Origin: Pirellulales bacterium
GTDB taxonomy: Bacteria > Planctomycetota > Planctomycetia > Pirellulales > Lacipirellulaceae
Direction of reading: 5' to 3'
Assembly (NCBI GenBank): GCA_028279215.1
Contig: JANQOF010000036.1
Coordinates: forward strand, 1 to 64,000
Length of the DNA: 64,000 nt
How positions within the stretch are numbered: position 1 is the stretch's first letter; every line of letters begins with the position of its first letter. The translations under genes and the position numbers were made by a program. This document shows positions 1 to 64,000 of this stretch, piece after piece. The notes under the pieces were generated by a model. That model was not told the origin of the DNA, did no database searches, and worked only from the letters and a program-made list of their open reading frames with translations.

Positions 1-960
1 GCAACATTATGCAGTTGCTGTCGTCGGGAGTGGCATTAGTTTTTGGCGTATTGCGTTAATCATTAGTTTTGCTTGGACCCAACGGGAGATTCGGTGAGGT
101 CTTCGGACCCAACTTGGTAGCGGGCCTAGTCCAGCTCCGAAGCTGGTCAGATTGCCGAATTCTCGCTCGATTTGTGTGCGATAGCGGAGCAGCATTTGTC
201 CGAATGGTCGTTTTAACATCTCTAACGCGTGGAGTCGGCTGGGAGCGTGTGGGCGATGCCCTAACGCTTGCCCTGGACGTTTCTGAGCCGCCACCACTTG
301 GTGCTGAGGGCTGGCGGCAAGGTGAAGCGGATTGCTGCTGTCGTATTGGCGATCGCCAATCAAATAGCCTTCGCCAGACAATTGCTCCACCAGCTTTTGT
401 GCAGCGACCGAGTCGCCCGTGTTCATCGGCTCGATACACCAGGCCGAGGGAAGTGGGCCATCTCCCCAGATCACATGCAGCTTGTATCCTCGAGCGAAAC
501 CCTTTGCCGCTCGGCCATACTTGGCGTCCCGGTCCTTGCTGTGAGGACCAACCGGCAAGGGCTTGCTGTCCATGCGTTGCACCCACCACTGACGCGGATC
601 GCCTCCCAACTCCTGTTCGATCTTTAGCAAGAGTTCGACTACCGCACCGCTTCGAAGCCGACGACTCATCGTCGATTGACTTGGCAGCACGCAAGGCTCG
701 CAACCGTGCCAATTGCAGCGGTGGCAAGCCCAGCAAGTCGGTCGATCGTGAATTACTGCCCACAAGTAGACCGCAACAATCTCGGAAGCTCGATAAAAAC
801 CTGTGGTCCAAATGTTGTCCAAACGGATCGCTATCGCGTAAAGTTGTAGCCAGAGTTCGTGTTCCATGGCTTGTCTCCGATGGTTGGTCCCAAAAGAAAC
901 AAGTATGAACGCGAACTCCTTTTTGTAACTCCACGACTGCTAGCAACTGCATAATGTTGC
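1..960 (-). mobile_element. Complete insertion sequence with 19-bp perfect terminal inverted repeats (GCAACATTATGCAGTTGCT), IS4/IS5-like DDE family
   Basis: Bases 1-19 GCAACATTATGCAGTTGCT are the exact reverse complement of bases 942-960 AGCAACTGCATAATGTTGC; a transposase ORF fills the interior. Left flank is outside the window, so no target-site duplication can be seen. Confidence 0.9.
7..867 (-). CDS. DDE transposase (IS4/IS5-like)
   Basis: Acidic triad candidates in RMDSKPLPV, LIGDRQYDSSNPLH and YRTQIEREFGNL; stop codon lies inside the left TIR. Confidence 0.85.
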   Translation of the reverse strand: MEHELWLQLYAIAIRLDNIWTTGFYRASEIVAVYLWAVIHDRPTCWACHRCNWHGCEPCVLPSQSTMSRRLRSGAVVELLLKIEQELGGDPRQWWVQRMDSKPLPVGPHSKDRDAKYGRAAKGFARGYKLHVIWGDGPLPSAWCIEPMNTGDSVAAQKLVEQLSGEGYLIGDRQYDSSNPLHLAASPQHQVVAAQKRPGQALGHRPHAPSRLHALEMLKRPFGQMLLRYRTQIEREFGNLTSFGAGLGPLPSWVRRPHRISRWVQAKLMINAIRQKLMPLPTTATA

Positions 961-1270
961 AAAGGGAGAGGGGAATCGGGTTGACCAAGTTCCATGGCGC
1001 CCTCAATTGTCCCTTCGCCACCCACCAGCGGACAAAATGGACAATTCAACTCCTCTTGGGAAGTGAAAACACGTCGAGAAAAACAGAGGAAAACGGAAAC
1101 CGACAGGGATGATGGGGGGCGAATAGAGTCGCCTAGAATCGTTTTTCGGTATTAGGGGACAAAATGGACTTTTGATGGCGGTGGGCGGCCGAGCGTGAAA
1201 AAAGCCGCCGCAGCTAAGGTGGGCCACGACGGCTTCGAGGATGGATTGGCAGGGACGTAGGTTGTCGCTC

Positions 1271-2548
1271 CTACTCGACGTCGACTGTTTCGCCGCCGAG
1301 CCAGGTTTGGCACGGCGGGGCGGTGTCGCCGAGGATGGCCATGAGGATTTCGTTGTGGGCGTCGGGCACGCCGTCGGGGATGGGTACGGCGGTCATGTCG
1401 GCGTAGCGGCCGGCCGACAGCGCGCCGACTAAGTGGCCCAGGCCCATCGCGTGGGCCGCACCGAGGGTGCCCATCTCGAGGATTGCCTCGGCGGGCACAC
1501 GCGGATGGCGTGCCGCGGCGATACGCATTTCGTTCAGCACGCTAAGGTCGGGATTCGACGCCAGACTGTCGGTGCCAAGCGCCACGCGAACGCCAAGCTG
1601 TATTGCGACTTCCAACGGATACGGATCGTGGCCGAAGAAATTATGTGTCCGCGGGCAATAGACCAGCGACATCGAGTCGCGATGCCGAGCGAGGAACGAG
1701 AGCTCTTTACGCTCAAGGTAATTGCCGTGGACCACCAGTGCCTTCGGTGCGCGAGTTAGAATGCGAAGATAATCGAGCGGCACTGATCCACGAGGCACTG
1801 CCCACGGATCCCACATGCTGCGTTGTTCCAGTATTTCCTGGAAGCCACCGGCGCCGGTCGTAAGGAAGTCGAGTTCTTCCTTGCTCTCGGCCAAGTGGAA
1901 CGCCACCGGCACGTTCCATTCGGCAGCAGTGTTTACGAGGTTACGCAGCAGCGGCGGCGATACCGTGTACGGGGCGTGCGGGGCAATGCCCTCCATGGAA
2001 GTTCCATCGAGCTGTGGAGCGCCTTCGGCTTTGCTGCGCTTGAGTTTCTTGACCAAGCCCGAATGGGCCGAGGGCGCCCGAGCTTGCGAGAAGCCGATCA
2101 CCTCGTGGAAGCGGAGCGAGCGAGGGCCACACTCGTTTGTGGGCATGTCGAACGGGTCGTACGTTGCAATGTCGGCGAGCGTGGTCACGCCGTGGCGGAT
2201 CGATTGCATCTCACCGTTGGTTACGGCGGCCAGCTTCTTCTTGGGAGTGGTTCGCTCGGCAACGACCAGCCGCACCCAGTCGGACATGTTCATGCCGGGC
2301 TTTCCGAGTCGCTTTTTGCGGTCGGAAAGGTCAAGGTGTGTGTGGGCGTTGACCATGCCCGGCAGCAGCGCGACATCGCCCAAGTCGGTCAGCGGCACGC
2401 CGGCCGGCGGCTTGGCGCTGACCTGCACTACCTTGCCCCCCTCGATGTGAATCACACCATCGAAGATGGGCGGAGCCGCGACGGGGAATACGACTCGGGC
2501 ACGGACGGCGGTAGCCGTCTTGGGAAGTACGGAATGTCGGATCATCAA
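1271..2548 (-). CDS. Amidohydrolase of the ATZ/TRZ (COG0402) type; candidate aminodeoxyfutalosine deaminase
   Basis: NAHTHLDLSD, HAPYTVSP, AFHLAES and GTDSLASNPDLSVLNEMR motifs; close to mqnC/mqnA. Confidence 0.8.
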   Translation of the reverse strand: MMIRHSVLPKTATAVRARVVFPVAAPPIFDGVIHIEGGKVVQVSAKPPAGVPLTDLGDVALLPGMVNAHTHLDLSDRKKRLGKPGMNMSDWVRLVVAERTTPKKKLAAVTNGEMQSIRHGVTTLADIATYDPFDMPTNECGPRSLRFHEVIGFSQARAPSAHSGLVKKLKRSKAEGAPQLDGTSMEGIAPHAPYTVSPPLLRNLVNTAAEWNVPVAFHLAESKEELDFLTTGAGGFQEILEQRSMWDPWAVPRGSVPLDYLRILTRAPKALVVHGNYLERKELSFLARHRDSMSLVYCPRTHNFFGHDPYPLEVAIQLGVRVALGTDSLASNPDLSVLNEMRIAAARHPRVPAEAILEMGTLGAAHAMGLGHLVGALSAGRYADMTAVPIPDGVPDAHNEILMAILGDTAPPCQTWLGGETVDVE

Positions 2549-2575
2549 CTACAACCAGCCTGGGAATGGAAGGGG

Positions 2576-4828
2576 TCACGCCCCCGATTCCTCGGCAGGC
2601 GCAGTTGGTGGCAGGGGCGAACGTGCACCTCCATGCAAACCGAGTGTGCCAGCCAGGCGGCACGGTTGACTTCCGACTTGCCAAAGGAGAACGATTGCCG
2701 AAAGCCCGCAAAGCACGACCACCGGAGTAGTAAAGCCGAGACCAACGACAGGCGAGTCGGATTGTCGAAAAACCCACTCTGCCTGGGGGAGGTCTGCGAG
2801 CGTGTCGGCGAATCTCGTTCGCAACAACTGCAATCCGTTGTACCCCATATGAAACGCTATACAAGGCGTAATTTGCGATGTTTTTACCGCGATGTAGCCC
2901 AACACCAGCCCCAGCAGCGTGGCGGAAATCGTTTGCTGCAAAGCAGTTGGGTGTGCTAGCCCGAAGAAAACGGCCGAAAGCACTACCGCCCAGCCACTTG
3001 ACAAACGAGCGCGAAGTCCGGACAGCACAAACCCCCGAAACGCTAGTTCTTCACAAATTGCCGGCAAAACAGCCATCAGCAGCAACAAGAGGAGCACGGG
3101 CATCGACCGCACGACTTCGTCGAGCAGCTTGGCGATTTCGAGCACACTCTGCGGGATGGGCACAATGTGGTCGATGCTCTCCAGCACTGATACTCCAATT
3201 GGATTCAGCACTACAGCCAATAACAGGGCGATCAAAATCTGCTTCCAAGGGACTGGACGAGTCAAGAGGAAGGTTGACGCAAATGACCGCACACTGACGG
3301 CCGCCACAGCCAATGTTGGCAACAAGATGCACGCCACCTGGCTCACGAGCAGCATCACGACGAACCCACGGAGCGTTAGGACATTGAACCCAATTCCTTG
3401 CACACCGAACTGCGCAATGAAAACCAACGAGATCAATACCACGGCGGCTGCCAAGTGCGGAGTCGCTGGGCGATGGGTGTAGGCGTAGCGAATCCACGTG
3501 GCGAGGTCGAAGTTCTCGGTGTCGCGGAACAGGACCGACTCCTGATTGAACTGGTCGACCGCCCACCGCACCACCAACACGCAACAGCCAATCGTCACCA
3601 ATGCCACTGGCAAAATGTACGTAGCGGCCAGAATCAACTTACCTTCCATGGCCGCCTGCATGAGCAAGACCATTCCACTGACGGGCACTAAGCTCGTCGC
3701 AAGATTCAACTCCACGCCGGGCAGCAGAGGCAGCATCATGAGCGGCATGCAAACCAGAAACAGAGGCATCAAGTAGTACTGACCTTCCTTGGTACTGCGG
3801 GCGAGCGAAGCCAGCGCCAGACTTGCCGCGCTGAACAACGCAGCCATCGGTGCCAAGGCAAGCAGCAACCACCCGATCGAAGCCAACGACGGCGGTGCAA
3901 TCGGAGTTTGCCCGGGCGCCATGGCGTTGAGTTGTTTGATAATTACCTGGCCAGTAATCGCCATGCTAGCCAAGTTGCAGACGGCACTACCGATGCTGAA
4001 CGTGATGACGGTGAGCAGCTTACCGCCGACGATCTCGCTCCGCTGGGCCGGGCTGGTGAGCAAGGTCTCAAGCGTGCCTCGTTCCTTTTCGCCAGCACAC
4101 AAGTCGACAGCCGGGTAAAAGGCTCCCGTCAACGCACAAACGAACACAATGAATGGCAACAACTTCGACCAAAATGCGGCCTGCTGGCCGATGGCGGGGG
4201 AGACGTTCTCGCCTATGACTTGGAACGGTTTCGTGATCTCGATCGGAATCCGGCCGGCGACCAAGTTGCTGCGAACGATGTTCGATTGCCAACGATTAAG
4301 CAGCGTTTGGATACGCGAGTTGGCCAGTTGCGATTCGTCGCGGGTATCGTAGAACACAACCGGATCTGGGGGACTTATCGCATGCGTACTTTGCTCGTCC
4401 GTCTGACTGTCCTGCGTTGCACCACGCAACGCCAGCAAGCGGTCGGCAAACCCGGTGGGAAAGAACACCACCGCATCATAGTCGCCATCGGTCATGCGCT
4501 CTTGGGCGTCCTGGAGGGCAGTGCCGTTGTTGGCAATTCGCTCCACGTGAATGCGGTCGGCAAGAGTGGGGTCGGTGAAAAGGTCTCTTGCGAAACTTCC
4601 GTCTTCAAGCAGTGGCGGAACTTCGTCCAGCCCCGCCAGTTGTTCGTAACCAACTACGGCGACGGTTGCCGGACTTTGTCGCATGAACTGGCTGAGCCGG
4701 CTGAAGGCGACCCCCATCATTGGGTAGATCAACAAGGGCAACACGCAAATGACGAACAGCGTACGCCGATCGCGAAGTTGATCGCGGATCTCGCGCTGGT
4801 AGACAAGTTGAACGTTACTCCAATTCAC
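2576..4828 (-). CDS. ABC-2 (NatB-like) permease fused to C-terminal CPBP intramembrane metalloprotease
   Basis: N-terminal NatB-like region (GEKERGTLETLLTSP) followed by CPBP motifs EELAFRG, FFGLAHP and FHMGYN; GTG start overlaps upstream ATPase stop. Confidence 0.88.
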   Translation of the reverse strand: MNWSNVQLVYQREIRDQLRDRRTLFVICVLPLLIYPMMGVAFSRLSQFMRQSPATVAVVGYEQLAGLDEVPPLLEDGSFARDLFTDPTLADRIHVERIANNGTALQDAQERMTDGDYDAVVFFPTGFADRLLALRGATQDSQTDEQSTHAISPPDPVVFYDTRDESQLANSRIQTLLNRWQSNIVRSNLVAGRIPIEITKPFQVIGENVSPAIGQQAAFWSKLLPFIVFVCALTGAFYPAVDLCAGEKERGTLETLLTSPAQRSEIVGGKLLTVITFSIGSAVCNLASMAITGQVIIKQLNAMAPGQTPIAPPSLASIGWLLLALAPMAALFSAASLALASLARSTKEGQYYLMPLFLVCMPLMMLPLLPGVELNLATSLVPVSGMVLLMQAAMEGKLILAATYILPVALVTIGCCVLVVRWAVDQFNQESVLFRDTENFDLATWIRYAYTHRPATPHLAAAVVLISLVFIAQFGVQGIGFNVLTLRGFVVMLLVSQVACILLPTLAVAAVSVRSFASTFLLTRPVPWKQILIALLLAVVLNPIGVSVLESIDHIVPIPQSVLEIAKLLDEVVRSMPVLLLLLLMAVLPAICEELAFRGFVLSGLRARLSSGWAVVLSAVFFGLAHPTALQQTISATLLGLVLGYIAVKTSQITPCIAFHMGYNGLQLLRTRFADTLADLPQAEWVFRQSDSPVVGLGFTTPVVVLCGLSAIVLLWQVGSQPCRLAGTLGLHGGARSPLPPTAPAEESGA

Positions 4829-5616
4829 GCTAGGGGCTCCAGCGGTGCGTTATGCGAATGCTCGTCTTCTGCCAGCCGTTGCTCCTCCCGCTGGATGAGG
4901 TCGAGGAACACATCTTCGAAGTCGTCGTATTCGTACTCGGCGTGCAGTTCGTCGAGTGAACCCTCGGCGAGGATCCGACCGCGGTGCAGTACGACGATAC
5001 GGCAACACAGTCGCTCGACTTCGCGCATGATGTGGGATGAGAAGATGACGCACTTCCCCTGGTCGCGCAGGCCAAGCACCGTGTCCAACAGCGATCGTGC
5101 GACCAGCACGTCGAGGCCGTTGGTCGCTTCGTCGAAGATGAGTACGGGTGGATCGTGCACCATCGCCCGCGCGATGGCCACTTTTTGCTTCATGCCGGTC
5201 GACATCTTGCCGCCTAGCACGTCGCGGATTTCGTTCATTGCCAGGCGTTCGAAAAGCGTCTCCATCCGCTCGCGAAGCAGTTCGCGGTCGAGTTGGTGCA
5301 GGCGACCAAAGTACTCGACCAATTCCCAGGCCGTCATGCGATCGTACATTGCCGTGCTGGCCGAGATATACCCTATCTGGTGGCGAACAAGCTCGGGCTG
5401 CGTCTCGCAATCGAAGCCATTGATCCGGGCGACGCCGCTGGTCGGTTTTAGCAGCGTGCCAAGGATTCGGAGTGCTGTAGTTTTGCCAGCTCCGTTCGGA
5501 CCGAGCAACCCAAATACCTCGCCAGGATCGGCACGGAACGACAGACGGTCTAGCGCGACCCGTGGGCCGAGCTTCAAGTCGTCATACACCTTGGAGAGGC
5601 CGATGGCTTCGATCAT
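4825..5616 (-). CDS. ABC transporter ATP-binding protein (NatA-like)
   Basis: Walker A GPNGAGKTT, Walker B VLIFDEATNGLD; internal ATG at MIEAIGLSKVY preferred as start. Confidence 0.92.
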   Translation of the reverse strand: MIEAIGLSKVYDDLKLGPRVALDRLSFRADPGEVFGLLGPNGAGKTTALRILGTLLKPTSGVARINGFDCETQPELVRHQIGYISASTAMYDRMTAWELVEYFGRLHQLDRELLRERMETLFERLAMNEIRDVLGGKMSTGMKQKVAIARAMVHDPPVLIFDEATNGLDVLVARSLLDTVLGLRDQGKCVIFSSHIMREVERLCCRIVVLHRGRILAEGSLDELHAEYEYDDFEDVFLDLIQREEQRLAEDEHSHNAPLEPLA

Positions 5617-5713
5617 GGACGTTGGAGCAAACACTGAGGGGCTGGGGACTACGATCGGACAGCGACGGCTTGGCGGGCGCGCAATGCTGCCCGCGAAACT
5701 CACCCTTCACAAC

Positions 5714-6874
5714 TTACCTTACGATCGGCAACGCGGTTGGGTCGGTTGTACCGGTTGGGGTGATCGACTCGACTTCGCGGTCGATCAGTTCGTAGAACAC
5801 ATTTCTTTGTCGCGGTTGATAGCCCAACTCGCGGATTGCCCCACGGATATCGTCGAGCGTCAAATAGTGCACGGTGCCGGCCTCGGCTACCACATTTTCC
5901 TCAATCATCAGGCTACCCATATCGTTCGCTCCGTAGAGCATGGCAAGCTGCCCAATTTTCAACCCCTGGGTGACCCAACTCGACTGGATATTAGCGAAAT
6001 TATCGAGGTACAGCCGGCTAACCGCGTTAGTCCGCAAATAGTCGAACGATCCGACCGTAGGAGTATCGGCCATGTCGGTATTCTCGGGCTGGAAGGTCCA
6101 ACAGATGTAGGCGGTGAACCCGCCTGTCTCGTCCTGCAACTGGCGGAGCCGATCGAGGTGTTCGATTCGCTCGGCGAGGGTTTCGATGTGGCCAAACATC
6201 ATTGTTGCGGTGCTGCGTCCGCCAAGTTGATGCCACACGCGGTTCACGTCCAGCCAGTCGTCGGTCATTACCTTGCCCCGAGTAATGGCATCGCGAACGC
6301 GGTCGACCAAAATCTCTGCCCCGCCGCCCGGCAGACTGCCCAAGCCCGCATCACGCAACCGCTTCAGTACCGTTTCCGCCGGGAGCTTCGACATCTTGGT
6401 GAAGTGGTAGATCTCCGGTGGGCTGAAGCCGTGGATGTTGACTTTTGGGAACGCTGCCTTAATCTGCGAGAGCATCTGTTCGTACCATTCGAGCTTGAAC
6501 TCGTGGTGCAGTCCGCCTTGCAGCAGAATTTGATCGCCACCCAGTTCTACCGTCTCTTGCACTTTCTGGAGGATCTCTTCGATCGACAACACGTATCCTT
6601 CGTCCGACTTGGGCCCGCGATAAAACGCGCAGAAGTCGCACACTGCGGTGCAAATGTTGGTGTAGTTGATGTTGCGATCGATGTTGTAAGTGCGGTACGG
6701 CTCGGGGTGAAGTCGCCGAGTCACCGCGTTTGCGGAACGACCGAGCGCGGCCAAGTCGTGGCATTCGAGCAGTTGCAGCCCCTCGTCAAACGACAACCGT
6801 TCACCGCCAACGGCCTTTTCCATGATTTGGTAGTCGGTCAGTTTCGTAGGCGATTCGGTGTGTTGTGCGATCAT
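5714..6874 (-). CDS. mqnC: Cyclic dehypoxanthinyl futalosine synthase (radical SAM)
   Basis: Radical SAM motif CTAVCDFCAFYR, GGDQILLQGG, HGFSPPEIYH; ATG overlaps mqnA stop (ATGA). Confidence 0.92.
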   Translation of the reverse strand: MIAQHTESPTKLTDYQIMEKAVGGERLSFDEGLQLLECHDLAALGRSANAVTRRLHPEPYRTYNIDRNINYTNICTAVCDFCAFYRGPKSDEGYVLSIEEILQKVQETVELGGDQILLQGGLHHEFKLEWYEQMLSQIKAAFPKVNIHGFSPPEIYHFTKMSKLPAETVLKRLRDAGLGSLPGGGAEILVDRVRDAITRGKVMTDDWLDVNRVWHQLGGRSTATMMFGHIETLAERIEHLDRLRQLQDETGGFTAYICWTFQPENTDMADTPTVGSFDYLRTNAVSRLYLDNFANIQSSWVTQGLKIGQLAMLYGANDMGSLMIEENVVAEAGTVHYLTLDDIRGAIRELGYQPRQRNVFYELIDREVESITPTGTTDPTALPIVR

Positions 6875-7698
6875 CGTAAGCTGGAGCAAAGTGGAGTGGG
6901 TAACGTGGAAGCCACCAGTCGCAGTTCGTGGCATAACTTGGCGAAATGTTCCATTCCGCGCTGCTCGCCAGAACCGAGCGTGAAATGCAGATTGCTGGTT
7001 AGGTACTCGCGCGCCACATGCGCAGAGAGACCAAGCCGACCGGCCTCGTCGGCGACGATCAAGTCAATACTCGCTACGCCCGCGTCGCGAACACGCTCGA
7101 GGGTCGCCGCGAGAGTAGCGGCGTCGATGGTCAGGTCGGGCCGCGCGACCCAGGCAGCAAACACGAACGGCACTTCCGCCCACCGGCACCAGCGATCGCC
7201 CAGGTCCCAAACTTCGTGGTGGCCTGCGTCGTCGACCTGCATGGCGCGATCGCCAATCAGGAGCACGGCATCTGCATCCGCATCCTTCAGTCGGCTACCA
7301 ATTGGCAGCGGGATCAACTGCGGACGCAGGTTGTACAGTTTGGCGAGCAGGATTTGGGCTAGGGCCGCGCTGGTTCGCGAGCCTTCGTCTAGAGCAAGCT
7401 GCTTGACCTCCGATGGGGGAGTTCGAAAAAACAGTTTGACGCTCAGTACGGGACCGCGGCAGGCGACACACGCATTGGAGACCAATCGAAACTCCGGTTG
7501 TCGGAAGTACTCGACAATTGGTACTAGCGCAACGTCGAGTCGATCGCTGGCCAAATCGTCGGCCAAACGACTGGGGAGGTCGTAGCGGATTTCCGCGTGG
7601 GGTACGGCTTCGGCAAGCCCGTGCACCAGCGGCTTGGAATTAAGGTAGGAAACCGCTCCGATGCGGAGAGTGCCATGAGTGGTTGCGTCCGGTTGCAT
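6871..7698 (-). CDS. mqnA: Chorismate dehydratase (menaquinone futalosine pathway)
   Basis: N-terminal LRIGAVSYLNSKPLVHGL motif typical of MqnA; coupled to mqnC. Confidence 0.9.
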   Translation of the reverse strand: MQPDATTHGTLRIGAVSYLNSKPLVHGLAEAVPHAEIRYDLPSRLADDLASDRLDVALVPIVEYFRQPEFRLVSNACVACRGPVLSVKLFFRTPPSEVKQLALDEGSRTSAALAQILLAKLYNLRPQLIPLPIGSRLKDADADAVLLIGDRAMQVDDAGHHEVWDLGDRWCRWAEVPFVFAAWVARPDLTIDAATLAATLERVRDAGVASIDLIVADEAGRLGLSAHVAREYLTSNLHFTLGSGEQRGMEHFAKLCHELRLVASTLPTPLCSSLR

Positions 7699-7884
7699 AT
7701 TGGAAGTATAGCCATTGGAGCAACGATCGTCATCGGCGCATCGATCGAGCGGCGAGTTGCGATTTGCATTGGCCGCCATGTCGAAGATTCACAGAATTCG
7801 CCCGTAGGTTTGCCACATCGCCGCCGTTAGTGTGTCAAAATGGGGCCATCGTTTTGTCCCCGTTCAACCGCTTGAAGTCGATCA

Positions 7885-8712
7885 ATGCACCGCACGAGCT
7901 ACTGCACCTTCTTCACCCTGATCCTGCTTGCCGCCGAAGTCGGCGCCGAGCAACAATGCGAGACCATTCGTCGAATACCCGCGCCGGAAGCCGTCCAGGC
8001 GGTGGCGGTCGACAGCACGGCGGTCTTCGCGATCGCCAACTCGGTGATTGCGAAGTACGACAAGACGACGGGCAAACGCTTGGCCGAATGGCGAGCGACT
8101 AACGAGATTCCTTTGCGGCATTTGAACTCAGGCGTAGTGATCGACGGCAAGCTGTACTGCGCGCACTCCAATTTTCCCAAGTACCCAAATACTAGTTCGG
8201 TTGAGATTTTCGACGCGGAGAACCTCGTGCATGTCGGCACGCACAGCTTCGGCATCTACGAGGGTTCGCTCACCGTGGTCGATTGGCATGGCGGAGCATG
8301 GTGGTGCGTTTTCGCTCACTACTCAGAACGGGTAAACGACGACGCACGGGCCAAGCCCCACACCTATACGTCGCTTGTGAAGTTCGACGACCAGTGGCGT
8401 CGGACTGCCGGATGGGTATTCCCTCCGGCTGTTCTTGAGCGGTTTGATCCCCATAGTTGTTCAGGTGGCGTTTGGGGGGCCGACGGGCGATTCTACGCTA
8501 CGGGCCACGATCGCGGCGAGGTTTATCAGCTAGAACTCCCCGCTTCTGGATCGATGCTCAAGTTGACGGCAACCTACGCCGCCACGATCACAGGGCAGGG
8601 AATCGCGTGGGACCGAGACCGCCCCGACGAATTGTACGGCATCAATCGACCAAAGCGAGAAGTGGTGGTGTCGAGGTTGCCCATTGATCGCACCATTTCG
8701 AAGGAGAAGTAG
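7885..8712 (+). CDS. Secreted beta-propeller-like hypothetical protein
   Basis: N-terminal signal-like segment, repeated propeller-like strands; no firm family. Confidence 0.65.
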   Translation: MHRTSYCTFFTLILLAAEVGAEQQCETIRRIPAPEAVQAVAVDSTAVFAIANSVIAKYDKTTGKRLAEWRATNEIPLRHLNSGVVIDGKLYCAHSNFPKYPNTSSVEIFDAENLVHVGTHSFGIYEGSLTVVDWHGGAWWCVFAHYSERVNDDARAKPHTYTSLVKFDDQWRRTAGWVFPPAVLERFDPHSCSGGVWGADGRFYATGHDRGEVYQLELPASGSMLKLTATYAATITGQGIAWDRDRPDELYGINRPKREVVVSRLPIDRTISKEK

Positions 8713-8746
8713 TTGCCTCCGTCGAGGAAGCTCCATGCGTATCCAG

Positions 8747-10567
8747 TTACTCCAACTCCATTCGCCGAAACGCGCGAAGCCCAAGCGCAAGCGGCAACAC
8801 CGTGGCAATGAAGCCAACAACCAATGCGGCAATCGTGCCGTAGAGCAGCCAGTGCCGCCATTGCTCAGGATGGAGGAAGGTCTCGGTGAACTTGCCGCGA
8901 CCGGCGATGAGATAGAAGTGACAGGGCAGTGCGGTGCACACCACGATCAAAATAATGTATAGCGCGCTCAACACCAGATTGAGTGTTCCACCAAAGCCCG
9001 CCGCGATCTTCGAAGGGGATGACTCACGAAAGTTGGGCATGATGGCTCCAAGCCCCACGGCTATTGACGCCAACCCAACACAAAGGAGCAAGCATGTAAA
9101 TTGGTGGACCGCGACCACCAAGAAATCGATTTGCAACATCAAATCGCTAGCCAAGATCAAAAGCGCGCACGGCAGCCACGACCCAAGCGCAGCAAAAACG
9201 AACTTGCTCCAGAGAATTGTTTCGCGCGGCAGAGGGAGCAGGCCGAGTACCCAGAATCGCTGCCCTTCAAGGCTGATCATTGGAAAGATAAACCGTGTAG
9301 TGAAGGTCGATAGGATGAGCCCCACCACCGCGAGGTTCAAAAAACTGACCATGTTCACCCACGTGATGTTGCTTAGGTCGCTTCCCTGGGACCGGAAGCG
9401 GTCGAGATTCAGAAAGTACAACCCCAAGAGGCCGAAGAAGATCAAGAACTGCGACCATTGGACGGGATCGCGTCGAAGTAGCCGCCAGTCCTTTACCAGC
9501 AGCAGACGAACCGGTTTTGGAAACCAGGACAGCGATGCGGAAAGTAGTTGATCGATTGCTGCCAATCGAATACGGCGACGCTGTCGCGGGGCGCATTCCA
9601 CAGCACTGTAGGCATCTCTCAGCCAGGCTTTGCCCGCTTTGACAACCAGCATGTGGCCCATGAGGGCATTCATGATCAATACCGCCAGATACATGCTGCT
9701 TTGCACCACCGGGAGGTCGAATCCCGTGGTTTCGGTCGGTGAATCGATCGTACGCCCAGCTTCAAGCAATCCACTGCTTAGCCACGAACTGGGAAGCCAT
9801 TCCTGTTGTGTGAAGCGGAATCGGTGGATCGTTTGCTGGAACCACTCGCTGCCGAACAGGTCCATTTGCGGCCCACTGACGGTGGTCCAAATGGCACGCC
9901 CTGCTAAGAGTACGGCGGCCACTGCCACGCTTGCGACAATGGCTAACTTGAACTTGGGAAACTTGCTTACCAATAGCAGACAGCAGACCGCTCCAATGCT
10001 GCACGGGATGTAAACAAATGCGACGATCATTGGCAACAGCATCGCGTAGTAGTACCACGGCGCACCTACCACCACTCCATACGCCAACATCATTGGGCTG
10101 GCAAGCAGAAAGAAGCCCCAGCAACTATATGCCAGCGCCTCCTGAAATTTGTGTAACGTGGTTCGCTCGTCCCGCACCGGCATGCTCAACAGCAGTTTGG
10201 TTTCCGGCGAGCGAAAGAGCGTGCCGTAGAGAATGATGCCCGACGAGAACACTAGCATCACGTTTAGAGACGCAAAGAACAAATGAAACACCAACTTGAA
10301 CGTTTGCGCGTGGTACGGGTCGCCTGCGCCGCCGATCTGGTGCTCGACAAAGTAGAATGCGTGATAGAACAACACGAACAGGCCAGACCAGAACAACAGG
10401 CTCAGAGCCACAATCAGAGTGGTTCGAAGTCTGGCCGATGAGTAAAGTTGGGAGACGATCGTCCGGATCATGCGGAATCGCATCCGCCAAAACAGCTGGG
10501 CTTCCGCTTCTTCGGAAACCGCATGGCGGATTACGAGCGACGTTGATTGCGCTGGCGTTGCGGACAT
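8747..10567 (-). CDS. ABC transporter permease
   Basis: Multiple hydrophobic TM segments; 11-bp gap to upstream ATPase gene; internal ATG (MSATPAQ) used. Confidence 0.8.
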   Translation of the reverse strand: MSATPAQSTSLVIRHAVSEEAEAQLFWRMRFRMIRTIVSQLYSSARLRTTLIVALSLLFWSGLFVLFYHAFYFVEHQIGGAGDPYHAQTFKLVFHLFFASLNVMLVFSSGIILYGTLFRSPETKLLLSMPVRDERTTLHKFQEALAYSCWGFFLLASPMMLAYGVVVGAPWYYYAMLLPMIVAFVYIPCSIGAVCCLLLVSKFPKFKLAIVASVAVAAVLLAGRAIWTTVSGPQMDLFGSEWFQQTIHRFRFTQQEWLPSSWLSSGLLEAGRTIDSPTETTGFDLPVVQSSMYLAVLIMNALMGHMLVVKAGKAWLRDAYSAVECAPRQRRRIRLAAIDQLLSASLSWFPKPVRLLLVKDWRLLRRDPVQWSQFLIFFGLLGLYFLNLDRFRSQGSDLSNITWVNMVSFLNLAVVGLILSTFTTRFIFPMISLEGQRFWVLGLLPLPRETILWSKFVFAALGSWLPCALLILASDLMLQIDFLVVAVHQFTCLLLCVGLASIAVGLGAIMPNFRESSPSKIAAGFGGTLNLVLSALYIILIVVCTALPCHFYLIAGRGKFTETFLHPEQWRHWLLYGTIAALVVGFIATVLPLALGLRAFRRMELE

Positions 10568-10578
10568 GAATTCGCCCC

Positions 10579-11346
10579 TCAGGCCGTAGCCTGTAGCGAG
10601 TCGTCTTCCGGTGGGGAGTTCATGAGATGGAGGTAGAGTGCTTCGAGCGACTGATCGGATGCTGGGTGAAGCTGCCGCAACTCCGAGACGGTGCCGGTGA
10701 ATAGCAGCCGACTCTTCCGCATCACACCGATGCGGTCGGCAATCTCTTCGGCGGCAGCGAGAGTGTGCGTCGACATGAACACGCACAGCCCGTTGGCAAC
10801 TTCCTGACGGAGAAGGTCCTTTACCAATCGAATGCTCTGGGGGTCGAGCCCCACCATTGGCTCGTCAACGACCAGCACCCTTGGGTTATGCAGCATGGCT
10901 GCTGCGAACACGGTCCGCTGCTTCATGCCGTGCGAGTAGCTTTCGCAGAGATCGTCGACAAACGGGCCGAGCCCAAATCGCTCGACTTCCCGCTCGACGA
11001 GGGTCTTCGCCTGCGCGGAATCGTACCCGTACATTCCGGCAATGAAGTCGAGGAACTCCCGGCCAGATAGTTTGTCGTACAGATAAGGTTGGTCGGGCAC
11101 GTAGCCGAGTAGGCTCACCGCCTCGCGCGTCGATTCCACGATGTCGTAACCATCGACGGTGATGGTTCCGGTTTGCGGCTTCAGCAGGCCGACGAGCATC
11201 TTGATGGTGGTTGTTTTTCCCGCTCCGTTATGCCCCAGCAGGGCGAACAATTCCCCCGAGCGAAGATCGAGGTTCAGGTCGTCTACTGCCCGTGTCGATC
11301 CGTAATCACGCCCGACGGCTTTAATCTCAACAATAGCGGCCATCAA
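10579..11346 (-). CDS. ABC transporter ATP-binding protein
   Basis: Walker A GHNGAGKTT, signature SYSHGMKQR, Walker B VLVVDEPMVGLD. Confidence 0.93.
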   Translation of the reverse strand: MMAAIVEIKAVGRDYGSTRAVDDLNLDLRSGELFALLGHNGAGKTTTIKMLVGLLKPQTGTITVDGYDIVESTREAVSLLGYVPDQPYLYDKLSGREFLDFIAGMYGYDSAQAKTLVEREVERFGLGPFVDDLCESYSHGMKQRTVFAAAMLHNPRVLVVDEPMVGLDPQSIRLVKDLLRQEVANGLCVFMSTHTLAAAEEIADRIGVMRKSRLLFTGTVSELRQLHPASDQSLEALYLHLMNSPPEDDSLQATA

Positions 11347-11466
11347 GCAGCAGTTTTGGACGGGCCAAAGATCAGGAAAGGGAGACCGGAGAGGCAGCAG
11401 TCAACAAGACTCAAAAACCGCAGTAAGCTAGCAATTGTACACCACCGCCACACACACGTCAGCCGG

Positions 11467-12390
11467 CTATTGGCGCGCTCCACCGGCGGGCGACTGCACT
11501 GGAGTCGTCAGGGCGGCATATTCGTCGAGTCGTAGTAGTTCGGCCGCAAGCGCTTCAGTTCTTGCGGCATCTTCCCGATCGAACCGCAACACTACGTCCA
11601 TTAGAATAATCTCTTCACGCAGCACATTGCCCGAGTCGTCGACCCACACAGTGGAACGACGGCGGTGTTCGGACGAAACTCCAGTAGAATCGACCGACCT
11701 ATACTCAATGCGGCGAGCGGTCACCAACTCTTCGTCGAACAATAGTGGCTCGGTGGCCACAACCTCGGCCTCAATCAACTCGATGGCTCCTTGCGGCCCG
11801 CCGAAGGGATTGTAGATTTCTTTTTGCCAGCGACGTCCGGGATAAACCTGCAGCAGAGTGGCGTCAGGCGTCAACTTCCCCCCCAGCATCGCGTGTTCTG
11901 GCCAGGGGTATTTGAGCCGATGGACTACCTCGCCGTACTGTAGACGCAGACGGATATGGCCCTCGTCCACGACGCCCTTCATCCTGATCGCGGAGGGCAG
12001 TTCATTAATCTCGACGGCTGCTTCGAACATCGACAGGTTGCCCAACGAGTCGAGTGTTGTCCTCGAGCGCATGTCAAATGCCAACGGGCCGAGTTTGTCG
12101 ATGACCGTCGCCATCCAACGAGGCGCCATGCGAGACAGGGGAACGGATAACAGTTTTACGCGGCTGTGAAGTTCGACCGTCCCATCAGCGCCGGGCACCG
12201 CCTGGCTCACCGCGCTGCCGATTGTCTGATCGCCTACCGTAACACGCCAACACACGGGCTTGTTCGCGTTTAGGCCGGTTCGCGGTGGTTCACCGCGTAA
12301 GAAGGGGGGTAAGATCTTGGCTGTCACCAACCAAGACATGGTTGCTCCCCACAACAACAGCACAACGCAGGTGAAGACTTTGTTTCCCAC
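11467..12390 (-). CDS. Hypothetical exported/membrane-anchored protein
   Basis: N-terminal hydrophobic segment; upstream of and co-oriented with the ABC operon. Confidence 0.65.
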   Translation of the reverse strand: MGNKVFTCVVLLLWGATMSWLVTAKILPPFLRGEPPRTGLNANKPVCWRVTVGDQTIGSAVSQAVPGADGTVELHSRVKLLSVPLSRMAPRWMATVIDKLGPLAFDMRSRTTLDSLGNLSMFEAAVEINELPSAIRMKGVVDEGHIRLRLQYGEVVHRLKYPWPEHAMLGGKLTPDATLLQVYPGRRWQKEIYNPFGGPQGAIELIEAEVVATEPLLFDEELVTARRIEYRSVDSTGVSSEHRRRSTVWVDDSGNVLREEIILMDVVLRFDREDAARTEALAAELLRLDEYAALTTPVQSPAGGARQ

Positions 12391-12781
12391 GAACCGGGCC
12401 TCCCAACACCCGACGAGGCGTTAAACCATCCTGGCAGATTGCCGTAGTCTAAACGAAGTTTGCGCTGATTACGAGCAATTAACAGATCCTTCAAGAATAC
12501 GTCGCGCTATCGCTGAAGTCAGTGAATTACCGTGCCGCGTCCGTTCTAGCGAATCCCCCATAAGAGGGGTGTGCGGTTGTCGTCAGAAAACTGTTACATT
12601 CCGCACGGTGTCGTAGCTAAAGCCAATTATAGAAAGGACTTATGGTGTCACGAACGGTTTGCGTCACGAATCAAGAGCATGGACAATCGTTTGCATTTCG
12701 GGGCACCGCGGCTTATTCTGGTACCTCTCGGGTTGACGTAAGGCGACGCAATTCTTTCGTACCGATCAGGAGGTAATCGCA

Positions 12782-13027
12782 ATGCCCACATCTACGTACT
12801 TCGTCCAGGAATGTCCGACATGTGGGAGGAACCTGCAGGTTCGCGTCGAATATCTTGGTAAGAAGGTCGTATGTCAGCATTGTGGTGCCCGCTTCGAAGC
12901 TTGCGACCAATCGGATTTGAACTTGCCCGATGATTCCGCCATGTCGGTGTTAGAGCGTGCCGATGAGTTGATTCGGCAAAGCGGGATCAATCTTGCCCGT
13001 GCATCGGCAGCTAGCCGAGCCGGCTGA
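12782..13027 (+). CDS. Small zinc-ribbon protein (two CxxC)
   Basis: CPTCGRNLQV...VCQHCGARF; strong AGGAGG Shine-Dalgarno just upstream. Confidence 0.75.
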   Translation: MPTSTYFVQECPTCGRNLQVRVEYLGKKVVCQHCGARFEACDQSDLNLPDDSAMSVLERADELIRQSGINLARASAASRAG

Positions 13028-13074
13028 GATCATTATGGTTGCGTAGTTGCGTTCAACCTCGCGCCATTTTGGCT

Positions 13075-14355
13075 CTAGCAAGTTGCGCTCCGTAGATCTT
13101 CAAAGTAGTCGGGATAGGTCTTGGCAGTGCATTCTGGATTGAGGATGCAAACGCCGGGTACCTTCAGACCGACTAAGGCCAGGCTCATTGCCATTCGATG
13201 ATCGTCGTAGGTTTCGATCGTCGCCCCTGTCAGCCTGCCAGGCGTGATTCGCAACCCATCTTCGAGTTCGTCTACTTGAGCGCCAAGCTTACGAAGTTCG
13301 TTGGCCAGCGCGCCTATTCGGTCCGTTTCCTTGTGTCGGTTGTGCGCAACTCCGGTAATCTCCGTCGTTCCCTCGGCGAAGAGCGCTACCGCAGCGATCG
13401 TTTGCACCATGTCGCTGACTGCGTTCATGTTGGCTGCGATACCTACCAATCCTCCGCCGGTAACCGTGATACTGTCGTTGCCTCGGTCCACCGAGCAGCC
13501 CATTTGTTCCAGTAGGTCAACTACTGCCACGTCGCCTTGGAGACTGCGATCTGATAGCCCCTCGACCGTGACCGTTCCCCCAACAATAGCGGCCGCCGCC
13601 CAGAAATAGCTGGCCGCCGAGGCGTCGGGCTCGATGGAGTACTCGGCTCCGTGGTAGACCTGATTGCCTGGCGTTTGGAACACTTGGAGTTGATTGGTTG
13701 TCCGCAGTTCTACACCGAACGACTTCATTACATCCAAAGTCATACTCACGTAGGGCTTAGAGACCAACTCGCCGTCGATCTCCAACTCCACGGGACCCGC
13801 AGCGCACGGCGCAACCATTAGAAGCCCGCTTAGGTACTGGCTGGAAATGTTGCCGCGCACCGTAGCGGTGCCACCTGGCAGGCCGGCACCATGGACGGTA
13901 ACCGGGGGACAGCCGCCAGGTGATTCGCAAACTGCGTTAACGCCGAGTTGGGCGAGCGCGTCAATCAGATCTCCGATTGGCCGCTCCCGCATGCGAGGCA
14001 CTCCATCGAGTCGATAGGTGCCACGGCCGAGAGCAACCATTGCCGTCAGGAATCGAATAGTGGTACCACTGTTGCCAATGTATAGTTCGGCTTCGCCCGA
14101 CGGAATGTCACCGCCAGCACCCGATACTCGCAACAAGGTACCTCGCTCATCTGCCGCAACTGCAATCCCCAGCCGCCCAAGCGAGTCGATCATCACATGC
14201 GTGTCATCGCTAACCAACGCGCCAGTGAGGGTTGAGGGCCCTTCGGACAGAGCAGCGCACACAAGCGCCCGATTGGTAATGCTCTTCGATCCTGGCGGGC
14301 GGACGGAAGCGTTAAGCGGTTTGTGGACCGGCGAAATGGTAATCGATGTGGGCAT
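13075..14355 (-). CDS. aroA: 3-phosphoshikimate 1-carboxyvinyltransferase (EPSP synthase)
   Basis: PGSKSITNRAL, YIGNSGTTIRFL, DDHRMAMSLAL motifs. Confidence 0.97.
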   Translation of the reverse strand: MPTSITISPVHKPLNASVRPPGSKSITNRALVCAALSEGPSTLTGALVSDDTHVMIDSLGRLGIAVAADERGTLLRVSGAGGDIPSGEAELYIGNSGTTIRFLTAMVALGRGTYRLDGVPRMRERPIGDLIDALAQLGVNAVCESPGGCPPVTVHGAGLPGGTATVRGNISSQYLSGLLMVAPCAAGPVELEIDGELVSKPYVSMTLDVMKSFGVELRTTNQLQVFQTPGNQVYHGAEYSIEPDASAASYFWAAAAIVGGTVTVEGLSDRSLQGDVAVVDLLEQMGCSVDRGNDSITVTGGGLVGIAANMNAVSDMVQTIAAVALFAEGTTEITGVAHNRHKETDRIGALANELRKLGAQVDELEDGLRITPGRLTGATIETYDDHRMAMSLALVGLKVPGVCILNPECTAKTYPDYFEDLRSATC

Positions 14356-14381
14356 TCAGCGGTTGGTGAGTTACCTGGTGT

Positions 14382-15608
14382 TTACTCGGCAGCGATCTTC
14401 CATAGGTGGTGGTGGCTGCGTACGAACAAGGCACCGCCGGCAATGGCGGGCGAACCGAGCACTTCCTCGTCGTTGCCGAAGCTGTATTTGTCAATAATCT
14501 CTTCGTTCTTCAGATCGAATACAACCGCCTCCCCCGAATCGGTCACGGCGTATAGCACGTCGCCTGCTACAACTGGAGTTGCCCAGTAGCGGCCGCCAAG
14601 TCGCTTCTTCCAGTTTGACGAACCATCAACCAGCGAGGCGCACGTCAGCACGCCAGCCCGGTTTACCACCAGCAAGCTGTCGTTGGTGACGATTGGGCTT
14701 GGGTTGCCTGCTTGGAGTTTCGCTTCGGTCCACAACCGACGGTCACCTGGGAAGTCGACTGCCGTGGCGACGGCCGAGATACCATTCTTGCTGGGGACAT
14801 ATAGTACGCCCGCTCCGCCTGACACCGAAGGAATGCCGCTACAGTCAAGCGGCACGTCCCACAGCAGAGCGCCACTGTCAGCCGCGTAGGCGGCTAGGCT
14901 TTCGCCGGACTGAAGGACTACCGCAGGCTGCTGCGAGTCGCCCGCCTTCACGCTCGTTGCTACGGGCGACGCCCAATTGGAGCTAGCGGGCCGACGGACG
15001 ATCCACTTCTCTTCTCCGGTATTCTGGTCGTAGGCGGCCGCAAATGAGTTGCCTTGGCACTCACATTGCACGACCACCACGTTGCCCACGACCACCGGCG
15101 ACGACGACATCCCGACGTCATTTCCGAGCCCGGGATGATCGAGGGCCAATCCCCGAAACCACTGCATGTTGCCGTCCAAGTCCAAGCAGATAAGATCGTT
15201 GGAAGAGTAGAATGCATACACTCGCTCGCCGTCGCTGGCGGGTGTTGGGGCCGCGTTGGCCGACGTCGGATGGCACAGAGTGCGACCAGTCGCCCAGCAC
15301 TGTCGATGCCACAGTCGCTCGCCCGTCTGCTGGTCAATCGCCACTACGTGCAGCTTGTCGCGATTCTTGCCGCTTGAAGCGGTGACAATCACGTGTCCGC
15401 CGACCACAATCGGACCGCTCACCCCGCGACCTGGCAGGTCCGCTCGCCAGGCGACATTCTCGCCGGATGAGGTATCGAAGCTTGTGGGTGGCAAAGCATC
15501 GCCGTTCGCGACGCTGCTTCCTTGCGGCCCACGAAACTCGCGCCATTCCGAGGCAATTGTTGATGACGGAATCAGAGCAACGAGCAGCAACCTATAGCCG
15601 AATCGCAA
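14382..15608 (-). CDS. PQQ-binding-like beta-propeller repeat protein, exported
   Basis: Signal-like N-terminus, WREFRGPQGSSVANGDALP start, repeated GxxLW / WxxxL blades. Confidence 0.88.
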   Translation of the reverse strand: MRFGYRLLLVALIPSSTIASEWREFRGPQGSSVANGDALPPTSFDTSSGENVAWRADLPGRGVSGPIVVGGHVIVTASSGKNRDKLHVVAIDQQTGERLWHRQCWATGRTLCHPTSANAAPTPASDGERVYAFYSSNDLICLDLDGNMQWFRGLALDHPGLGNDVGMSSSPVVVGNVVVVQCECQGNSFAAAYDQNTGEEKWIVRRPASSNWASPVATSVKAGDSQQPAVVLQSGESLAAYAADSGALLWDVPLDCSGIPSVSGGAGVLYVPSKNGISAVATAVDFPGDRRLWTEAKLQAGNPSPIVTNDSLLVVNRAGVLTCASLVDGSSNWKKRLGGRYWATPVVAGDVLYAVTDSGEAVVFDLKNEEIIDKYSFGNDEEVLGSPAIAGGALFVRSHHHLWKIAAE

Positions 15609-15692
15609 AACTACGCTCCTGAAGTAATGAATGCCGATCGAATCGTGTGCAAACGGTGGATTTGGCGGAGCGTGAGTCGCTCGCCGTTCAAC

Positions 15693-16826
15693 TCACTCAA
15701 CCGTTGTTGTCTCAATTGCGCCGCCAAGCTCATCGGCAAGTCGCAACTGAAAGCTCCAGTCTTGAGCCCAAGGCTGTGTTTGTTCGTTTTGACACACCTT
15801 GAGGAGTATTGTGTTGGTGCCCGCTTGCAACTCGACCGGCGCGACATACTGATCGACCGCGCCGCCGGCGTGATACACTTCGTTCGCTGCTACCAACTGT
15901 TTGTTCAGCCAAAGCTTCGTTGCATTCGGAGAGGCGTATCGCACGGTCGCGCTCTGGGCATTGGCGACTTCCACCTCGGCATAGGCGTATAGAGCTACAC
16001 CTTTCTTGGCGCCAATCTCTTCATTTAGATCAACGTTTCCAAGTTCGTCCTCAGTCGAGATTGCCTCGTTGCGCCATGCAACTGGCCCATCTTTTCCTGC
16101 GTAACTTCCTTCGAAGTCGATTTCACGTTCGGGTGGATACTCGGTGTCGAAGCCAGACTCGTTGGTGTTGTCGAACTCCCCGATGATGCGCCAGGCAACA
16201 ACGAAACCCATGTGCTGGCTAAGGTCGATCGATTCGCCAAGCTCCTCAAGAGCCGCTTTACACGCCTTGATTTGATCGATGTCTCGAGCTGAGTTTATCA
16301 ACTTGCGATAGAGCTGCTTTTGCGCATCGCCGACGGCATTCTCCGCGTCTTCCATTACCACGGCAATCGCATCGTAACGTAGCTCCAGGCTGGGATCGTC
16401 AATGAGCCCGGCAAGTAGCTCCCGAGCAGTGTTTGGGTCTACCGTGTCGATCCATTCGTAGGCGACCCGCCGTGCTCGTGGTGAAGCGGACGAATCGGCC
16501 AATAGTTGAACGAGAGCGTTCTGAGGCAGCGTTTTTCCGGCATCCAGCGTATGCTGAGCTACCTTGTCGACCGCAGTGCGAATCCAATTGTCGCTGGCAG
16601 GATTGCCGCCTGTCATGCCGCGCAAAATTGCTGGGATCTGATCGGCGTTGGCGCTAGCGAGAGTTTTCCATGCGGCGCGGATGTCGCCAGTCGTGGCCGC
16701 AGTCGGCGAGGCAGTGCGCACCACGTCAATTGCCCGTTGTAACTCCTCGTCGCTCACCGTCGCGAATGCTATCCGCGTTGTCAGGCAGAGTCCAAGCATC
16801 ACGAACGCCAATTTGTTGCACTTCAT
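15693..16826 (-). CDS. Exported hypothetical protein with HEAT-like helical N-terminal part
   Basis: Internal ATG (MKCNKLAFVMLGLCL) gives a plausible signal peptide; repeated short helices; C-terminal beta-rich region. Confidence 0.65.
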   Translation of the reverse strand: MKCNKLAFVMLGLCLTTRIAFATVSDEELQRAIDVVRTASPTAATTGDIRAAWKTLASANADQIPAILRGMTGGNPASDNWIRTAVDKVAQHTLDAGKTLPQNALVQLLADSSASPRARRVAYEWIDTVDPNTARELLAGLIDDPSLELRYDAIAVVMEDAENAVGDAQKQLYRKLINSARDIDQIKACKAALEELGESIDLSQHMGFVVAWRIIGEFDNTNESGFDTEYPPEREIDFEGSYAGKDGPVAWRNEAISTEDELGNVDLNEEIGAKKGVALYAYAEVEVANAQSATVRYASPNATKLWLNKQLVAANEVYHAGGAVDQYVAPVELQAGTNTILLKVCQNEQTQPWAQDWSFQLRLADELGGAIETTTVE

Positions 16827-17050
16827 TAGGAGTCTCCGACACGCGCCAGTCATTCTCCTCCTCAGTGTAGCAATTGATCGCCAACCGGCCACCAGCCGGA
16901 TGGCGATGGGGCTAGCGATGTTGTTGGGTTTCTGTAAGCGACGCCGCTCGTGCTCCCGAATAGCGAACTCGCCCGCCAAGTCTCCCAATCTATTAAGAAC
17001 GGAAACCAAAGAAAATGGACGAAGTGAGTTACGTCCAAGTTCTTCCCCGA

Positions 17051-17260
17051 TGGGGCCAAACCCGATTTGCTAACCTGCTGCTGCGCAAGGAGTTGGAGTT
17101 TTCGCCCATCCCGTATAGGGAGAAACACATTCATTGGGGCAAAACTCGACTCATCCAACTCCAGGCCGATTTCCTAACCCGCGGCGCACGTACGAGTTGC
17201 GCAATCATCAGGCAACCGGTGCCGGAGAGTTTTGCCCCAGGTTTTTCCACAGTTGGGGCA
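17051..17260. repeat. Iterated TGGGGCNNAAC motif with 13-bp inverted repeat
   Basis: TGGGGCAAAACTC at 17135-17147 and exact reverse complement GAGTTTTGCCCCA at 17227-17239; related copies TGGGGCCAAAC at 17051 and TGGGGCAGAAC at 17253. Confidence 0.6.
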
Positions 17261-17558
17261 GAACCCCTGAGCAATCACCAACGGAAACACTCCGGTCAAC
17301 AACTGTAAACCGATAACTAACCGCGCAAGGACATCCCCATTGGCCATTTACCACCAGCCCCAGCCGCTACAACTCGCCACCACCGAAACATCGAAGGACG
17401 ATCGCACCAAGTAAGCACGATAGAGCCATTGAATTTGAGCAAATGCGTGGCCTAGTTTCAAGGAAATACTAGAAAAAATAACTTCATGCCGTTCGCGGGT
17501 ACGTTGGTGCCACCTCGAAAAGCGAATGCAGCCTCGGACCAGAACGTGCTTCGGCTAG

Positions 17559-17681
17559 CTGTAGCGATGTTGGCGCAAACGAGTCAAGTCTGGCAAGGCG
17601 GCCGAAGCAGGCGAATCTACATGATTCGCTGATGCAGGCCAACGTGGCCAGATGCGGACGCAGTAAGCGGGCACGCTACAG
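17559..17681. other. Candidate structured RNA/DNA element (nested stems)
   Basis: CTGTAGCG 17559-17566 pairs with CGCTACAG 17674-17681; GTTGGC 17569-17574 with GCCAAC 17638-17643; central hairpin GCGAATC-TACAT-GATTCGC 17611-17629. No credible CDS here. Confidence 0.4.
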
Positions 17682-17851
17682 ATAGGCGAAGGGCGCTCTA
17701 ACGCCGCAAACGCATTATTCGCCAAAGCTCTTCCTTGAAATCAGGGCGAATCGCGTGCCCAACGACGTGATCGATAAAGAGTCCATGGGCCGAGAATACA
17801 AGTTCACGGCGGTTGATGTAGGGAAAAAGCGTCGCTGTAAGGCCCAAGCAA

Positions 17852-18922
17852 CTAAGCCATGACCGTGTTCGAGTATCCGGCCCTTTCCTGCACAAGCTGT
17901 GCATCCTGATGGCTACCGGCGAAGATGATGATGTCGCCGGATTCGAATTGGTCGGATCCTCGCGGTCGCACCATGATTCTTCCGCAAACCCGACGGATGG
18001 CAACAAAGACGACGTTGTCGGCTTCGCACCCGAACTCCTGAACCGTCTGTCCCACTAGCGTCGACCGCTCATGGACCGCGGCTTCGCCCAGCTCGAACTG
18101 GCCTTCCATGTCGTCGCCGCTCATGATGCGCGTCAAATGGGGCCGAAGCAGTGCGCTGGCAGCCGAGCGACCTGCCATCTCGTGGGGCGAGACGGTTGTC
18201 GTCGCACCGGCATGTTTTAGCTTTCGAGCCGATTCTGCGGTTTCGGCTCGGGCCACCACCAGGCAGTGGTTGTTCAATTGACGGGCAGTCACGGTGATGA
18301 ACATGTTCTCCGCGTCTGAATCGACCGCGCACACAACTCCGCGCGCTCGCTGAACGCCAGCACTGCGTAGCACGTCGTCGTCACTTGCCCGCCCTTGGAG
18401 TACGAGTTGGCCGTCTTCGTGGGCAAGTTGAACTCCTGGGTCATGGTGTTCGATAACAACGCATGCGACTCCGTCGTGGTTCAGTTCCGCACAAATCGCC
18501 CGCCCCATTCGGCCGTAGCCGCAAACAATGATGTGGTCGTTACAGTCTTCGATGTTGCGTCGCATTTTTCTTCTCCGCGCCCCTTCTTCGTCGGTGGCTA
18601 TTTGAACCAGGGTACTAAGCGAGTAGGTAAACGTGCCAATTCCGCACAACAATAGCAGTGCCGCGACGCCTTCCCCCAGCGGAGAGACTCCGAGGTCGCC
18701 GTACCCGACCGTAGTAATCGTAATAAGTGTGAAGTACAGGCACCGCCACAGTGTCCAGTCTTCAGTGACGTAGAATGCGATCGTGCCAAAACAACCCACC
18801 GCCGACAACAGCGCAAGGCAACGCAGCACGGCGTCGAAGTGGTTGTCTTGAGTTGCGCGGTATTGCACGGTGGGGGACCTGAGCGAGATTGAAATGCTCC
18901 GCCCAACACTACGTTGCCGCAC
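17852..18922 (-). CDS. Potassium channel protein with RCK/TrkA-N and TrkA-C domains
   Basis: Selectivity filter TVGYGD; Rossmann HIIVCGYGRMGRAICAEL. Confidence 0.92.
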   Translation of the reverse strand: MRQRSVGRSISISLRSPTVQYRATQDNHFDAVLRCLALLSAVGCFGTIAFYVTEDWTLWRCLYFTLITITTVGYGDLGVSPLGEGVAALLLLCGIGTFTYSLSTLVQIATDEEGARRRKMRRNIEDCNDHIIVCGYGRMGRAICAELNHDGVACVVIEHHDPGVQLAHEDGQLVLQGRASDDDVLRSAGVQRARGVVCAVDSDAENMFITVTARQLNNHCLVVARAETAESARKLKHAGATTTVSPHEMAGRSAASALLRPHLTRIMSGDDMEGQFELGEAAVHERSTLVGQTVQEFGCEADNVVFVAIRRVCGRIMVRPRGSDQFESGDIIIFAGSHQDAQLVQERAGYSNTVMA

Positions 18923-19042
18923 TGGGATCTTTGCGTAGCAGCGACGCGGAATGCGGTTTCCAATCCAGCACTATTGATAGAATAATCCGCACGATCCCCC
19001 GATTGGGGTGAGACCAACCCTGCTCGCGAGAGTGATCCTCGA

Positions 19043-20995
19043 TTAGCCCGCAGTATCGAGGTAGGGGTCTTGGCTCATCTGGCGCTGCATCTTTTGGCGC
19101 TCTTTCTCGAAGTACAGCATTACTTTTCGGTCGTGGAAGTGCTTGCGTTCAACCTTCTGCTGGGCTCGGCGAAACAACGACTCGTATCCGGTCAACGCAC
19201 CATCCCATCTCTCGCCAGCGGCTTGGAGTGCCTTGTACTTCTTGGGACCCAATCCGAGGAGTAGAATCTCGTCGTCGAGTGCGAGAAACTGGCGGTAGGT
19301 GCCGGGGTCGCCTTGGCGACCACATCGTCCGATGAGCTGCCGGTCGATCCGCTGCGATTCGTGCAGCTCGGTGCAGACTACATGTAGCCCCCCGAGTTCT
19401 TCGACGCCTTCTCCCAGTTTGATGTCCGTTCCTCGGCCAGCCATATTCGTGGCTACCGTGATCTTTCTTTGTTGGCCTGCTGCGGCAACGATTTCCGCCT
19501 CCTTGGCGATGTGTCGCGCGTTGAGCACCGTGTGCTCTAGACCACGTTCTCCTAGCAACCGCGACACGATCTCGCTCTTATCGATCGACCGCGTTCCAAC
19601 CAGCACCGGGCGGCCTTTTTCGTGCTCGACTAAGACATCTTCGACAATGGCCCGCCACTTGGCGTCCGATGTTCCGTATACCTCGGTAGGCAACTGTTTG
19701 CGAATGGGTGGACGGTTGGTGGGGATGGGCAGTACATGAGTCTTGTAGATCTTGCGAAGCTCCCGCGCGCTGCTCCGCGCCGTTCCGGTCATACCAGTCA
19801 GACGCGCGTAGCGTAGGAATAAGTCCTGGATCGTGATTCGGGCTGCCTGATTGGTCTCGAACGTCACCTCCACGTTTTCTTTGGCCTCGACCGCCTGATG
19901 GATGCCCGCGCGCCACTTTCGGCCTTCGGCAAGCCTTCCGGTAAACTCATCAACAATCACGATTTCGCCATCGCGAACAACATAGTGCCGATCGAGAATC
20001 ATCTCACGACCTACTTTGACGGCTCGTTCGACGTATTCATAGATGGTCGAAAGCGGCAGTTTGTCAGTCGCCGGTGGCTTCGGAAGTTCGCGAACCAGCC
20101 TGCGGCCATCGAGTGTGAGGTCGACTCGTTTCTCCTTGTGGTCATACTCGTAGTGGTCGTCTTCCTCAAATCGTGGCGCAACCTCTGCGGCCCAGCTATA
20201 CGCCTCGGCGGCGATTTTCTCGTCCTCTCCAGGCAAGGCACTAATGATGAGCGGCGTACGGGCTTCGTCGATCAGAATGCTGTCCGCTTCGTCCACCAGC
20301 ATGAAATGCAGTTCACGCTGGACGGGTTTCTCTTGTGCAATCGCTTCGCCACCGAGCATCTCGCCGAATAAGTCGCGATGCCCTTCATCAATCCTCCGTT
20401 TGAGCAGCCGGTCGCGCAAAAAGTCGAAACCCATCTCATTGGCTGTGCCGTAAGTGACGTCGCATGCATACGCTTTTCGGCGTTCGACCTGAGGTTGCTG
20501 ACTCTGGATTACCCCAACCGTCATACCCAAGGCCTCGTACAACGGTTGCATCCAGTCGGCATCGCGTTTGGCCAGATAATCGTTGACCGTTGCCAAATGG
20601 GCACCCTTGCCTTCGAGGGCCGCCAGGTACATTGGCAACGTGGCAGTCAGGGTTTTGCCTTCGCCCGTTTGCATTTCGGCAATCGAGCGATGGTGGACCG
20701 CGGCACCGCCGAGCAACTGGACGTCAAAGTGCCGCATCCCCAATTTGCGACGCCCCGCTTCGCGTACTAGCGCAAAGGCCTCGACCAACAGGCGATCGAG
20801 CGATTCGCCACTGCGGGCCCGATAGCGTAGTGAAAGACTCTCCTTGCGGACTTCGTACTCGCTAAGTCCCTGCAGCCCGGACTCTCGAGCGGCGACGGCC
20901 GGCACGTATCTCGACCATTGCGCGAGGAGTCGACTGGTGGGGCCTCCAGCCACCGCCTGTAGGTTTCGAGTAAGTCCCTGAGGGATCGCGGACAC
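19043..20995 (-). CDS. Compact SecA-like preprotein translocase ATPase
   Basis: MQTGEGKT, TVNDYLAKRDADWM, GTANEMGFDFLRD, VDEADSILIDEARTPLIIS, TNMAGRGTDI, GRCGRQGDPG; only 650 aa. Confidence 0.92.
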   Translation of the reverse strand: MSAIPQGLTRNLQAVAGGPTSRLLAQWSRYVPAVAARESGLQGLSEYEVRKESLSLRYRARSGESLDRLLVEAFALVREAGRRKLGMRHFDVQLLGGAAVHHRSIAEMQTGEGKTLTATLPMYLAALEGKGAHLATVNDYLAKRDADWMQPLYEALGMTVGVIQSQQPQVERRKAYACDVTYGTANEMGFDFLRDRLLKRRIDEGHRDLFGEMLGGEAIAQEKPVQRELHFMLVDEADSILIDEARTPLIISALPGEDEKIAAEAYSWAAEVAPRFEEDDHYEYDHKEKRVDLTLDGRRLVRELPKPPATDKLPLSTIYEYVERAVKVGREMILDRHYVVRDGEIVIVDEFTGRLAEGRKWRAGIHQAVEAKENVEVTFETNQAARITIQDLFLRYARLTGMTGTARSSARELRKIYKTHVLPIPTNRPPIRKQLPTEVYGTSDAKWRAIVEDVLVEHEKGRPVLVGTRSIDKSEIVSRLLGERGLEHTVLNARHIAKEAEIVAAAGQQRKITVATNMAGRGTDIKLGEGVEELGGLHVVCTELHESQRIDRQLIGRCGRQGDPGTYRQFLALDDEILLLGLGPKKYKALQAAGERWDGALTGYESLFRRAQQKVERKHFHDRKVMLYFEKERQKMQRQMSQDPYLDTAG

Positions 20996-21083
20996 TTGGC
21001 GGCGGCGTGCGAGGACGGGGGCGAAGACTGAACGGTCTACGAATTGTACCCTAAGCGATGTGTGAGGCTAAGTCGTCGACAGG

Positions 21084-22136
21084 CTAGCCTGGCATGACTC
21101 GCAGTGTCGGTGTTGCCGATTCGGAGGTACTGTCACCAAAAGGCGGCCGCGCTGAGCCGCGTGGGCGAAATCCGTCCGTTGCGTTCGGAACGGCGGTCGG
21201 TGGGGCTGGAGCGAGCGTGGGTGGAGCGTACCCTGACGGGGGAATTACCGTCGTCTGTACACCGCCTCCGGCCATGCCGACTTGATAGCTGGTAGTGTGG
21301 ATGCTGCCCGGTATCACGTCCTCGCGGACCCGTTGCTCGGCACCGGGAACTCGAATGCGCGGTGTGGTGGTTTGCTGTTGAGCTGGGATCGGCTGCTGAA
21401 TGAGTGACGGAGCTTGAGGAGTTACTTGTGGGTTGCGGAACAACTCAGAAGCTGCAGGGTCGGAGGAGACGGGATTGAGGGTAACCTCTGGCGAGGGAGC
21501 CGCAACCGGCGGCCAATTGGTGACCAATGGCGCGGTGTTTGGTGGCGACTGTGGCTCACGGAACACCGTAGGGGTGGGCGCGGTACCGGCCTGTTGCGAT
21601 GCGGCCACCGTGGGCTGCGACGCAATAGGAGTTGCCGGCTGTGAAGCTAACGGGTCCGCAGTAGTTGTTGGCAGCGCGGCGAATCGTACGCTCTCATCGT
21701 CTGAGGGAACCCGAACGACCGCCTCAGCACTCGAGCCGGGGTTGATGACGTGAGGCGGTACTGGTGTCGACTGGCGGGCGGTAAACGCTGCATCCGGCGG
21801 AATGGGCGTGATGTCGTCCGAAGGAGACAGGCTTGCCCCAGGGTGTGCCGCATGGGGCACTCCGTTCGGTACTTGCGGAATGGTGTTTCCGGGATAATAC
21901 GGCTGTGCCGTACCTGCGGCCGGGATCCGCGAAGGTGGAGGCGGAACGCGGTCGGCAGACAGGAACGGATTGGGTATCGAGGTCTGCTGAGAACTGCGGC
22001 ACCCTGGTCCGCACACTAGTGCCGCCAGCAACATCACCAAGGAAGCCTTGCCGAGTCGATGGCTGCTCAGCGCAGCTTTCCGAATTGATATGGGCGAATC
22101 CATCTCCCAAGCCATCGGCAGGATCCTTTCTGCCAT
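21084..22136 (-). CDS. Proline-rich putative lipoprotein
   Basis: Lipobox-like LAALVCGPGC near N-terminus, P/T/A/Q-rich low-complexity body. Confidence 0.6.
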   Translation of the reverse strand: MAERILPMAWEMDSPISIRKAALSSHRLGKASLVMLLAALVCGPGCRSSQQTSIPNPFLSADRVPPPPSRIPAAGTAQPYYPGNTIPQVPNGVPHAAHPGASLSPSDDITPIPPDAAFTARQSTPVPPHVINPGSSAEAVVRVPSDDESVRFAALPTTTADPLASQPATPIASQPTVAASQQAGTAPTPTVFREPQSPPNTAPLVTNWPPVAAPSPEVTLNPVSSDPAASELFRNPQVTPQAPSLIQQPIPAQQQTTTPRIRVPGAEQRVREDVIPGSIHTTSYQVGMAGGGVQTTVIPPSGYAPPTLAPAPPTAVPNATDGFRPRGSARPPFGDSTSESATPTLRVMPG

Positions 22137-22330
22137 GCGCAGTTAGTCAGCGAATGATTGGTATGACAAGTCGGCTGCCAAGTCCTAATGCAGTCGGCGT
22201 GCAGAGCGAACCCTTCGAGCACAACCCCAGTTCGAATCACACACGAAGGGAGCATCGCGGAATCCCACCACAGTGTCCAGGCCGATTTCGGACGACCAGT
22301 CCGCCGGCCCACTGCGTGCTCCCCAGGTTG

Positions 22331-22792
22331 CTAGCGTCCTGCGTCGGCAAGCGATGCGTCGATCACATAGGGATTGAACACAACCTGCGGCCCAGAAGGC
22401 GCCGGAGCGGCTACCGTCGACTCGCTAGCGTCATTCCCCTTAGCCGGTTTGCCGCTGTCGGGGACATGCGGATTATTGATCGTTAGTGGCGCCGCCGGTT
22501 CGAAGATCTCCGGCGTGGCGAAGTGTGGCGGGTAGGCAAATGGCGAGTGGCCGTAGGTTCGAGGTACTGGGTGACTGTAGTACACCGGTGGGTGGGCAGC
22601 GAAGTAAGGGACGCGGTAGTCGCTGTAGCGATCGAGCCCGTTGTAGAGCCCGCCGATGCCGATGCCATATGCCAAACCATATCCGCAGTCGTACCCACCA
22701 TAACCCGCGCATCCACCCTGTGCATTGGCTTGGGACGCGACGGTGGAACCGAGGACGAATGCGAAAGCGACGAACGAAAGACGAGCCAGCAT
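22331..22792 (-). CDS. Small exported Gly/Tyr-rich hypothetical protein
   Basis: Signal peptide MLARLSFVAFAFVLGSTVASQANA, then GYGGYDCGYGLAYG. Confidence 0.6.
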   Translation of the reverse strand: MLARLSFVAFAFVLGSTVASQANAQGGCAGYGGYDCGYGLAYGIGIGGLYNGLDRYSDYRVPYFAAHPPVYYSHPVPRTYGHSPFAYPPHFATPEIFEPAAPLTINNPHVPDSGKPAKGNDASESTVAAPAPSGPQVVFNPYVIDASLADAGR

Positions 22793-22952
22793 AGTAGTAG
22801 ATCTCTCAGCGGGGGGTGGGGTAGGGGGAGGGCAATCGAAAGCCTCTATTTCCACGCTAATCAGGCCACCGTCGTCTCGCAACCAAATTCGCGTCGATGC
22901 CGGAAATTCTAGGGGTTTTTGCCTTGCCGCACAGGCTCGGTACAATGGCCGC

Positions 22953-24086
22953 GTGGACACAATCGCCCTTACTCAGTGGATCAAACAACAGGCCCTGGAC
23001 GTAGGCTTTTCGTCGGTTGGTATTGCGCCAGCGGTCGATGTTGCGGGTGCGGCTCGGTTGGATGAGTGGCTGTCTGCCGGCTACGCCGGGACGATGACCT
23101 ATCTGGCCGACCGGCGCGACGCCTATCAACATCCCAATAGCGTGCTGGACGGCGTCCGGAGTTTGGTGATGATGACGCTCGACTACCGAAACGCGCGTTC
23201 TAAGCAGCCGCCACCTGGCTATGGGCGCGTCAGCCGTTACGCATGGGGGGGCGCCGACTACCACGATATCATCCACTCGAAGCTCCAACGGTTTGCGTCC
23301 GACATGTCGACCCGCGTGCCAGGAGCCAAGGTGCGCGGCGTAGTCGACACGGCTCCGTTGCTCGAGCGAGAATTTGCCCAACTGGCGGGACTGGGGTGGA
23401 TTGGCAAGCACTCGCTGTTACTCAACCGACAGCAGGGCAGTTGGTTCTTTCTCGCTGCTTTGCTAACCGACATTGAACTGGTGTGCGACGCGCAACCTGT
23501 GCCGGATCACTGCGGCACTTGCACGGCTTGTCTGGATGTTTGTCCAACAGGTGCTTTTCCGCAGCCCTATATGCTCGATGCGTCGCGCTGCATCAGCTAC
23601 CTGACCATCGAACGTCGCGATCCTGTTCCCAACGACTTGCGAGGCGGCATGGGCGAGTGGGTGTTTGGTTGCGACCTCTGCCAAGACGTATGCCCGTGGA
23701 ACAGCAAGTCACCAGAGTCGACCGAACCCGGATTCTTGCCGCTTGACGATCTGAACCCGATGGAACTTGCCGGTCTGTTCTCACTCGACGACGAAGCGTT
23801 CCGGAGCCGATTCCGGCGCACGCCGCTATGGCGGCCAAAGCGGCGCGGCCTGTTGCGTAATGCGGCGATCGCGTTGGGCAATCGGCCTGTGCAACGGGCC
23901 ATGCCGGCCTTGATAAGCGGCCTCAACGACGAAGAATCGCTAGTTCGAGGCGCGTGCGCCTGGGCACTAGGGCACTACGGCGAAGCGGCCCGTTCGCCGC
24001 TTGTAGTGCGGGCCGGCGTGGAATGCGACCCACAAGTGCGGGACGAAATAGCAGCCGCTGTCGAGGTGCTCTCCAGGCAGGCGTGA
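22953..24086 (+). CDS. queG: Epoxyqueuosine reductase
   Basis: CGTCTACLDVCPTGAF and CDLCQDVCPWN 4Fe-4S motifs plus C-terminal HEAT-like segment; GTG start preferred to TTG at 22725. Confidence 0.92.
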   Translation: MDTIALTQWIKQQALDVGFSSVGIAPAVDVAGAARLDEWLSAGYAGTMTYLADRRDAYQHPNSVLDGVRSLVMMTLDYRNARSKQPPPGYGRVSRYAWGGADYHDIIHSKLQRFASDMSTRVPGAKVRGVVDTAPLLEREFAQLAGLGWIGKHSLLLNRQQGSWFFLAALLTDIELVCDAQPVPDHCGTCTACLDVCPTGAFPQPYMLDASRCISYLTIERRDPVPNDLRGGMGEWVFGCDLCQDVCPWNSKSPESTEPGFLPLDDLNPMELAGLFSLDDEAFRSRFRRTPLWRPKRRGLLRNAAIALGNRPVQRAMPALISGLNDEESLVRGACAWALGHYGEAARSPLVVRAGVECDPQVRDEIAAAVEVLSRQA

Positions 24087-24132
24087 CTTTGGCGGTTGAC
24101 CGACCGCGACGCGATTCGAAAAAATAGCGGGC

Positions 24133-25200
24133 ATGACTCCCCCGCTTCCCAAGCTCAAAATTGGTTCTCTGAGACTGGATTTCCCGGTGGTTCAGGCGGC
24201 GCTTAGTGGCTACAGCGACTCGCCAATGCGGGTGATCGCCCGCCGACTAGGCGCGCCTTACACCCTTTGTGAGGTGATGCTCGACCAGTTCCTGGTGGCA
24301 TTCAAGAAGCGAGAACGCACAAGCCACTTCTTGCACATCGCCGACGAAGAGCCACCGGTTGGCGGACAACTCATGGGCGCCGAACCGGAGCAGTTTGGCG
24401 CCGCGGCGCTCCGTTTGGTGGAAGCTGGTTTCGACGTGATCGACATCAACTTTGGCTGCCCCGTGAAGAAAGTGCTTGGTCGATGCCGAGGGGGATACCA
24501 TCTGGGCCAGCCGAACGTTGCGTTAGAGATCGTTTCTCGAGTTCGGGATGCAGTTCCTGATGCGATCCCCGTGACGGTGAAGATGCGCCGTGGAATTGAC
24601 GATTCGGACCTGTGTCGCGAACAGTTCTTTGAGATATTCGACGGCGCCTACCAGCGAGGCGTTGCAGCGATCACCGTGCATGGGCGCACTGTACAACAGC
24701 GCTACGATGGCCCCTCGCGATGGGATTTTCTGCGCGAATTGAAGCGGTACGCAGGCGACCGAGTTGTGCTTGGCAGCGGCGACCTGTTTACCGCTGAGGC
24801 ATGCTTGGAGATGATCTCTTACACGGGTGTCGACGGTGTAACCGTCGCCCGCGGCGCGATTGGCAATCCGTGGATCTTTGCGCAAGTTCGTACGCTCGCC
24901 CGCGGCGCGCCGCTTCCTCCGCCCCCCTCGTTGTTCGAGCAAAAAGAAGTGATTGCTGAGCACTATCGGCTAGCAGAAGAGCTCTATGGCAAGGATCGCT
25001 GCGTGGCCACGATGCGAAAGTTCGCCATCAAGTACTCCCAGCTCCATCCACAACACTTAGGCGTACGGCAAGATTTCTGCACGGTGAAGGAGCCCGGCGC
25101 GTGGCGCCAGGTGCTCGCCAAGTGGTACGCGGCTGATGGGCCTGGTGTGCATCCGACTGTGGATGAACCGGCGCCTGTGATGGAAGCCGCCGCCTTCTAA
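24133..25200 (+). CDS. tRNA-dihydrouridine synthase family protein
   Basis: VQAALSGYSDSPMR, DINFGCPVKKV, VKMRRG, ITVHGRTVQQRY, ARGAIGNPWIF. Confidence 0.92.
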   Translation: MTPPLPKLKIGSLRLDFPVVQAALSGYSDSPMRVIARRLGAPYTLCEVMLDQFLVAFKKRERTSHFLHIADEEPPVGGQLMGAEPEQFGAAALRLVEAGFDVIDINFGCPVKKVLGRCRGGYHLGQPNVALEIVSRVRDAVPDAIPVTVKMRRGIDDSDLCREQFFEIFDGAYQRGVAAITVHGRTVQQRYDGPSRWDFLRELKRYAGDRVVLGSGDLFTAEACLEMISYTGVDGVTVARGAIGNPWIFAQVRTLARGAPLPPPPSLFEQKEVIAEHYRLAEELYGKDRCVATMRKFAIKYSQLHPQHLGVRQDFCTVKEPGAWRQVLAKWYAADGPGVHPTVDEPAPVMEAAAF

Positions 25201-25225
25201 ATTAGGCGTCTCCGGCGCGAGTGGT

Positions 25226-28200
25226 TTAGAAGCGAAGCCAATCGCGAACTCGATCGGTGATTCTAGGTGTAGGTTCCGACTTCTCTTCAGAATCGTTCAC
25301 CAAACCTGCATTGCCAGATCCTGGCGACGGTTGCTCGATCGCGGGCAGATACTCCAGAACGAATCGTGACCAATACGAATCTAGCAGCCGTTGGCAGTCG
25401 CGATACTGTCGTGCCTCGAGCGCCTGCCGTGGAGCTTTGACGTGTTGCACCAGCGCCAGCACTTGTTGGTCGGACTCCTCGGGATAGATGTTCAGCGGGT
25501 AGAGCAGGTCGTGCACCTGGAGTTGGTCAATCCACACCTCGCCCTCCCCGATAAGTTCGATTCGGATGCGCATCATTGCTTGTGAATCTAGAGCGAGATT
25601 GTCGACACCAAATTGATAGGCGTTCCACTGCTTCGCTCGATGATGTTCCAGCAGGGTGGTGGCTGGCAGCGTTACGTGAGGCGGGCGCAATGTGCCGCCT
25701 ACCTCCTCCATGAACAGCCGAAGTTCCGCGTCGGCGGACAGTCTTACGACTCGAACATATCCAGTGAGTGCCATTTGCCCCGTAGGTGGCGCGCGGAATG
25801 GTTGAGTTGCGATATACGCGCCGTCGCCCGCGCTGACGAGTTGTGCCGCCCTGTTGCCGTCGACACCCGGTGTAACGGTGGCTACGCCCGCAGGCGACTC
25901 CCATCCAACGGCAGTTCCGGATTCATTGATTTGCTCGAATGCCGTATTCAACACTTCCGAATAGGGAGCCAAGGTGTCTGGCTTTAAGTCCTGACGCTCT
26001 AGCGCGTCACACAACGCTCCGAGTCCGGACGTCGCGGCTTCACTAACCTGCACGTTTACGCCTGTCACCTTTACAGAGTCTGTTTCAAACTTGAGCGCCT
26101 GCGTCTCGTGCGGCGCCAGTTGAACCTTCCAAGCATGGCTACCGGCTTCGTACGATGCCGGTGGCGAGTCGGATTGTGAGTCGCTGGCCAGAACTCGGCC
26201 AGCGGTTCGCTCGGCAACATCTAGCGTGACGGTTGCCGTCACAGGCCACGGAAAGTCGTTGACTACGGCGGTCACGCAGCCACTCTGGAGCGGATATACA
26301 TGCGCGCTCACAGGTTGTGCGAATGCCTCGCTACTGGCGGATGCAGCGACTGCAGGAATCCGGCTCGCCAATCGCAGTTGGCGGCGACAAGCTTCATTCG
26401 CCAACGAACCGGGGCCAGCGGGACCCCCCACGACGATTGCTCCTGAGGCGCCGTCGAATAGCTGAGGAGTTAGTCGAGAGTTGCCTAGCTCGCCAATCGC
26501 GTCAAACACAATCGGCCAAACCGTGTGATCGGCGGCAAACTCCGCAGCAACGGGCGAGGCGACGTCGGTTGCGTGTTGCCAGCATACGCACGCGGCCGAC
26601 CGGGCGGAGTCTCCGGCTGCTCCGACGGAAAGCTGCATGGCTTGCGCCGCATCGGCCAGTGTAAGCCCACGGGTTACATGACGAGTCGATGACATCAGGA
26701 CGTTCGGCGTGTTGCGAAGCGACGACATATCAAGCCCGCGTTCGAGATACAGGTCGTCGAGATCTCGGTTCCCAGTTAGCCGCGGACGCACATCGAACTC
26801 GCGCGTGTCGAGAAGCCGTGGTGTAAGCAGCAGTACAGAGGCTTGCGGATCAGTTGAGCGGACATCGGCCGAAATGGCTTCAACGACCCTGGTGTTTTGC
26901 CTCGCCCGAAGCTCCAGCCAAGCCCGCCGCGTCGCCGCGTGGTCGAGTATCGATCTCGGTTGCCTAACCCAGCCGTCCAGTTTGGTAGCGTCTGCGCCGA
27001 TCAGCCTTGCCAACTGGGCTAGTCGTGCTTGAGTAATCCCGTACTCGGCTGGCGGCAAGGCAAGGTGCGACTCGCTGGTCAGTTCAAGTCCAATACCTGC
27101 AAACGCCGGGTGAGTGCTCGATCGCTGGATCAGTCGCCGGGCGATGCCGCGAATCTCGGCCGCCACGTCGGCGTGTGCCAAACGATAGTGCGGTGGTTGT
27201 GCGCCTCGGAAGTCGGTGCGGACGACGCGTCGGGGTTGCCTCTGCAAGTTGGTCCACACGGGGAATTCTTCGAGTGTTCGATAATCGTTTCGCCGGATTC
27301 CGGCTTCTACACCCGGCAGCGTGGCAGTGAATCGGAGCGTTGGAATCAATTGCAATCCGCGCCGACTAAGGAAGCGCAGCAATAGTTCGAGCGGTTCCGC
27401 GGCCGGCAGATCGGTGGTTCCACCACCGATCTGAGTGGTGTTGAGTACAGGAAGGTTGGGATGCTCGCCCAAATCAAAGGCCGCGCTGCCACCGTCCAGC
27501 ACATTGACCACCGCGGCGTTGTAACCTGATACCTCCAACATCACCGCTAGTCGTTCCGCCGCGTTGTAGAACGTTTGCCAGTCGTCCACTGGCGGCCTAC
27601 CATCGCGAGTGGGGAGACGCGAAGTAGTGCGCTCGAGAAGCGATGGCCAGTCAAAGTACGCGGCCACCATCCGCGTCTGGTTGTCGATCGACGGAGCGGC
27701 CGTAGTGGTGGGGCGAGCTATTCGCAGTCTAATCTTCCCATACTTGGCAAAATCCGTGCCACTACCGTTTTGAATGACCGCCATCGGCGATCGGGTTCGC
27801 GGCCAGAACAGATAGCGATAAGTTTGCACGCCAGGCTCGGTGCCAGTGGCGGCATCGACGAGTACCCCGCCACCTGGTCCCGTCGGAATGAGCTTGTCTG
27901 AGCTGTTGGGTTCGTACACACGCACGATTAGCTTTTGAGGTACGTCCGTTGGCAAGTCAACTTCCACTACGTGCGGCCGGCCTGGTTCGGCGCCGGGCAA
28001 TGGGTAGGCTCGCCAGGAAGGAGCGACGTTGCCGCCGGGCGACAGTTCTGCTAGCGGTTGCCCACGATGGGTCGATGTGCGGAACGGCTCGCTTGCCAGC
28101 GGTTGCGAAGTGATGTTGGCCAGGCGGTCGAGTCGCGTCCAGTCGGGTAACCGATTCCACCAACCTGGATTCGAAGGATCGATCTCAATCTGGGTCTTCC

Positions 28201-29080
28201 AAGTAGCGTTCAAGTAACTTGTACTAGCTTGTTCGCCGAGAACGACGATTTGGAAGGTGCGACTGGCTACCTGCTGACCTGTCGTAGCTTTCCAGAATCT
28301 AGCGTTGTTGCCTGGCGGGGTTCTGGCAGACAACTTGACGGAATATACACCGTCTCGCATGGGTAATGGTACTTGCAGCTCGACGGAAGCGTTTCCGTGA
28401 ACCGGCAAGGCAACTCTCTCGGTGCGCGTCCACTCTTGAGGGCCGCTTCGTCCCTGCACGAGCTCGGCAACCAGATCGATCGATCCGCCCGCCTCGAGTC
28501 CAGCGATCACGGGCTCAACGTCGAACCGAAAAGTCTCGCCTGGTGTAAAGACCAAGTCTTCGCGATCGGTATGAATGCGAAGCGAGTCGTCCTTCAACCG
28601 ATGTACCAGTAGAGTCGTTCCAGCCGGGTTTTGAAGCGATGGCATCGACGAGCGATGCGGCTCGTTCATGAGTTCCGCTAGCGATTTTTCCACTACCGTT
28701 GATGATTCGTCACCTGCAGCTCGCATCTCGATTTTGAGCGTGGCCGATAGCGGCGCGTTGACCGTGATGTCGAATCCATCGAAGGTGCGTGGTCGCGGTT
28801 GGGCGACGAAGGCCACACTATTGTCGAGCCATAGAGAGCCTGGCGTGTCGTGCTCTCGGCCTAGCAGCGACAGTTCGGTCAGCCGCCCAGTGCCCACCGA
28901 CACCCTGCCGGCCCATTGCACGCCCGTAGCACCGCCCCACGCAATGCGAATCCGCATTGTCTCAGACGATTCGGCTAGCGCGCTGGTTGCGACCACAAAA
29001 TGCGCAGCGGTGATACTGGCCAGCAGCGTCGCCACCCGCAGGAAGCGCGTTGTCGACTTGACATAGGTCGGTGACGGCAC
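25226..29080 (-). CDS. Very large (1284 aa) exported protein, possible TIM-barrel/glycoside-hydrolase-like central region
   Basis: Signal peptide, beta-rich modules at both ends, central segment GIGLELTSESHLALPPAEYGITQ resembling family-10-like glycosyl hydrolases. Confidence 0.7.
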   Translation of the reverse strand: MPSPTYVKSTTRFLRVATLLASITAAHFVVATSALAESSETMRIRIAWGGATGVQWAGRVSVGTGRLTELSLLGREHDTPGSLWLDNSVAFVAQPRPRTFDGFDITVNAPLSATLKIEMRAAGDESSTVVEKSLAELMNEPHRSSMPSLQNPAGTTLLVHRLKDDSLRIHTDREDLVFTPGETFRFDVEPVIAGLEAGGSIDLVAELVQGRSGPQEWTRTERVALPVHGNASVELQVPLPMRDGVYSVKLSARTPPGNNARFWKATTGQQVASRTFQIVVLGEQASTSYLNATWKTQIEIDPSNPGWWNRLPDWTRLDRLANITSQPLASEPFRTSTHRGQPLAELSPGGNVAPSWRAYPLPGAEPGRPHVVEVDLPTDVPQKLIVRVYEPNSSDKLIPTGPGGGVLVDAATGTEPGVQTYRYLFWPRTRSPMAVIQNGSGTDFAKYGKIRLRIARPTTTAAPSIDNQTRMVAAYFDWPSLLERTTSRLPTRDGRPPVDDWQTFYNAAERLAVMLEVSGYNAAVVNVLDGGSAAFDLGEHPNLPVLNTTQIGGGTTDLPAAEPLELLLRFLSRRGLQLIPTLRFTATLPGVEAGIRRNDYRTLEEFPVWTNLQRQPRRVVRTDFRGAQPPHYRLAHADVAAEIRGIARRLIQRSSTHPAFAGIGLELTSESHLALPPAEYGITQARLAQLARLIGADATKLDGWVRQPRSILDHAATRRAWLELRARQNTRVVEAISADVRSTDPQASVLLLTPRLLDTREFDVRPRLTGNRDLDDLYLERGLDMSSLRNTPNVLMSSTRHVTRGLTLADAAQAMQLSVGAAGDSARSAACVCWQHATDVASPVAAEFAADHTVWPIVFDAIGELGNSRLTPQLFDGASGAIVVGGPAGPGSLANEACRRQLRLASRIPAVAASASSEAFAQPVSAHVYPLQSGCVTAVVNDFPWPVTATVTLDVAERTAGRVLASDSQSDSPPASYEAGSHAWKVQLAPHETQALKFETDSVKVTGVNVQVSEAATSGLGALCDALERQDLKPDTLAPYSEVLNTAFEQINESGTAVGWESPAGVATVTPGVDGNRAAQLVSAGDGAYIATQPFRAPPTGQMALTGYVRVVRLSADAELRLFMEEVGGTLRPPHVTLPATTLLEHHRAKQWNAYQFGVDNLALDSQAMMRIRIELIGEGEVWIDQLQVHDLLYPLNIYPEESDQQVLALVQHVKAPRQALEARQYRDCQRLLDSYWSRFVLEYLPAIEQPSPGSGNAGLVNDSEEKSEPTPRITDRVRDWLRF

Positions 29081-29275
29081 CGGACATCCTTGTCCGAGGT
29101 GGGATTCAAGCGTGCCTAGATTGGCGGACGAATTGTAGTTGGCTGGTGCATTCGTCGCTAGAGCGAATCGATGCGATCACTGCTATCAAACGACGCCTGG
29201 CATGCCGTTGTTGGGTTGCGGAACTCGGCCGCACTTAAGGGTGCTGTCGCCGCTGGCTGTCCATATCCGGTCTCT

Positions 29276-30451
29276 TCACTCTCCGCTAGACAGGGTGGCC
29301 AACTGCCGCCAGGGCCTGCCGGCGGCAGCCAACCGATCGATCTCGAGTGACACTTGCTCAAGGTACTTCGCGTCGGCATTGCAAATCGATGCGACATCGT
29401 TTGCCTGCCACAGGTCATCCGGCGCAACATACAGTTCTCCTCCGAATTGTTTGTCTTCGCGAGTTACATATTGCCATTCGTCTGTTTCAGCATAGCGAGA
29501 GCCGTCGACCCGACCTGCCGCGATGTTTCGCGCAGTTGTGCGCGGTGTCTCGTCGCCGGCCAGGGCGATGAGCAACTCACTGATGTCGCTCCATTGCAGC
29601 AGTTCCTTACGGCGCACAAGGCAAGGTACCAGCGGCCCGCGGATGATCAGCGGCAGATGAAACAGCTCCCGGTATGCCGGGCTGCCCAGTCCTAGGTGGC
29701 CATGTTCGCCAAGGGCAAATCCTCGAACTCCGCAACATACAACGGTTGCCGGCGTGTTGGGCCACAGATCGCTGAGAAGCGAGTCGATTGCCCCAATCGA
29801 CTGGTCCAGCGCCATCACCTGGCCTGCGTACCGACAGCCGGTTAGGAAGACCTCGTCACTTGCTTCATCGCTGTCCACGACAGGCTGTTCGGGAACCTTT
29901 AGACTGTCACCCAACGTTGGATCATCGTCATCGACCAGGCTTCTGGCAAACTCGATCGGAGCGTCCCACGCGGCCAGCAACCCACGCAGATGGACCCACA
30001 AGAAACGCGGCTGTTCGTACTCGCCCGACCATCCACCTAGCACGTCGGCCGCTGCCTCAAGGACTCTTCCCAAGGCCGTATCAAGTACCTCGGAAGCGCG
30101 ACAAGTTTGATTGGAGTCGACGAACGTCACGTCGTCGAACTGGTTGGTGTCGAGACGGTTAACGAGTTCTGGTTCGTCAGTTACCAAGTGGCGTAGGTAA
30201 CCTGCATTGTCCAGCAAGTCGAGCAAATGGCGGTCGCCGTTCCGTGGGCCGTCCAGAACGTGCTGGCCAGTCCACATGGCGCCGTACGCATCCGACAGTT
30301 GGTTCGACTCGCCGAGAAAGCGGTCGTAAACCATGCCCTCGCTAGCCAAACGATCGAGCGAGGGCGTTTGGTACCAAGTATTCCCGAACGCTCCCAGCGC
30401 CCGAGCTCGGAGCCCATCGACCACCAGGACTACTATGGTGCTGCTCTGCAT
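29276..30451 (-). CDS. Sulfatase/alkaline-phosphatase-fold protein lacking canonical active-site residues
   Basis: Fold signature IVVLVVDGLRARALGAFGNTWYQTPSLDRLASEGMVYDRF and ALGEHGHLG; no CxPSR motif. Confidence 0.8.
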   Translation of the reverse strand: MQSSTIVVLVVDGLRARALGAFGNTWYQTPSLDRLASEGMVYDRFLGESNQLSDAYGAMWTGQHVLDGPRNGDRHLLDLLDNAGYLRHLVTDEPELVNRLDTNQFDDVTFVDSNQTCRASEVLDTALGRVLEAAADVLGGWSGEYEQPRFLWVHLRGLLAAWDAPIEFARSLVDDDDPTLGDSLKVPEQPVVDSDEASDEVFLTGCRYAGQVMALDQSIGAIDSLLSDLWPNTPATVVCCGVRGFALGEHGHLGLGSPAYRELFHLPLIIRGPLVPCLVRRKELLQWSDISELLIALAGDETPRTTARNIAAGRVDGSRYAETDEWQYVTREDKQFGGELYVAPDDLWQANDVASICNADAKYLEQVSLEIDRLAAAGRPWRQLATLSSGE

Positions 30452-30495
30452 GGGGACGAGTATAGAGCCGTCGCCCAATGCGGCATAGCGGCGCG

Positions 30496-32700
30496 TCAGC
30501 CCGCGACGCGTTGCCACTCGCTCCACACCAAACGTGGAAAGGCAACTGCGTCGCGAAAGTACCGACCGGCCAGTCGTCGCGGTTCGGTCGATAGACGGTA
30601 TAGCCACTCGAGTCCGGTGCGTTGCATCCAAACCGGAGCACGACGTTTTTCCCCGGCAAGAAAGTCAATGGTGGCTCCAGCACAAATGGCCACCTTCGCC
30701 TCCAGCCGGTACTGGTGCTTGGCTATCCAGAGCTCTTGCTTGGGTGCCCCTAGGCCAATCACCACCACGTCTGGACGTGCTGCGGCCACCGCGTCGAAGA
30801 TTACTTGATTCGCAACCGGATTGCGTTCGAAGCCAACCGGCGGACAGTGCGTACCCACCACTTCGACACCGGTGTACCGGCGGTGAATGTTCTCCGCCGC
30901 GCGTTTGGCGACTCCTGGTCCAGCGCCGAGCAAGAACACGCGTAGCGGTCGTTGGTTGTGCTCCGCGGCGGAGAGTAGATTGGGCACCAAATCGCTTCCA
31001 GCGACGCGCTCTGGAAGTGGGTGTCCAAGTAGTTTCGATGCCGCCACGATTGGCGCGCCATCGGCCAACACCATGTCGGCACTGGCGTACGACTTCCGGA
31101 GCCTACTGTGATGTGTAAGCAGGACTGCGTGGTCGACGTTCGGCGTAACAACATACCGGCACACCGACGTTGTGGGATGGTTGCACCATGCCAACACCTT
31201 GGCGGTCGCCTCACTGAGCGTTACTCGGTCGATCTCCATTCCGAATAGCGCGACCTTACGCGCAGTGCTGTTGGACGAAACTCGTCTAGGTGCGTTGGCT
31301 AGCTGGGTGCCGCTGGTTGTACGTAGAAGCGCTGACGGTGCGCGGTAGTAGGTGCAGCTCTTCGTGGCAGCCTGCTCAGCCGTTGCTACCGCCATGCCAA
31401 TGACCAAGAACACCAGCCACTGGTCCTGATAGATGTGGCTCAAGTCGTGGAACAACGCCGACGGAAGGTACACGGCCAGCACCGCCAGCATCCAGCGGCC
31501 CATCTGTTGAGTCGCCAGGGTGGCGCCTTCGTAAAGAGACATGCGCAAACCGATCTGGCACCACACCACCAGCATTGCAGCATAAGCCACAAGTCCTAGT
31601 ATGCCGGTTTCGGTCAACAAACCTAGGAACGTATTGTGGTGGTGGAGTTCGCGGATCGACTCAAGTTCGAACGACTGGCTTCGGTCCGAAAGGTAGGGCA
31701 GCTTCTTGTCGTAGAAACGCCCGAATCCAACACCGGTGAGGGGTTCGTCGAAGAACATGTTCCAAGAAACGTAGGCGAATGCGGTTCGCTGTTGCACCGA
31801 ATGGCGCGACGCCCTACCCGAGTCTTCGCGATCCAAGTGCATCACGAACGACCAGGCCATTACTGCCGCAACCACCGCGGCGGCGAGCACACCGGCTGTT
31901 GCGTGCCAGCGATATCGCTTCGGTGTCTCCGTGAAGACGATTACCAGCGCGCTAAGCGCCAGCCCAAGCCAAACGCTGCGGGTATACGTGAAGAACACAG
32001 CCGCGACCATCAAGGCCATCGCTGAGAAGATGAGAAGTTGCCAGCCACGTGAGACGCGCGACCGTAATGTCCACGCCGCCCAGAATGCCACACATAGATA
32101 GTTCCCCAAACTCACGGAGTTTAGCGCGGGCCCGCGGGCGCGGCCGAAATGCGTGCCGAGTTCCGGATCGCTGATGTACTTGGGGAACACCGCCCACCAC
32201 TGCGCAGCAACTTCTGCACATGCGGTAAACGCGAGGTAAGCCCCCAGGCCCGTGAGCACCGCCAGCACCACGGTTACCGTACGCGTCGTGAGCGGGGCGA
32301 GTCGAACCACCAAGTACAGCAGTGCGGGCGCCCAAAAGCTAAACAGTAGTCGAAACATGGGCGACGTCGGCAAATCCGTGTCCGGTCCAATGCCAAACGC
32401 CAAGCAACTGACGGTGAGCCACCCAAGCAACACGATCGCAATCCAGTCGACAGCAAGCAGTTTCGGCAGCGCGATACGGCCGCGCAAGAACCACACCGCC
32501 ACCACCACTAGCATTACTCCAAGGAGTACCCGGTCAACCGTTAGCGGCACGGGGCCAAGCCGCGCGTGCCAAAATGGATACCCCAACACGTAGCCGATGG
32601 CGACTGTCGCCACGGCTGCACCAACTGGTGAGCTTCGGCGAAGCACGAGGGCGATCCCGAACAGGGAGACAATCGCACCGAAGATCGGGGCCATGGGCAT
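30496..32700 (-). CDS. Fusion: O-antigen ligase/polymerase (Wzy_C-like) plus WecG/TagA/CpsF glycosyltransferase
   Basis: N-terminal TM region with NTFLGLLTETGILGL; C-terminal TPNVDHAVLL, ADGAPIV, VFLLGAGPGVA, VVIGLGAPKQELWI, CAGATIDFLAGEKRRAPVWMQRTGLEWLYRL. Confidence 0.9.
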   Translation of the reverse strand: MPMAPIFGAIVSLFGIALVLRRSSPVGAAVATVAIGYVLGYPFWHARLGPVPLTVDRVLLGVMLVVVAVWFLRGRIALPKLLAVDWIAIVLLGWLTVSCLAFGIGPDTDLPTSPMFRLLFSFWAPALLYLVVRLAPLTTRTVTVVLAVLTGLGAYLAFTACAEVAAQWWAVFPKYISDPELGTHFGRARGPALNSVSLGNYLCVAFWAAWTLRSRVSRGWQLLIFSAMALMVAAVFFTYTRSVWLGLALSALVIVFTETPKRYRWHATAGVLAAAVVAAVMAWSFVMHLDREDSGRASRHSVQQRTAFAYVSWNMFFDEPLTGVGFGRFYDKKLPYLSDRSQSFELESIRELHHHNTFLGLLTETGILGLVAYAAMLVVWCQIGLRMSLYEGATLATQQMGRWMLAVLAVYLPSALFHDLSHIYQDQWLVFLVIGMAVATAEQAATKSCTYYRAPSALLRTTSGTQLANAPRRVSSNSTARKVALFGMEIDRVTLSEATAKVLAWCNHPTTSVCRYVVTPNVDHAVLLTHHSRLRKSYASADMVLADGAPIVAASKLLGHPLPERVAGSDLVPNLLSAAEHNQRPLRVFLLGAGPGVAKRAAENIHRRYTGVEVVGTHCPPVGFERNPVANQVIFDAVAAARPDVVVIGLGAPKQELWIAKHQYRLEAKVAICAGATIDFLAGEKRRAPVWMQRTGLEWLYRLSTEPRRLAGRYFRDAVAFPRLVWSEWQRVAG

Positions 32701-32770
32701 TGCGAACTTTGGAATGTGGGACAGTGGTTCAGGCACAGACAAAACAGGTGTGGATGACGCTGTTGCCCGT

Positions 32771-34273
32771 TTAACGGGGCACGGGGTCGCGGCGGGATTC
32801 GAAGCCAGCCGCGATCGCATCGCTCAACGTGGCCTGGCTGCGACCAGTCGACGCGTATCCAAATTCGAGAATCGGGCTTCTTAGCTCCGCCGGCTTGCTC
32901 TCCGCGTCCAAATCCTCTTCTGTTAGCGGGGTAGGTCCATGCTGGATGAAGATCACGCCAAGCCCTAGCAACAAGCCAACTAGGCTGCCTGCGGCAACAA
33001 ACGTCGACCGACTGGGACCAACCGGCCGCAGCCCTGATTCCACGTCGTCCAACCGCGACAGGACGCTCGCACTCTGGGCACCTGCCAGTTGGCCTTCGGC
33101 GTCGGCCAATCTGGTAGTGGCCGCGTCGACCAGTTGCACATGATTGTCTACCGCAGCGACGAGTTGCGAGTAAGCCGCGCGGTGCGAGGCAAGATGCTTC
33201 TGGTTCGCATGGCTCGTGGCAAGCCGCTGCTCAAGTGCCTGACTCTGGCTGTCACTGAGTGCCAGCTCGATTTCCAGTCCGCTGATCGCACTGGCCAACT
33301 CGTTGTGGATTTGTTGACGCACTTGGGTTTCGGATTCTTGTGCAGCGAGCACCAGAGGATGGGCCGGTGCCAGATTGCCGAGTAGGCGGGCAGTGGTTAG
33401 TTGAGAGTCGACAAGCCCTTGTTTCAGTCGTTCCACTGACGGTTGCGATGCGAGCAGCGAGCTAGGCGTTGCCACCAATCGTTGAGGATCGGCCTGGGCC
33501 AGTCGCAGCTCAGCCAGCAGTCGTTCGGTTTGCCGACGATCGGACTCGTTGGCTCGCAACTCGGCTTTGATCGCCAGGTTATTCAGCGAGGCTTCACTAG
33601 ATCCTCCTAAGGGGTTGACTAGGCTTCGCAGGTCGACCAAATCTGCCCCGACGGAGCTCTCAAAATCGGACAGCTGTTGAATCTTGCAGTTCAGCATTGC
33701 TTGGGCCTGATCAACCCCTTTGGTCAGTTCGGCAATCATGCTATCGGCTTGGGCCTTGCGAATCTCTTGGGTGCGGCGTTCCAAGGCCTCGGCCAATGCG
33801 GTAGTGAGGGCCGCGGCGCGCTGGGGATCTTTGTCCAGTACGCCCAAGTAGAATACTTCGGTCTTGCCAAACTCGGCCCCACCAGGAGGAGTCATAACCA
33901 TTGCGTCACGAAAGCTCTCAATGTCCTCCGCTGTTGGCCAGTTCTGTGGCGTAAACCATCCGCGTGGAGGTCCCACCTTGTTGAGCGCAGCGGAAACGAC
34001 CGTCTTGCTGCGGGCCAGCTCAAGCAGAGTCTCTTGAATTGTCTTCATCTCCGTCAGGTCGGAGAACTTTCCGAGTGGATCGGTGCTGAGACCCGCTACC
34101 TCGGGCCGGATCAGCAGACCTTGCGTTGCCTTCCACTTTCGCGGCGTAACCAGCGATACCAGCCCGGCTATCACCGCGACCGTCACCATGGGAAGGATCC
34201 AGGTGCGGCGATGTTTGACGAGCAATTCGACCATTTGACGGGGCGAAATTCCCTGCACGACGGGACGCGACAT
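32771..34273 (-). CDS. Wzz/GumC-type polysaccharide chain-length determinant-like protein
   Basis: N-terminal TM (HRRTWILPMVTVAVIAGLVSLVTP), long coiled-coil, C-terminal TM near FVAAGSLVGLLLGLGVIFI. Confidence 0.85.
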   Translation of the reverse strand: MSRPVVQGISPRQMVELLVKHRRTWILPMVTVAVIAGLVSLVTPRKWKATQGLLIRPEVAGLSTDPLGKFSDLTEMKTIQETLLELARSKTVVSAALNKVGPPRGWFTPQNWPTAEDIESFRDAMVMTPPGGAEFGKTEVFYLGVLDKDPQRAAALTTALAEALERRTQEIRKAQADSMIAELTKGVDQAQAMLNCKIQQLSDFESSVGADLVDLRSLVNPLGGSSEASLNNLAIKAELRANESDRRQTERLLAELRLAQADPQRLVATPSSLLASQPSVERLKQGLVDSQLTTARLLGNLAPAHPLVLAAQESETQVRQQIHNELASAISGLEIELALSDSQSQALEQRLATSHANQKHLASHRAAYSQLVAAVDNHVQLVDAATTRLADAEGQLAGAQSASVLSRLDDVESGLRPVGPSRSTFVAAGSLVGLLLGLGVIFIQHGPTPLTEEDLDAESKPAELRSPILEFGYASTGRSQATLSDAIAAGFESRRDPVPR

Positions 34274-34586
34274 AACGGCTTCTCGGTAGTTGAGGCATCG
34301 AGTGGGGAGATGAGCACTCACTCCAAGGGCAATCACCATGCCAGAGCCATCGCGCGCTGGTTCGCGGTCCCAATGGCAAGGCGATCTCCCTGCTTTAGCG
34401 CGCTGGACCGGTTGGTTGTGTGGCAGCGACGCGACAACATGTGGCGTGGCGACAACGCCGGCTTCACCGGAGCAATCGGTGTATCCCGAAACCGGCCAAT
34501 CGCCGATTTGAAAACGGCTCCACGCAAGCAAGACTTCCTTGATCCGTCTATCCACATGTTGCGTACTCCCGCTCCAGGCACCCGCC

Positions 34587-35735
34587 GTGAAACTCCAGGT
34601 CGAAGTCATCGAGCACTTGTCGGAGATTTCCGCGCTCGGTACCGCTTGGCGGCGCCTTGACGGCGACGTGCCGTTTCGTTCATACGGGTGGCTGACGAAC
34701 TGGTGGCAGCACTATGGTGCGCCGAGCGGCAACGACCGGCTGTGTCTATCTGTTCTCGTGGTTCGTGATCGAGCACGACCAGGCGACGAGCAGGTTGTGG
34801 GCATTGCTCCGTGGTATGCCGAGCGAACGCGGGCGCGTGGCATCGTCCTGCGTGCGATGGGCGATGGCGAGGTGTGCAGTGACCACGTGAGTGTTCTATG
34901 TCAGGAAAACGACGCATGCGCGGTGGGAACTGCTCTTGCCTCACACCTTTGTCACTCCGACGAGTGGGATCGCTTGGTGCTGAGCGATGTGGACGAAGGC
35001 GACGCGGTGCTAGACCATCTCGTTCGCGAGTTGAGCGTCCGCGACTGCGCGACCCGTGTCCGGCCAGCGGGAAACTGTTGGGCGATCGATCTACCCAACA
35101 CGTGGGATGTCTTTCTTTCGATGCAAAGCAAGTCTCACCGTAAACACCTCCGCCGTGCTTGCGATCGAGTGGTCGATACCGATCGCGTCCGCTGGCACCT
35201 GGTTGAGACCGACATCGACTTCGACACAGCATGGCCCATCTTCGTCGAGTTGCACCAACGTCGACGAATCAGTCTGGGCGAGCCGGGATGTTTCGCCTCG
35301 CAGGCGTTTGCCGCCTTTCATAGAGAGGCTGCTCTGCAGCTACTGAACGAAGACCGCCTGCGGTTGAGTTGGATGGAGCTTGACAACGAGCCGATCGCGG
35401 CCGAATACCAGGTCGCCGGTGATCGAGTGACTTACGCCTATCAGGGCGGAATCGATCCTGGCCGGCTATCCGACGCACCAGGCCGCTTGTCGCTCATCGC
35501 ATCCATTCGGCATGCGATTGCGGAAGGGCAGCAGACGTTCGACTTCATGCGAGGCGACGAATCGTATAAGTCGCATTGGCGGGCGCAGCCAAGACCGACT
35601 TGCGAGCTTCAAGCGTTTGCTCCATCGCACCGAAACAATTGGATCGCACAAACTGCCGACTGGGCCGACTCGCTGGCATCCGCATTCAAGGCCGGGTTGC
35701 GGCCGTTAGTGTCGCCCGTGTCCGACGCACTCTGA
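34587..35735 (+). CDS. FemAB/CelD-like GNAT-fold acetyltransferase
   Basis: SKSHRKHLRRA, AEYQVAGDRVTYAYQGGIDP, DFMRGDESYKSHW motifs; GTG start inferred. Confidence 0.85.
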   Translation: MKLQVEVIEHLSEISALGTAWRRLDGDVPFRSYGWLTNWWQHYGAPSGNDRLCLSVLVVRDRARPGDEQVVGIAPWYAERTRARGIVLRAMGDGEVCSDHVSVLCQENDACAVGTALASHLCHSDEWDRLVLSDVDEGDAVLDHLVRELSVRDCATRVRPAGNCWAIDLPNTWDVFLSMQSKSHRKHLRRACDRVVDTDRVRWHLVETDIDFDTAWPIFVELHQRRRISLGEPGCFASQAFAAFHREAALQLLNEDRLRLSWMELDNEPIAAEYQVAGDRVTYAYQGGIDPGRLSDAPGRLSLIASIRHAIAEGQQTFDFMRGDESYKSHWRAQPRPTCELQAFAPSHRNNWIAQTADWADSLASAFKAGLRPLVSPVSDAL

Positions 35736-35754
35736 GCACGAGCAGACCCTAACG

Positions 35755-36636
35755 ATGAATCCTGGTAAACAATGGTTGCTGAATACCTATCTGTTGGCAA
35801 CGACACCGGTTCGCGCGGTGGCAAGTCACTATCGCCACTTGCGTGGTGCTGAACCAGTCCAGATCCTGTTCTATCATCGCGTGGCAGACTATTCGCCGAA
35901 CCCGTGGACCATTAGTTCGGAGGCATTTGCTCAGCAAATCGAGTGGCTTCAGCAGCGATTCGACATCGTCTCGCTGGCCGAAGCGCAACGACGTATTCTC
36001 TCGGGGAAGAACAGCCGACCGACGGTCGCTATCACTTTTGACGACGGCTATGCCGACAACTGCGACTTTGCCTTGCCGCTCTTGCTCGATCGTGAGTTGC
36101 CGTTCACGTACTTTGTAACGTCGAAAAACGTAGCGAATGACCTTCCGTTCCCACACGACGTCGAGCGCGGGGAACCCTTGCCGCCCAACTCCGTTGCCGA
36201 TATTCAAGCACTTTCGGATGCGGGCATCGAAATTGGCGCGCACACGAGAACCCATGTCGACTTGGCAACAATCGAACCGCGGAGGCTCGACGACGAGATC
36301 AACGGATCGAAACACGACCTGGAGGAGATGTCTGGCAGAGCTGTGAGGTACTTCGCTTTTCCGTTCGGACAACGAGTCAACATGACGCCGGAGTCTTTCG
36401 AGCTTGCCCGCGACGGAGGTTTTGCGGGAGCTTGCTCTGCTTACGGTGGGTACAACTTCCCAGGCCGCGACCCGTTTCACCTAAAGCGAATCCACGCCGA
36501 TCCGCATCTCGCCCGGTTCGCACATTGGTTGTCGGTGGACGTCATGAAGAGTTTGGCCAGTTCGTCGGAAGTTGCTTACGTCTCACTGAGTCACGACGCT
36601 ATCCGCCGACGACTCGCGGTCGCGAAAGGTTCGTAA
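35755..36636 (+). CDS. Polysaccharide deacetylase (NodB family)
   Basis: ILFYHRV, VAITFDDGYADN, EIGAHTRTHVDL. Confidence 0.93.
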   Translation: MNPGKQWLLNTYLLATTPVRAVASHYRHLRGAEPVQILFYHRVADYSPNPWTISSEAFAQQIEWLQQRFDIVSLAEAQRRILSGKNSRPTVAITFDDGYADNCDFALPLLLDRELPFTYFVTSKNVANDLPFPHDVERGEPLPPNSVADIQALSDAGIEIGAHTRTHVDLATIEPRRLDDEINGSKHDLEEMSGRAVRYFAFPFGQRVNMTPESFELARDGGFAGACSAYGGYNFPGRDPFHLKRIHADPHLARFAHWLSVDVMKSLASSSEVAYVSLSHDAIRRRLAVAKGS

Positions 36637-36638
36637 GC

Positions 36639-38168
36639 ATGCCTGGTGGACGGGAGGCTCGAGCGACGGCGATTCGCCCCGACACGCTGTTGGGCAGCGT
36701 AGCCGTGCTGCTGTTGGTGAACGTAGTGCAGCGCAGCATCGGGTTCGGACGTGGTGTGCTATTTTGCCGCTGGCTCGCCCCTGAGTCGCTCGGCGAGTGG
36801 GATATGGCGTATGGCTTTCTATTGCTCGCGGCGCCTGTCGCGGTGCTTGGGCTCCCGGGCTCATTTGGACGTTACATCGAGCGATATCGACAACGCGGCC
36901 AGCTAACGAGCTTTCTTTGGCGCACATGTGCGTGGGCCGGCGTACTGACGTCCATCGCGGTGCTTGTCCTCTTGCTCGGTCGCGGTTGGTTTGCTTACCT
37001 GGTGTTTGGAGATGCGGGCCAATCGTCGCTGCTAGTATTGGTTGCCGTAGTGCTAGCCACAGTTGTATTGCACCACTTTCTTGAAGCGGTGTTTGCCGGA
37101 CTCCGAGTATTTCGAGTCGTATCGGCCATGCACTTCGCGCAAAGCATGCTATTCGCCGGCATTTCTCTGAGTCTGCTCTTATGGTGGCGATGCGACGCGT
37201 GGAGCATCGTCGCCGGCTACGGATTAGCGTGCCTGGTATCGGCCAGTGTTGCGATGGTTTGGGCGCGACGATTTCAGTGGCAATCGATCGAAGGCGTCGC
37301 GGCCGACTCGCACAGAGATTTTTGGCCGCCATTGATCCGTTTTGCCGTTTGGGTTTGGATCACCGCTCTGTTGAGCAACCTCTTTACGGTGATTGACCGA
37401 TACATGATTGTTCATTTCAGCGGCCTTCCTGCTGATACGGCACTAGGGCTCGTGGGGTGCTACCACACGAGCATGTTGGTGCCAGTGTTGCTTATCTCGG
37501 TCGCCAATTTGCTGACGGGGGCCATGACGCCGCATCTCAGCCACCAATGGGAAACAGGCGATCGTGATGGCGCCGGCAAACGCATCGATACGGCTTTTAA
37601 GCTAGCCTCACTTGGAATGTTTCTCGCTAGCCTTTGCGTGCTTGCCGTCGCCCCCGCGCTGTTCCATTTGGCCTTCGGCGGCAAGTACGACGAGGGGCTC
37701 TTCGTCTTACCTTGGGCGGTGGCTTCGTGTGTTTGGTTTAGCCTGTTGCTGGTCGCGCAAACGTACGTGTGGTGCGCCGAAGAGTCACGCCATGCGACCT
37801 TGCCGATGCTGATTGGACTGGTGGGCAACGTGACGCTCAATCTTATGCTACTACCTGTGCTTGGTTTGCTCGGGGCGGTGATGGCCACGGCGCTTGCAAC
37901 GTTGCTGGCTTTGCTCGGCCAGAATCTCGTTAATTGGCGCCTGGGACTGACCCCCACGACGGGGACGTTTGTCGCAGCGCTTCTTCCATTGGCCCTCGCA
38001 ATGGGATTGCCGACGGCTGTGGCGACATCCGGCCTGATCGCATTCGTCGTCTTGTTCACTCCATGGATGTTGTCGGTCGACCAGTGCGAAGAAATCGTAA
38101 GCGTAATTCGCCGCCACCTTGGTCGCCTTAGTTGGCGCAGGCGTGGCGTGCTTGTTCAAGAAGGGTGA
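36639..38168 (+). CDS. Polysaccharide flippase (Wzx/MOP superfamily)
   Basis: Polytopic membrane protein with MOP-type helices; in polysaccharide cluster. Confidence 0.85.
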   Translation: MPGGREARATAIRPDTLLGSVAVLLLVNVVQRSIGFGRGVLFCRWLAPESLGEWDMAYGFLLLAAPVAVLGLPGSFGRYIERYRQRGQLTSFLWRTCAWAGVLTSIAVLVLLLGRGWFAYLVFGDAGQSSLLVLVAVVLATVVLHHFLEAVFAGLRVFRVVSAMHFAQSMLFAGISLSLLLWWRCDAWSIVAGYGLACLVSASVAMVWARRFQWQSIEGVAADSHRDFWPPLIRFAVWVWITALLSNLFTVIDRYMIVHFSGLPADTALGLVGCYHTSMLVPVLLISVANLLTGAMTPHLSHQWETGDRDGAGKRIDTAFKLASLGMFLASLCVLAVAPALFHLAFGGKYDEGLFVLPWAVASCVWFSLLLVAQTYVWCAEESRHATLPMLIGLVGNVTLNLMLLPVLGLLGAVMATALATLLALLGQNLVNWRLGLTPTTGTFVAALLPLALAMGLPTAVATSGLIAFVVLFTPWMLSVDQCEEIVSVIRRHLGRLSWRRRGVLVQEG

Positions 38169-38171
38169 CCC

Positions 38172-39386
38172 GTGCCGATGCGCCATCAAGCTAGGTGCCG
38201 TTCCGGTCCGCTCCGCGCGATGTTTCTAACCACGTCCATGCCTGTGGGCGGGGCGGAAATACTGCTCGTCAACCTAATCCGGCGGTTAGATCGTCGCCGT
38301 GTCGAGCCCGAACTAGGTTGTTTGAAGCAGGCTGGCCCGCTGGGCGAGCAACTCGCTGACGAGATCCCCGTCCACTCGGAAATGATTGCGCACAAAGCGG
38401 ATGTGCGAGTACTCGGGCGACTAAGACAACTGCTTCGCGACCGGAGTATCGATGCGGTGGTGACCGTGGGCGCCGGTGATAAGATGTTTTGGGGACGCTT
38501 GGCCGCCCGTGCGGCGCGCGTGCCGGTTGTGTGTTCTGCGCTGCACAGTACCGGCTGGCCCGACCAAGTCGGTCGCTTGAATCGAATGCTTACACCAATC
38601 ACTGATGCGGTGATTGCCGTCGCCGAGCCGCACGCACGGTACTTGGTCGATCGCGAGGGCTTTCCCGCTGGCAAAGTGGTTGTCATTCCCAACGGAGTCG
38701 ACACCAAGCGCTTCGCCCCCGGGGTCGACTGCGCGGGTGTGCGGCAGACGCTCGGCATATCGCCCGCCGCTCCGGTTGCGATCATCGTTGCGGCTCTTCG
38801 GCCGGAGAAGAACCACGAGTTATTCTTGGAAGTTGCCCGCCGAGTCTTGCAGCACGTCGGTGATGCAGAATTCTTGATCGTGGGTGACGGGCCACAGCGG
38901 ACGATGCTCGAAGGCCGAGCCGCGGAGCTAGAGATCGAGCATGTCGTGCATTTCCTCGGCATGCGCAGCGACGTAGCGACCCTGCTCAACGCTGCGAACG
39001 TCAACGTCCTTACGTCGCACAATGAAGCGAACCCGGTATCGATTCTTGAAGCGATGAGCACCGCCACACCGACTGTGGCGACTGACGTTGGCTCCGTCTG
39101 CCAGTCGGTCATCGACGGGAAGACTGGATACCTAGCTCCGGCGGGCGACACGAGCGGTCTCGCGGCGCGCGTGACGCAACTGCTCGACGACCCTCTCGCC
39201 TGCGTGCAGATGGGCGACGCGGCCCGGGCATTGGTAGTCGAGCGGTGGTCGCTCGACGTAATGGTACGCGGCTACGAAGATTTGCTAACTAGCTTCTACA
39301 CCAAAAATACCGGCAAGACACTTGGGGCAATTGACGAAGAAACAGAGCAGCCCACTGACCACGTGCATGCGTCGATCGATTCCTAG
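38172..39386 (+). CDS. Glycosyltransferase family 4
   Basis: MPVGGAEILLVNL, IPNGVDTKRF, RPEKNHELFLEVAR, EANPVSILEAMSTATPTVATDVGS. Confidence 0.93.
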   Translation: MPMRHQARCRSGPLRAMFLTTSMPVGGAEILLVNLIRRLDRRRVEPELGCLKQAGPLGEQLADEIPVHSEMIAHKADVRVLGRLRQLLRDRSIDAVVTVGAGDKMFWGRLAARAARVPVVCSALHSTGWPDQVGRLNRMLTPITDAVIAVAEPHARYLVDREGFPAGKVVVIPNGVDTKRFAPGVDCAGVRQTLGISPAAPVAIIVAALRPEKNHELFLEVARRVLQHVGDAEFLIVGDGPQRTMLEGRAAELEIEHVVHFLGMRSDVATLLNAANVNVLTSHNEANPVSILEAMSTATPTVATDVGSVCQSVIDGKTGYLAPAGDTSGLAARVTQLLDDPLACVQMGDAARALVVERWSLDVMVRGYEDLLTSFYTKNTGKTLGAIDEETEQPTDHVHASIDS

Positions 39387-39474
39387 GCAACCGAGATTGC
39401 TACGCTTCGGCACTCGCGATTCGCCTGCGACGCAAGCATAATGGAGCTTTCCGAACCTGAGCCGCTACATTTGA

Positions 39475-40098
39475 TTGTCCGCTGGAATGATTACCGAAAC
39501 CCTTTTGACTACCCTGGCTCGATTGCTGAGCGGGGCAAGCGTGCGATGGGTCGACAGCCAGCCAGACACATGCCAGCGTATCTATTTCGCCAATCATACG
39601 AGCCACTTGGACGTGATTCTCGTCTGGTCGGCATTGCCTCGCGACGTACGAAGACTTACGAGACCCGCGGCCGCAAAGGACTACTGGAGCCGGGGGAAGA
39701 TTCGGGCCCACATTGCGAAGGTTTACAACGCGATACTGATCGACCGTAAGGAAATTAAGGTTCACCAGAGTCCAGTCGACATTATGATTCGGGAGATTGG
39801 CCGGACCTACTCCGTCATCATTTTTCCAGAAGGTGGTCGCTCGTCGGGCGAAACCATAGGTGAGTTTAAGAGCGGCCTGTACTATCTGGCGAAGAAGCGG
39901 CCCGACTTGGAGTTGATCCCTGTTTACATTGACAACATGAACCGCATTCTTCCGCGCGGCGAGTTCTTGCCCGTGCCGTTGCTATCAAGCATCACATTCG
40001 GACCACCGATGTGGTTGGAGGCGGGTGAGACCAAAAACGAGTTTCTGGAACGAGCGAGGAACGCGGTGCTCAAGCTTCGCGACCGCGAGAAGCAGTAA
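39475..40098 (+). CDS. 1-acyl-sn-glycerol-3-phosphate acyltransferase-like (PlsC)
   Basis: NHTSHLDVIL and FPEGGRSSGE motifs. Confidence 0.85.
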   Translation: MSAGMITETLLTTLARLLSGASVRWVDSQPDTCQRIYFANHTSHLDVILVWSALPRDVRRLTRPAAAKDYWSRGKIRAHIAKVYNAILIDRKEIKVHQSPVDIMIREIGRTYSVIIFPEGGRSSGETIGEFKSGLYYLAKKRPDLELIPVYIDNMNRILPRGEFLPVPLLSSITFGPPMWLEAGETKNEFLERARNAVLKLRDREKQ

Positions 40099-40206
40099 CG
40101 TCGGCGTCGGCGACGCAACACTCGATAGTTGCCAGCCTCTCGGCCATAATCCCATGAGTTGTACTGGCCCGAAGGTCGGTACGGAATGCGTTGACAGCAC
40201 TCGAAC

Positions 40207-41151
40207 ATGACACCCATCCAACTTAACTGGGCCCTCGCAGGTACCATCGTTGCCTTCTTGAGCGCAGCGACGGTCGTTGGGCAGTTGCTGGCTCGGCAGC
40301 CGCAATGGGGGCTCAACCCAGCAGCGGTCAATGCGTTCAATGGTCGACTGAGGGCATGGTGGATCATTTGTTGTTTGCTGGCGGTTGCGTTCTTAAGCCG
40401 CGAGGTGACGATACTTCTATTCTTCCTGGTTAGTTTTTGGGCGCTACGCGAGTTCATTACGCTTACTCCCACGCGGCAGGGTGACCACCGCGCGTTGTTT
40501 TGGGTGTTTTTCCTATTCACGCCGCTGCACTACATCCTGGTGGGGCTCGACAGGTATGCCCTGTACAGCATTTTGATCCCGGTATACGGCTTCTTGTTCA
40601 TTCCGGTGCGTGTGGCAATTGCTGGCGACACCAAACGATTTTTGGAACGCGTCGCAAAGATTCAATCGGGCCTACTAGTGTGTGTCTACTGCCTGGGGTT
40701 CGCACCGGCGATCTTGGATCTCGAACCGGACAACTATGCTGGCTGCTCTCGCCTGCTGTTCTTCCTGGTGATCATGTCGTTGGTTAGTGAAGGACTACAG
40801 TTCGCTTGGGACCGTCTGTACGGCCGCAACGTCATCTCGCCCAATATCAATAGCACGCGCACTTGGGAGGGCATGTTGGGCGGGGCAGCAAGCGCCGCGT
40901 TGGTAGGCATGACGTATCATGTGTTCTTTCACCCCTTCCGCGAGTTGTGGCACACCGCACTCGTGAGTATGCTGATCGCGGTAATGGGATTCGCCGGCGC
41001 CATGACGATGTCGGCCATCAAGCGCGACCGCGGCGTCAAGGACTTTGGTACCCTAGTCGAAGGGCATGGCGGCGTACTTGATCGCATCGATTCGATTTGT
41101 TTCGCCGCACCGGTGTTCTATCACGTCGCGAAGCAACTGTTGATTGCGTAG
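40207..41151 (+). CDS. cdsA: Phosphatidate cytidylyltransferase-like
   Basis: Polytopic; C-terminal SAIKRDRGVKDFGTLVEGHGGVLDRIDSICFAAPVFY CDP-diglyceride synthase signature. Confidence 0.92.
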   Translation: MTPIQLNWALAGTIVAFLSAATVVGQLLARQPQWGLNPAAVNAFNGRLRAWWIICCLLAVAFLSREVTILLFFLVSFWALREFITLTPTRQGDHRALFWVFFLFTPLHYILVGLDRYALYSILIPVYGFLFIPVRVAIAGDTKRFLERVAKIQSGLLVCVYCLGFAPAILDLEPDNYAGCSRLLFFLVIMSLVSEGLQFAWDRLYGRNVISPNINSTRTWEGMLGGAASAALVGMTYHVFFHPFRELWHTALVSMLIAVMGFAGAMTMSAIKRDRGVKDFGTLVEGHGGVLDRIDSICFAAPVFYHVAKQLLIA

Positions 41152-41282
41152 TCCTTTCAATCAGCTTCGAAGGCAGCCGCTGGCATCAGCACATGCTTGC
41201 ACAATCAGCGGGCGTATTCTATCCTTAGTTTCCGTTGATGTCGGGACAGTAGATAAAGAGATTCTCTTAGAGGTAGTATGCG

Positions 41283-42548
41283 ATGACTCTTTACGGGTAC
41301 ATCAGCCCGTATCTCGTTCGCCACATCGTTTTCGTTTGCACCGGCTTCCTTTGTCTCGTGGGTGAGCCCCAGGTGGACGGCGAAGAGGTATTCACGAGCT
41401 TCCATGTGGGAAATTCACTTACATGGGATATGCAAGCCCATGCGTTCGATGTTCGCCCGCTGCACGATGATCAGGGATACCACATCAAGGGCGCATCGTC
41501 GTTGACAAACATTATGCAATTTGCCGAAACCTATCAGGAGTCGGTTCCGAGGTACGGACCGTTTCCTGACGCTCTGCCGGGCTTTGAATGGGATGTCGTA
41601 ACGCTTCAGCCCTACGTTGGCCCCTCTGCAAGCGTCGAGTTTCAGTCATTTGCAGAGATGGCCAACCTGACCAACGGCGATGCCCGAGTGTTGATGTACG
41701 CATCATGGCCCGATCAACGAAACATCACGAGCACTTATACCGACGCATGGTACGCGGAGCCGCCACAAGGCGGTTATGACGACTCGGTTGAAATGCGGCA
41801 CGAACGCGCGTGGTACGAGCACGCAGTTACCGAGGTTCGTAGCCTGCTTCCATCCCGGCAGGTGAATCTAATTCCGGTGGGAGACGTCTGGGCGGCCCTT
41901 GGTGAAGTGTTTCGCGCAGGCGACTACGAGGGACTATCCGACGAAATCGACTTGTATCGAGACGTACGGCACGCAAACAACGTCGGTCGATATGCTGCCC
42001 ACGTGACTGCGTGGGCCGTGATGCACAACAAGAACCCAATGAACTTTCCGGAACTCCAGTCGGCCTTCTGGACCGCGTCGCCCGGCAATCATGACAACGA
42101 CGTTCCTCCCACTTCCGAAGTTGGTTCGTTGGTTCGCAGAACAGTTTGGGAGGTGGTTTCCAACGATCCTCTGACTGGCGTGGTGTCGCTTCCTGGCGAC
42201 TTCAACAGCGACGAAGTCGTGAACCTGGCAGACTACACCACTTGGCGAGATGGGCTTGGCGGCGAGTACGACGCAGATGATTACCAGGTTTGGAAGGCAA
42301 ACTATCTGCCGCATCGCCCTGGAGACTTCAATCGCGATGGCGTTGTAAATCTAGCCGACTACACGGTTTGGCGCGACGGACTAGGAGGCAGGTATGGGCT
42401 GGGCGACTACGACGTGTGGAAACAGAACATTGGCAACGGTGTTTCGACTCCGTTGGCGACTGTAACAGCGGTTCCCGAGCCTGTTAGCAACGTTGTATTG
42501 GTGTTGTGCGCAACAATGCTAATCCGTTTTCAGTCGCGCCATCGGTGA
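41283..42548 (+). CDS. Exported SGNH-like protein with tandem dockerin-like repeats and C-terminal PEP-CTERM-like tail
   Basis: Two copies of GDFNxDxVVNLADYTxWRDGLGG...DDYxVWKxN; C-terminus VPEPVSNVVLVLCATMLIRFQSRHR. Confidence 0.82.
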   Translation: MTLYGYISPYLVRHIVFVCTGFLCLVGEPQVDGEEVFTSFHVGNSLTWDMQAHAFDVRPLHDDQGYHIKGASSLTNIMQFAETYQESVPRYGPFPDALPGFEWDVVTLQPYVGPSASVEFQSFAEMANLTNGDARVLMYASWPDQRNITSTYTDAWYAEPPQGGYDDSVEMRHERAWYEHAVTEVRSLLPSRQVNLIPVGDVWAALGEVFRAGDYEGLSDEIDLYRDVRHANNVGRYAAHVTAWAVMHNKNPMNFPELQSAFWTASPGNHDNDVPPTSEVGSLVRRTVWEVVSNDPLTGVVSLPGDFNSDEVVNLADYTTWRDGLGGEYDADDYQVWKANYLPHRPGDFNRDGVVNLADYTVWRDGLGGRYGLGDYDVWKQNIGNGVSTPLATVTAVPEPVSNVVLVLCATMLIRFQSRHR

Positions 42549-42551
42549 CCA

Positions 42552-43541
42552 CTACCGCCAGTAGGTTCGTTCGCTGCCAGTCGGAGGAGCGTCGACGTGT
42601 ACCGTGTCCTTTCCCTCAGGACGCCGGACGACAACACCGCGATGTTCTCGCGCCGCCCGTGAGTAGGCGGACTCGTGATTCGTCGATGCTAATGGTTGAG
42701 ACCGCGCCGTTGACGGATCTGGTTTGGTTACCGGAGTCGAATCGCTCGCCAGTAGGGTTTCCGATTCCCGCTCGCCAGGTAACTCAGGTCGCCCTTTCTT
42801 GACCCAATCGAGCCACTCATTCTGTAGCGCAAACAGACTATCGTGACCGTAGTGTTCTCGAACCGCCCGGGGCCAGTTCTCGTCGCCCATTCCATCGGCC
42901 AGGAACTCGAGAAATGCTGCCTGCCCACGTTGTCCAATCAAGTAGCGGGTTAGCGAGTGGCCCTGTGCGTACAATGGCAATACGTCGCGAGGGTAATCCT
43001 TCATAGCGAACATCTGGCCAAATGGAATTCCCTTGCCGGTCTTGAGGAAACGAATGAGCAGGTTTTCCTGTTTGGCGATCTCGCTCTGGTGCTCGACGGT
43101 CGTACAAGCACCTTCATCGGCCCAGCGCGGCAGCGGCTGGCGGAAGTGGCACGCGAAAATGGTGTGCGTGATTTCATGGGGGAGCACCGAGTCGAGCACT
43201 CGCTCGCGGGAGCCGGTGACGGTCATGTTCCAATCGAAGACCTCGCCACGATCGAAGACGAACGTCGTGACGCCGCCAGCACCCAGGTTGGGGGCGACCT
43301 CCGCTCTGATAGGGCAGGGGCGTGACCACGGAGGCATTTCATTGCCGATCCAATCGATCGCGAGCTCGCGCCGCCAGTGCTCAGCCATTTCACCAATTTC
43401 CTTGGCAAGTTGAGGCGTAGGAGCGTTGACGACAAAGTTGGTCGTCTTATAGCGGGCTGCGTTGCCGGAGGATGCCGCAGCAAATGTAAGCAACGTGAAG
43501 AGCGTCGTCCAAACAATCGGTACTTTGGTGCGAGCTTCCAT
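42552..43541 (-). CDS. Exported gluzincin-like peptidase homologue
   Basis: Signal peptide; VLPHEITHTIFA (HExxH) with downstream WADEG. Confidence 0.75.
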   Translation of the reverse strand: MEARTKVPIVWTTLFTLLTFAAASSGNAARYKTTNFVVNAPTPQLAKEIGEMAEHWRRELAIDWIGNEMPPWSRPCPIRAEVAPNLGAGGVTTFVFDRGEVFDWNMTVTGSRERVLDSVLPHEITHTIFACHFRQPLPRWADEGACTTVEHQSEIAKQENLLIRFLKTGKGIPFGQMFAMKDYPRDVLPLYAQGHSLTRYLIGQRGQAAFLEFLADGMGDENWPRAVREHYGHDSLFALQNEWLDWVKKGRPELPGERESETLLASDSTPVTKPDPSTARSQPLASTNHESAYSRAAREHRGVVVRRPEGKDTVHVDAPPTGSERTYWR

Positions 43542-43714
43542 GCTGCACTCCTGCATTAGCGGTAGGACAAACAAGGGGCAGATGCTAGCATCTGGTCGGG
43601 CGCCATCCCGACGCGACCGAGACTACCATGCGACCGACGTCGAAGGCCAGGGCGATTTTGCCTACAATTGTCTACGATTCCTTTCTTCCTTGTATTTGTC
43701 AGGAGCCATGAACC

Positions 43715-43990
43715 ATGGGAACTACGAGCAACCAGGACATTCACGGCCACGAAGTGATGCGGATGATGCTCGAATTGGGCGCGGCCTTCGACGTCGAGAG
43801 CCTAGAGGCGGCCATCCATGCACGATTCGGCGAATCCACCCGGTTTTGCACGTGCTCCGCCAGTGGAATGACGGCGCGCGAACTAATCGATTTCCTTGCC
43901 GAGCGTGGTAAGTTCGTTCCGTCGGGTGGTGGGTTCTCCACGCAAGCATCAAAGATTTGCAGTCATGAATCCAACGAGTCATCTCAGTAG
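43715..43990 (+). CDS. YecH-like small metal-binding protein
   Basis: N-terminal IHGHEVMRMM and FCTCSASGMTARELIDFL. Confidence 0.8.
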   Translation: MGTTSNQDIHGHEVMRMMLELGAAFDVESLEAAIHARFGESTRFCTCSASGMTARELIDFLAERGKFVPSGGGFSTQASKICSHESNESSQ

Positions 43991-44206
43991 CCGACCGTAG
44001 GGTGGCTCCAATCGACGACGAGACGGGTTTACAGCCAGCGTGCTTGGAGCGATTCCGGCACTAGCGCTTTCCCAGCTTTCCACACCGAGATCACCAGTCG
44101 TCCTGTGCCCGAGTGCAATTGGCCAAGGACATATGCTAAACTGCGCGGGCGACTCATCATTCCGTGTCCGCTCGCGGCACATCAGCGCCCTTCAGGAGGT
44201 GATATC

Positions 44207-45682
44207 ATGGCGACCGTGGCCCCAGAGAGAGTTTCTCGTCCTCAGGTCCGGCAGACGACGTGTTTTATCGATGGGAAGTGGATTCCTTCGGCCAGCGGCA
44301 AGACGTTCGAAACCATCCACCCGGCTACGGAGGAAGTGATTTGTGAAGTTGCGGAAGGCGACAAGGCCGACGTCGACTTGGCGGTGGATGCCGCTCGCGA
44401 AGCCTTCGAAAACGGACCCTGGGCGACGATGGACGCTCGCGATCGCGGCCAACTGATGCACAAGCTGGCCGATCTTATCGAGGCAGAAATCGATGAGTTA
44501 GCTGCGCTCGAGACGTTGGACAACGGTAAGCCCATTACCGATTCGCGCAACGCCGATTTGCCGCTCGTGGTCGATTGCCTGCGCTACTATGCCGGTTGGG
44601 CTGACAAAATTCAGGGCGATACGATTCCGATTCGCGGCGACTACCTTTGCTACACACGTCGCGAGCCGGTGGGCGTGGTCGGGCAGATCATTCCGTGGAA
44701 CTTCCCAGCCCTGATGGCCGCTTGGAAGTGGGGGCCGGCGCTGGCCGCCGGGTGCACGATTGTGATGAAGCCCGCCGAGCAAACGCCTCTCACTTGCTTA
44801 CGCATGGCGCGGCTAGCGCAGAAGGCGGGCATCCCCGATGGGGTGATCAACGTCGTGCCGGGCTACGGTCCGACCGCCGGGGCCGCGATTGTCGAGCATC
44901 CGGATGTCGACAAAATCGCCTTCACGGGTGAGCTTGCAACCGCGAAGATCATTCAGCGAGCTGCCGCCGAGAGTATGAAGCGACTCACCTTTGAGCTTGG
45001 CGGCAAGAGTCCCAACGTGATCTTTGCCGACGCCGACCTGGAGCATGCAGTGGCCGGCGCGCACTTTGCCCTCTACTTCAATCAGGGACAGTGCTGCTGT
45101 GCCGGAAGTCGTTTGTTCGTCGAAGACAAGGTCCACGACGAGGTGGTCGACCGCATTGCCGATTGGAACGCCAAACATGCGGTGGGTGACCCGTTCGATC
45201 CCAACACGAAGCAGGGGCCTCAAGTCGACCAGGCACAGTTCGAAAAAGTCTTGCAATACGTCGACTATGGTAGGCAGGACGGAGCGAGCTGCGTAACCGG
45301 TGGCAAACGGGTGGGCGACCAAGGTTACTTTGTCGAGCCGACGTTGTTCACCGGCGTGACCGACGAAATGCGAATCGCCCAAGACGAGATCTTTGGTCCG
45401 GTGTTGAGCGTGCTGAAGTTCAGCGACGTGGACGAGTTGGTTAAGCGGGCGAACAACACCAACTTCGGCCTTGCAGCCGCGGTGTGGACGCGCGACGTGG
45501 CGAAGGCGCATCGATTTGCTGCCAAGGTTCGGGCCGGTACGGTGTGGGTGAATTGCTACGATGTGTTCGACGCGGCGGCCCCGTTTGGCGGTTTCAAGGA
45601 AAGCGGCATCGGCCGCGAGCTTGGCGAAGCCGGGCTGGCCGCGTACACAGAGAATAAGACCGTGACGTTGTCGCTTGGGTAA
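44207..45682 (+). CDS. NAD(P)-dependent aldehyde dehydrogenase
   Basis: [53 protein letters not shown] before ATG 44207. Confidence 0.96.
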
Positions 45683-45718
45683 CCGATTGCTACTCGGTCG
45701 CCGTGGCGGCGACGCAGC

Positions 45719-46531
45719 TTAGCCCTTCAGCCGGTCTAGCATGCGGCCCGGTGACCCCATGATGTTGTAGCCGGCGTCGAGATGGAGAATCTCGCCCGTG
45801 ATGCCGCTCGACATGTCCGACAGCAGGAACGCGCCGCTCTTGCCCGCTTCGTCGTGCGTGACGTTGCGCCCCAGTGGCGCGACGGCCTCGTACAGGCCAA
45901 GCATTTCGTCCACGCCCGCGCCTCGTCCGCTAATGGTTTGCAACGGCCCGGCGCTCAGCGCGTTGACGCGCACGCTTTGCACTCCGAGGTCGTAAGCCAG
46001 GTACTTCACGGCCGAGTCGAGCGCTGCTTTGCAAATGCCCATCACGTTGTAACCTGGCACGGCTTTCTCGCCGCCAAAGTAGGTGAGCGTCAACACGCTG
46101 GCGCCTTCATTGAGAATCGGGCGGGCAGTATTCGCAAGGGCGATCAAGCTGTAAGCGCTGATTTCCATCGCGAGCTTGAATCCTTCGCGGCTCGTCTCAA
46201 CCGTGTCGCGTTTCAAATCGTCAGGCAGAGCGAATGCGATGGAGTGGAGTAGGAAGTCGAGCTTGCCGAGTTTCTCTCGACTGGTGGCGACGATCGCCGC
46301 GATGTGATCGTCGTTGGTGACATCCATCGGTTGGACGAACGCGACGTTGGGGTTGCCATCCGTGAGCTTCTGTATGCGATTGAGATTCTTCTTGCGTTCG
46401 TCGTCGGGTTTGTCTGGCATGTACGAGAAGCCACACGTTCCACCACTCGACATGATGCGTTCGGCAATCGCCCAGGCGATGGACTGCTTGTTGAATACGC
46501 CGGTGATTAGACCCTTTTTTCCTTCGAACAT
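45719..46531 (-). CDS. fabI: Enoyl-[acyl-carrier-protein] reductase (NADH)
   Basis: GLITGVFNKQSIAWAIA, LTLTYFGGEKAVPGYNVMGICKAAL. Confidence 0.95.
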   Translation of the reverse strand: MFEGKKGLITGVFNKQSIAWAIAERIMSSGGTCGFSYMPDKPDDERKKNLNRIQKLTDGNPNVAFVQPMDVTNDDHIAAIVATSREKLGKLDFLLHSIAFALPDDLKRDTVETSREGFKLAMEISAYSLIALANTARPILNEGASVLTLTYFGGEKAVPGYNVMGICKAALDSAVKYLAYDLGVQSVRVNALSAGPLQTISGRGAGVDEMLGLYEAVAPLGRNVTHDEAGKSGAFLLSDMSSGITGEILHLDAGYNIMGSPGRMLDRLKG

Positions 46532-46792
46532 TGTGCATCCGCCGGGAGGATAGGAATTGAAGCGACTGCCGCGACTACCGCCGTGCACGTCATGCTAGGG
46601 CCACAACCTAACAACCGAATCGCTTTTTCGTAAAGCCCACTCGTTAGCTAGTTTGAGGTGGACCCTCATAGAGAGGTGTCGCAGGTTAGCAACGCTCGGG
46701 AGTTGCAAGTCTGCGGCACTTAGGTACGTTGATACCAAACACGCGACACAAGGAAGCTCGAGGCCCCAGATCGACGTTGGAAAGGCGAGAGG

Positions 46793-48670
46793 ATGTCATC
46801 ATTCGATGCGTGGTCGCTCATGGGCGACCTCGAAAAATGCCCAAGAGAAGCTGATTTCCATGCTGCGGTGGTCAAGCGGCTTGTTGAGTCGGGTGGCGTC
46901 ACCACTGCGGCGCTTGTCCGATCGCAGCCTCCGGAATGGGTGGTCACCGCGTCGGCGGGGCAGATGGCTGGGCAGTTACCGCTCGATCTGGCTTCCGACG
47001 CACTCGATGTCGGTCTGGCGAAGGAGGAGGGCGACTGGACCGCCACTCCTTTGCGAGCCACGGCTGACCGCGAGATTCCGCCAACAGCGCTGTTGACGAC
47101 GGGCGGCGCGGTCGACGTGATTCAGTTGGCTGTTGGACTGGGCGTGGCGTGTTCGCATGTGCGGGCTCGGTTTCGCGAGCGGCGCCACGCGGAGCGGCTC
47201 AAGGCATTGCTCGAAATCACGCACCAATGGGCGCAGACCGATAACCTGGAAACACTACTGAATCGAATGGCCACCGCGGCGACCAATCTGTTCGACTGTG
47301 ACCGCGCGACCATTTTTCTTTGGGACCGTCCCCACAAAACGCTTGTAGGGCGGCCAGCGCTTGGCATGGAGGACAACGAGCTTCGCGTGCCCGACGATGC
47401 AGGCGTCGTAGGGCGCGTGGTGCAGAATGCGACGCCCGAGCGGGTCGACCGTGCCGATGACCGCGCGGCAATTCACGCTGCGGTCGACAAGACGACAGGC
47501 TACACGACTGAGACCATCCTTTGCGCGCCGCTCATCTCGCCCGAGGGCGACACGCTGGGCGCATTTGAGCTGCTCAACAAACGTGACGGCAATTTTCTGC
47601 CGGACGATTTGATCGGTTTGACCGAGCTGGCCAGCTACGCGGCGGTGTCGCTGGCCAACACGCAGCAATGGCAGCAAATCATCGAGCGGCACCAGTTGTT
47701 GGTCGACGAAGCGGCCGACAAAGTGCAGATGGTCGGCGGTTGCCCGGCGATTGAAGCTCTACGGTCGACGATCAACAAAGTCGCGGCTGCCGATCTGGCG
47801 GTGCTGGTGTTGGGTGAGAACGGGACCGGCAAAGAAGTCGTCGCGCAGTCGCTGCACTACCGAAGCCCTCGCCGCAACGAGCCCTTGATTGCTGTGAATT
47901 GCGCGGCGCTAACCGAGACATTGCTCGAAAGCGAACTATTCGGCCACGAGAAAGGTGCTTTCACTGGCGCGAACGAGTCGCGTGCTGGTAAGTTTGAAGT
48001 GGCCTCGGGCGGAACGCTGTTTCTCGACGAAATCGGAGACATGAGCCTGAGTGGGCAGGCCAAGCTGCTGCGGGCGCTCGAGGAAAAGGAAGTGGTCCGC
48101 GTGGGCGGACACGAAACCATTTCGACCGACGTCCGCGTGGTGGCGGCCACCAATCAAAACCTCGCGAACCTCGTACGCGAGAAGAAGTTTCGTGAGGATC
48201 TGTACTTTCGTCTAAACGTGGTGACGCTCGAACTACCGCCACTCCGCGAGCGAGGTGACGACATCGTTCTCCTTGCTGAGCATTTCCTGCGGCAACTGTG
48301 TCAGAAGCAAGGCCGCAAACCGCCGGCGATCACCGCGGCGGCCAAGAAACGCCTGGTGGCCCACCGCTGGCCGGGCAACGTACGCGAACTGAGAAACCTA
48401 ATGGAGCGAGTTGCCTACTTGGCGAGCGGCGACAAAATCGACGCCGACGATCTGGCGTTTACACTCTCACCCGGCGCCAAACCGACCGGCGGCATAGAGA
48501 CCGGTCGCAAACTGCAGGAGGCTACACAAGATTTCCAGGCCGACTATATCCGCCGAACAATCGACCAAGTACGAGGCAACGTGACCGAAGCGGCAAAGCT
48601 GCTGGGTGTGCATCGGTCGAACCTGTATCGCAAGATGCGGGCGCTGGGGATGGAGACGGATGAAAGTTGA
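46793..48670 (+). CDS. Sigma-54-dependent transcriptional regulator with GAF domain
   Basis: GENGTGKEVVAQSLH, ELFGHEKGAFTGA, GGTLFLDEIGD, FREDLYFRLNV, C-terminal Fis HTH. Confidence 0.95.
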   Translation: MSSFDAWSLMGDLEKCPREADFHAAVVKRLVESGGVTTAALVRSQPPEWVVTASAGQMAGQLPLDLASDALDVGLAKEEGDWTATPLRATADREIPPTALLTTGGAVDVIQLAVGLGVACSHVRARFRERRHAERLKALLEITHQWAQTDNLETLLNRMATAATNLFDCDRATIFLWDRPHKTLVGRPALGMEDNELRVPDDAGVVGRVVQNATPERVDRADDRAAIHAAVDKTTGYTTETILCAPLISPEGDTLGAFELLNKRDGNFLPDDLIGLTELASYAAVSLANTQQWQQIIERHQLLVDEAADKVQMVGGCPAIEALRSTINKVAAADLAVLVLGENGTGKEVVAQSLHYRSPRRNEPLIAVNCAALTETLLESELFGHEKGAFTGANESRAGKFEVASGGTLFLDEIGDMSLSGQAKLLRALEEKEVVRVGGHETISTDVRVVAATNQNLANLVREKKFREDLYFRLNVVTLELPPLRERGDDIVLLAEHFLRQLCQKQGRKPPAITAAAKKRLVAHRWPGNVRELRNLMERVAYLASGDKIDADDLAFTLSPGAKPTGGIETGRKLQEATQDFQADYIRRTIDQVRGNVTEAAKLLGVHRSNLYRKMRALGMETDES

Positions 48671-48673
48671 TAA

Positions 48674-48689
48674 ACCACAGAGGCACAGA
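48674..48689. repeat. Dispersed-repeat-like motif ACCACAGAGGCACAGA
   Basis: Sequence read directly, 3 bp after the preceding stop codon; resembles widely dispersed bacterial intergenic repeats. Confidence 0.4.
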
Positions 48690-48724
48690 AATCTCGGAGT
48701 ATGCTGGGGCCCCAGTATCTCTCT

Positions 48725-49157
48725 TCAGTCAGCAGTCAAGTCGACTTGGGAGACAATGTTTCCTGACCGATCGTAGTAAACAGGTTCCCCGACAGCAACG
48801 AATAGATTGTCTTCAGGGGAGTATTCGTATGTGTACTTGCTCTTGATAGTTCCGTCCGGGCGTATGTAGTAACCCACTCCGCCGGTGTTCTTTTGTGTAT
48901 TTCTCGGTTGCGATTTCGACACCGTCGGGCTTGTACCAAGTCGCGCGATGAAGTCGCCCGCGAAAATACCATTCACGCGGCATCAAGTTGCCGTTCTCGT
49001 AAGAGTACTCTCCAGTTCCCGTGCCGTGAGGGAAGCCACGTCCGTCCCTGTAAAACGTCCCGGGAATTGCGTCCCACAACGTCACGAATGACAGGCTCAC
49101 AACCATCGCCAGCAGTAGTGCCCCAATCAGCAGGTTGAAGGCTCGTGATTCGAACAC
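48725..49157 (-). pseudogene. Small membrane-anchored MORN-like repeat protein, apparently frameshifted
   Basis: Two overlapping ORFs (49157..48813 and 48976..48725) join at ACAAAAGAACACC near 48885-48895 to give WYKPDGVEIATEKYTKE/NTGGVGYYIRPDGTIKSKYTYEYSP. Confidence 0.55.
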
Positions 49158-49177
49158 GGGCGTTGCGACCTTAGTCG

Positions 49178-50518
49178 CTAGGAGGTTGCCGCTTCAACGC
49201 CCGCCGTCATCGCATCCATCAGTAGGTCGATTTCTTCCAAACTGATTGCCAGAGGAGGAAAAGCGTACGTCATGTCGGGGCGAGGGCGGAGCCATACTTC
49301 GTGCTCCAGAGCGATTTGCGCGACTCGCTGGCCGACGCGGGCTTCGGGTGGGAAGGGTTCACCAGTTTGTTTATCAGCGACGAGGTCGAGGGCTACGACC
49401 ATGCCGCGCTGGCGGGCGTTGGCGACGTGCGGATGCTCGGCCAACTCGGCTAGCCGGACTGACAGGCGCTCCACTTTCGGTGGCAACGTTTCAAGCGTGT
49501 GTTCTTCGCTGAATAGGTGGAGCGATGCCAGCGCCGCTGCGGCAGCTAACGGATTGCCGCTGTACGTGTGCCCGTGGTAGAGCGCTCGGCCCGATTCGGC
49601 GTCGCCGAGGAAAGTCTCCCAAATCCTGGTTGACGTCAACGTCGCAGCCATTGGCAGGTAGCCACCGGTCAGGCCTTTGCCCAGGGTGAGGAAATCGGGG
49701 GTGATGCCTTCTGCCTCACAGGCAAACATGGTGCCAGTGCGACCGAAGCCCGTAGCCACTTCGTCGGTAATCAGCAGCACGTTGTACTGGTCGGCGAGTT
49801 TGCGCAATCCGCGTATGAATCCTGGCGGCTGCATGACCATGCCGGCAGCGCCTTGGACCAACGGCTCGATCACAACTGCGGCCAGTTGATTGCCCTGTTC
49901 GCGAAGCAGGGCTTCCACTTCGTCGAGGAAGAACTTCGCCGCGTCGTCGCCGGTGACGCCTGAGGGAAGACGTCGCATATCGGGCGACGGCGTGCGGACC
50001 ACTTCGAACAGCAACGGCTTGAACAGGTCGTGAAACTTGCCGATGCCCCCGACACTTGCAGCGCCGATGGTATCGCCGTGGTACGCTTCGCCAAACGTAA
50101 GGTACTTGGTCTTCTGCGGCTGAGGATCGTCGCACTGCAGCCAATACTGAAACGCGGCCTTAAGCGCCACTTCGTTAGCGCTTGATCCGTCGCTAGAAAA
50201 AAACACGTGGTCGAGCCCAGCGGGCGTGACGTCGACAAGTCGTTTCGCGAGCTGAACGGTCGTGTCGCAGCTCATGCCGAGCGAAGTGGCGTGCGCCACG
50301 CGGTGCAGTTGCCGCTCGATTGCGGTATTGATCGCCGGATGGTTATGCCCGTGGACATTGCACCACATGCTGCCGGCGCCATCGAGCAGCCGGCGGCCTT
50401 CGGTGTCGAATAGCCATACTCCATCCGCACTCTCGATCACCAACGGCTCGTATTCGGCCATTTGGGTGAAAGCATGCCAGTGGTGGGTACGATCCCAATC
50501 GTGAAGGTCATTGTGCAT
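49178..50518 (-). CDS. bioA: Adenosylmethionine-8-amino-7-oxononanoate aminotransferase
   Basis: DWDRTHHWHAFTQM, FFSSDGSSANEVALK, LLITDEVATGFGRTG, TLGKGLTGGYLPMAATL. Confidence 0.95.
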   Translation of the reverse strand: MHNDLHDWDRTHHWHAFTQMAEYEPLVIESADGVWLFDTEGRRLLDGAGSMWCNVHGHNHPAINTAIERQLHRVAHATSLGMSCDTTVQLAKRLVDVTPAGLDHVFFSSDGSSANEVALKAAFQYWLQCDDPQPQKTKYLTFGEAYHGDTIGAASVGGIGKFHDLFKPLLFEVVRTPSPDMRRLPSGVTGDDAAKFFLDEVEALLREQGNQLAAVVIEPLVQGAAGMVMQPPGFIRGLRKLADQYNVLLITDEVATGFGRTGTMFACEAEGITPDFLTLGKGLTGGYLPMAATLTSTRIWETFLGDAESGRALYHGHTYSGNPLAAAAALASLHLFSEEHTLETLPPKVERLSVRLAELAEHPHVANARQRGMVVALDLVADKQTGEPFPPEARVGQRVAQIALEHEVWLRPRPDMTYAFPPLAISLEEIDLLMDAMTAGVEAATS

Positions 50519-50552
50519 AGGTGATTTGCTGGATGGTGGTCACTGCCGCTCA

Positions 50553-50641
50553 GCGGGAGAGGGTTGGTGAGGGTGATTGGTGTGTTAGCTCAATTTCGCC
50601 CCTCACCCGGCGTTCGGCCACCCTCTCCGTTCTGGGGAGCG
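50553..50641. repeat. REP-like palindromic intergenic repeat
   Basis: GGGAGAGGGTTGGTGAGGGTG (50555-50575) with imperfect inverted partner CCCCTCACCCGGCGTTCGGCCACCCTCTCC (50599-50628). Confidence 0.5.
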
Positions 50642-50707
50642 GGTTTGTTGCACCTGCTAACAGCAAACTGAAATTGGCAAGGCGTTTCTTAGCGACGAAA
50701 CCTCGAG

Positions 50708-51496
50708 CTACCACTCTACGCTTACTGGCGCACCAACGCCCACACCGAGCATGATCTTCGCGGAGTCGTCGACGATCGCCAGTTCGAGTTTGTCGCCCGA
50801 ACCAATCAAGGCTATGAGCGTCATGGGGGGCTGATCGGCGTAGGTGCTGAAGATGCCCATTGTTTCGTGCTCGTCGCAACACACTCGGGTTTGCTCGCCG
50901 CGAGGAACCTCAGCCAACATTTCGGCAGTGATGTTGGTAATGAGGTTCCCAAACGAATCGACCTCGGTTACCTCGCCTTCTATCTTCTGTCCCACGCATT
51001 CCGCCTGTGGTAGGGTGATTCGTACAAATTCCGTGCACTGCGGCCCGAGTTCTGCCGGGTCGATACCCAGCGAGAGTCGCGCCGCTACCGGGGCCATGAT
51101 GTCGCGTCCGTGAAACGTGTTCGACACCTCGTCCAGCCACAGCTTATTGTTTTGAACAACACGCATGGTAGTAGGTTTCGCCCGCGCAGCCAAGCAAGAC
51201 ACCAGGCCGTTGTCTGGGGCGATGTATCGCTGGCCATCGATTTCGGCATACAGTATCCCTCTGTCCGTACCAACCCCTGGGTCGACCACGGCAATGTGAA
51301 TCGTTTGCGAAGGAAAGCGGCCCGTCTCCAGCAGCGTGATGGCGCCCTGCTGGACGTCTTGGTGCGGCACCGAATGACTGATGTCGACAATTTGAAGCTG
51401 CGGATTGATCGACAGCAGCACACCCTTCATCGCCGCGACGTACCGACTCCCCTCGCCGAAATCGGTGGTCAACGTGACGATCGGAAACGAGTCCAT
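50708..51496 (-). CDS. SAM hydroxide adenosyltransferase (DUF62 family)
   Basis: VTLTTDFGEGSRYVAAMKGV, VVDPGVGTDRGILYAEIDGQRYIAPDNGL. Confidence 0.92.
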   Translation of the reverse strand: MDSFPIVTLTTDFGEGSRYVAAMKGVLLSINPQLQIVDISHSVPHQDVQQGAITLLETGRFPSQTIHIAVVDPGVGTDRGILYAEIDGQRYIAPDNGLVSCLAARAKPTTMRVVQNNKLWLDEVSNTFHGRDIMAPVAARLSLGIDPAELGPQCTEFVRITLPQAECVGQKIEGEVTEVDSFGNLITNITAEMLAEVPRGEQTRVCCDEHETMGIFSTYADQPPMTLIALIGSGDKLELAIVDDSAKIMLGVGVGAPVSVEW

Positions 51497-51507
51497 GGCG
51501 TGGGACT

Positions 51508-52974
51508 TTACATCTTGGCGATCAAGTCCAGACACAATTGCCGGACGCGGCCCGGATCGGCGTTGGGATTTCGCTTCTTTGCCTGGCCTATCAAAGCCCC
51601 GACGGCCTGCTGTTTGCCCCCTCTTACGTCGTCGACGATCTTCGGGTTCGCGTCGAGCAGTTGCTGGCAAAGAGTCTCCAACTCCGAGTCGTCGACTTCC
51701 TCAATCCCCAGCTGGTGCATCGCTTCGTCGACCGACAACTTCTTATCGAGCATCACGTCGAACACGTCGCGCCCGCGCGAGCTTGGCAAGTCGCCTGACT
51801 TAAGTTTCGAGACGAACTTGCCGAGGGAGGATGCCGCAATGGGAAACGACTCAATCGGCTCCTCTCGTTCCTTGAGCACCCGCAGCACATCTTGCGAGAC
51901 CCAATTGCATACGGCCTTGCCGTCGCCGGCGACGTCGACTGCCGCGAGATAATAGGCAAGCAAGTCGCGGCCTTGATTCACGAGCACTTCGGCGTCGTAC
52001 GCCGAAAGGCCGTGCTCCGACTGGAGCTTGCCGCGCAGATCGGCCGGTTTTTCTCCAAGCGATGCGGTGGCCGCGGCCACCTCCTCCTTGGTGAACACGA
52101 CCGGCACCAAATCGGGGTCGGGGAAGTAGCGATAGTCGCTCGACTCTTCTTTACTTCGCTGGCCCCGTGTGACGCCCGCCGCGTCGTCCCACCCGCGCGT
52201 CTGCTTAGGCGAGTCGCCAAGCTTTGCGCCGGTTTCTTGCCACACGTCGTATTGGCGGCCCGCTTCGTACTCGATGGCCCGCTCGACGGCGCGAAAGCTG
52301 TTCATGTTCTTGATTTCAACGATCGGCGTGGCGATCATCTCGCCGCCCGAATCGAGGTGCAGGTTGACGTTCGCGTCGACTCGCAAGCTGCCTTCCTGCA
52401 TGTTGCAGTCGGAGACACCGATGTAGGTAAGCAAGAGCTTTAGCTCGTCGAGATAGGCCCGCGCTTCCAGCCCGGACCGCATGTCGGGTTCGCTAACGAT
52501 CTCCAATAGTGGCGTGCCAGTGCGATTTAAGTCGATCACGCTGTCGGCGCGTCCTGCTACTTCGTCGTGAATGCTCTTGCCTGCGTCCTCCTCGAGGTGG
52601 GCACGAAGGATTCGAATCTTCTTGGACTCGAACCGGTCTTTCGAGTCGGAGATTTCCAAGTGGCCGTGTTCGGACATCGGCATGTCGTACTGCGAAATCT
52701 GATAGCCCTTAGGAAGGTCCGGGTAGTAGTACTGCTTGCGGTCCCACTTGGTTAGCGGAGGAATCGTGCAATTCAGTGCGACTGCGGTCTTTAGTGCAAG
52801 ATCCAACGCCTCGCGATTCATCACCGGTAGCGACCCCGGCATGCCAATGCACACAGGACAAGTTTGCGTATTCGGCTCGGCCCCAAATTGCGTGCTACAC
52901 CTGCAGAACAACTTGCTCTTGGTGGCAAGCTGCACGTGAACTTCTAGGCCGACGATGGTGGTGTAATCTGGCAC
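51508..52974 (-). CDS. gatB: Asp-tRNA(Asn)/Glu-tRNA(Gln) amidotransferase subunit B
   Basis: TIVGLEVHVQLATKSKLFCRC, LPVMNREALDLALK, KQYYYPDLPKGYQISQYD; GTG start. Confidence 0.97.
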   Translation of the reverse strand: MPDYTTIVGLEVHVQLATKSKLFCRCSTQFGAEPNTQTCPVCIGMPGSLPVMNREALDLALKTAVALNCTIPPLTKWDRKQYYYPDLPKGYQISQYDMPMSEHGHLEISDSKDRFESKKIRILRAHLEEDAGKSIHDEVAGRADSVIDLNRTGTPLLEIVSEPDMRSGLEARAYLDELKLLLTYIGVSDCNMQEGSLRVDANVNLHLDSGGEMIATPIVEIKNMNSFRAVERAIEYEAGRQYDVWQETGAKLGDSPKQTRGWDDAAGVTRGQRSKEESSDYRYFPDPDLVPVVFTKEEVAAATASLGEKPADLRGKLQSEHGLSAYDAEVLVNQGRDLLAYYLAAVDVAGDGKAVCNWVSQDVLRVLKEREEPIESFPIAASSLGKFVSKLKSGDLPSSRGRDVFDVMLDKKLSVDEAMHQLGIEEVDDSELETLCQQLLDANPKIVDDVRGGKQQAVGALIGQAKKRNPNADPGRVRQLCLDLIAKM

Positions 52975-52987
52975 GGTTTGGATTTTT

Positions 52988-53464
52988 TTGCCCGCGAATC
53001 ACGCGAATAAGCGCGAATGTTAGATTCTTGATTCTTGGGTGAGAGCAATGCGTTCGTACTCAAGTTTGGGGTGATGCCCGAAATCTACTAGGATGCCTAA
53101 CTTGAAGCTGGTCGCATGTAGGTAGTTGAGCAGTTGGGCCCGATTCTCGTCGGTGAGGCGCTTCGCTGCCTTTAGCTCTACGACAATCTTGCTGTAGCAG
53201 ACATAATCGGCTTCGTAATAAGCTTGGAGTGTCTGTCCGTTGTAGTCCAAGCTCAAGCGAGGCTTCGACACCGACGGAATGTTGCGATTCTCGAACTCAA
53301 TTCCCAAGCACTCGTGATAAACTGCTTCGAGAAAGCCACAGCCCATCGTGTTGTATACCTCGAAACACGCACCGATGATCGCGTAGCTTTCGTCCGGATA
53401 GATGATGTTAGGCACGTTAGTTTTCTCAGCGTGATTCGCGAACATTCGCGCAATTCGCGGGCAA
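52988..53464. mobile_element. 477-bp inverted-repeat-bounded GxxExxY cassette
   Basis: TTGCCCGCGAAT at 52988-52999 is the exact inverse of ATTCGCGGGCAA at 53453-53464; further matching words GCGCGAATGT/ACATTCGCGC and CGCGAATCACGC/GCGTGATTCGCG occur in both ends. Confidence 0.6.
53020..53445 (-). CDS. GxxExxY protein (PD-(D/E)XK-like)
   Basis: GCGFLEAVYHECL, VVELKAAKRL, GILVDFGHHPKLEYERI; ATG at 53445 inside the terminal repeat. Confidence 0.88.
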   Translation of the reverse strand: MFANHAEKTNVPNIIYPDESYAIIGACFEVYNTMGCGFLEAVYHECLGIEFENRNIPSVSKPRLSLDYNGQTLQAYYEADYVCYSKIVVELKAAKRLTDENRAQLLNYLHATSFKLGILVDFGHHPKLEYERIALTQESRI

Positions 53465-55000
53465 TCAAAGTGTCGGTCTCTTTGTATGCCAATCAGTTGC
53501 CGTCTGGTACATGTGCCCAGCACGGAGCAGGGTTTCTTCGGCTAGAGGTTTGGCTTGCAAGTGAAGGCCAATGGGTAGACCCGAGTTGCTTTGGCCGCAG
53601 GGGACGCTCATGGCAGGCACACCGGTCAGGTTGGCGCTTACGGTGTACATGTCGACGAGGTACATCGCCAGCGGATCGTCGACAAGCGAGCCGAGTTCAA
53701 ACGCGGGGGTCGGCGCCACAGGGCCAGCCAGCACGTCGACTTGCTCGAATACCCTGTCGTAATCTTGTCGTATCATCCGGCGAACTTTGAGAGCCTTGAG
53801 GTAATAGGCGTCGTAATAGCCGGCGCTCAAGGCGTAAGTGCCCAGCATGATTCGGCGTTTGACCTCAGCTCCGAAGCCTTCGCTACGGCTCTTGCGGTAC
53901 ATCCGCACGAGGGGCGTATCGAGGTTTTCCGCCTCGCGTCGTTTGCCGGCTTCTTCCAGTTCGGCCCGTTCGGCATTCAACTCTTCGGTCAACTTCGCAA
54001 CGTCGGCACGATAGCCGTAGTGAACGCCGTCGTACCTGGCCAGGTTGCTAGAGGCTTCGCTTGGTGCGATCACGTAATACGTGGCCACCCCGTACTTGCT
54101 ATGCGGCAGCGATACTTCGACGAGCCTCGCCCCCAACGATTCGTAGGTGCCGAGCGCGTCGCGCACCGCCCGCTCGACCTCGCTATCGAGACCCTCGGCA
54201 AAGTGCTCCTTGGCGTATCCGATCCGCAAGCCATCGAGGGGCTTGCGGACGGATTCGGTGAATTGCGTTGTATGATCGAGCGACGTGGAGTCGTGCGGGT
54301 CGTGGCCAGAGATCGCCTCGTGCAGTAGCGCAATATCTTCTACCGTATGGGCCAAGGGGCCGATCTGATCCAGGCTGCTGGCGAAGGCCACTAGGCCAAA
54401 ACGGCTTACGCGTCCGTAGGTCGGCTTCATTCCAACGACGCCGCAGAAGCTAGCGGGCTGGCGGATCGAGCCGCCGGTGTCGGTGCCAATCGAAAGCGGG
54501 GCGAAGTCGGCCGCCACGGCAGCGGCAGCGCCGCCACTTGAGCCACCCGGCGACCGCTTTAGGTCCCACGGGTTGGCGGTGACTTTGAATGCGGAGTTCT
54601 CGGTCGAGCCGCCCATGGCGAACTCATCCATGTTCGTGCACCCGATCAGCACCGCGTCGGCGGCCTTGAGTTTGGCGATGACGGTCGCATCGTACGGCGC
54701 GGAGAACTCCGCGAGCATCTTTGAGGCGCAGGTGGTGCGCTCGCCCTTTTGTGCGAGGATGTCCTTGACTGCCACCGGAATGCCGGCGAGCTTTCCGAGC
54801 GGCTGGCCGGACGCACGACGCTGGTCGACGCATTTGGCCGCGTCCAAAGCTCGGTCGGCGGTCACTCGTAGGAAAGCGCCCACGTTGCCTTCCTGGGCCG
54901 AAATGCGATCGAGATAGGCCTGAGTCAGTTCTACCGCGGAGATCTCGCCCGAATCGAGCAACCTGCATTGGTCGACGGCAGAGAGCGAAGTGAGCAACAT
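53465..55000 (-). CDS. gatA: Asp-tRNA(Asn)/Glu-tRNA(Gln) amidotransferase subunit A
   Basis: Amidase signature [51 protein letters not shown]. Confidence 0.97.
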
Positions 55001-55030
55001 CGGTGCGGGCGGGAGTTGAACGGTGGTTGG

Positions 55031-55321
55031 TTAGTCGCCCAGCACCGCCGGCACTAGGTAGCCTTCGTCGTTGTGTTTGGGGGCGCCCGCTAGCGCGGCG
55101 TCGCGAGAAAGGCTGGCGGCAACCGCATCGTCCTTAGTGACGTTGTGTAGTTCGACGGCGTGCGCCATAGGCTCAACGCCCTCGGTGTCGACCTCGGCCA
55201 GCTGGTCGACGTAGGTAACGATTTGCCCGAGTTCCGCCGTCATCGATTCTAGCTCGGCCGGCGTCAGTATCAGTCGGGCGAGAAGGGCTACCTTTTCGAC
55301 GTCGGCGGCGGATAGCGACAT
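55031..55321 (-). CDS. gatC: Asp-tRNA(Asn)/Glu-tRNA(Gln) amidotransferase subunit C
   Basis: VEKVALLARLILTPAELESMTAELGQIVTYVDQLAEVDTEGVEPMAH; next to gatA. Confidence 0.95.
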   Translation of the reverse strand: MSLSAADVEKVALLARLILTPAELESMTAELGQIVTYVDQLAEVDTEGVEPMAHAVELHNVTKDDAVAASLSRDAALAGAPKHNDEGYLVPAVLGD

Positions 55322-55348
55322 GGCGCGGCTAGCTTACTTGGCGCGAGA

Positions 55349-55621
55349 TTACTTGCCAGATGTTTGAGGTACGGCGAACGGTGCCTGCTGTACCACCTTG
55401 CGGATTGCTCCGCCCCGGATGCACTGGGTGCACACCCATTGATGCGTGTTCTTGCCGTCGGGGCCCGCGACCTTCACCTTTTGCAGGTTCGGTTTGAATT
55501 GCCGGCGGGTAATGCCGGTGACTTTGGTACCCACACCACCCAGGTATTTCTTCTTACCACGGATCGTGACTTGGTTGCCCATCTGCGGCCCCTTGCCGCA
55601 AACTTCGCATTGCTTGGCCAT
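55349..55621 (-). CDS. rpmB: 50S ribosomal protein bL28
   Basis: MAKQCEVCGKGPQMGNQVTIRGKKKYLGGVGTKVTGITRRQFKPNLQKV. Confidence 0.93.
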   Translation of the reverse strand: MAKQCEVCGKGPQMGNQVTIRGKKKYLGGVGTKVTGITRRQFKPNLQKVKVAGPDGKNTHQWVCTQCIRGGAIRKVVQQAPFAVPQTSGK

Positions 55622-55742
55622 GACTACAAACTCGCTTACTCGACGATTCGGCACTCGCCCCACCTGCTGGGTTGCAAGTGGCGGAAAGCTCGTAAGTATA
55701 CCCGCCGCAACGAGATATACAACGCCCATTGGGGCGGGTTGG

Positions 55743-56570
55743 CTAAGCGCCCTGGATGAACTGAAGCACCTGGGCCATGAGCGCAGGATTCGCCGCAACG
55801 GCTTCGCCACTGTGAACCGTGGCCTTGCCTTGCCAGTCGCAGAATTTGCCGCCCGCTTCTTCGATGATGGGCTGCAGGGCCGCGGCGTCCCATAGATTCA
55901 TCCCGGGGTCGATCATCACGTCGGCCCTGCCTGTGGCCACCATCAGGTAGCCATAGGCATCGCCCCAAGTTCGGGCCAGGCGCACCTTTTCGTCGAGTTC
56001 CAGATACGCGGATAGACCCTCGCCGGAGGTTCGCTTGCGGAAGCTTCCCACCTCGCTGGTGAGCAGCAACGCCTGGCCGAGGGTGGGGGTTTGACCGATC
56101 CGTGCTTGCGTAGGAGAGCGGTCGCCCCGCTGATGCCATGTGCCGGTGCCGCGGGCAGCGTAAATCACCTCGTCGAGCGCGGGGGCTCGGATGACGCCTA
56201 ACTCGGGGTTCCCTTCATCGACGCTGCCGTCCGGGGTGCTCAGCACTCCGATAAGCGTGGTGTAGAGAGGAATTTCGTGAATGAACGACTTCGTTCCGTC
56301 GATAGGGTCGAGCACCCACGTATACCCGGAACTGCCAGGGCTCTGGCCAAATTCTTCGCCTACGACACCGTCGTCCGGGAAACGCTCGGCTATCTGGTCA
56401 CGCAACAGGCGTTCGGCGGCGCGATCGGCCGCGGTAACCGGCGAATCGTCCCCTTTCCGTTCGACCTCCAGCGTCGGTTGTCGGAAGTACTCAAGGGTGA
56501 CGTCGCCGGCTTGGCGGGCGATCTCGAGGGCCCAGTCGAGACGCTGTTGGATGGGGGATGGCTTGCTCAT
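55743..56570 (-). CDS. Inositol monophosphatase family protein (possible histidinol-phosphatase)
   Basis: GEEFG, WVLDPIDGTKSFI, MIDPGMNLWDAAALQPIIEEAGG. Confidence 0.92.
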   Translation of the reverse strand: MSKPSPIQQRLDWALEIARQAGDVTLEYFRQPTLEVERKGDDSPVTAADRAAERLLRDQIAERFPDDGVVGEEFGQSPGSSGYTWVLDPIDGTKSFIHEIPLYTTLIGVLSTPDGSVDEGNPELGVIRAPALDEVIYAARGTGTWHQRGDRSPTQARIGQTPTLGQALLLTSEVGSFRKRTSGEGLSAYLELDEKVRLARTWGDAYGYLMVATGRADVMIDPGMNLWDAAALQPIIEEAGGKFCDWQGKATVHSGEAVAANPALMAQVLQFIQGA

Positions 56571-56803
56571 GGCAACTAGGCTACCACGACAGCAGTCGCT
56601 GCGTTGAGGGGGCCAGCTTGCGAGGGTTATGTCGATTGGCTTGCCGCGTCCCAAATCCCTATGCCGCTAGTATTTAGCTTGATTGACCCAGCCGACTGTT
56701 TAGAATGAGGGGGTAGGAATTACCGCTTGCGGATCGTTGCCGCGTTGGGTCGACTGTCCGGTGGCCCCGGTGAAGGTGCTCGCCCACTCAAGGAGGATTT
56801 GCG

Positions 56804-57172
56804 ATGCAAAACAGAGTGCGATCGGTTGCCCTGGTGTCGATCGGTACGTTGGTCGGGACCACATTGTTGACCTGTGCAGTGGGACAGCCGGAGCTTGCCG
56901 AAGCGCCTGCTGTGGAAGCTTTGCGACCAAGCGGTGAGGTACCGCCGGGTTGCCTGCAGGTGGTTTCGGAGCCTGGTGCTCCGATTGTGGCAGTAGTGTA
57001 CGATCCGCAACAACAAGTGTTGGGCGTGTACCACGTCGATCGCACAACCGGAGAAATTGAACTCAAGAGCATCCGTCAAATTCAATGGGATTTGCAGATG
57101 CTCCATTGGCACGGCAAAAAGCCGTTGCCTGCAGATGTCAAGAAGAAGCTGGAGGCGATGCGACGCGGTTAG
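56804..57172 (+). CDS. Small exported hypothetical protein
   Basis: Signal-like N-terminus; purine-rich AAGGAGGA before ATG. Confidence 0.7.
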   Translation: MQNRVRSVALVSIGTLVGTTLLTCAVGQPELAEAPAVEALRPSGEVPPGCLQVVSEPGAPIVAVVYDPQQQVLGVYHVDRTTGEIELKSIRQIQWDLQMLHWHGKKPLPADVKKKLEAMRRG

Positions 57173-57224
57173 CTTCGCGCGTAGCCGCTCGCAATTCCAG
57201 CTAGACGCCGCTTAGAGAGCCGCC

Positions 57225-58826
57225 ATGGATCCGAAGTTCGTTAAGTTGGAAGAAGCTGCCGAGCAGCTCAGCATTAGCACCGATCATCTCAACGCGCTCC
57301 GCGAAGAAGGGAAACTCCGGGCCTATCGCGATGGTGCGAGCTGGAAGTTTCGCACGGAAGAAATCGACCAAATGGCCGCCAGCGGTGTGCCCGACATCGA
57401 GGCCGAAGAGAGCGGTATCAATCTCGATCTCGACGACCTGTCGCTTGGCGACGAGATATCTCTCGACGACGATCCGGAGACCGAAGGCTCGTCGTCGCCT
57501 GAAACTACGGATGTTGCCTCGGAGGACGACCCGCTCGAGTTGGGGTTGGCACCGAGCGACTCGGGTCTGAGCGATCTGGAACTGGCGGACGACGACTTGG
57601 ACTTGGCCACGGGAAGCTCCGCCGATTTGTCGGTCGACCTCGACGGCGCCCCAGCCGAGGCGGCGCAAAGCGACGGCGAGTTGGAGTTGGACCTCAAAAT
57701 GGAGGGCGACGACGATCCCGCGTCCATCCTCCTGAGCGAAGCGGAATTGGGCGACAGCGACCGTCCACCGAGCACGATCATTGGCAAAGCGGAGCTCGAC
57801 GACGAACTTGACCTCGTGCTGCCGGCCGAAGGGGAACCATCCGATTCCGGGCCGACGACGAGCGACGTGCGGCTTGCTGATCTTGAAGATCTCGATGGTG
57901 GTTCCGGCGCGACAGGCGACCTGCCCGGCGTGGAGGAAGTGACAGCCGACTTCGACAACGTTGAAGAGCTGGAAATCGATTTGGAAGCCGAGTCGAGCCG
58001 CATTCTTACGCCCGAGGATTTGGAGGCCGCCCAAGCGGCCGGAGGTCAGGCCCAGCAAAAGGCCCCCGAAACGAGCGATTTAGAACTTGAAATCGAGGAA
58101 GACTACGGCCTGGCGCCAGACAGCGGCGCGGGGCTTACCGGATTGTCAGGGCTCGGCGGCGGCGACGACGATAGTTTGGTTGCCGGTTCCGAAATCAACC
58201 TCGAAGGCAGTTCGCCTTCGGGCGACGCAGGGCTCACGGGCCTGTCGGCCTTGGAGCTTGACTCGGATGATGACGACGACGATTTCGTGCTCGGCGATGG
58301 CAGCGACCTGACGCTATCGTCGGCCGACAGTGGAATCAATCTGTCGCCAGCCGATAGCGGGCTGTCGCTCGACGACGCAGCCGTGGAACTCACCGGTTCG
58401 GCGATTGGAAGCGGGATCGACTTTAGTGAGGCATCGGGTTTGGTATCCGACGAGCCAGCCGGCGACTTCGAGCTGACCCCACTGGCCGAAGATGCTGGAG
58501 GTGAAGAAGAGGACGATAGCTCGCAGGTGATCGCGCTCGATGCGTTCGAGGAGCAGCAAGAAGCCGACGACCTGTTGGGCGCGGGGGCTGGACCTGGCGC
58601 AGCCGCAGCCATGCCAGCCGCGTCGTTTGGCCAAGGCGCGGTCGTTTCGCGGGCGGATAATCAATTTACTGGTTGGAACGTGGCCTTTCTGGCTTTGTGT
58701 TTGGTGCTTCTGAGCTTGTGTGGCATGATGGCTCTGGATGTCGTTCGCAGCATGTGGAGTTGGAACGAGCCGTATCAGGTGAATAGCACGCTGATCGACA
58801 GCCTTAGCGGATTTCTGTTTCCTTAA
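57225..58826 (+). CDS. Excisionase/MerR-like HTH protein with long acidic low-complexity region and C-terminal TM helix
   Basis: KLEEAAEQLSISTDHLNALREEGKLRAYRDGASWKFRTEEID; D/E/S/G-rich middle; hydrophobic NVAFLALCLVLLSLCGMMALDVV near the C-terminus. Confidence 0.85.
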   Translation: MDPKFVKLEEAAEQLSISTDHLNALREEGKLRAYRDGASWKFRTEEIDQMAASGVPDIEAEESGINLDLDDLSLGDEISLDDDPETEGSSSPETTDVASEDDPLELGLAPSDSGLSDLELADDDLDLATGSSADLSVDLDGAPAEAAQSDGELELDLKMEGDDDPASILLSEAELGDSDRPPSTIIGKAELDDELDLVLPAEGEPSDSGPTTSDVRLADLEDLDGGSGATGDLPGVEEVTADFDNVEELEIDLEAESSRILTPEDLEAAQAAGGQAQQKAPETSDLELEIEEDYGLAPDSGAGLTGLSGLGGGDDDSLVAGSEINLEGSSPSGDAGLTGLSALELDSDDDDDDFVLGDGSDLTLSSADSGINLSPADSGLSLDDAAVELTGSAIGSGIDFSEASGLVSDEPAGDFELTPLAEDAGGEEEDDSSQVIALDAFEEQQEADDLLGAGAGPGAAAAMPAASFGQGAVVSRADNQFTGWNVAFLALCLVLLSLCGMMALDVVRSMWSWNEPYQVNSTLIDSLSGFLFP

Positions 58827-58971
58827 CGGCCGTTGCGGCATTCTGTCGCACCGTCGGCATCTGGGTGGCCCGATACCTCGGCGAAGGTCTATAATGCAAG
58901 GCAACCACGCGGCGGGGTGGTTCTGCCCGGCAAGTGCGTGCTTCCCGCCCCATGTCCCGCCTGGTAATTCA

Positions 58972-60111
58972 ATGCCTGCATGGTACTGCTGTCGCTTTCG
59001 GTGCTTTGTCTCTTCTGTGGTTTGCTTGAGTCTTGCAGTGGGCTGTGGCGAATCACCACAGGTTCGCAGCTACGACGTACCCCGAAATCCAAGGCTTGCC
59101 GAGTCGCGGGCGGTTGAACGAGCCGGCGAAGCTACGCCAACGCGGATGATCGCCGCCATCGTGCCGCGCAAGTCGCAGGCATGGTTCGTGAAAGTCACCG
59201 GACCCGAACGCAGTGTGGATGAGGTGGCCGACGCGGTACTTGCCTTCGTCGCCGATATCGAGCCATCGGCCAATGATCCCGACGCGATCGAGTGGAGCGC
59301 GCCCGAGGCGTGGAAAGATGGCGGCGAGCGGATGATGCGAGAAGCCACATTCGTGTTACCTGAAGGCGATCCGCCGCTGGAGGTTGCGATTTCTAAACTC
59401 GATTTCACGGGAGATCGCGAGGAGCGACTGCTCGCCAATATCAATCGCTGGCGGGGCCAGCTTGGGCTGCCGGACGTAAGCGTATTGGACGAAGCTGCGG
59501 GAGTGACGGAAATAGACTTGATGGGTGAGCCAGCTTGGGTGCTTGATGCCGTCGGCAAGGCGAGTGCCGCGTCGATGACGCCGCCGATGATGCGGGGCGG
59601 AACTCCCTTTGCTGGCCGATCAGCGATGCCACCTAGTTCGCCGCCACCTGCGACCAACACGGCCCGGCCGCAGTTGCGCTTCGAACCAGGCGACGGATGG
59701 CGCGAGCTTGGTCGTGGTGCCATGGGTAGCCGTAGCTTTGGGCTCGGCGAGGGCGATCTACAAACCGTGGTTAAGCTGTCCGACTTCCCCCCAGTCGGTG
59801 CGATGTCGGATCCGAGAGCCAATATCGATCGCTGGCGTGGCCAACTCGGTCAGCCGCCGCTGGGCGACCAGAAGCTTGAGGAAGTCACCGAGGCGGTCGC
59901 GATTGGGGAAGGCGATGGAGTGCTTACGCTAATCACTTCGCCGGACGACTCGCAGGCAATGCTGGTCGCCATGGTGGTCCACCTTGACCATGTGTGGTTC
60001 TTCCAACTCATGGGCACGCCGACTTCGGTTGCTGAGCACCGTGACGAATTCGTCGAATGGCTGGCAACCGTCCGGATGGAAACAGGCAGCGACGAGAAGG
60101 AGGGCGCGTGA
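58972..60111 (+). CDS. Putative lipoprotein, hypothetical, two related modules
   Basis: Lipobox-like LSLAVGC; repeated module (NINRWRGQLGLPD / NIDRWRGQLGQPP); stop overlaps next start. Confidence 0.75.
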   Translation: MPAWYCCRFRCFVSSVVCLSLAVGCGESPQVRSYDVPRNPRLAESRAVERAGEATPTRMIAAIVPRKSQAWFVKVTGPERSVDEVADAVLAFVADIEPSANDPDAIEWSAPEAWKDGGERMMREATFVLPEGDPPLEVAISKLDFTGDREERLLANINRWRGQLGLPDVSVLDEAAGVTEIDLMGEPAWVLDAVGKASAASMTPPMMRGGTPFAGRSAMPPSSPPPATNTARPQLRFEPGDGWRELGRGAMGSRSFGLGEGDLQTVVKLSDFPPVGAMSDPRANIDRWRGQLGQPPLGDQKLEEVTEAVAIGEGDGVLTLITSPDDSQAMLVAMVVHLDHVWFFQLMGTPTSVAEHRDEFVEWLATVRMETGSDEKEGA

Positions 60112-63100
60112 TGGCTACCGCCGAACTATCGAATCGCGATTCCTTTGGGGCCCACGCGGCATCGTCGGCGATACGCCACGACGCGGACCCACTGGCGACC
60201 ATTTGGGCGGCCTTCGCATCGCTTCGGCTAACCGTGGTCTTGCTTTCGTTGCTGACGGTGTTGGTGTTCTTTGGCACGTTAGCCCAAGCGAGCCATGACG
60301 TGTGGTACGTGGTGCGCGAGGGGTACTTCCGCGTCTGGTTTGCATGGATTGAATTTCAAACCCTGCCCGCTTTGTTGAGTGTGTTCAAGCCCAATAAGAT
60401 CGAGCTCCCGGGCGGCTTCTATTTTCCCGGTGGGTATCTGATTGGCGCGGTGATGGCGGTCAACCTGATCGCCGCGCACAGCATGCGGTACAACGTGCTC
60501 GCCAGGGGAGCACGTCTGAGCTCCGCGTTAGCCCTCTTGGCTCTGGGCATCGCCGCCACGTGGTGGGTAATCACCTATGCCCTGTCGTCGCCGGAAGCGG
60601 CCAGCGTCTCGCCAGTGTTTGCCGAGCGCCTCTGGCTATTGTTGCGGGCGCTTTTTGCCGGGGTGGCGTTGGGGCTGGCCTACGTCCTCACGTTGGCATG
60701 GAGTCACTTGCGCAAGCCAGAGTGGTTTGCGCTCGCGGCATTCGATGCAGTTTTATTGGCCGCGGCCGCCTATTTGTTCGCCGTTCCCGAGTGGCGGATC
60801 AACGACGCCGGCATGCGGATCGTGTGGCAATTGCTCCAAGCTACCGCGGCCGGCGCCTTGCTGATGGCCAGTGCCTGGCTGCTGTTTGGCAAACGGTCGG
60901 GCGTCGTGCTGTTGCACATTGGCATCGCACTGTTCATGGCGCACGAATTCTATGTCGGTGAGACCAATGTCGAAGCGAACATGGCGATCGAGGAAGGCGA
61001 AACGGTCAACTACGCCATGGATATTCGCCAGTCGGAACTTGCGATTATCGACCGTTCCGACGATGAAACCGATCGCGTGACTGTGATTCCCGACGCAATG
61101 CTCATGCAGGCAGCGGCCGCGCCGAGCGGCTCTGCCGGACGGGTGATCAGCCACCCCGACCTGCCGGTCGACGTGCGAATCGTCGATTACTTTGCCAACT
61201 CAAGCATCAAGCCAGCGGAGCCGTCGGACGACAACAAGGCCACACTCGGCGCAGGGCAGCAGATCGTGGCCGTAGAGCTTCCCAATGTTTCGGGTGTGGG
61301 TAGCGCAAGCGATTTCCCATCGGCGTACGTCGAACTGCTCGATAAAGAATCAGGCGAAAGTCTAGGCACGGTGATGGTGACGAACTTGTTCGACCCGTAC
61401 ATCCTAAGCCGCAGTCCCAGGTTAGTGCGAATGCCTGGCGTTCCCGTCGAAGCCCTGGGTGAGCAGACGGTAGAGTTTGAAGATACCCCGTTGGCGGTCG
61501 CGCTGCGTTTCGAGCGCGTCTACAAGCCGTACGACGTGACGCTGTTGGATTTCGAGCATGAAAAGTACATGGGCACGGGAATGGCCAAGAGCTATGCCTC
61601 GGTGATCAAGCTCGTCGACCACGAGGTCGATACCGAGTTGATGGCCAAGACTTGGATGAACAACCCGCTGCGCTACCGTGGCGAGACGTTCTACCAATCG
61701 GGCTTCAACGAAGTGACCGGCACCGGTACGGTGCTGCAAGTGGTGAAGAACGAGAGTTGGATGCTACCTTACATCGCTTGCGCCCTGGTAGCCGTAGGCA
61801 TGCTCGTGCATTTTGGCCAGACACTGCTGCGATTTCTCAATCGTCGCTTACGTGAATTGCGGCAGTTGCAGGACGAAAATCCGACGTCCACCGCGGTTTG
61901 GTACCTGCGGCCGGAAATCATCATACCTGGCATTGCCGCGCTATTGGCTGCGGGGTATTTGGGCTCGAAGTTTCGCGTCGAGGAGGTCGTTGTCGACGAC
62001 ATGTCGGTCAGCGATTTCGCCACGGTGCCGGTACTCGACGAAGGGCGGGTGAAACCCATCGATACGGTCGCGCGAAACCTGCTGCAAGCGATGAGTTCAC
62101 GGCAAGAAGCGGTGATCGACGTGGAAACGGAAGAGAAAATTCCGGCTACGCAATGGCTACTCGATTTCGTTGCTCGTAAACCGGATGCCATGGAGGCCTA
62201 TATCTTCCGGATCACGAACTTGGAAGTCATCGACACGCTCAGCCTCGATCGTCGCCCCGGCTTCTACCGCTATTCCTTCAATGAAATCGACGAGAATATC
62301 GAAACCCTGCACGAAGAAGTTTTGGCGACCAAGGACGTAGAGGATGAGGAACTGACTCGTTTTCAGCGCGACGTTCGGCAGTTGTGGGAGCAAAGGAGGA
62401 TTTGCATCGACTTGGCCAACTCGTTCGATATGGTTCGGTTTCGCGGACCGGAAACCGTGCTAGTCGATCTTGCGACGGCGGCCGAACGGGCGCTCGTTAT
62501 GAACGCGCCGGAACCAATACCTCCCGCAACAGCGGATGGGCACTGGTTGACCTTGTACGAGTCGGATCTACGCGATCATTGCTTCAAGTTGAAGCAGGAG
62601 ATGGGAGCCACGCTGGCCAATACGCCGCCCGTGGTGCAGTCGGTCGTCGACAGGTTCGGCGACCATCCAGTAAACGACGCCTACATGCAGCTGGCTCAAG
62701 TGCTAGAGTCGTACCGGAGTGGTGATGCCAGGCAGTACGACACATCGCTCGAAGAAGTCTATCAGGCTGCCGATGAGTACGAGGAGCAGTTGAACGATTC
62801 CGCGAATGCGGAGTTCGTAGGCTCGCTCAAGACGGTTGAAAAGTTGAATATGGATCGCGTTCGCTTTGAGTATCTATTCAACTCGACTTCACCGTTCTAT
62901 TACTGCATGGTGTTGTATCTGATCGCGATGGTTCTGGCGGCGGGTGCGTGGCTCGTATGGCCGCAGGTGCTCGGTCGCAGCGCGATCGCGATTATCGTCG
63001 TGACATTGATTGTGCACACGCTCGCCATCGCGGCGCGGATGTATATCTCCGACCGGCCGCCAATTACCAACCTCTACACCACGGCCATCTGCATCGGCTG

Positions 63101-63800
63101 GGCGGTCGTGCTATTCATGCTGGTGTTGGAGTCCATCTTCAAGCTCGGGATTGGCGGATTTGTGGCTGGCGCGGTTGGCTTCGCCACGCTGCTGATCGCT
63201 CACAATCTGGGTCTCGACGAAGACACCTTTACCGTCATGCAGGCGGTGCTCGATACCCAGTTCTGGCTTGCGACCCATGTAATCACGATCAATCTAGGCT
63301 ACGCGACGACCATGCTCGCCGGGTGTTTGGGCATTGTTTACGTGATCGCCGTCCACCTGCTGAACCTCTTCGACGAGAAGCAGACCAAACAACTGGCCGC
63401 CATGATGTATGGCTCGCTCTGCTTTGCCATTCTGTTTAGTTTTGTTGGTACGGTGCTCGGCGGATTATGGGCCGACGATTCTTGGGGGCGATTCTGGGGC
63501 TGGGATCCGAAGGAAAACGGCGCGCTAATGATCGTGTTGTGGAACGCCGTAGCCCTGCACGCGCGGTGGGGCAAGATGGTTGGTGCCCGGGGACTGGCGC
63601 TATTGACCATTGTGGGCAACGTCGTGACAGCGTGGAGTTGGTTTGGTGTGAATCAACTTGGTCAGGGGCTACACAATTACGGATTCAGCGACGGCCTGGC
63701 AGCCAATTTATTCTGGTTCGTCGTCAGCCAGGCAGTGGTGCTGGTGGTAGGCTTGATTCCGTGGCACGATACGCCGGCGAAGGGTGCCAAGGTTGGTTAA
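60111..63800 (+). CDS. Cytochrome c biogenesis protein, ResB-CcsA fusion
   Basis: N-terminal ResB-like region (LASLRLTVVLLSLLTVLVFFGTLAQ-type), C-terminal CcsA with WADDSWGRFWGWDPKENGALMIVLWNA. Confidence 0.93.
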   Translation: MATAELSNRDSFGAHAASSAIRHDADPLATIWAAFASLRLTVVLLSLLTVLVFFGTLAQASHDVWYVVREGYFRVWFAWIEFQTLPALLSVFKPNKIELPGGFYFPGGYLIGAVMAVNLIAAHSMRYNVLARGARLSSALALLALGIAATWWVITYALSSPEAASVSPVFAERLWLLLRALFAGVALGLAYVLTLAWSHLRKPEWFALAAFDAVLLAAAAYLFAVPEWRINDAGMRIVWQLLQATAAGALLMASAWLLFGKRSGVVLLHIGIALFMAHEFYVGETNVEANMAIEEGETVNYAMDIRQSELAIIDRSDDETDRVTVIPDAMLMQAAAAPSGSAGRVISHPDLPVDVRIVDYFANSSIKPAEPSDDNKATLGAGQQIVAVELPNVSGVGSASDFPSAYVELLDKESGESLGTVMVTNLFDPYILSRSPRLVRMPGVPVEALGEQTVEFEDTPLAVALRFERVYKPYDVTLLDFEHEKYMGTGMAKSYASVIKLVDHEVDTELMAKTWMNNPLRYRGETFYQSGFNEVTGTGTVLQVVKNESWMLPYIACALVAVGMLVHFGQTLLRFLNRRLRELRQLQDENPTSTAVWYLRPEIIIPGIAALLAAGYLGSKFRVEEVVVDDMSVSDFATVPVLDEGRVKPIDTVARNLLQAMSSRQEAVIDVETEEKIPATQWLLDFVARKPDAMEAYIFRITNLEVIDTLSLDRRPGFYRYSFNEIDENIETLHEEVLATKDVEDEELTRFQRDVRQLWEQRRICIDLANSFDMVRFRGPETVLVDLATAAERALVMNAPEPIPPATADGHWLTLYESDLRDHCFKLKQEMGATLANTPPVVQSVVDRFGDHPVNDAYMQLAQVLESYRSGDARQYDTSLEEVYQAADEYEEQLNDSANAEFVGSLKTVEKLNMDRVRFEYLFNSTSPFYYCMVLYLIAMVLAAGAWLVWPQVLGRSAIAIIVVTLIVHTLAIAARMYISDRPPITNLYTTAICIGWAVVLFMLVLESIFKLGIGGFVAGAVGFATLLIAHNLGLDEDTFTVMQAVLDTQFWLATHVITINLGYATTMLAGCLGIVYVIAVHLLNLFDEKQTKQLAAMMYGSLCFAILFSFVGTVLGGLWADDSWGRFWGWDPKENGALMIVLWNAVALHARWGKMVGARGLALLTIVGNVVTAWSWFGVNQLGQGLHNYGFSDGLAANLFWFVVSQAVVLVVGLIPWHDTPAKGAKVG

Positions 63801-64000
63801 CGACCAGGCGAGCCACTGGCCGATCATGCACGCTGCAAGATATAGATGGAGCAAGGAAATGGGGCGATGATGGAGATGGGTGTATAGGTCATTGGGGACT
63901 GTCACGGTGTCGCTTGCGACAGGAGGTTAGGTTGCTTGCCTCTTGGGCGACGCCCACCGACAATCGGCCGAATCTGACGCCTCGAGTGGCGAGGGCTCTT

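Follow-up and report, generated by a model that had tools for sequence, protein, structure and literature searches.

Among described systems that join an enzyme to dispersed repeats, RAYT/REPIN is the closest to the element analyzed here. It combines a domesticated, single-copy and vertically inherited enzyme with repeats that form paired gene-less populations (PMC8049555), the enzyme being an HUH tyrosine transposase and the repeat a GTAG-tagged palindromic REP (PMC8266576). Heptamer repeats of the sequence TAACTGA have also been described in Beggiatoaceae and cyanobacteria, where they are arranged as direct repeats upstream of start codons (PMC4679880).

The present locus lies in a 64,000-nt stretch of a Pirellulales genome (contig JANQOF010000036.1, positions 1 to 64,000), referred to as the window, and consists of a GxxExxY gene framed by two inverted arms of tandem 7-nt words. 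Like RAYT (TnpA-REP)/REPIN, the GxxExxY gene is single-copy, vertically inherited, flanked by its repeat and rare on plasmids, and the dispersed gene-less copies of its word consist of two inverted repeats and are more numerous where a cognate gene is known (pooled p=3e-4, with genomes G002 and G014 as exceptions). Unlike RAYT/REPIN, the enzyme is PD-(D/E)XK-like, with profile matches only to PDDEXK_3/GxxExxY and none to HUH, the arms are built of three tandem, element-specific 7-nt units of the form C-R-C-N-R-M-K, with GTAG absent from the window arms, and many different GxxExxY words coexist in a genome. Judged by these sequence features, the GxxExxY system would be RAYT/REPIN-like in its working and is not a member of that group. 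With the TAACTGA heptamers it shares short intergenic tandem words of patchy, lineage-specific occurrence, and it differs from them, as described, in its linked putative nuclease gene and its paired inverted arms (PMC4679880).

In our judgement, the best explanation of the cassette, and a fairly probable one, is that it represents the master copy for a family of word-specific repeats, working in a RAYT/REPIN-like manner with an unrelated nuclease. Recognition of the word appears well supported by the sequences compared below, and mobilization is what we infer from them.

The gatA-gatB cassette and its predicted protein

The cassette occupies the gap between gatA and gatB (Table 1). An inverted-repeat GxxExxY cassette had been placed there by the earlier note, with its right arm beginning at the base after the gatA TGA, its left arm ending 13 bp before the gatB GTG, and both the start and stop codons within the repeats. 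These positions were all confirmed, the right arm containing the start codon and the left arm having the stop codon at its inner edge. The same note had described the arms as sharing shuffled words; the words are indeed shared, but they are not shuffled, each arm carrying three regular CGCGAAT copies with a start-to-start spacing of 9-10 nt.

Table 1. Positions of the cassette, its coding features and the neighboring genes in the window.
Feature	Position	Strand	Remarks
Left inverted arm	52988..53018	+	TTGCCCGCGAATCACGCGAATAAGCGCGAAT (52988-53018); three CGCGAAT units at 52993-52999, 53002-53008 and 53012-53018
Right inverted arm	53434..53464	-	TTGCCCGCGAATTGCGCGAATGTTCGCGAAT (minus strand, 53464-53434); three CGCGAAT units at 53453-53459, 53444-53450 and 53434-53440 (minus strand)
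GxxExxY / PDDEXK_3 gene	53020..53445	-	141 aa; ATG 53445-53443, TAA 53022-53020
PF13366 domain of the cassette gene	53047-53394	-	Profile match
Codons S20 and Y21 (domain residues 3 and 4)	53383..53388	-	Covary with word base 5
Codon C36 (domain residue 19)	53338..53340	-	Covaries with word base 7
gatA, upstream neighbor	53465..55000	-	TGA 53465-53467 abuts the right arm
gatB, downstream neighbor	51508..52974	-	GTG (52972-52974) 13 bp from the left arm

The two arms are inverted copies of each other, which paired over 36 nt with 81% complementarity in a repeat search of the window and formed the top-scoring inverted repeat within 700 bp in the whole window. Of the 43 other ORFs of 100 aa or longer in the window, none had flanks pairing as well as these. 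Tandem CGCGAAT, with at most one mismatch, occurred 17 times in the same genome, compared with 0 for the reversed control.

Compared with other GxxExxY proteins (TIGR04256/PF13366), the cassette protein is full-length, with E values of 4e-37 and 1e-36 for PF13366 and TIGR04256, above the curated cut-off, and has all conserved motifs present, namely E40, D80, E90-x-K92 and Q104xxxY108; in alignments of 12 and of 41 members, the D, the E-x-K and the helix Glu showed little or no variation. We take the motif order E...D...E-x-K...QxxxY of GxxExxY to be that of Cas4/RecB-type PD-(D/E)XK nucleases, from which GxxExxY differs in being a stand-alone 110-residue domain. An alignment-based AF2 model of the cassette protein reached a pLDDT of 88.5 (single-sequence AF2 gave 41) and displayed a PD-(D/E)XK-like alpha/beta secondary structure. 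By its motifs and this confident model, the protein is predicted to fit the PD-(D/E)XK fold. In the model, helix 1 has residue 3 at one end and residue 19 at the other, and an oligomer or neighboring units may therefore be involved. No PDB chain related by sequence to the protein was matched, an Rfam search gave no match, and PADLOC returned a single weak match (13 bits). A link of GxxExxY to repeats or to a recognition code was absent from the open-access literature, while a prior description in a subscription journal is possible.

Words of the arms and their relation to the protein

Arm scores above threshold were obtained in 88% of 186 Planctomycetota GxxExxY loci, compared with 5% in a swapped control that joined the upstream arm of one locus to the downstream arm of another. 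Arms were likewise found in 82% of 76 loci from many phyla and an archaeon (27% in the control, raised by the predominance in this set of similar words such as CACAGAG) and in 80% of 55 further new loci (3% in the control). Gene and repeats form one unit, as the earlier note had read them, and the repeats consistently accompany GxxExxY genes on both sides, which that note had raised as a question. Counted by a revised unit-finding rule, the earlier one having misplaced units in CACCACAGAG-type arms, 176 of 234 elements had three units in each arm, compared with 5 of 234 in a shuffled control, and the start-to-start unit spacing among elements was 8-10 nt. The words fit C-R-C-N-R-M-K with a loose base 4, and each element has its own word, which is used in both arms: units agreed about as well within an arm as between the two arms of an element, and in both cases far better than between elements. 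Eight GxxExxY genes with such arms were found in the genome of the cassette, each with another word, these being, besides CGCGAAT, CACGAAG, CGCAGAG, CGCAGAT, CACGGAT, CACAGAG, CGCAAAG and CGCGGAT. From the sequence of the window alone, it could not be seen that the word varies by element and tracks the protein, or that most of its copies are without the gene.

With regard to the neighboring genes, the median distance from the arm start to the stop codon of the gene facing the arm was 5 nt. Among 242 sites, the upstream gene pointed toward the element in 80%, and both neighbors were co-directional with GxxExxY in 58%.

In the discovery set, Thr at domain residue 3 was accompanied by G at word base 5 (95:1), and Ala, Gly, Val or Cys by A (32:2), so that a rule from residue 3 to base 5 was correct in 127 of 130 cases. 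Ser3 was split for base 5, and residue 4 resolved 47 of the 51 Ser3 cases. Pro19 went with G at base 7 and other residues mostly with T or A, and the association between residue 19 and base 7 was also found in hold-out loci (p=5e-6). The residue-3 rule had been recorded before these hold-out loci were obtained from the genomes behind the named loci. It predicted base 5 correctly in 22 of 23 of them, compared with 16 of 23 when the word of the nearest protein was used, and where the rule and the nearest relative's word disagreed, the rule was correct in six of seven cases.

Among distance-matched protein pairs, column 3 differed in 37 of the 45 with a switch at base 5 and in 10 of the 43 without one (p=2e-8), which put it far ahead of every other column tested. 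Columns 4 and 3 ranked first and second of 116 in a branch-by-branch test (p=0.0007 and 0.007), values that are modest because only 22 changes were available. The rule persisted when only the far arm, or an arm at least 20 nt from the domain, was used, which indicates that overlap between codons and arm is not its cause. Prediction of bases 2 and 4 from the protein was at chance with whole clusters held out. On the protein tree, bases 2, 4, 5 and 7 changed fewer times than in all 200 label shuffles, such as 12 changes for base 7 compared with a shuffle mean of 31.

The cassette protein itself agrees with the rule, its S3, Y4 and C19 going with A at base 5 and T at base 7, and its nearest relatives, which are 57-61% identical to it and come from other genera and other sites, have mostly CRCGAAW words. 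From this residue-base covariation, it is very probable that the cassette protein physically recognizes its own word.

The sole breaker of the residue-3 rule in the same genome, L004 (G000:C58:1371-1709), has A3 with CACGGAT. Its GxxExxY gene contains an in-frame TAG and is possibly dead, in which case a break of the rule might be expected.

Gene-less copies and same-site elements

Exact tandem word pairs numbered 51 in the genome of the cassette, compared with 6 in the reversed control, and the sites examined there include gene-less hairpins of about 75-160 bp; other hairpins that were read directly measured 66-309 bp. In related genomes, tandem pairs of CGCCAAG reached 125 in G002, 100 in G015 and 75 in G008, those of CGCGAAT 43 in G007 and 30 in G010, and those of CACGACG 36 in G007, with reversed controls of 0-7. 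In G007, the two-nt spacers among CGCGAAT units are mostly CA or TA, and the gatA-gatB element of that genome likewise has CA between the units of its arms, a match that suggests recent copying. The link between word copy number and a known cognate gene was obtained from pooled ranks, with cognates assigned among the loci examined. As exceptions, G014 has gene-less copies without any GxxExxY gene, and no cognate for CGCCAAG was found in G002, a 2.8-Mb draft, its single GxxExxY gene having another word. Many of the 125 pairs in G002 are inverted pairs about 200 bp apart.

Close duplicates of a gene-bearing element within a genome were found in none of 15 genomes with 3-9 GxxExxY genes each, the most similar pair in any of them being 63% identical; the near-identical gene-bearing copies that are a hallmark of insertion sequences and autonomous transposons are thus not seen. 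Together with the amplified hairpins, this indicates that the gene-less copies multiply and the genes do not. GxxExxY was found in 8 of 72,556 plasmid records and in three viral contigs.

Both flanking genes were common to 106 locus pairs, and same-site elements were common to different genera. Among same-site orthologues, synonymous sites were saturated or nearly so, and dN/dS was 0.05-0.08 where measurable, which indicates strong purifying selection on the GxxExxY protein. Word switches between same-site elements involved all or nearly all six units, as with CGCGGAG and CACAGAG (L276/L289), CACAGAT and CGCAGAT (L278/L303), CACGAAG and CACGACG (L001/L270), and CGCAAAG and CGCAGAG (L272/L284). 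Such concerted switches need unit conversion or a protein with altered word preference.

The gatA-gatB junction was empty (15-39 bp) in several relatives, among them G003 (39 bp) and G002 (31 bp), two of the three further species in the genus. The flanks of the relatives compared have diverged beyond a base-by-base match with the empty site. GxxExxY elements were present at the junction in G007, G010, G022 and G023, with related words in the first three, and remnants in G015 and G005. A single origin of the gatA-gatB elements was not rejected (p-AU 0.28), and some empty junctions may therefore be losses. Of the two observations that the earlier note had named as speaking against its reading, one is countered by the empty junctions in relatives, but the other is seen, the repeats occurring genome-wide mostly without the gene.

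Three further arrangements were observed. In relatives (L038, L049, L051, L053 and L028), gene-less tandem repeats in inverted arrangement recur at the gatA-gatB junction, a hot spot for them, and their words are of quite another kind, such as GACAAGGA, GTAGACG, GGGCGAG and TGACCAA. A 566-bp element of the cassette's genome, L353 (G000:C29:9399-9940), has CACGGAT-type arms around an unrelated 116-aa ORF, possibly another cargo, for which no Pfam match was found. Another in the same genome, L352 (G000:C14:141660-141830), is nested and gene-less, its CACGGAT-type arms lying within a pair of CACAGAG-type arms, as though one element had inserted into the other.

Proposed mechanism and alternative explanations

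In the mechanism that we propose, the GxxExxY protein, a PD-(D/E)XK nuclease by motifs and model, would recognize the 7-nt word of its own element (here CGCGAAT), of which each of the two inverted arms would present three units, spaced by roughly one turn of the helix. Word base 5 would correspond to domain residues 3-4 (S20/Y21) and word base 7 to residue 19 (C36), and protein and word would evolve jointly, so that all six units shift in concert. The protein may further act at a low rate on gene-less hairpins that share its word, which it would copy or maintain, often directly downstream of a stop codon, while the gene itself would stay single and vertically inherited. A nuclease acting on its own repeats, as the earlier note had surmised, now appears to be the best-supported idea; this action on the arms, together with a slow copying or upkeep in trans of the hairpins that have no gene, we regard as moderately probable.

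The arms could instead be operators for the gene's own expression, with nothing cut or moved and the gene-less copies being decayed or other regulated sites. Autoregulation of this kind would account for the same residue-base covariation, the start codon within an arm and the long retention at one site, but it leaves unexplained why there are two inverted arms, the far one behind the gene, as well as the conserved nuclease residues and the bursts of gene-less hairpins, and we consider it unlikely. Quite unlikely is a hairpin at the RNA level, with RNA as the substrate of the protein and with arms that pair in the transcript to serve processing or attenuation in operons. The position of the arms just past stop codons and, in 58% of sites, between co-directional genes would suit it, as would the ability of the hairpins to form on either strand; yet G-U-compatible mismatches showed no coding-strand excess (191 vs 160), pairing does not require three-fold homogeneity of the units, and Rfam gave no match. 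Very unlikely, too, is a mere linkage, in which slippage or gene conversion homogenizes the arms and shared descent, without recognition, produces the correlation of protein and word: the words do carry phylogenetic signal and the strict branch test is modest, but the recorded rule outperformed the nearest relative in the hold-out loci, including their disagreements, and column 3 was singled out by the distance-matched pairs. The earlier note's version, a minimal self-mobile cassette simply inserted into the gat operon of this lineage, fits the empty junctions in the same genus but is very improbable given the related elements and remnants at the same junction, the same-site elements across genera with saturated synonymous sites and purifying selection, the lack of close gene duplicates within the genomes compared and the rarity on plasmids and viral contigs.

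Under the word-recognition mechanism, GxxExxY proteins would be sequence-specific nucleases with a partly readable residue-to-base code and would form an unrecognized enzyme-plus-repeat class in Bacteria and Archaea, with many orthogonal words per genome and with the unrelated PF05635 having independently reached the same layout with exact heptamers, a generalization for and against which we see an even balance. For this widespread family, it offers a testable function, the reading by the protein of the word that flanks its gene, and the residue-to-base rule, having held in hold-out loci, makes recognition testable by one amino-acid change. If true, it would account for many intergenic hairpins of variable word, a large class found in planctomycetes and in numerous other phyla, and a life style of the RAYT/REPIN kind would have arisen more than once, with unrelated enzymes.

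Genes of PF05635 (four-helix-bundle, 23S rRNA IVP / S23; L056-L060 and L323-L349) displayed the same layout with a different arm. Inverted arms were found at 90% of 29 such loci, compared with 1.4% in the swapped control, and consist of exact 7-nt tandem units (lag-7 identity 0.77), the heptamer of which differs by element, such as GGCTGTC, TTAGGTG and GGGATCA.
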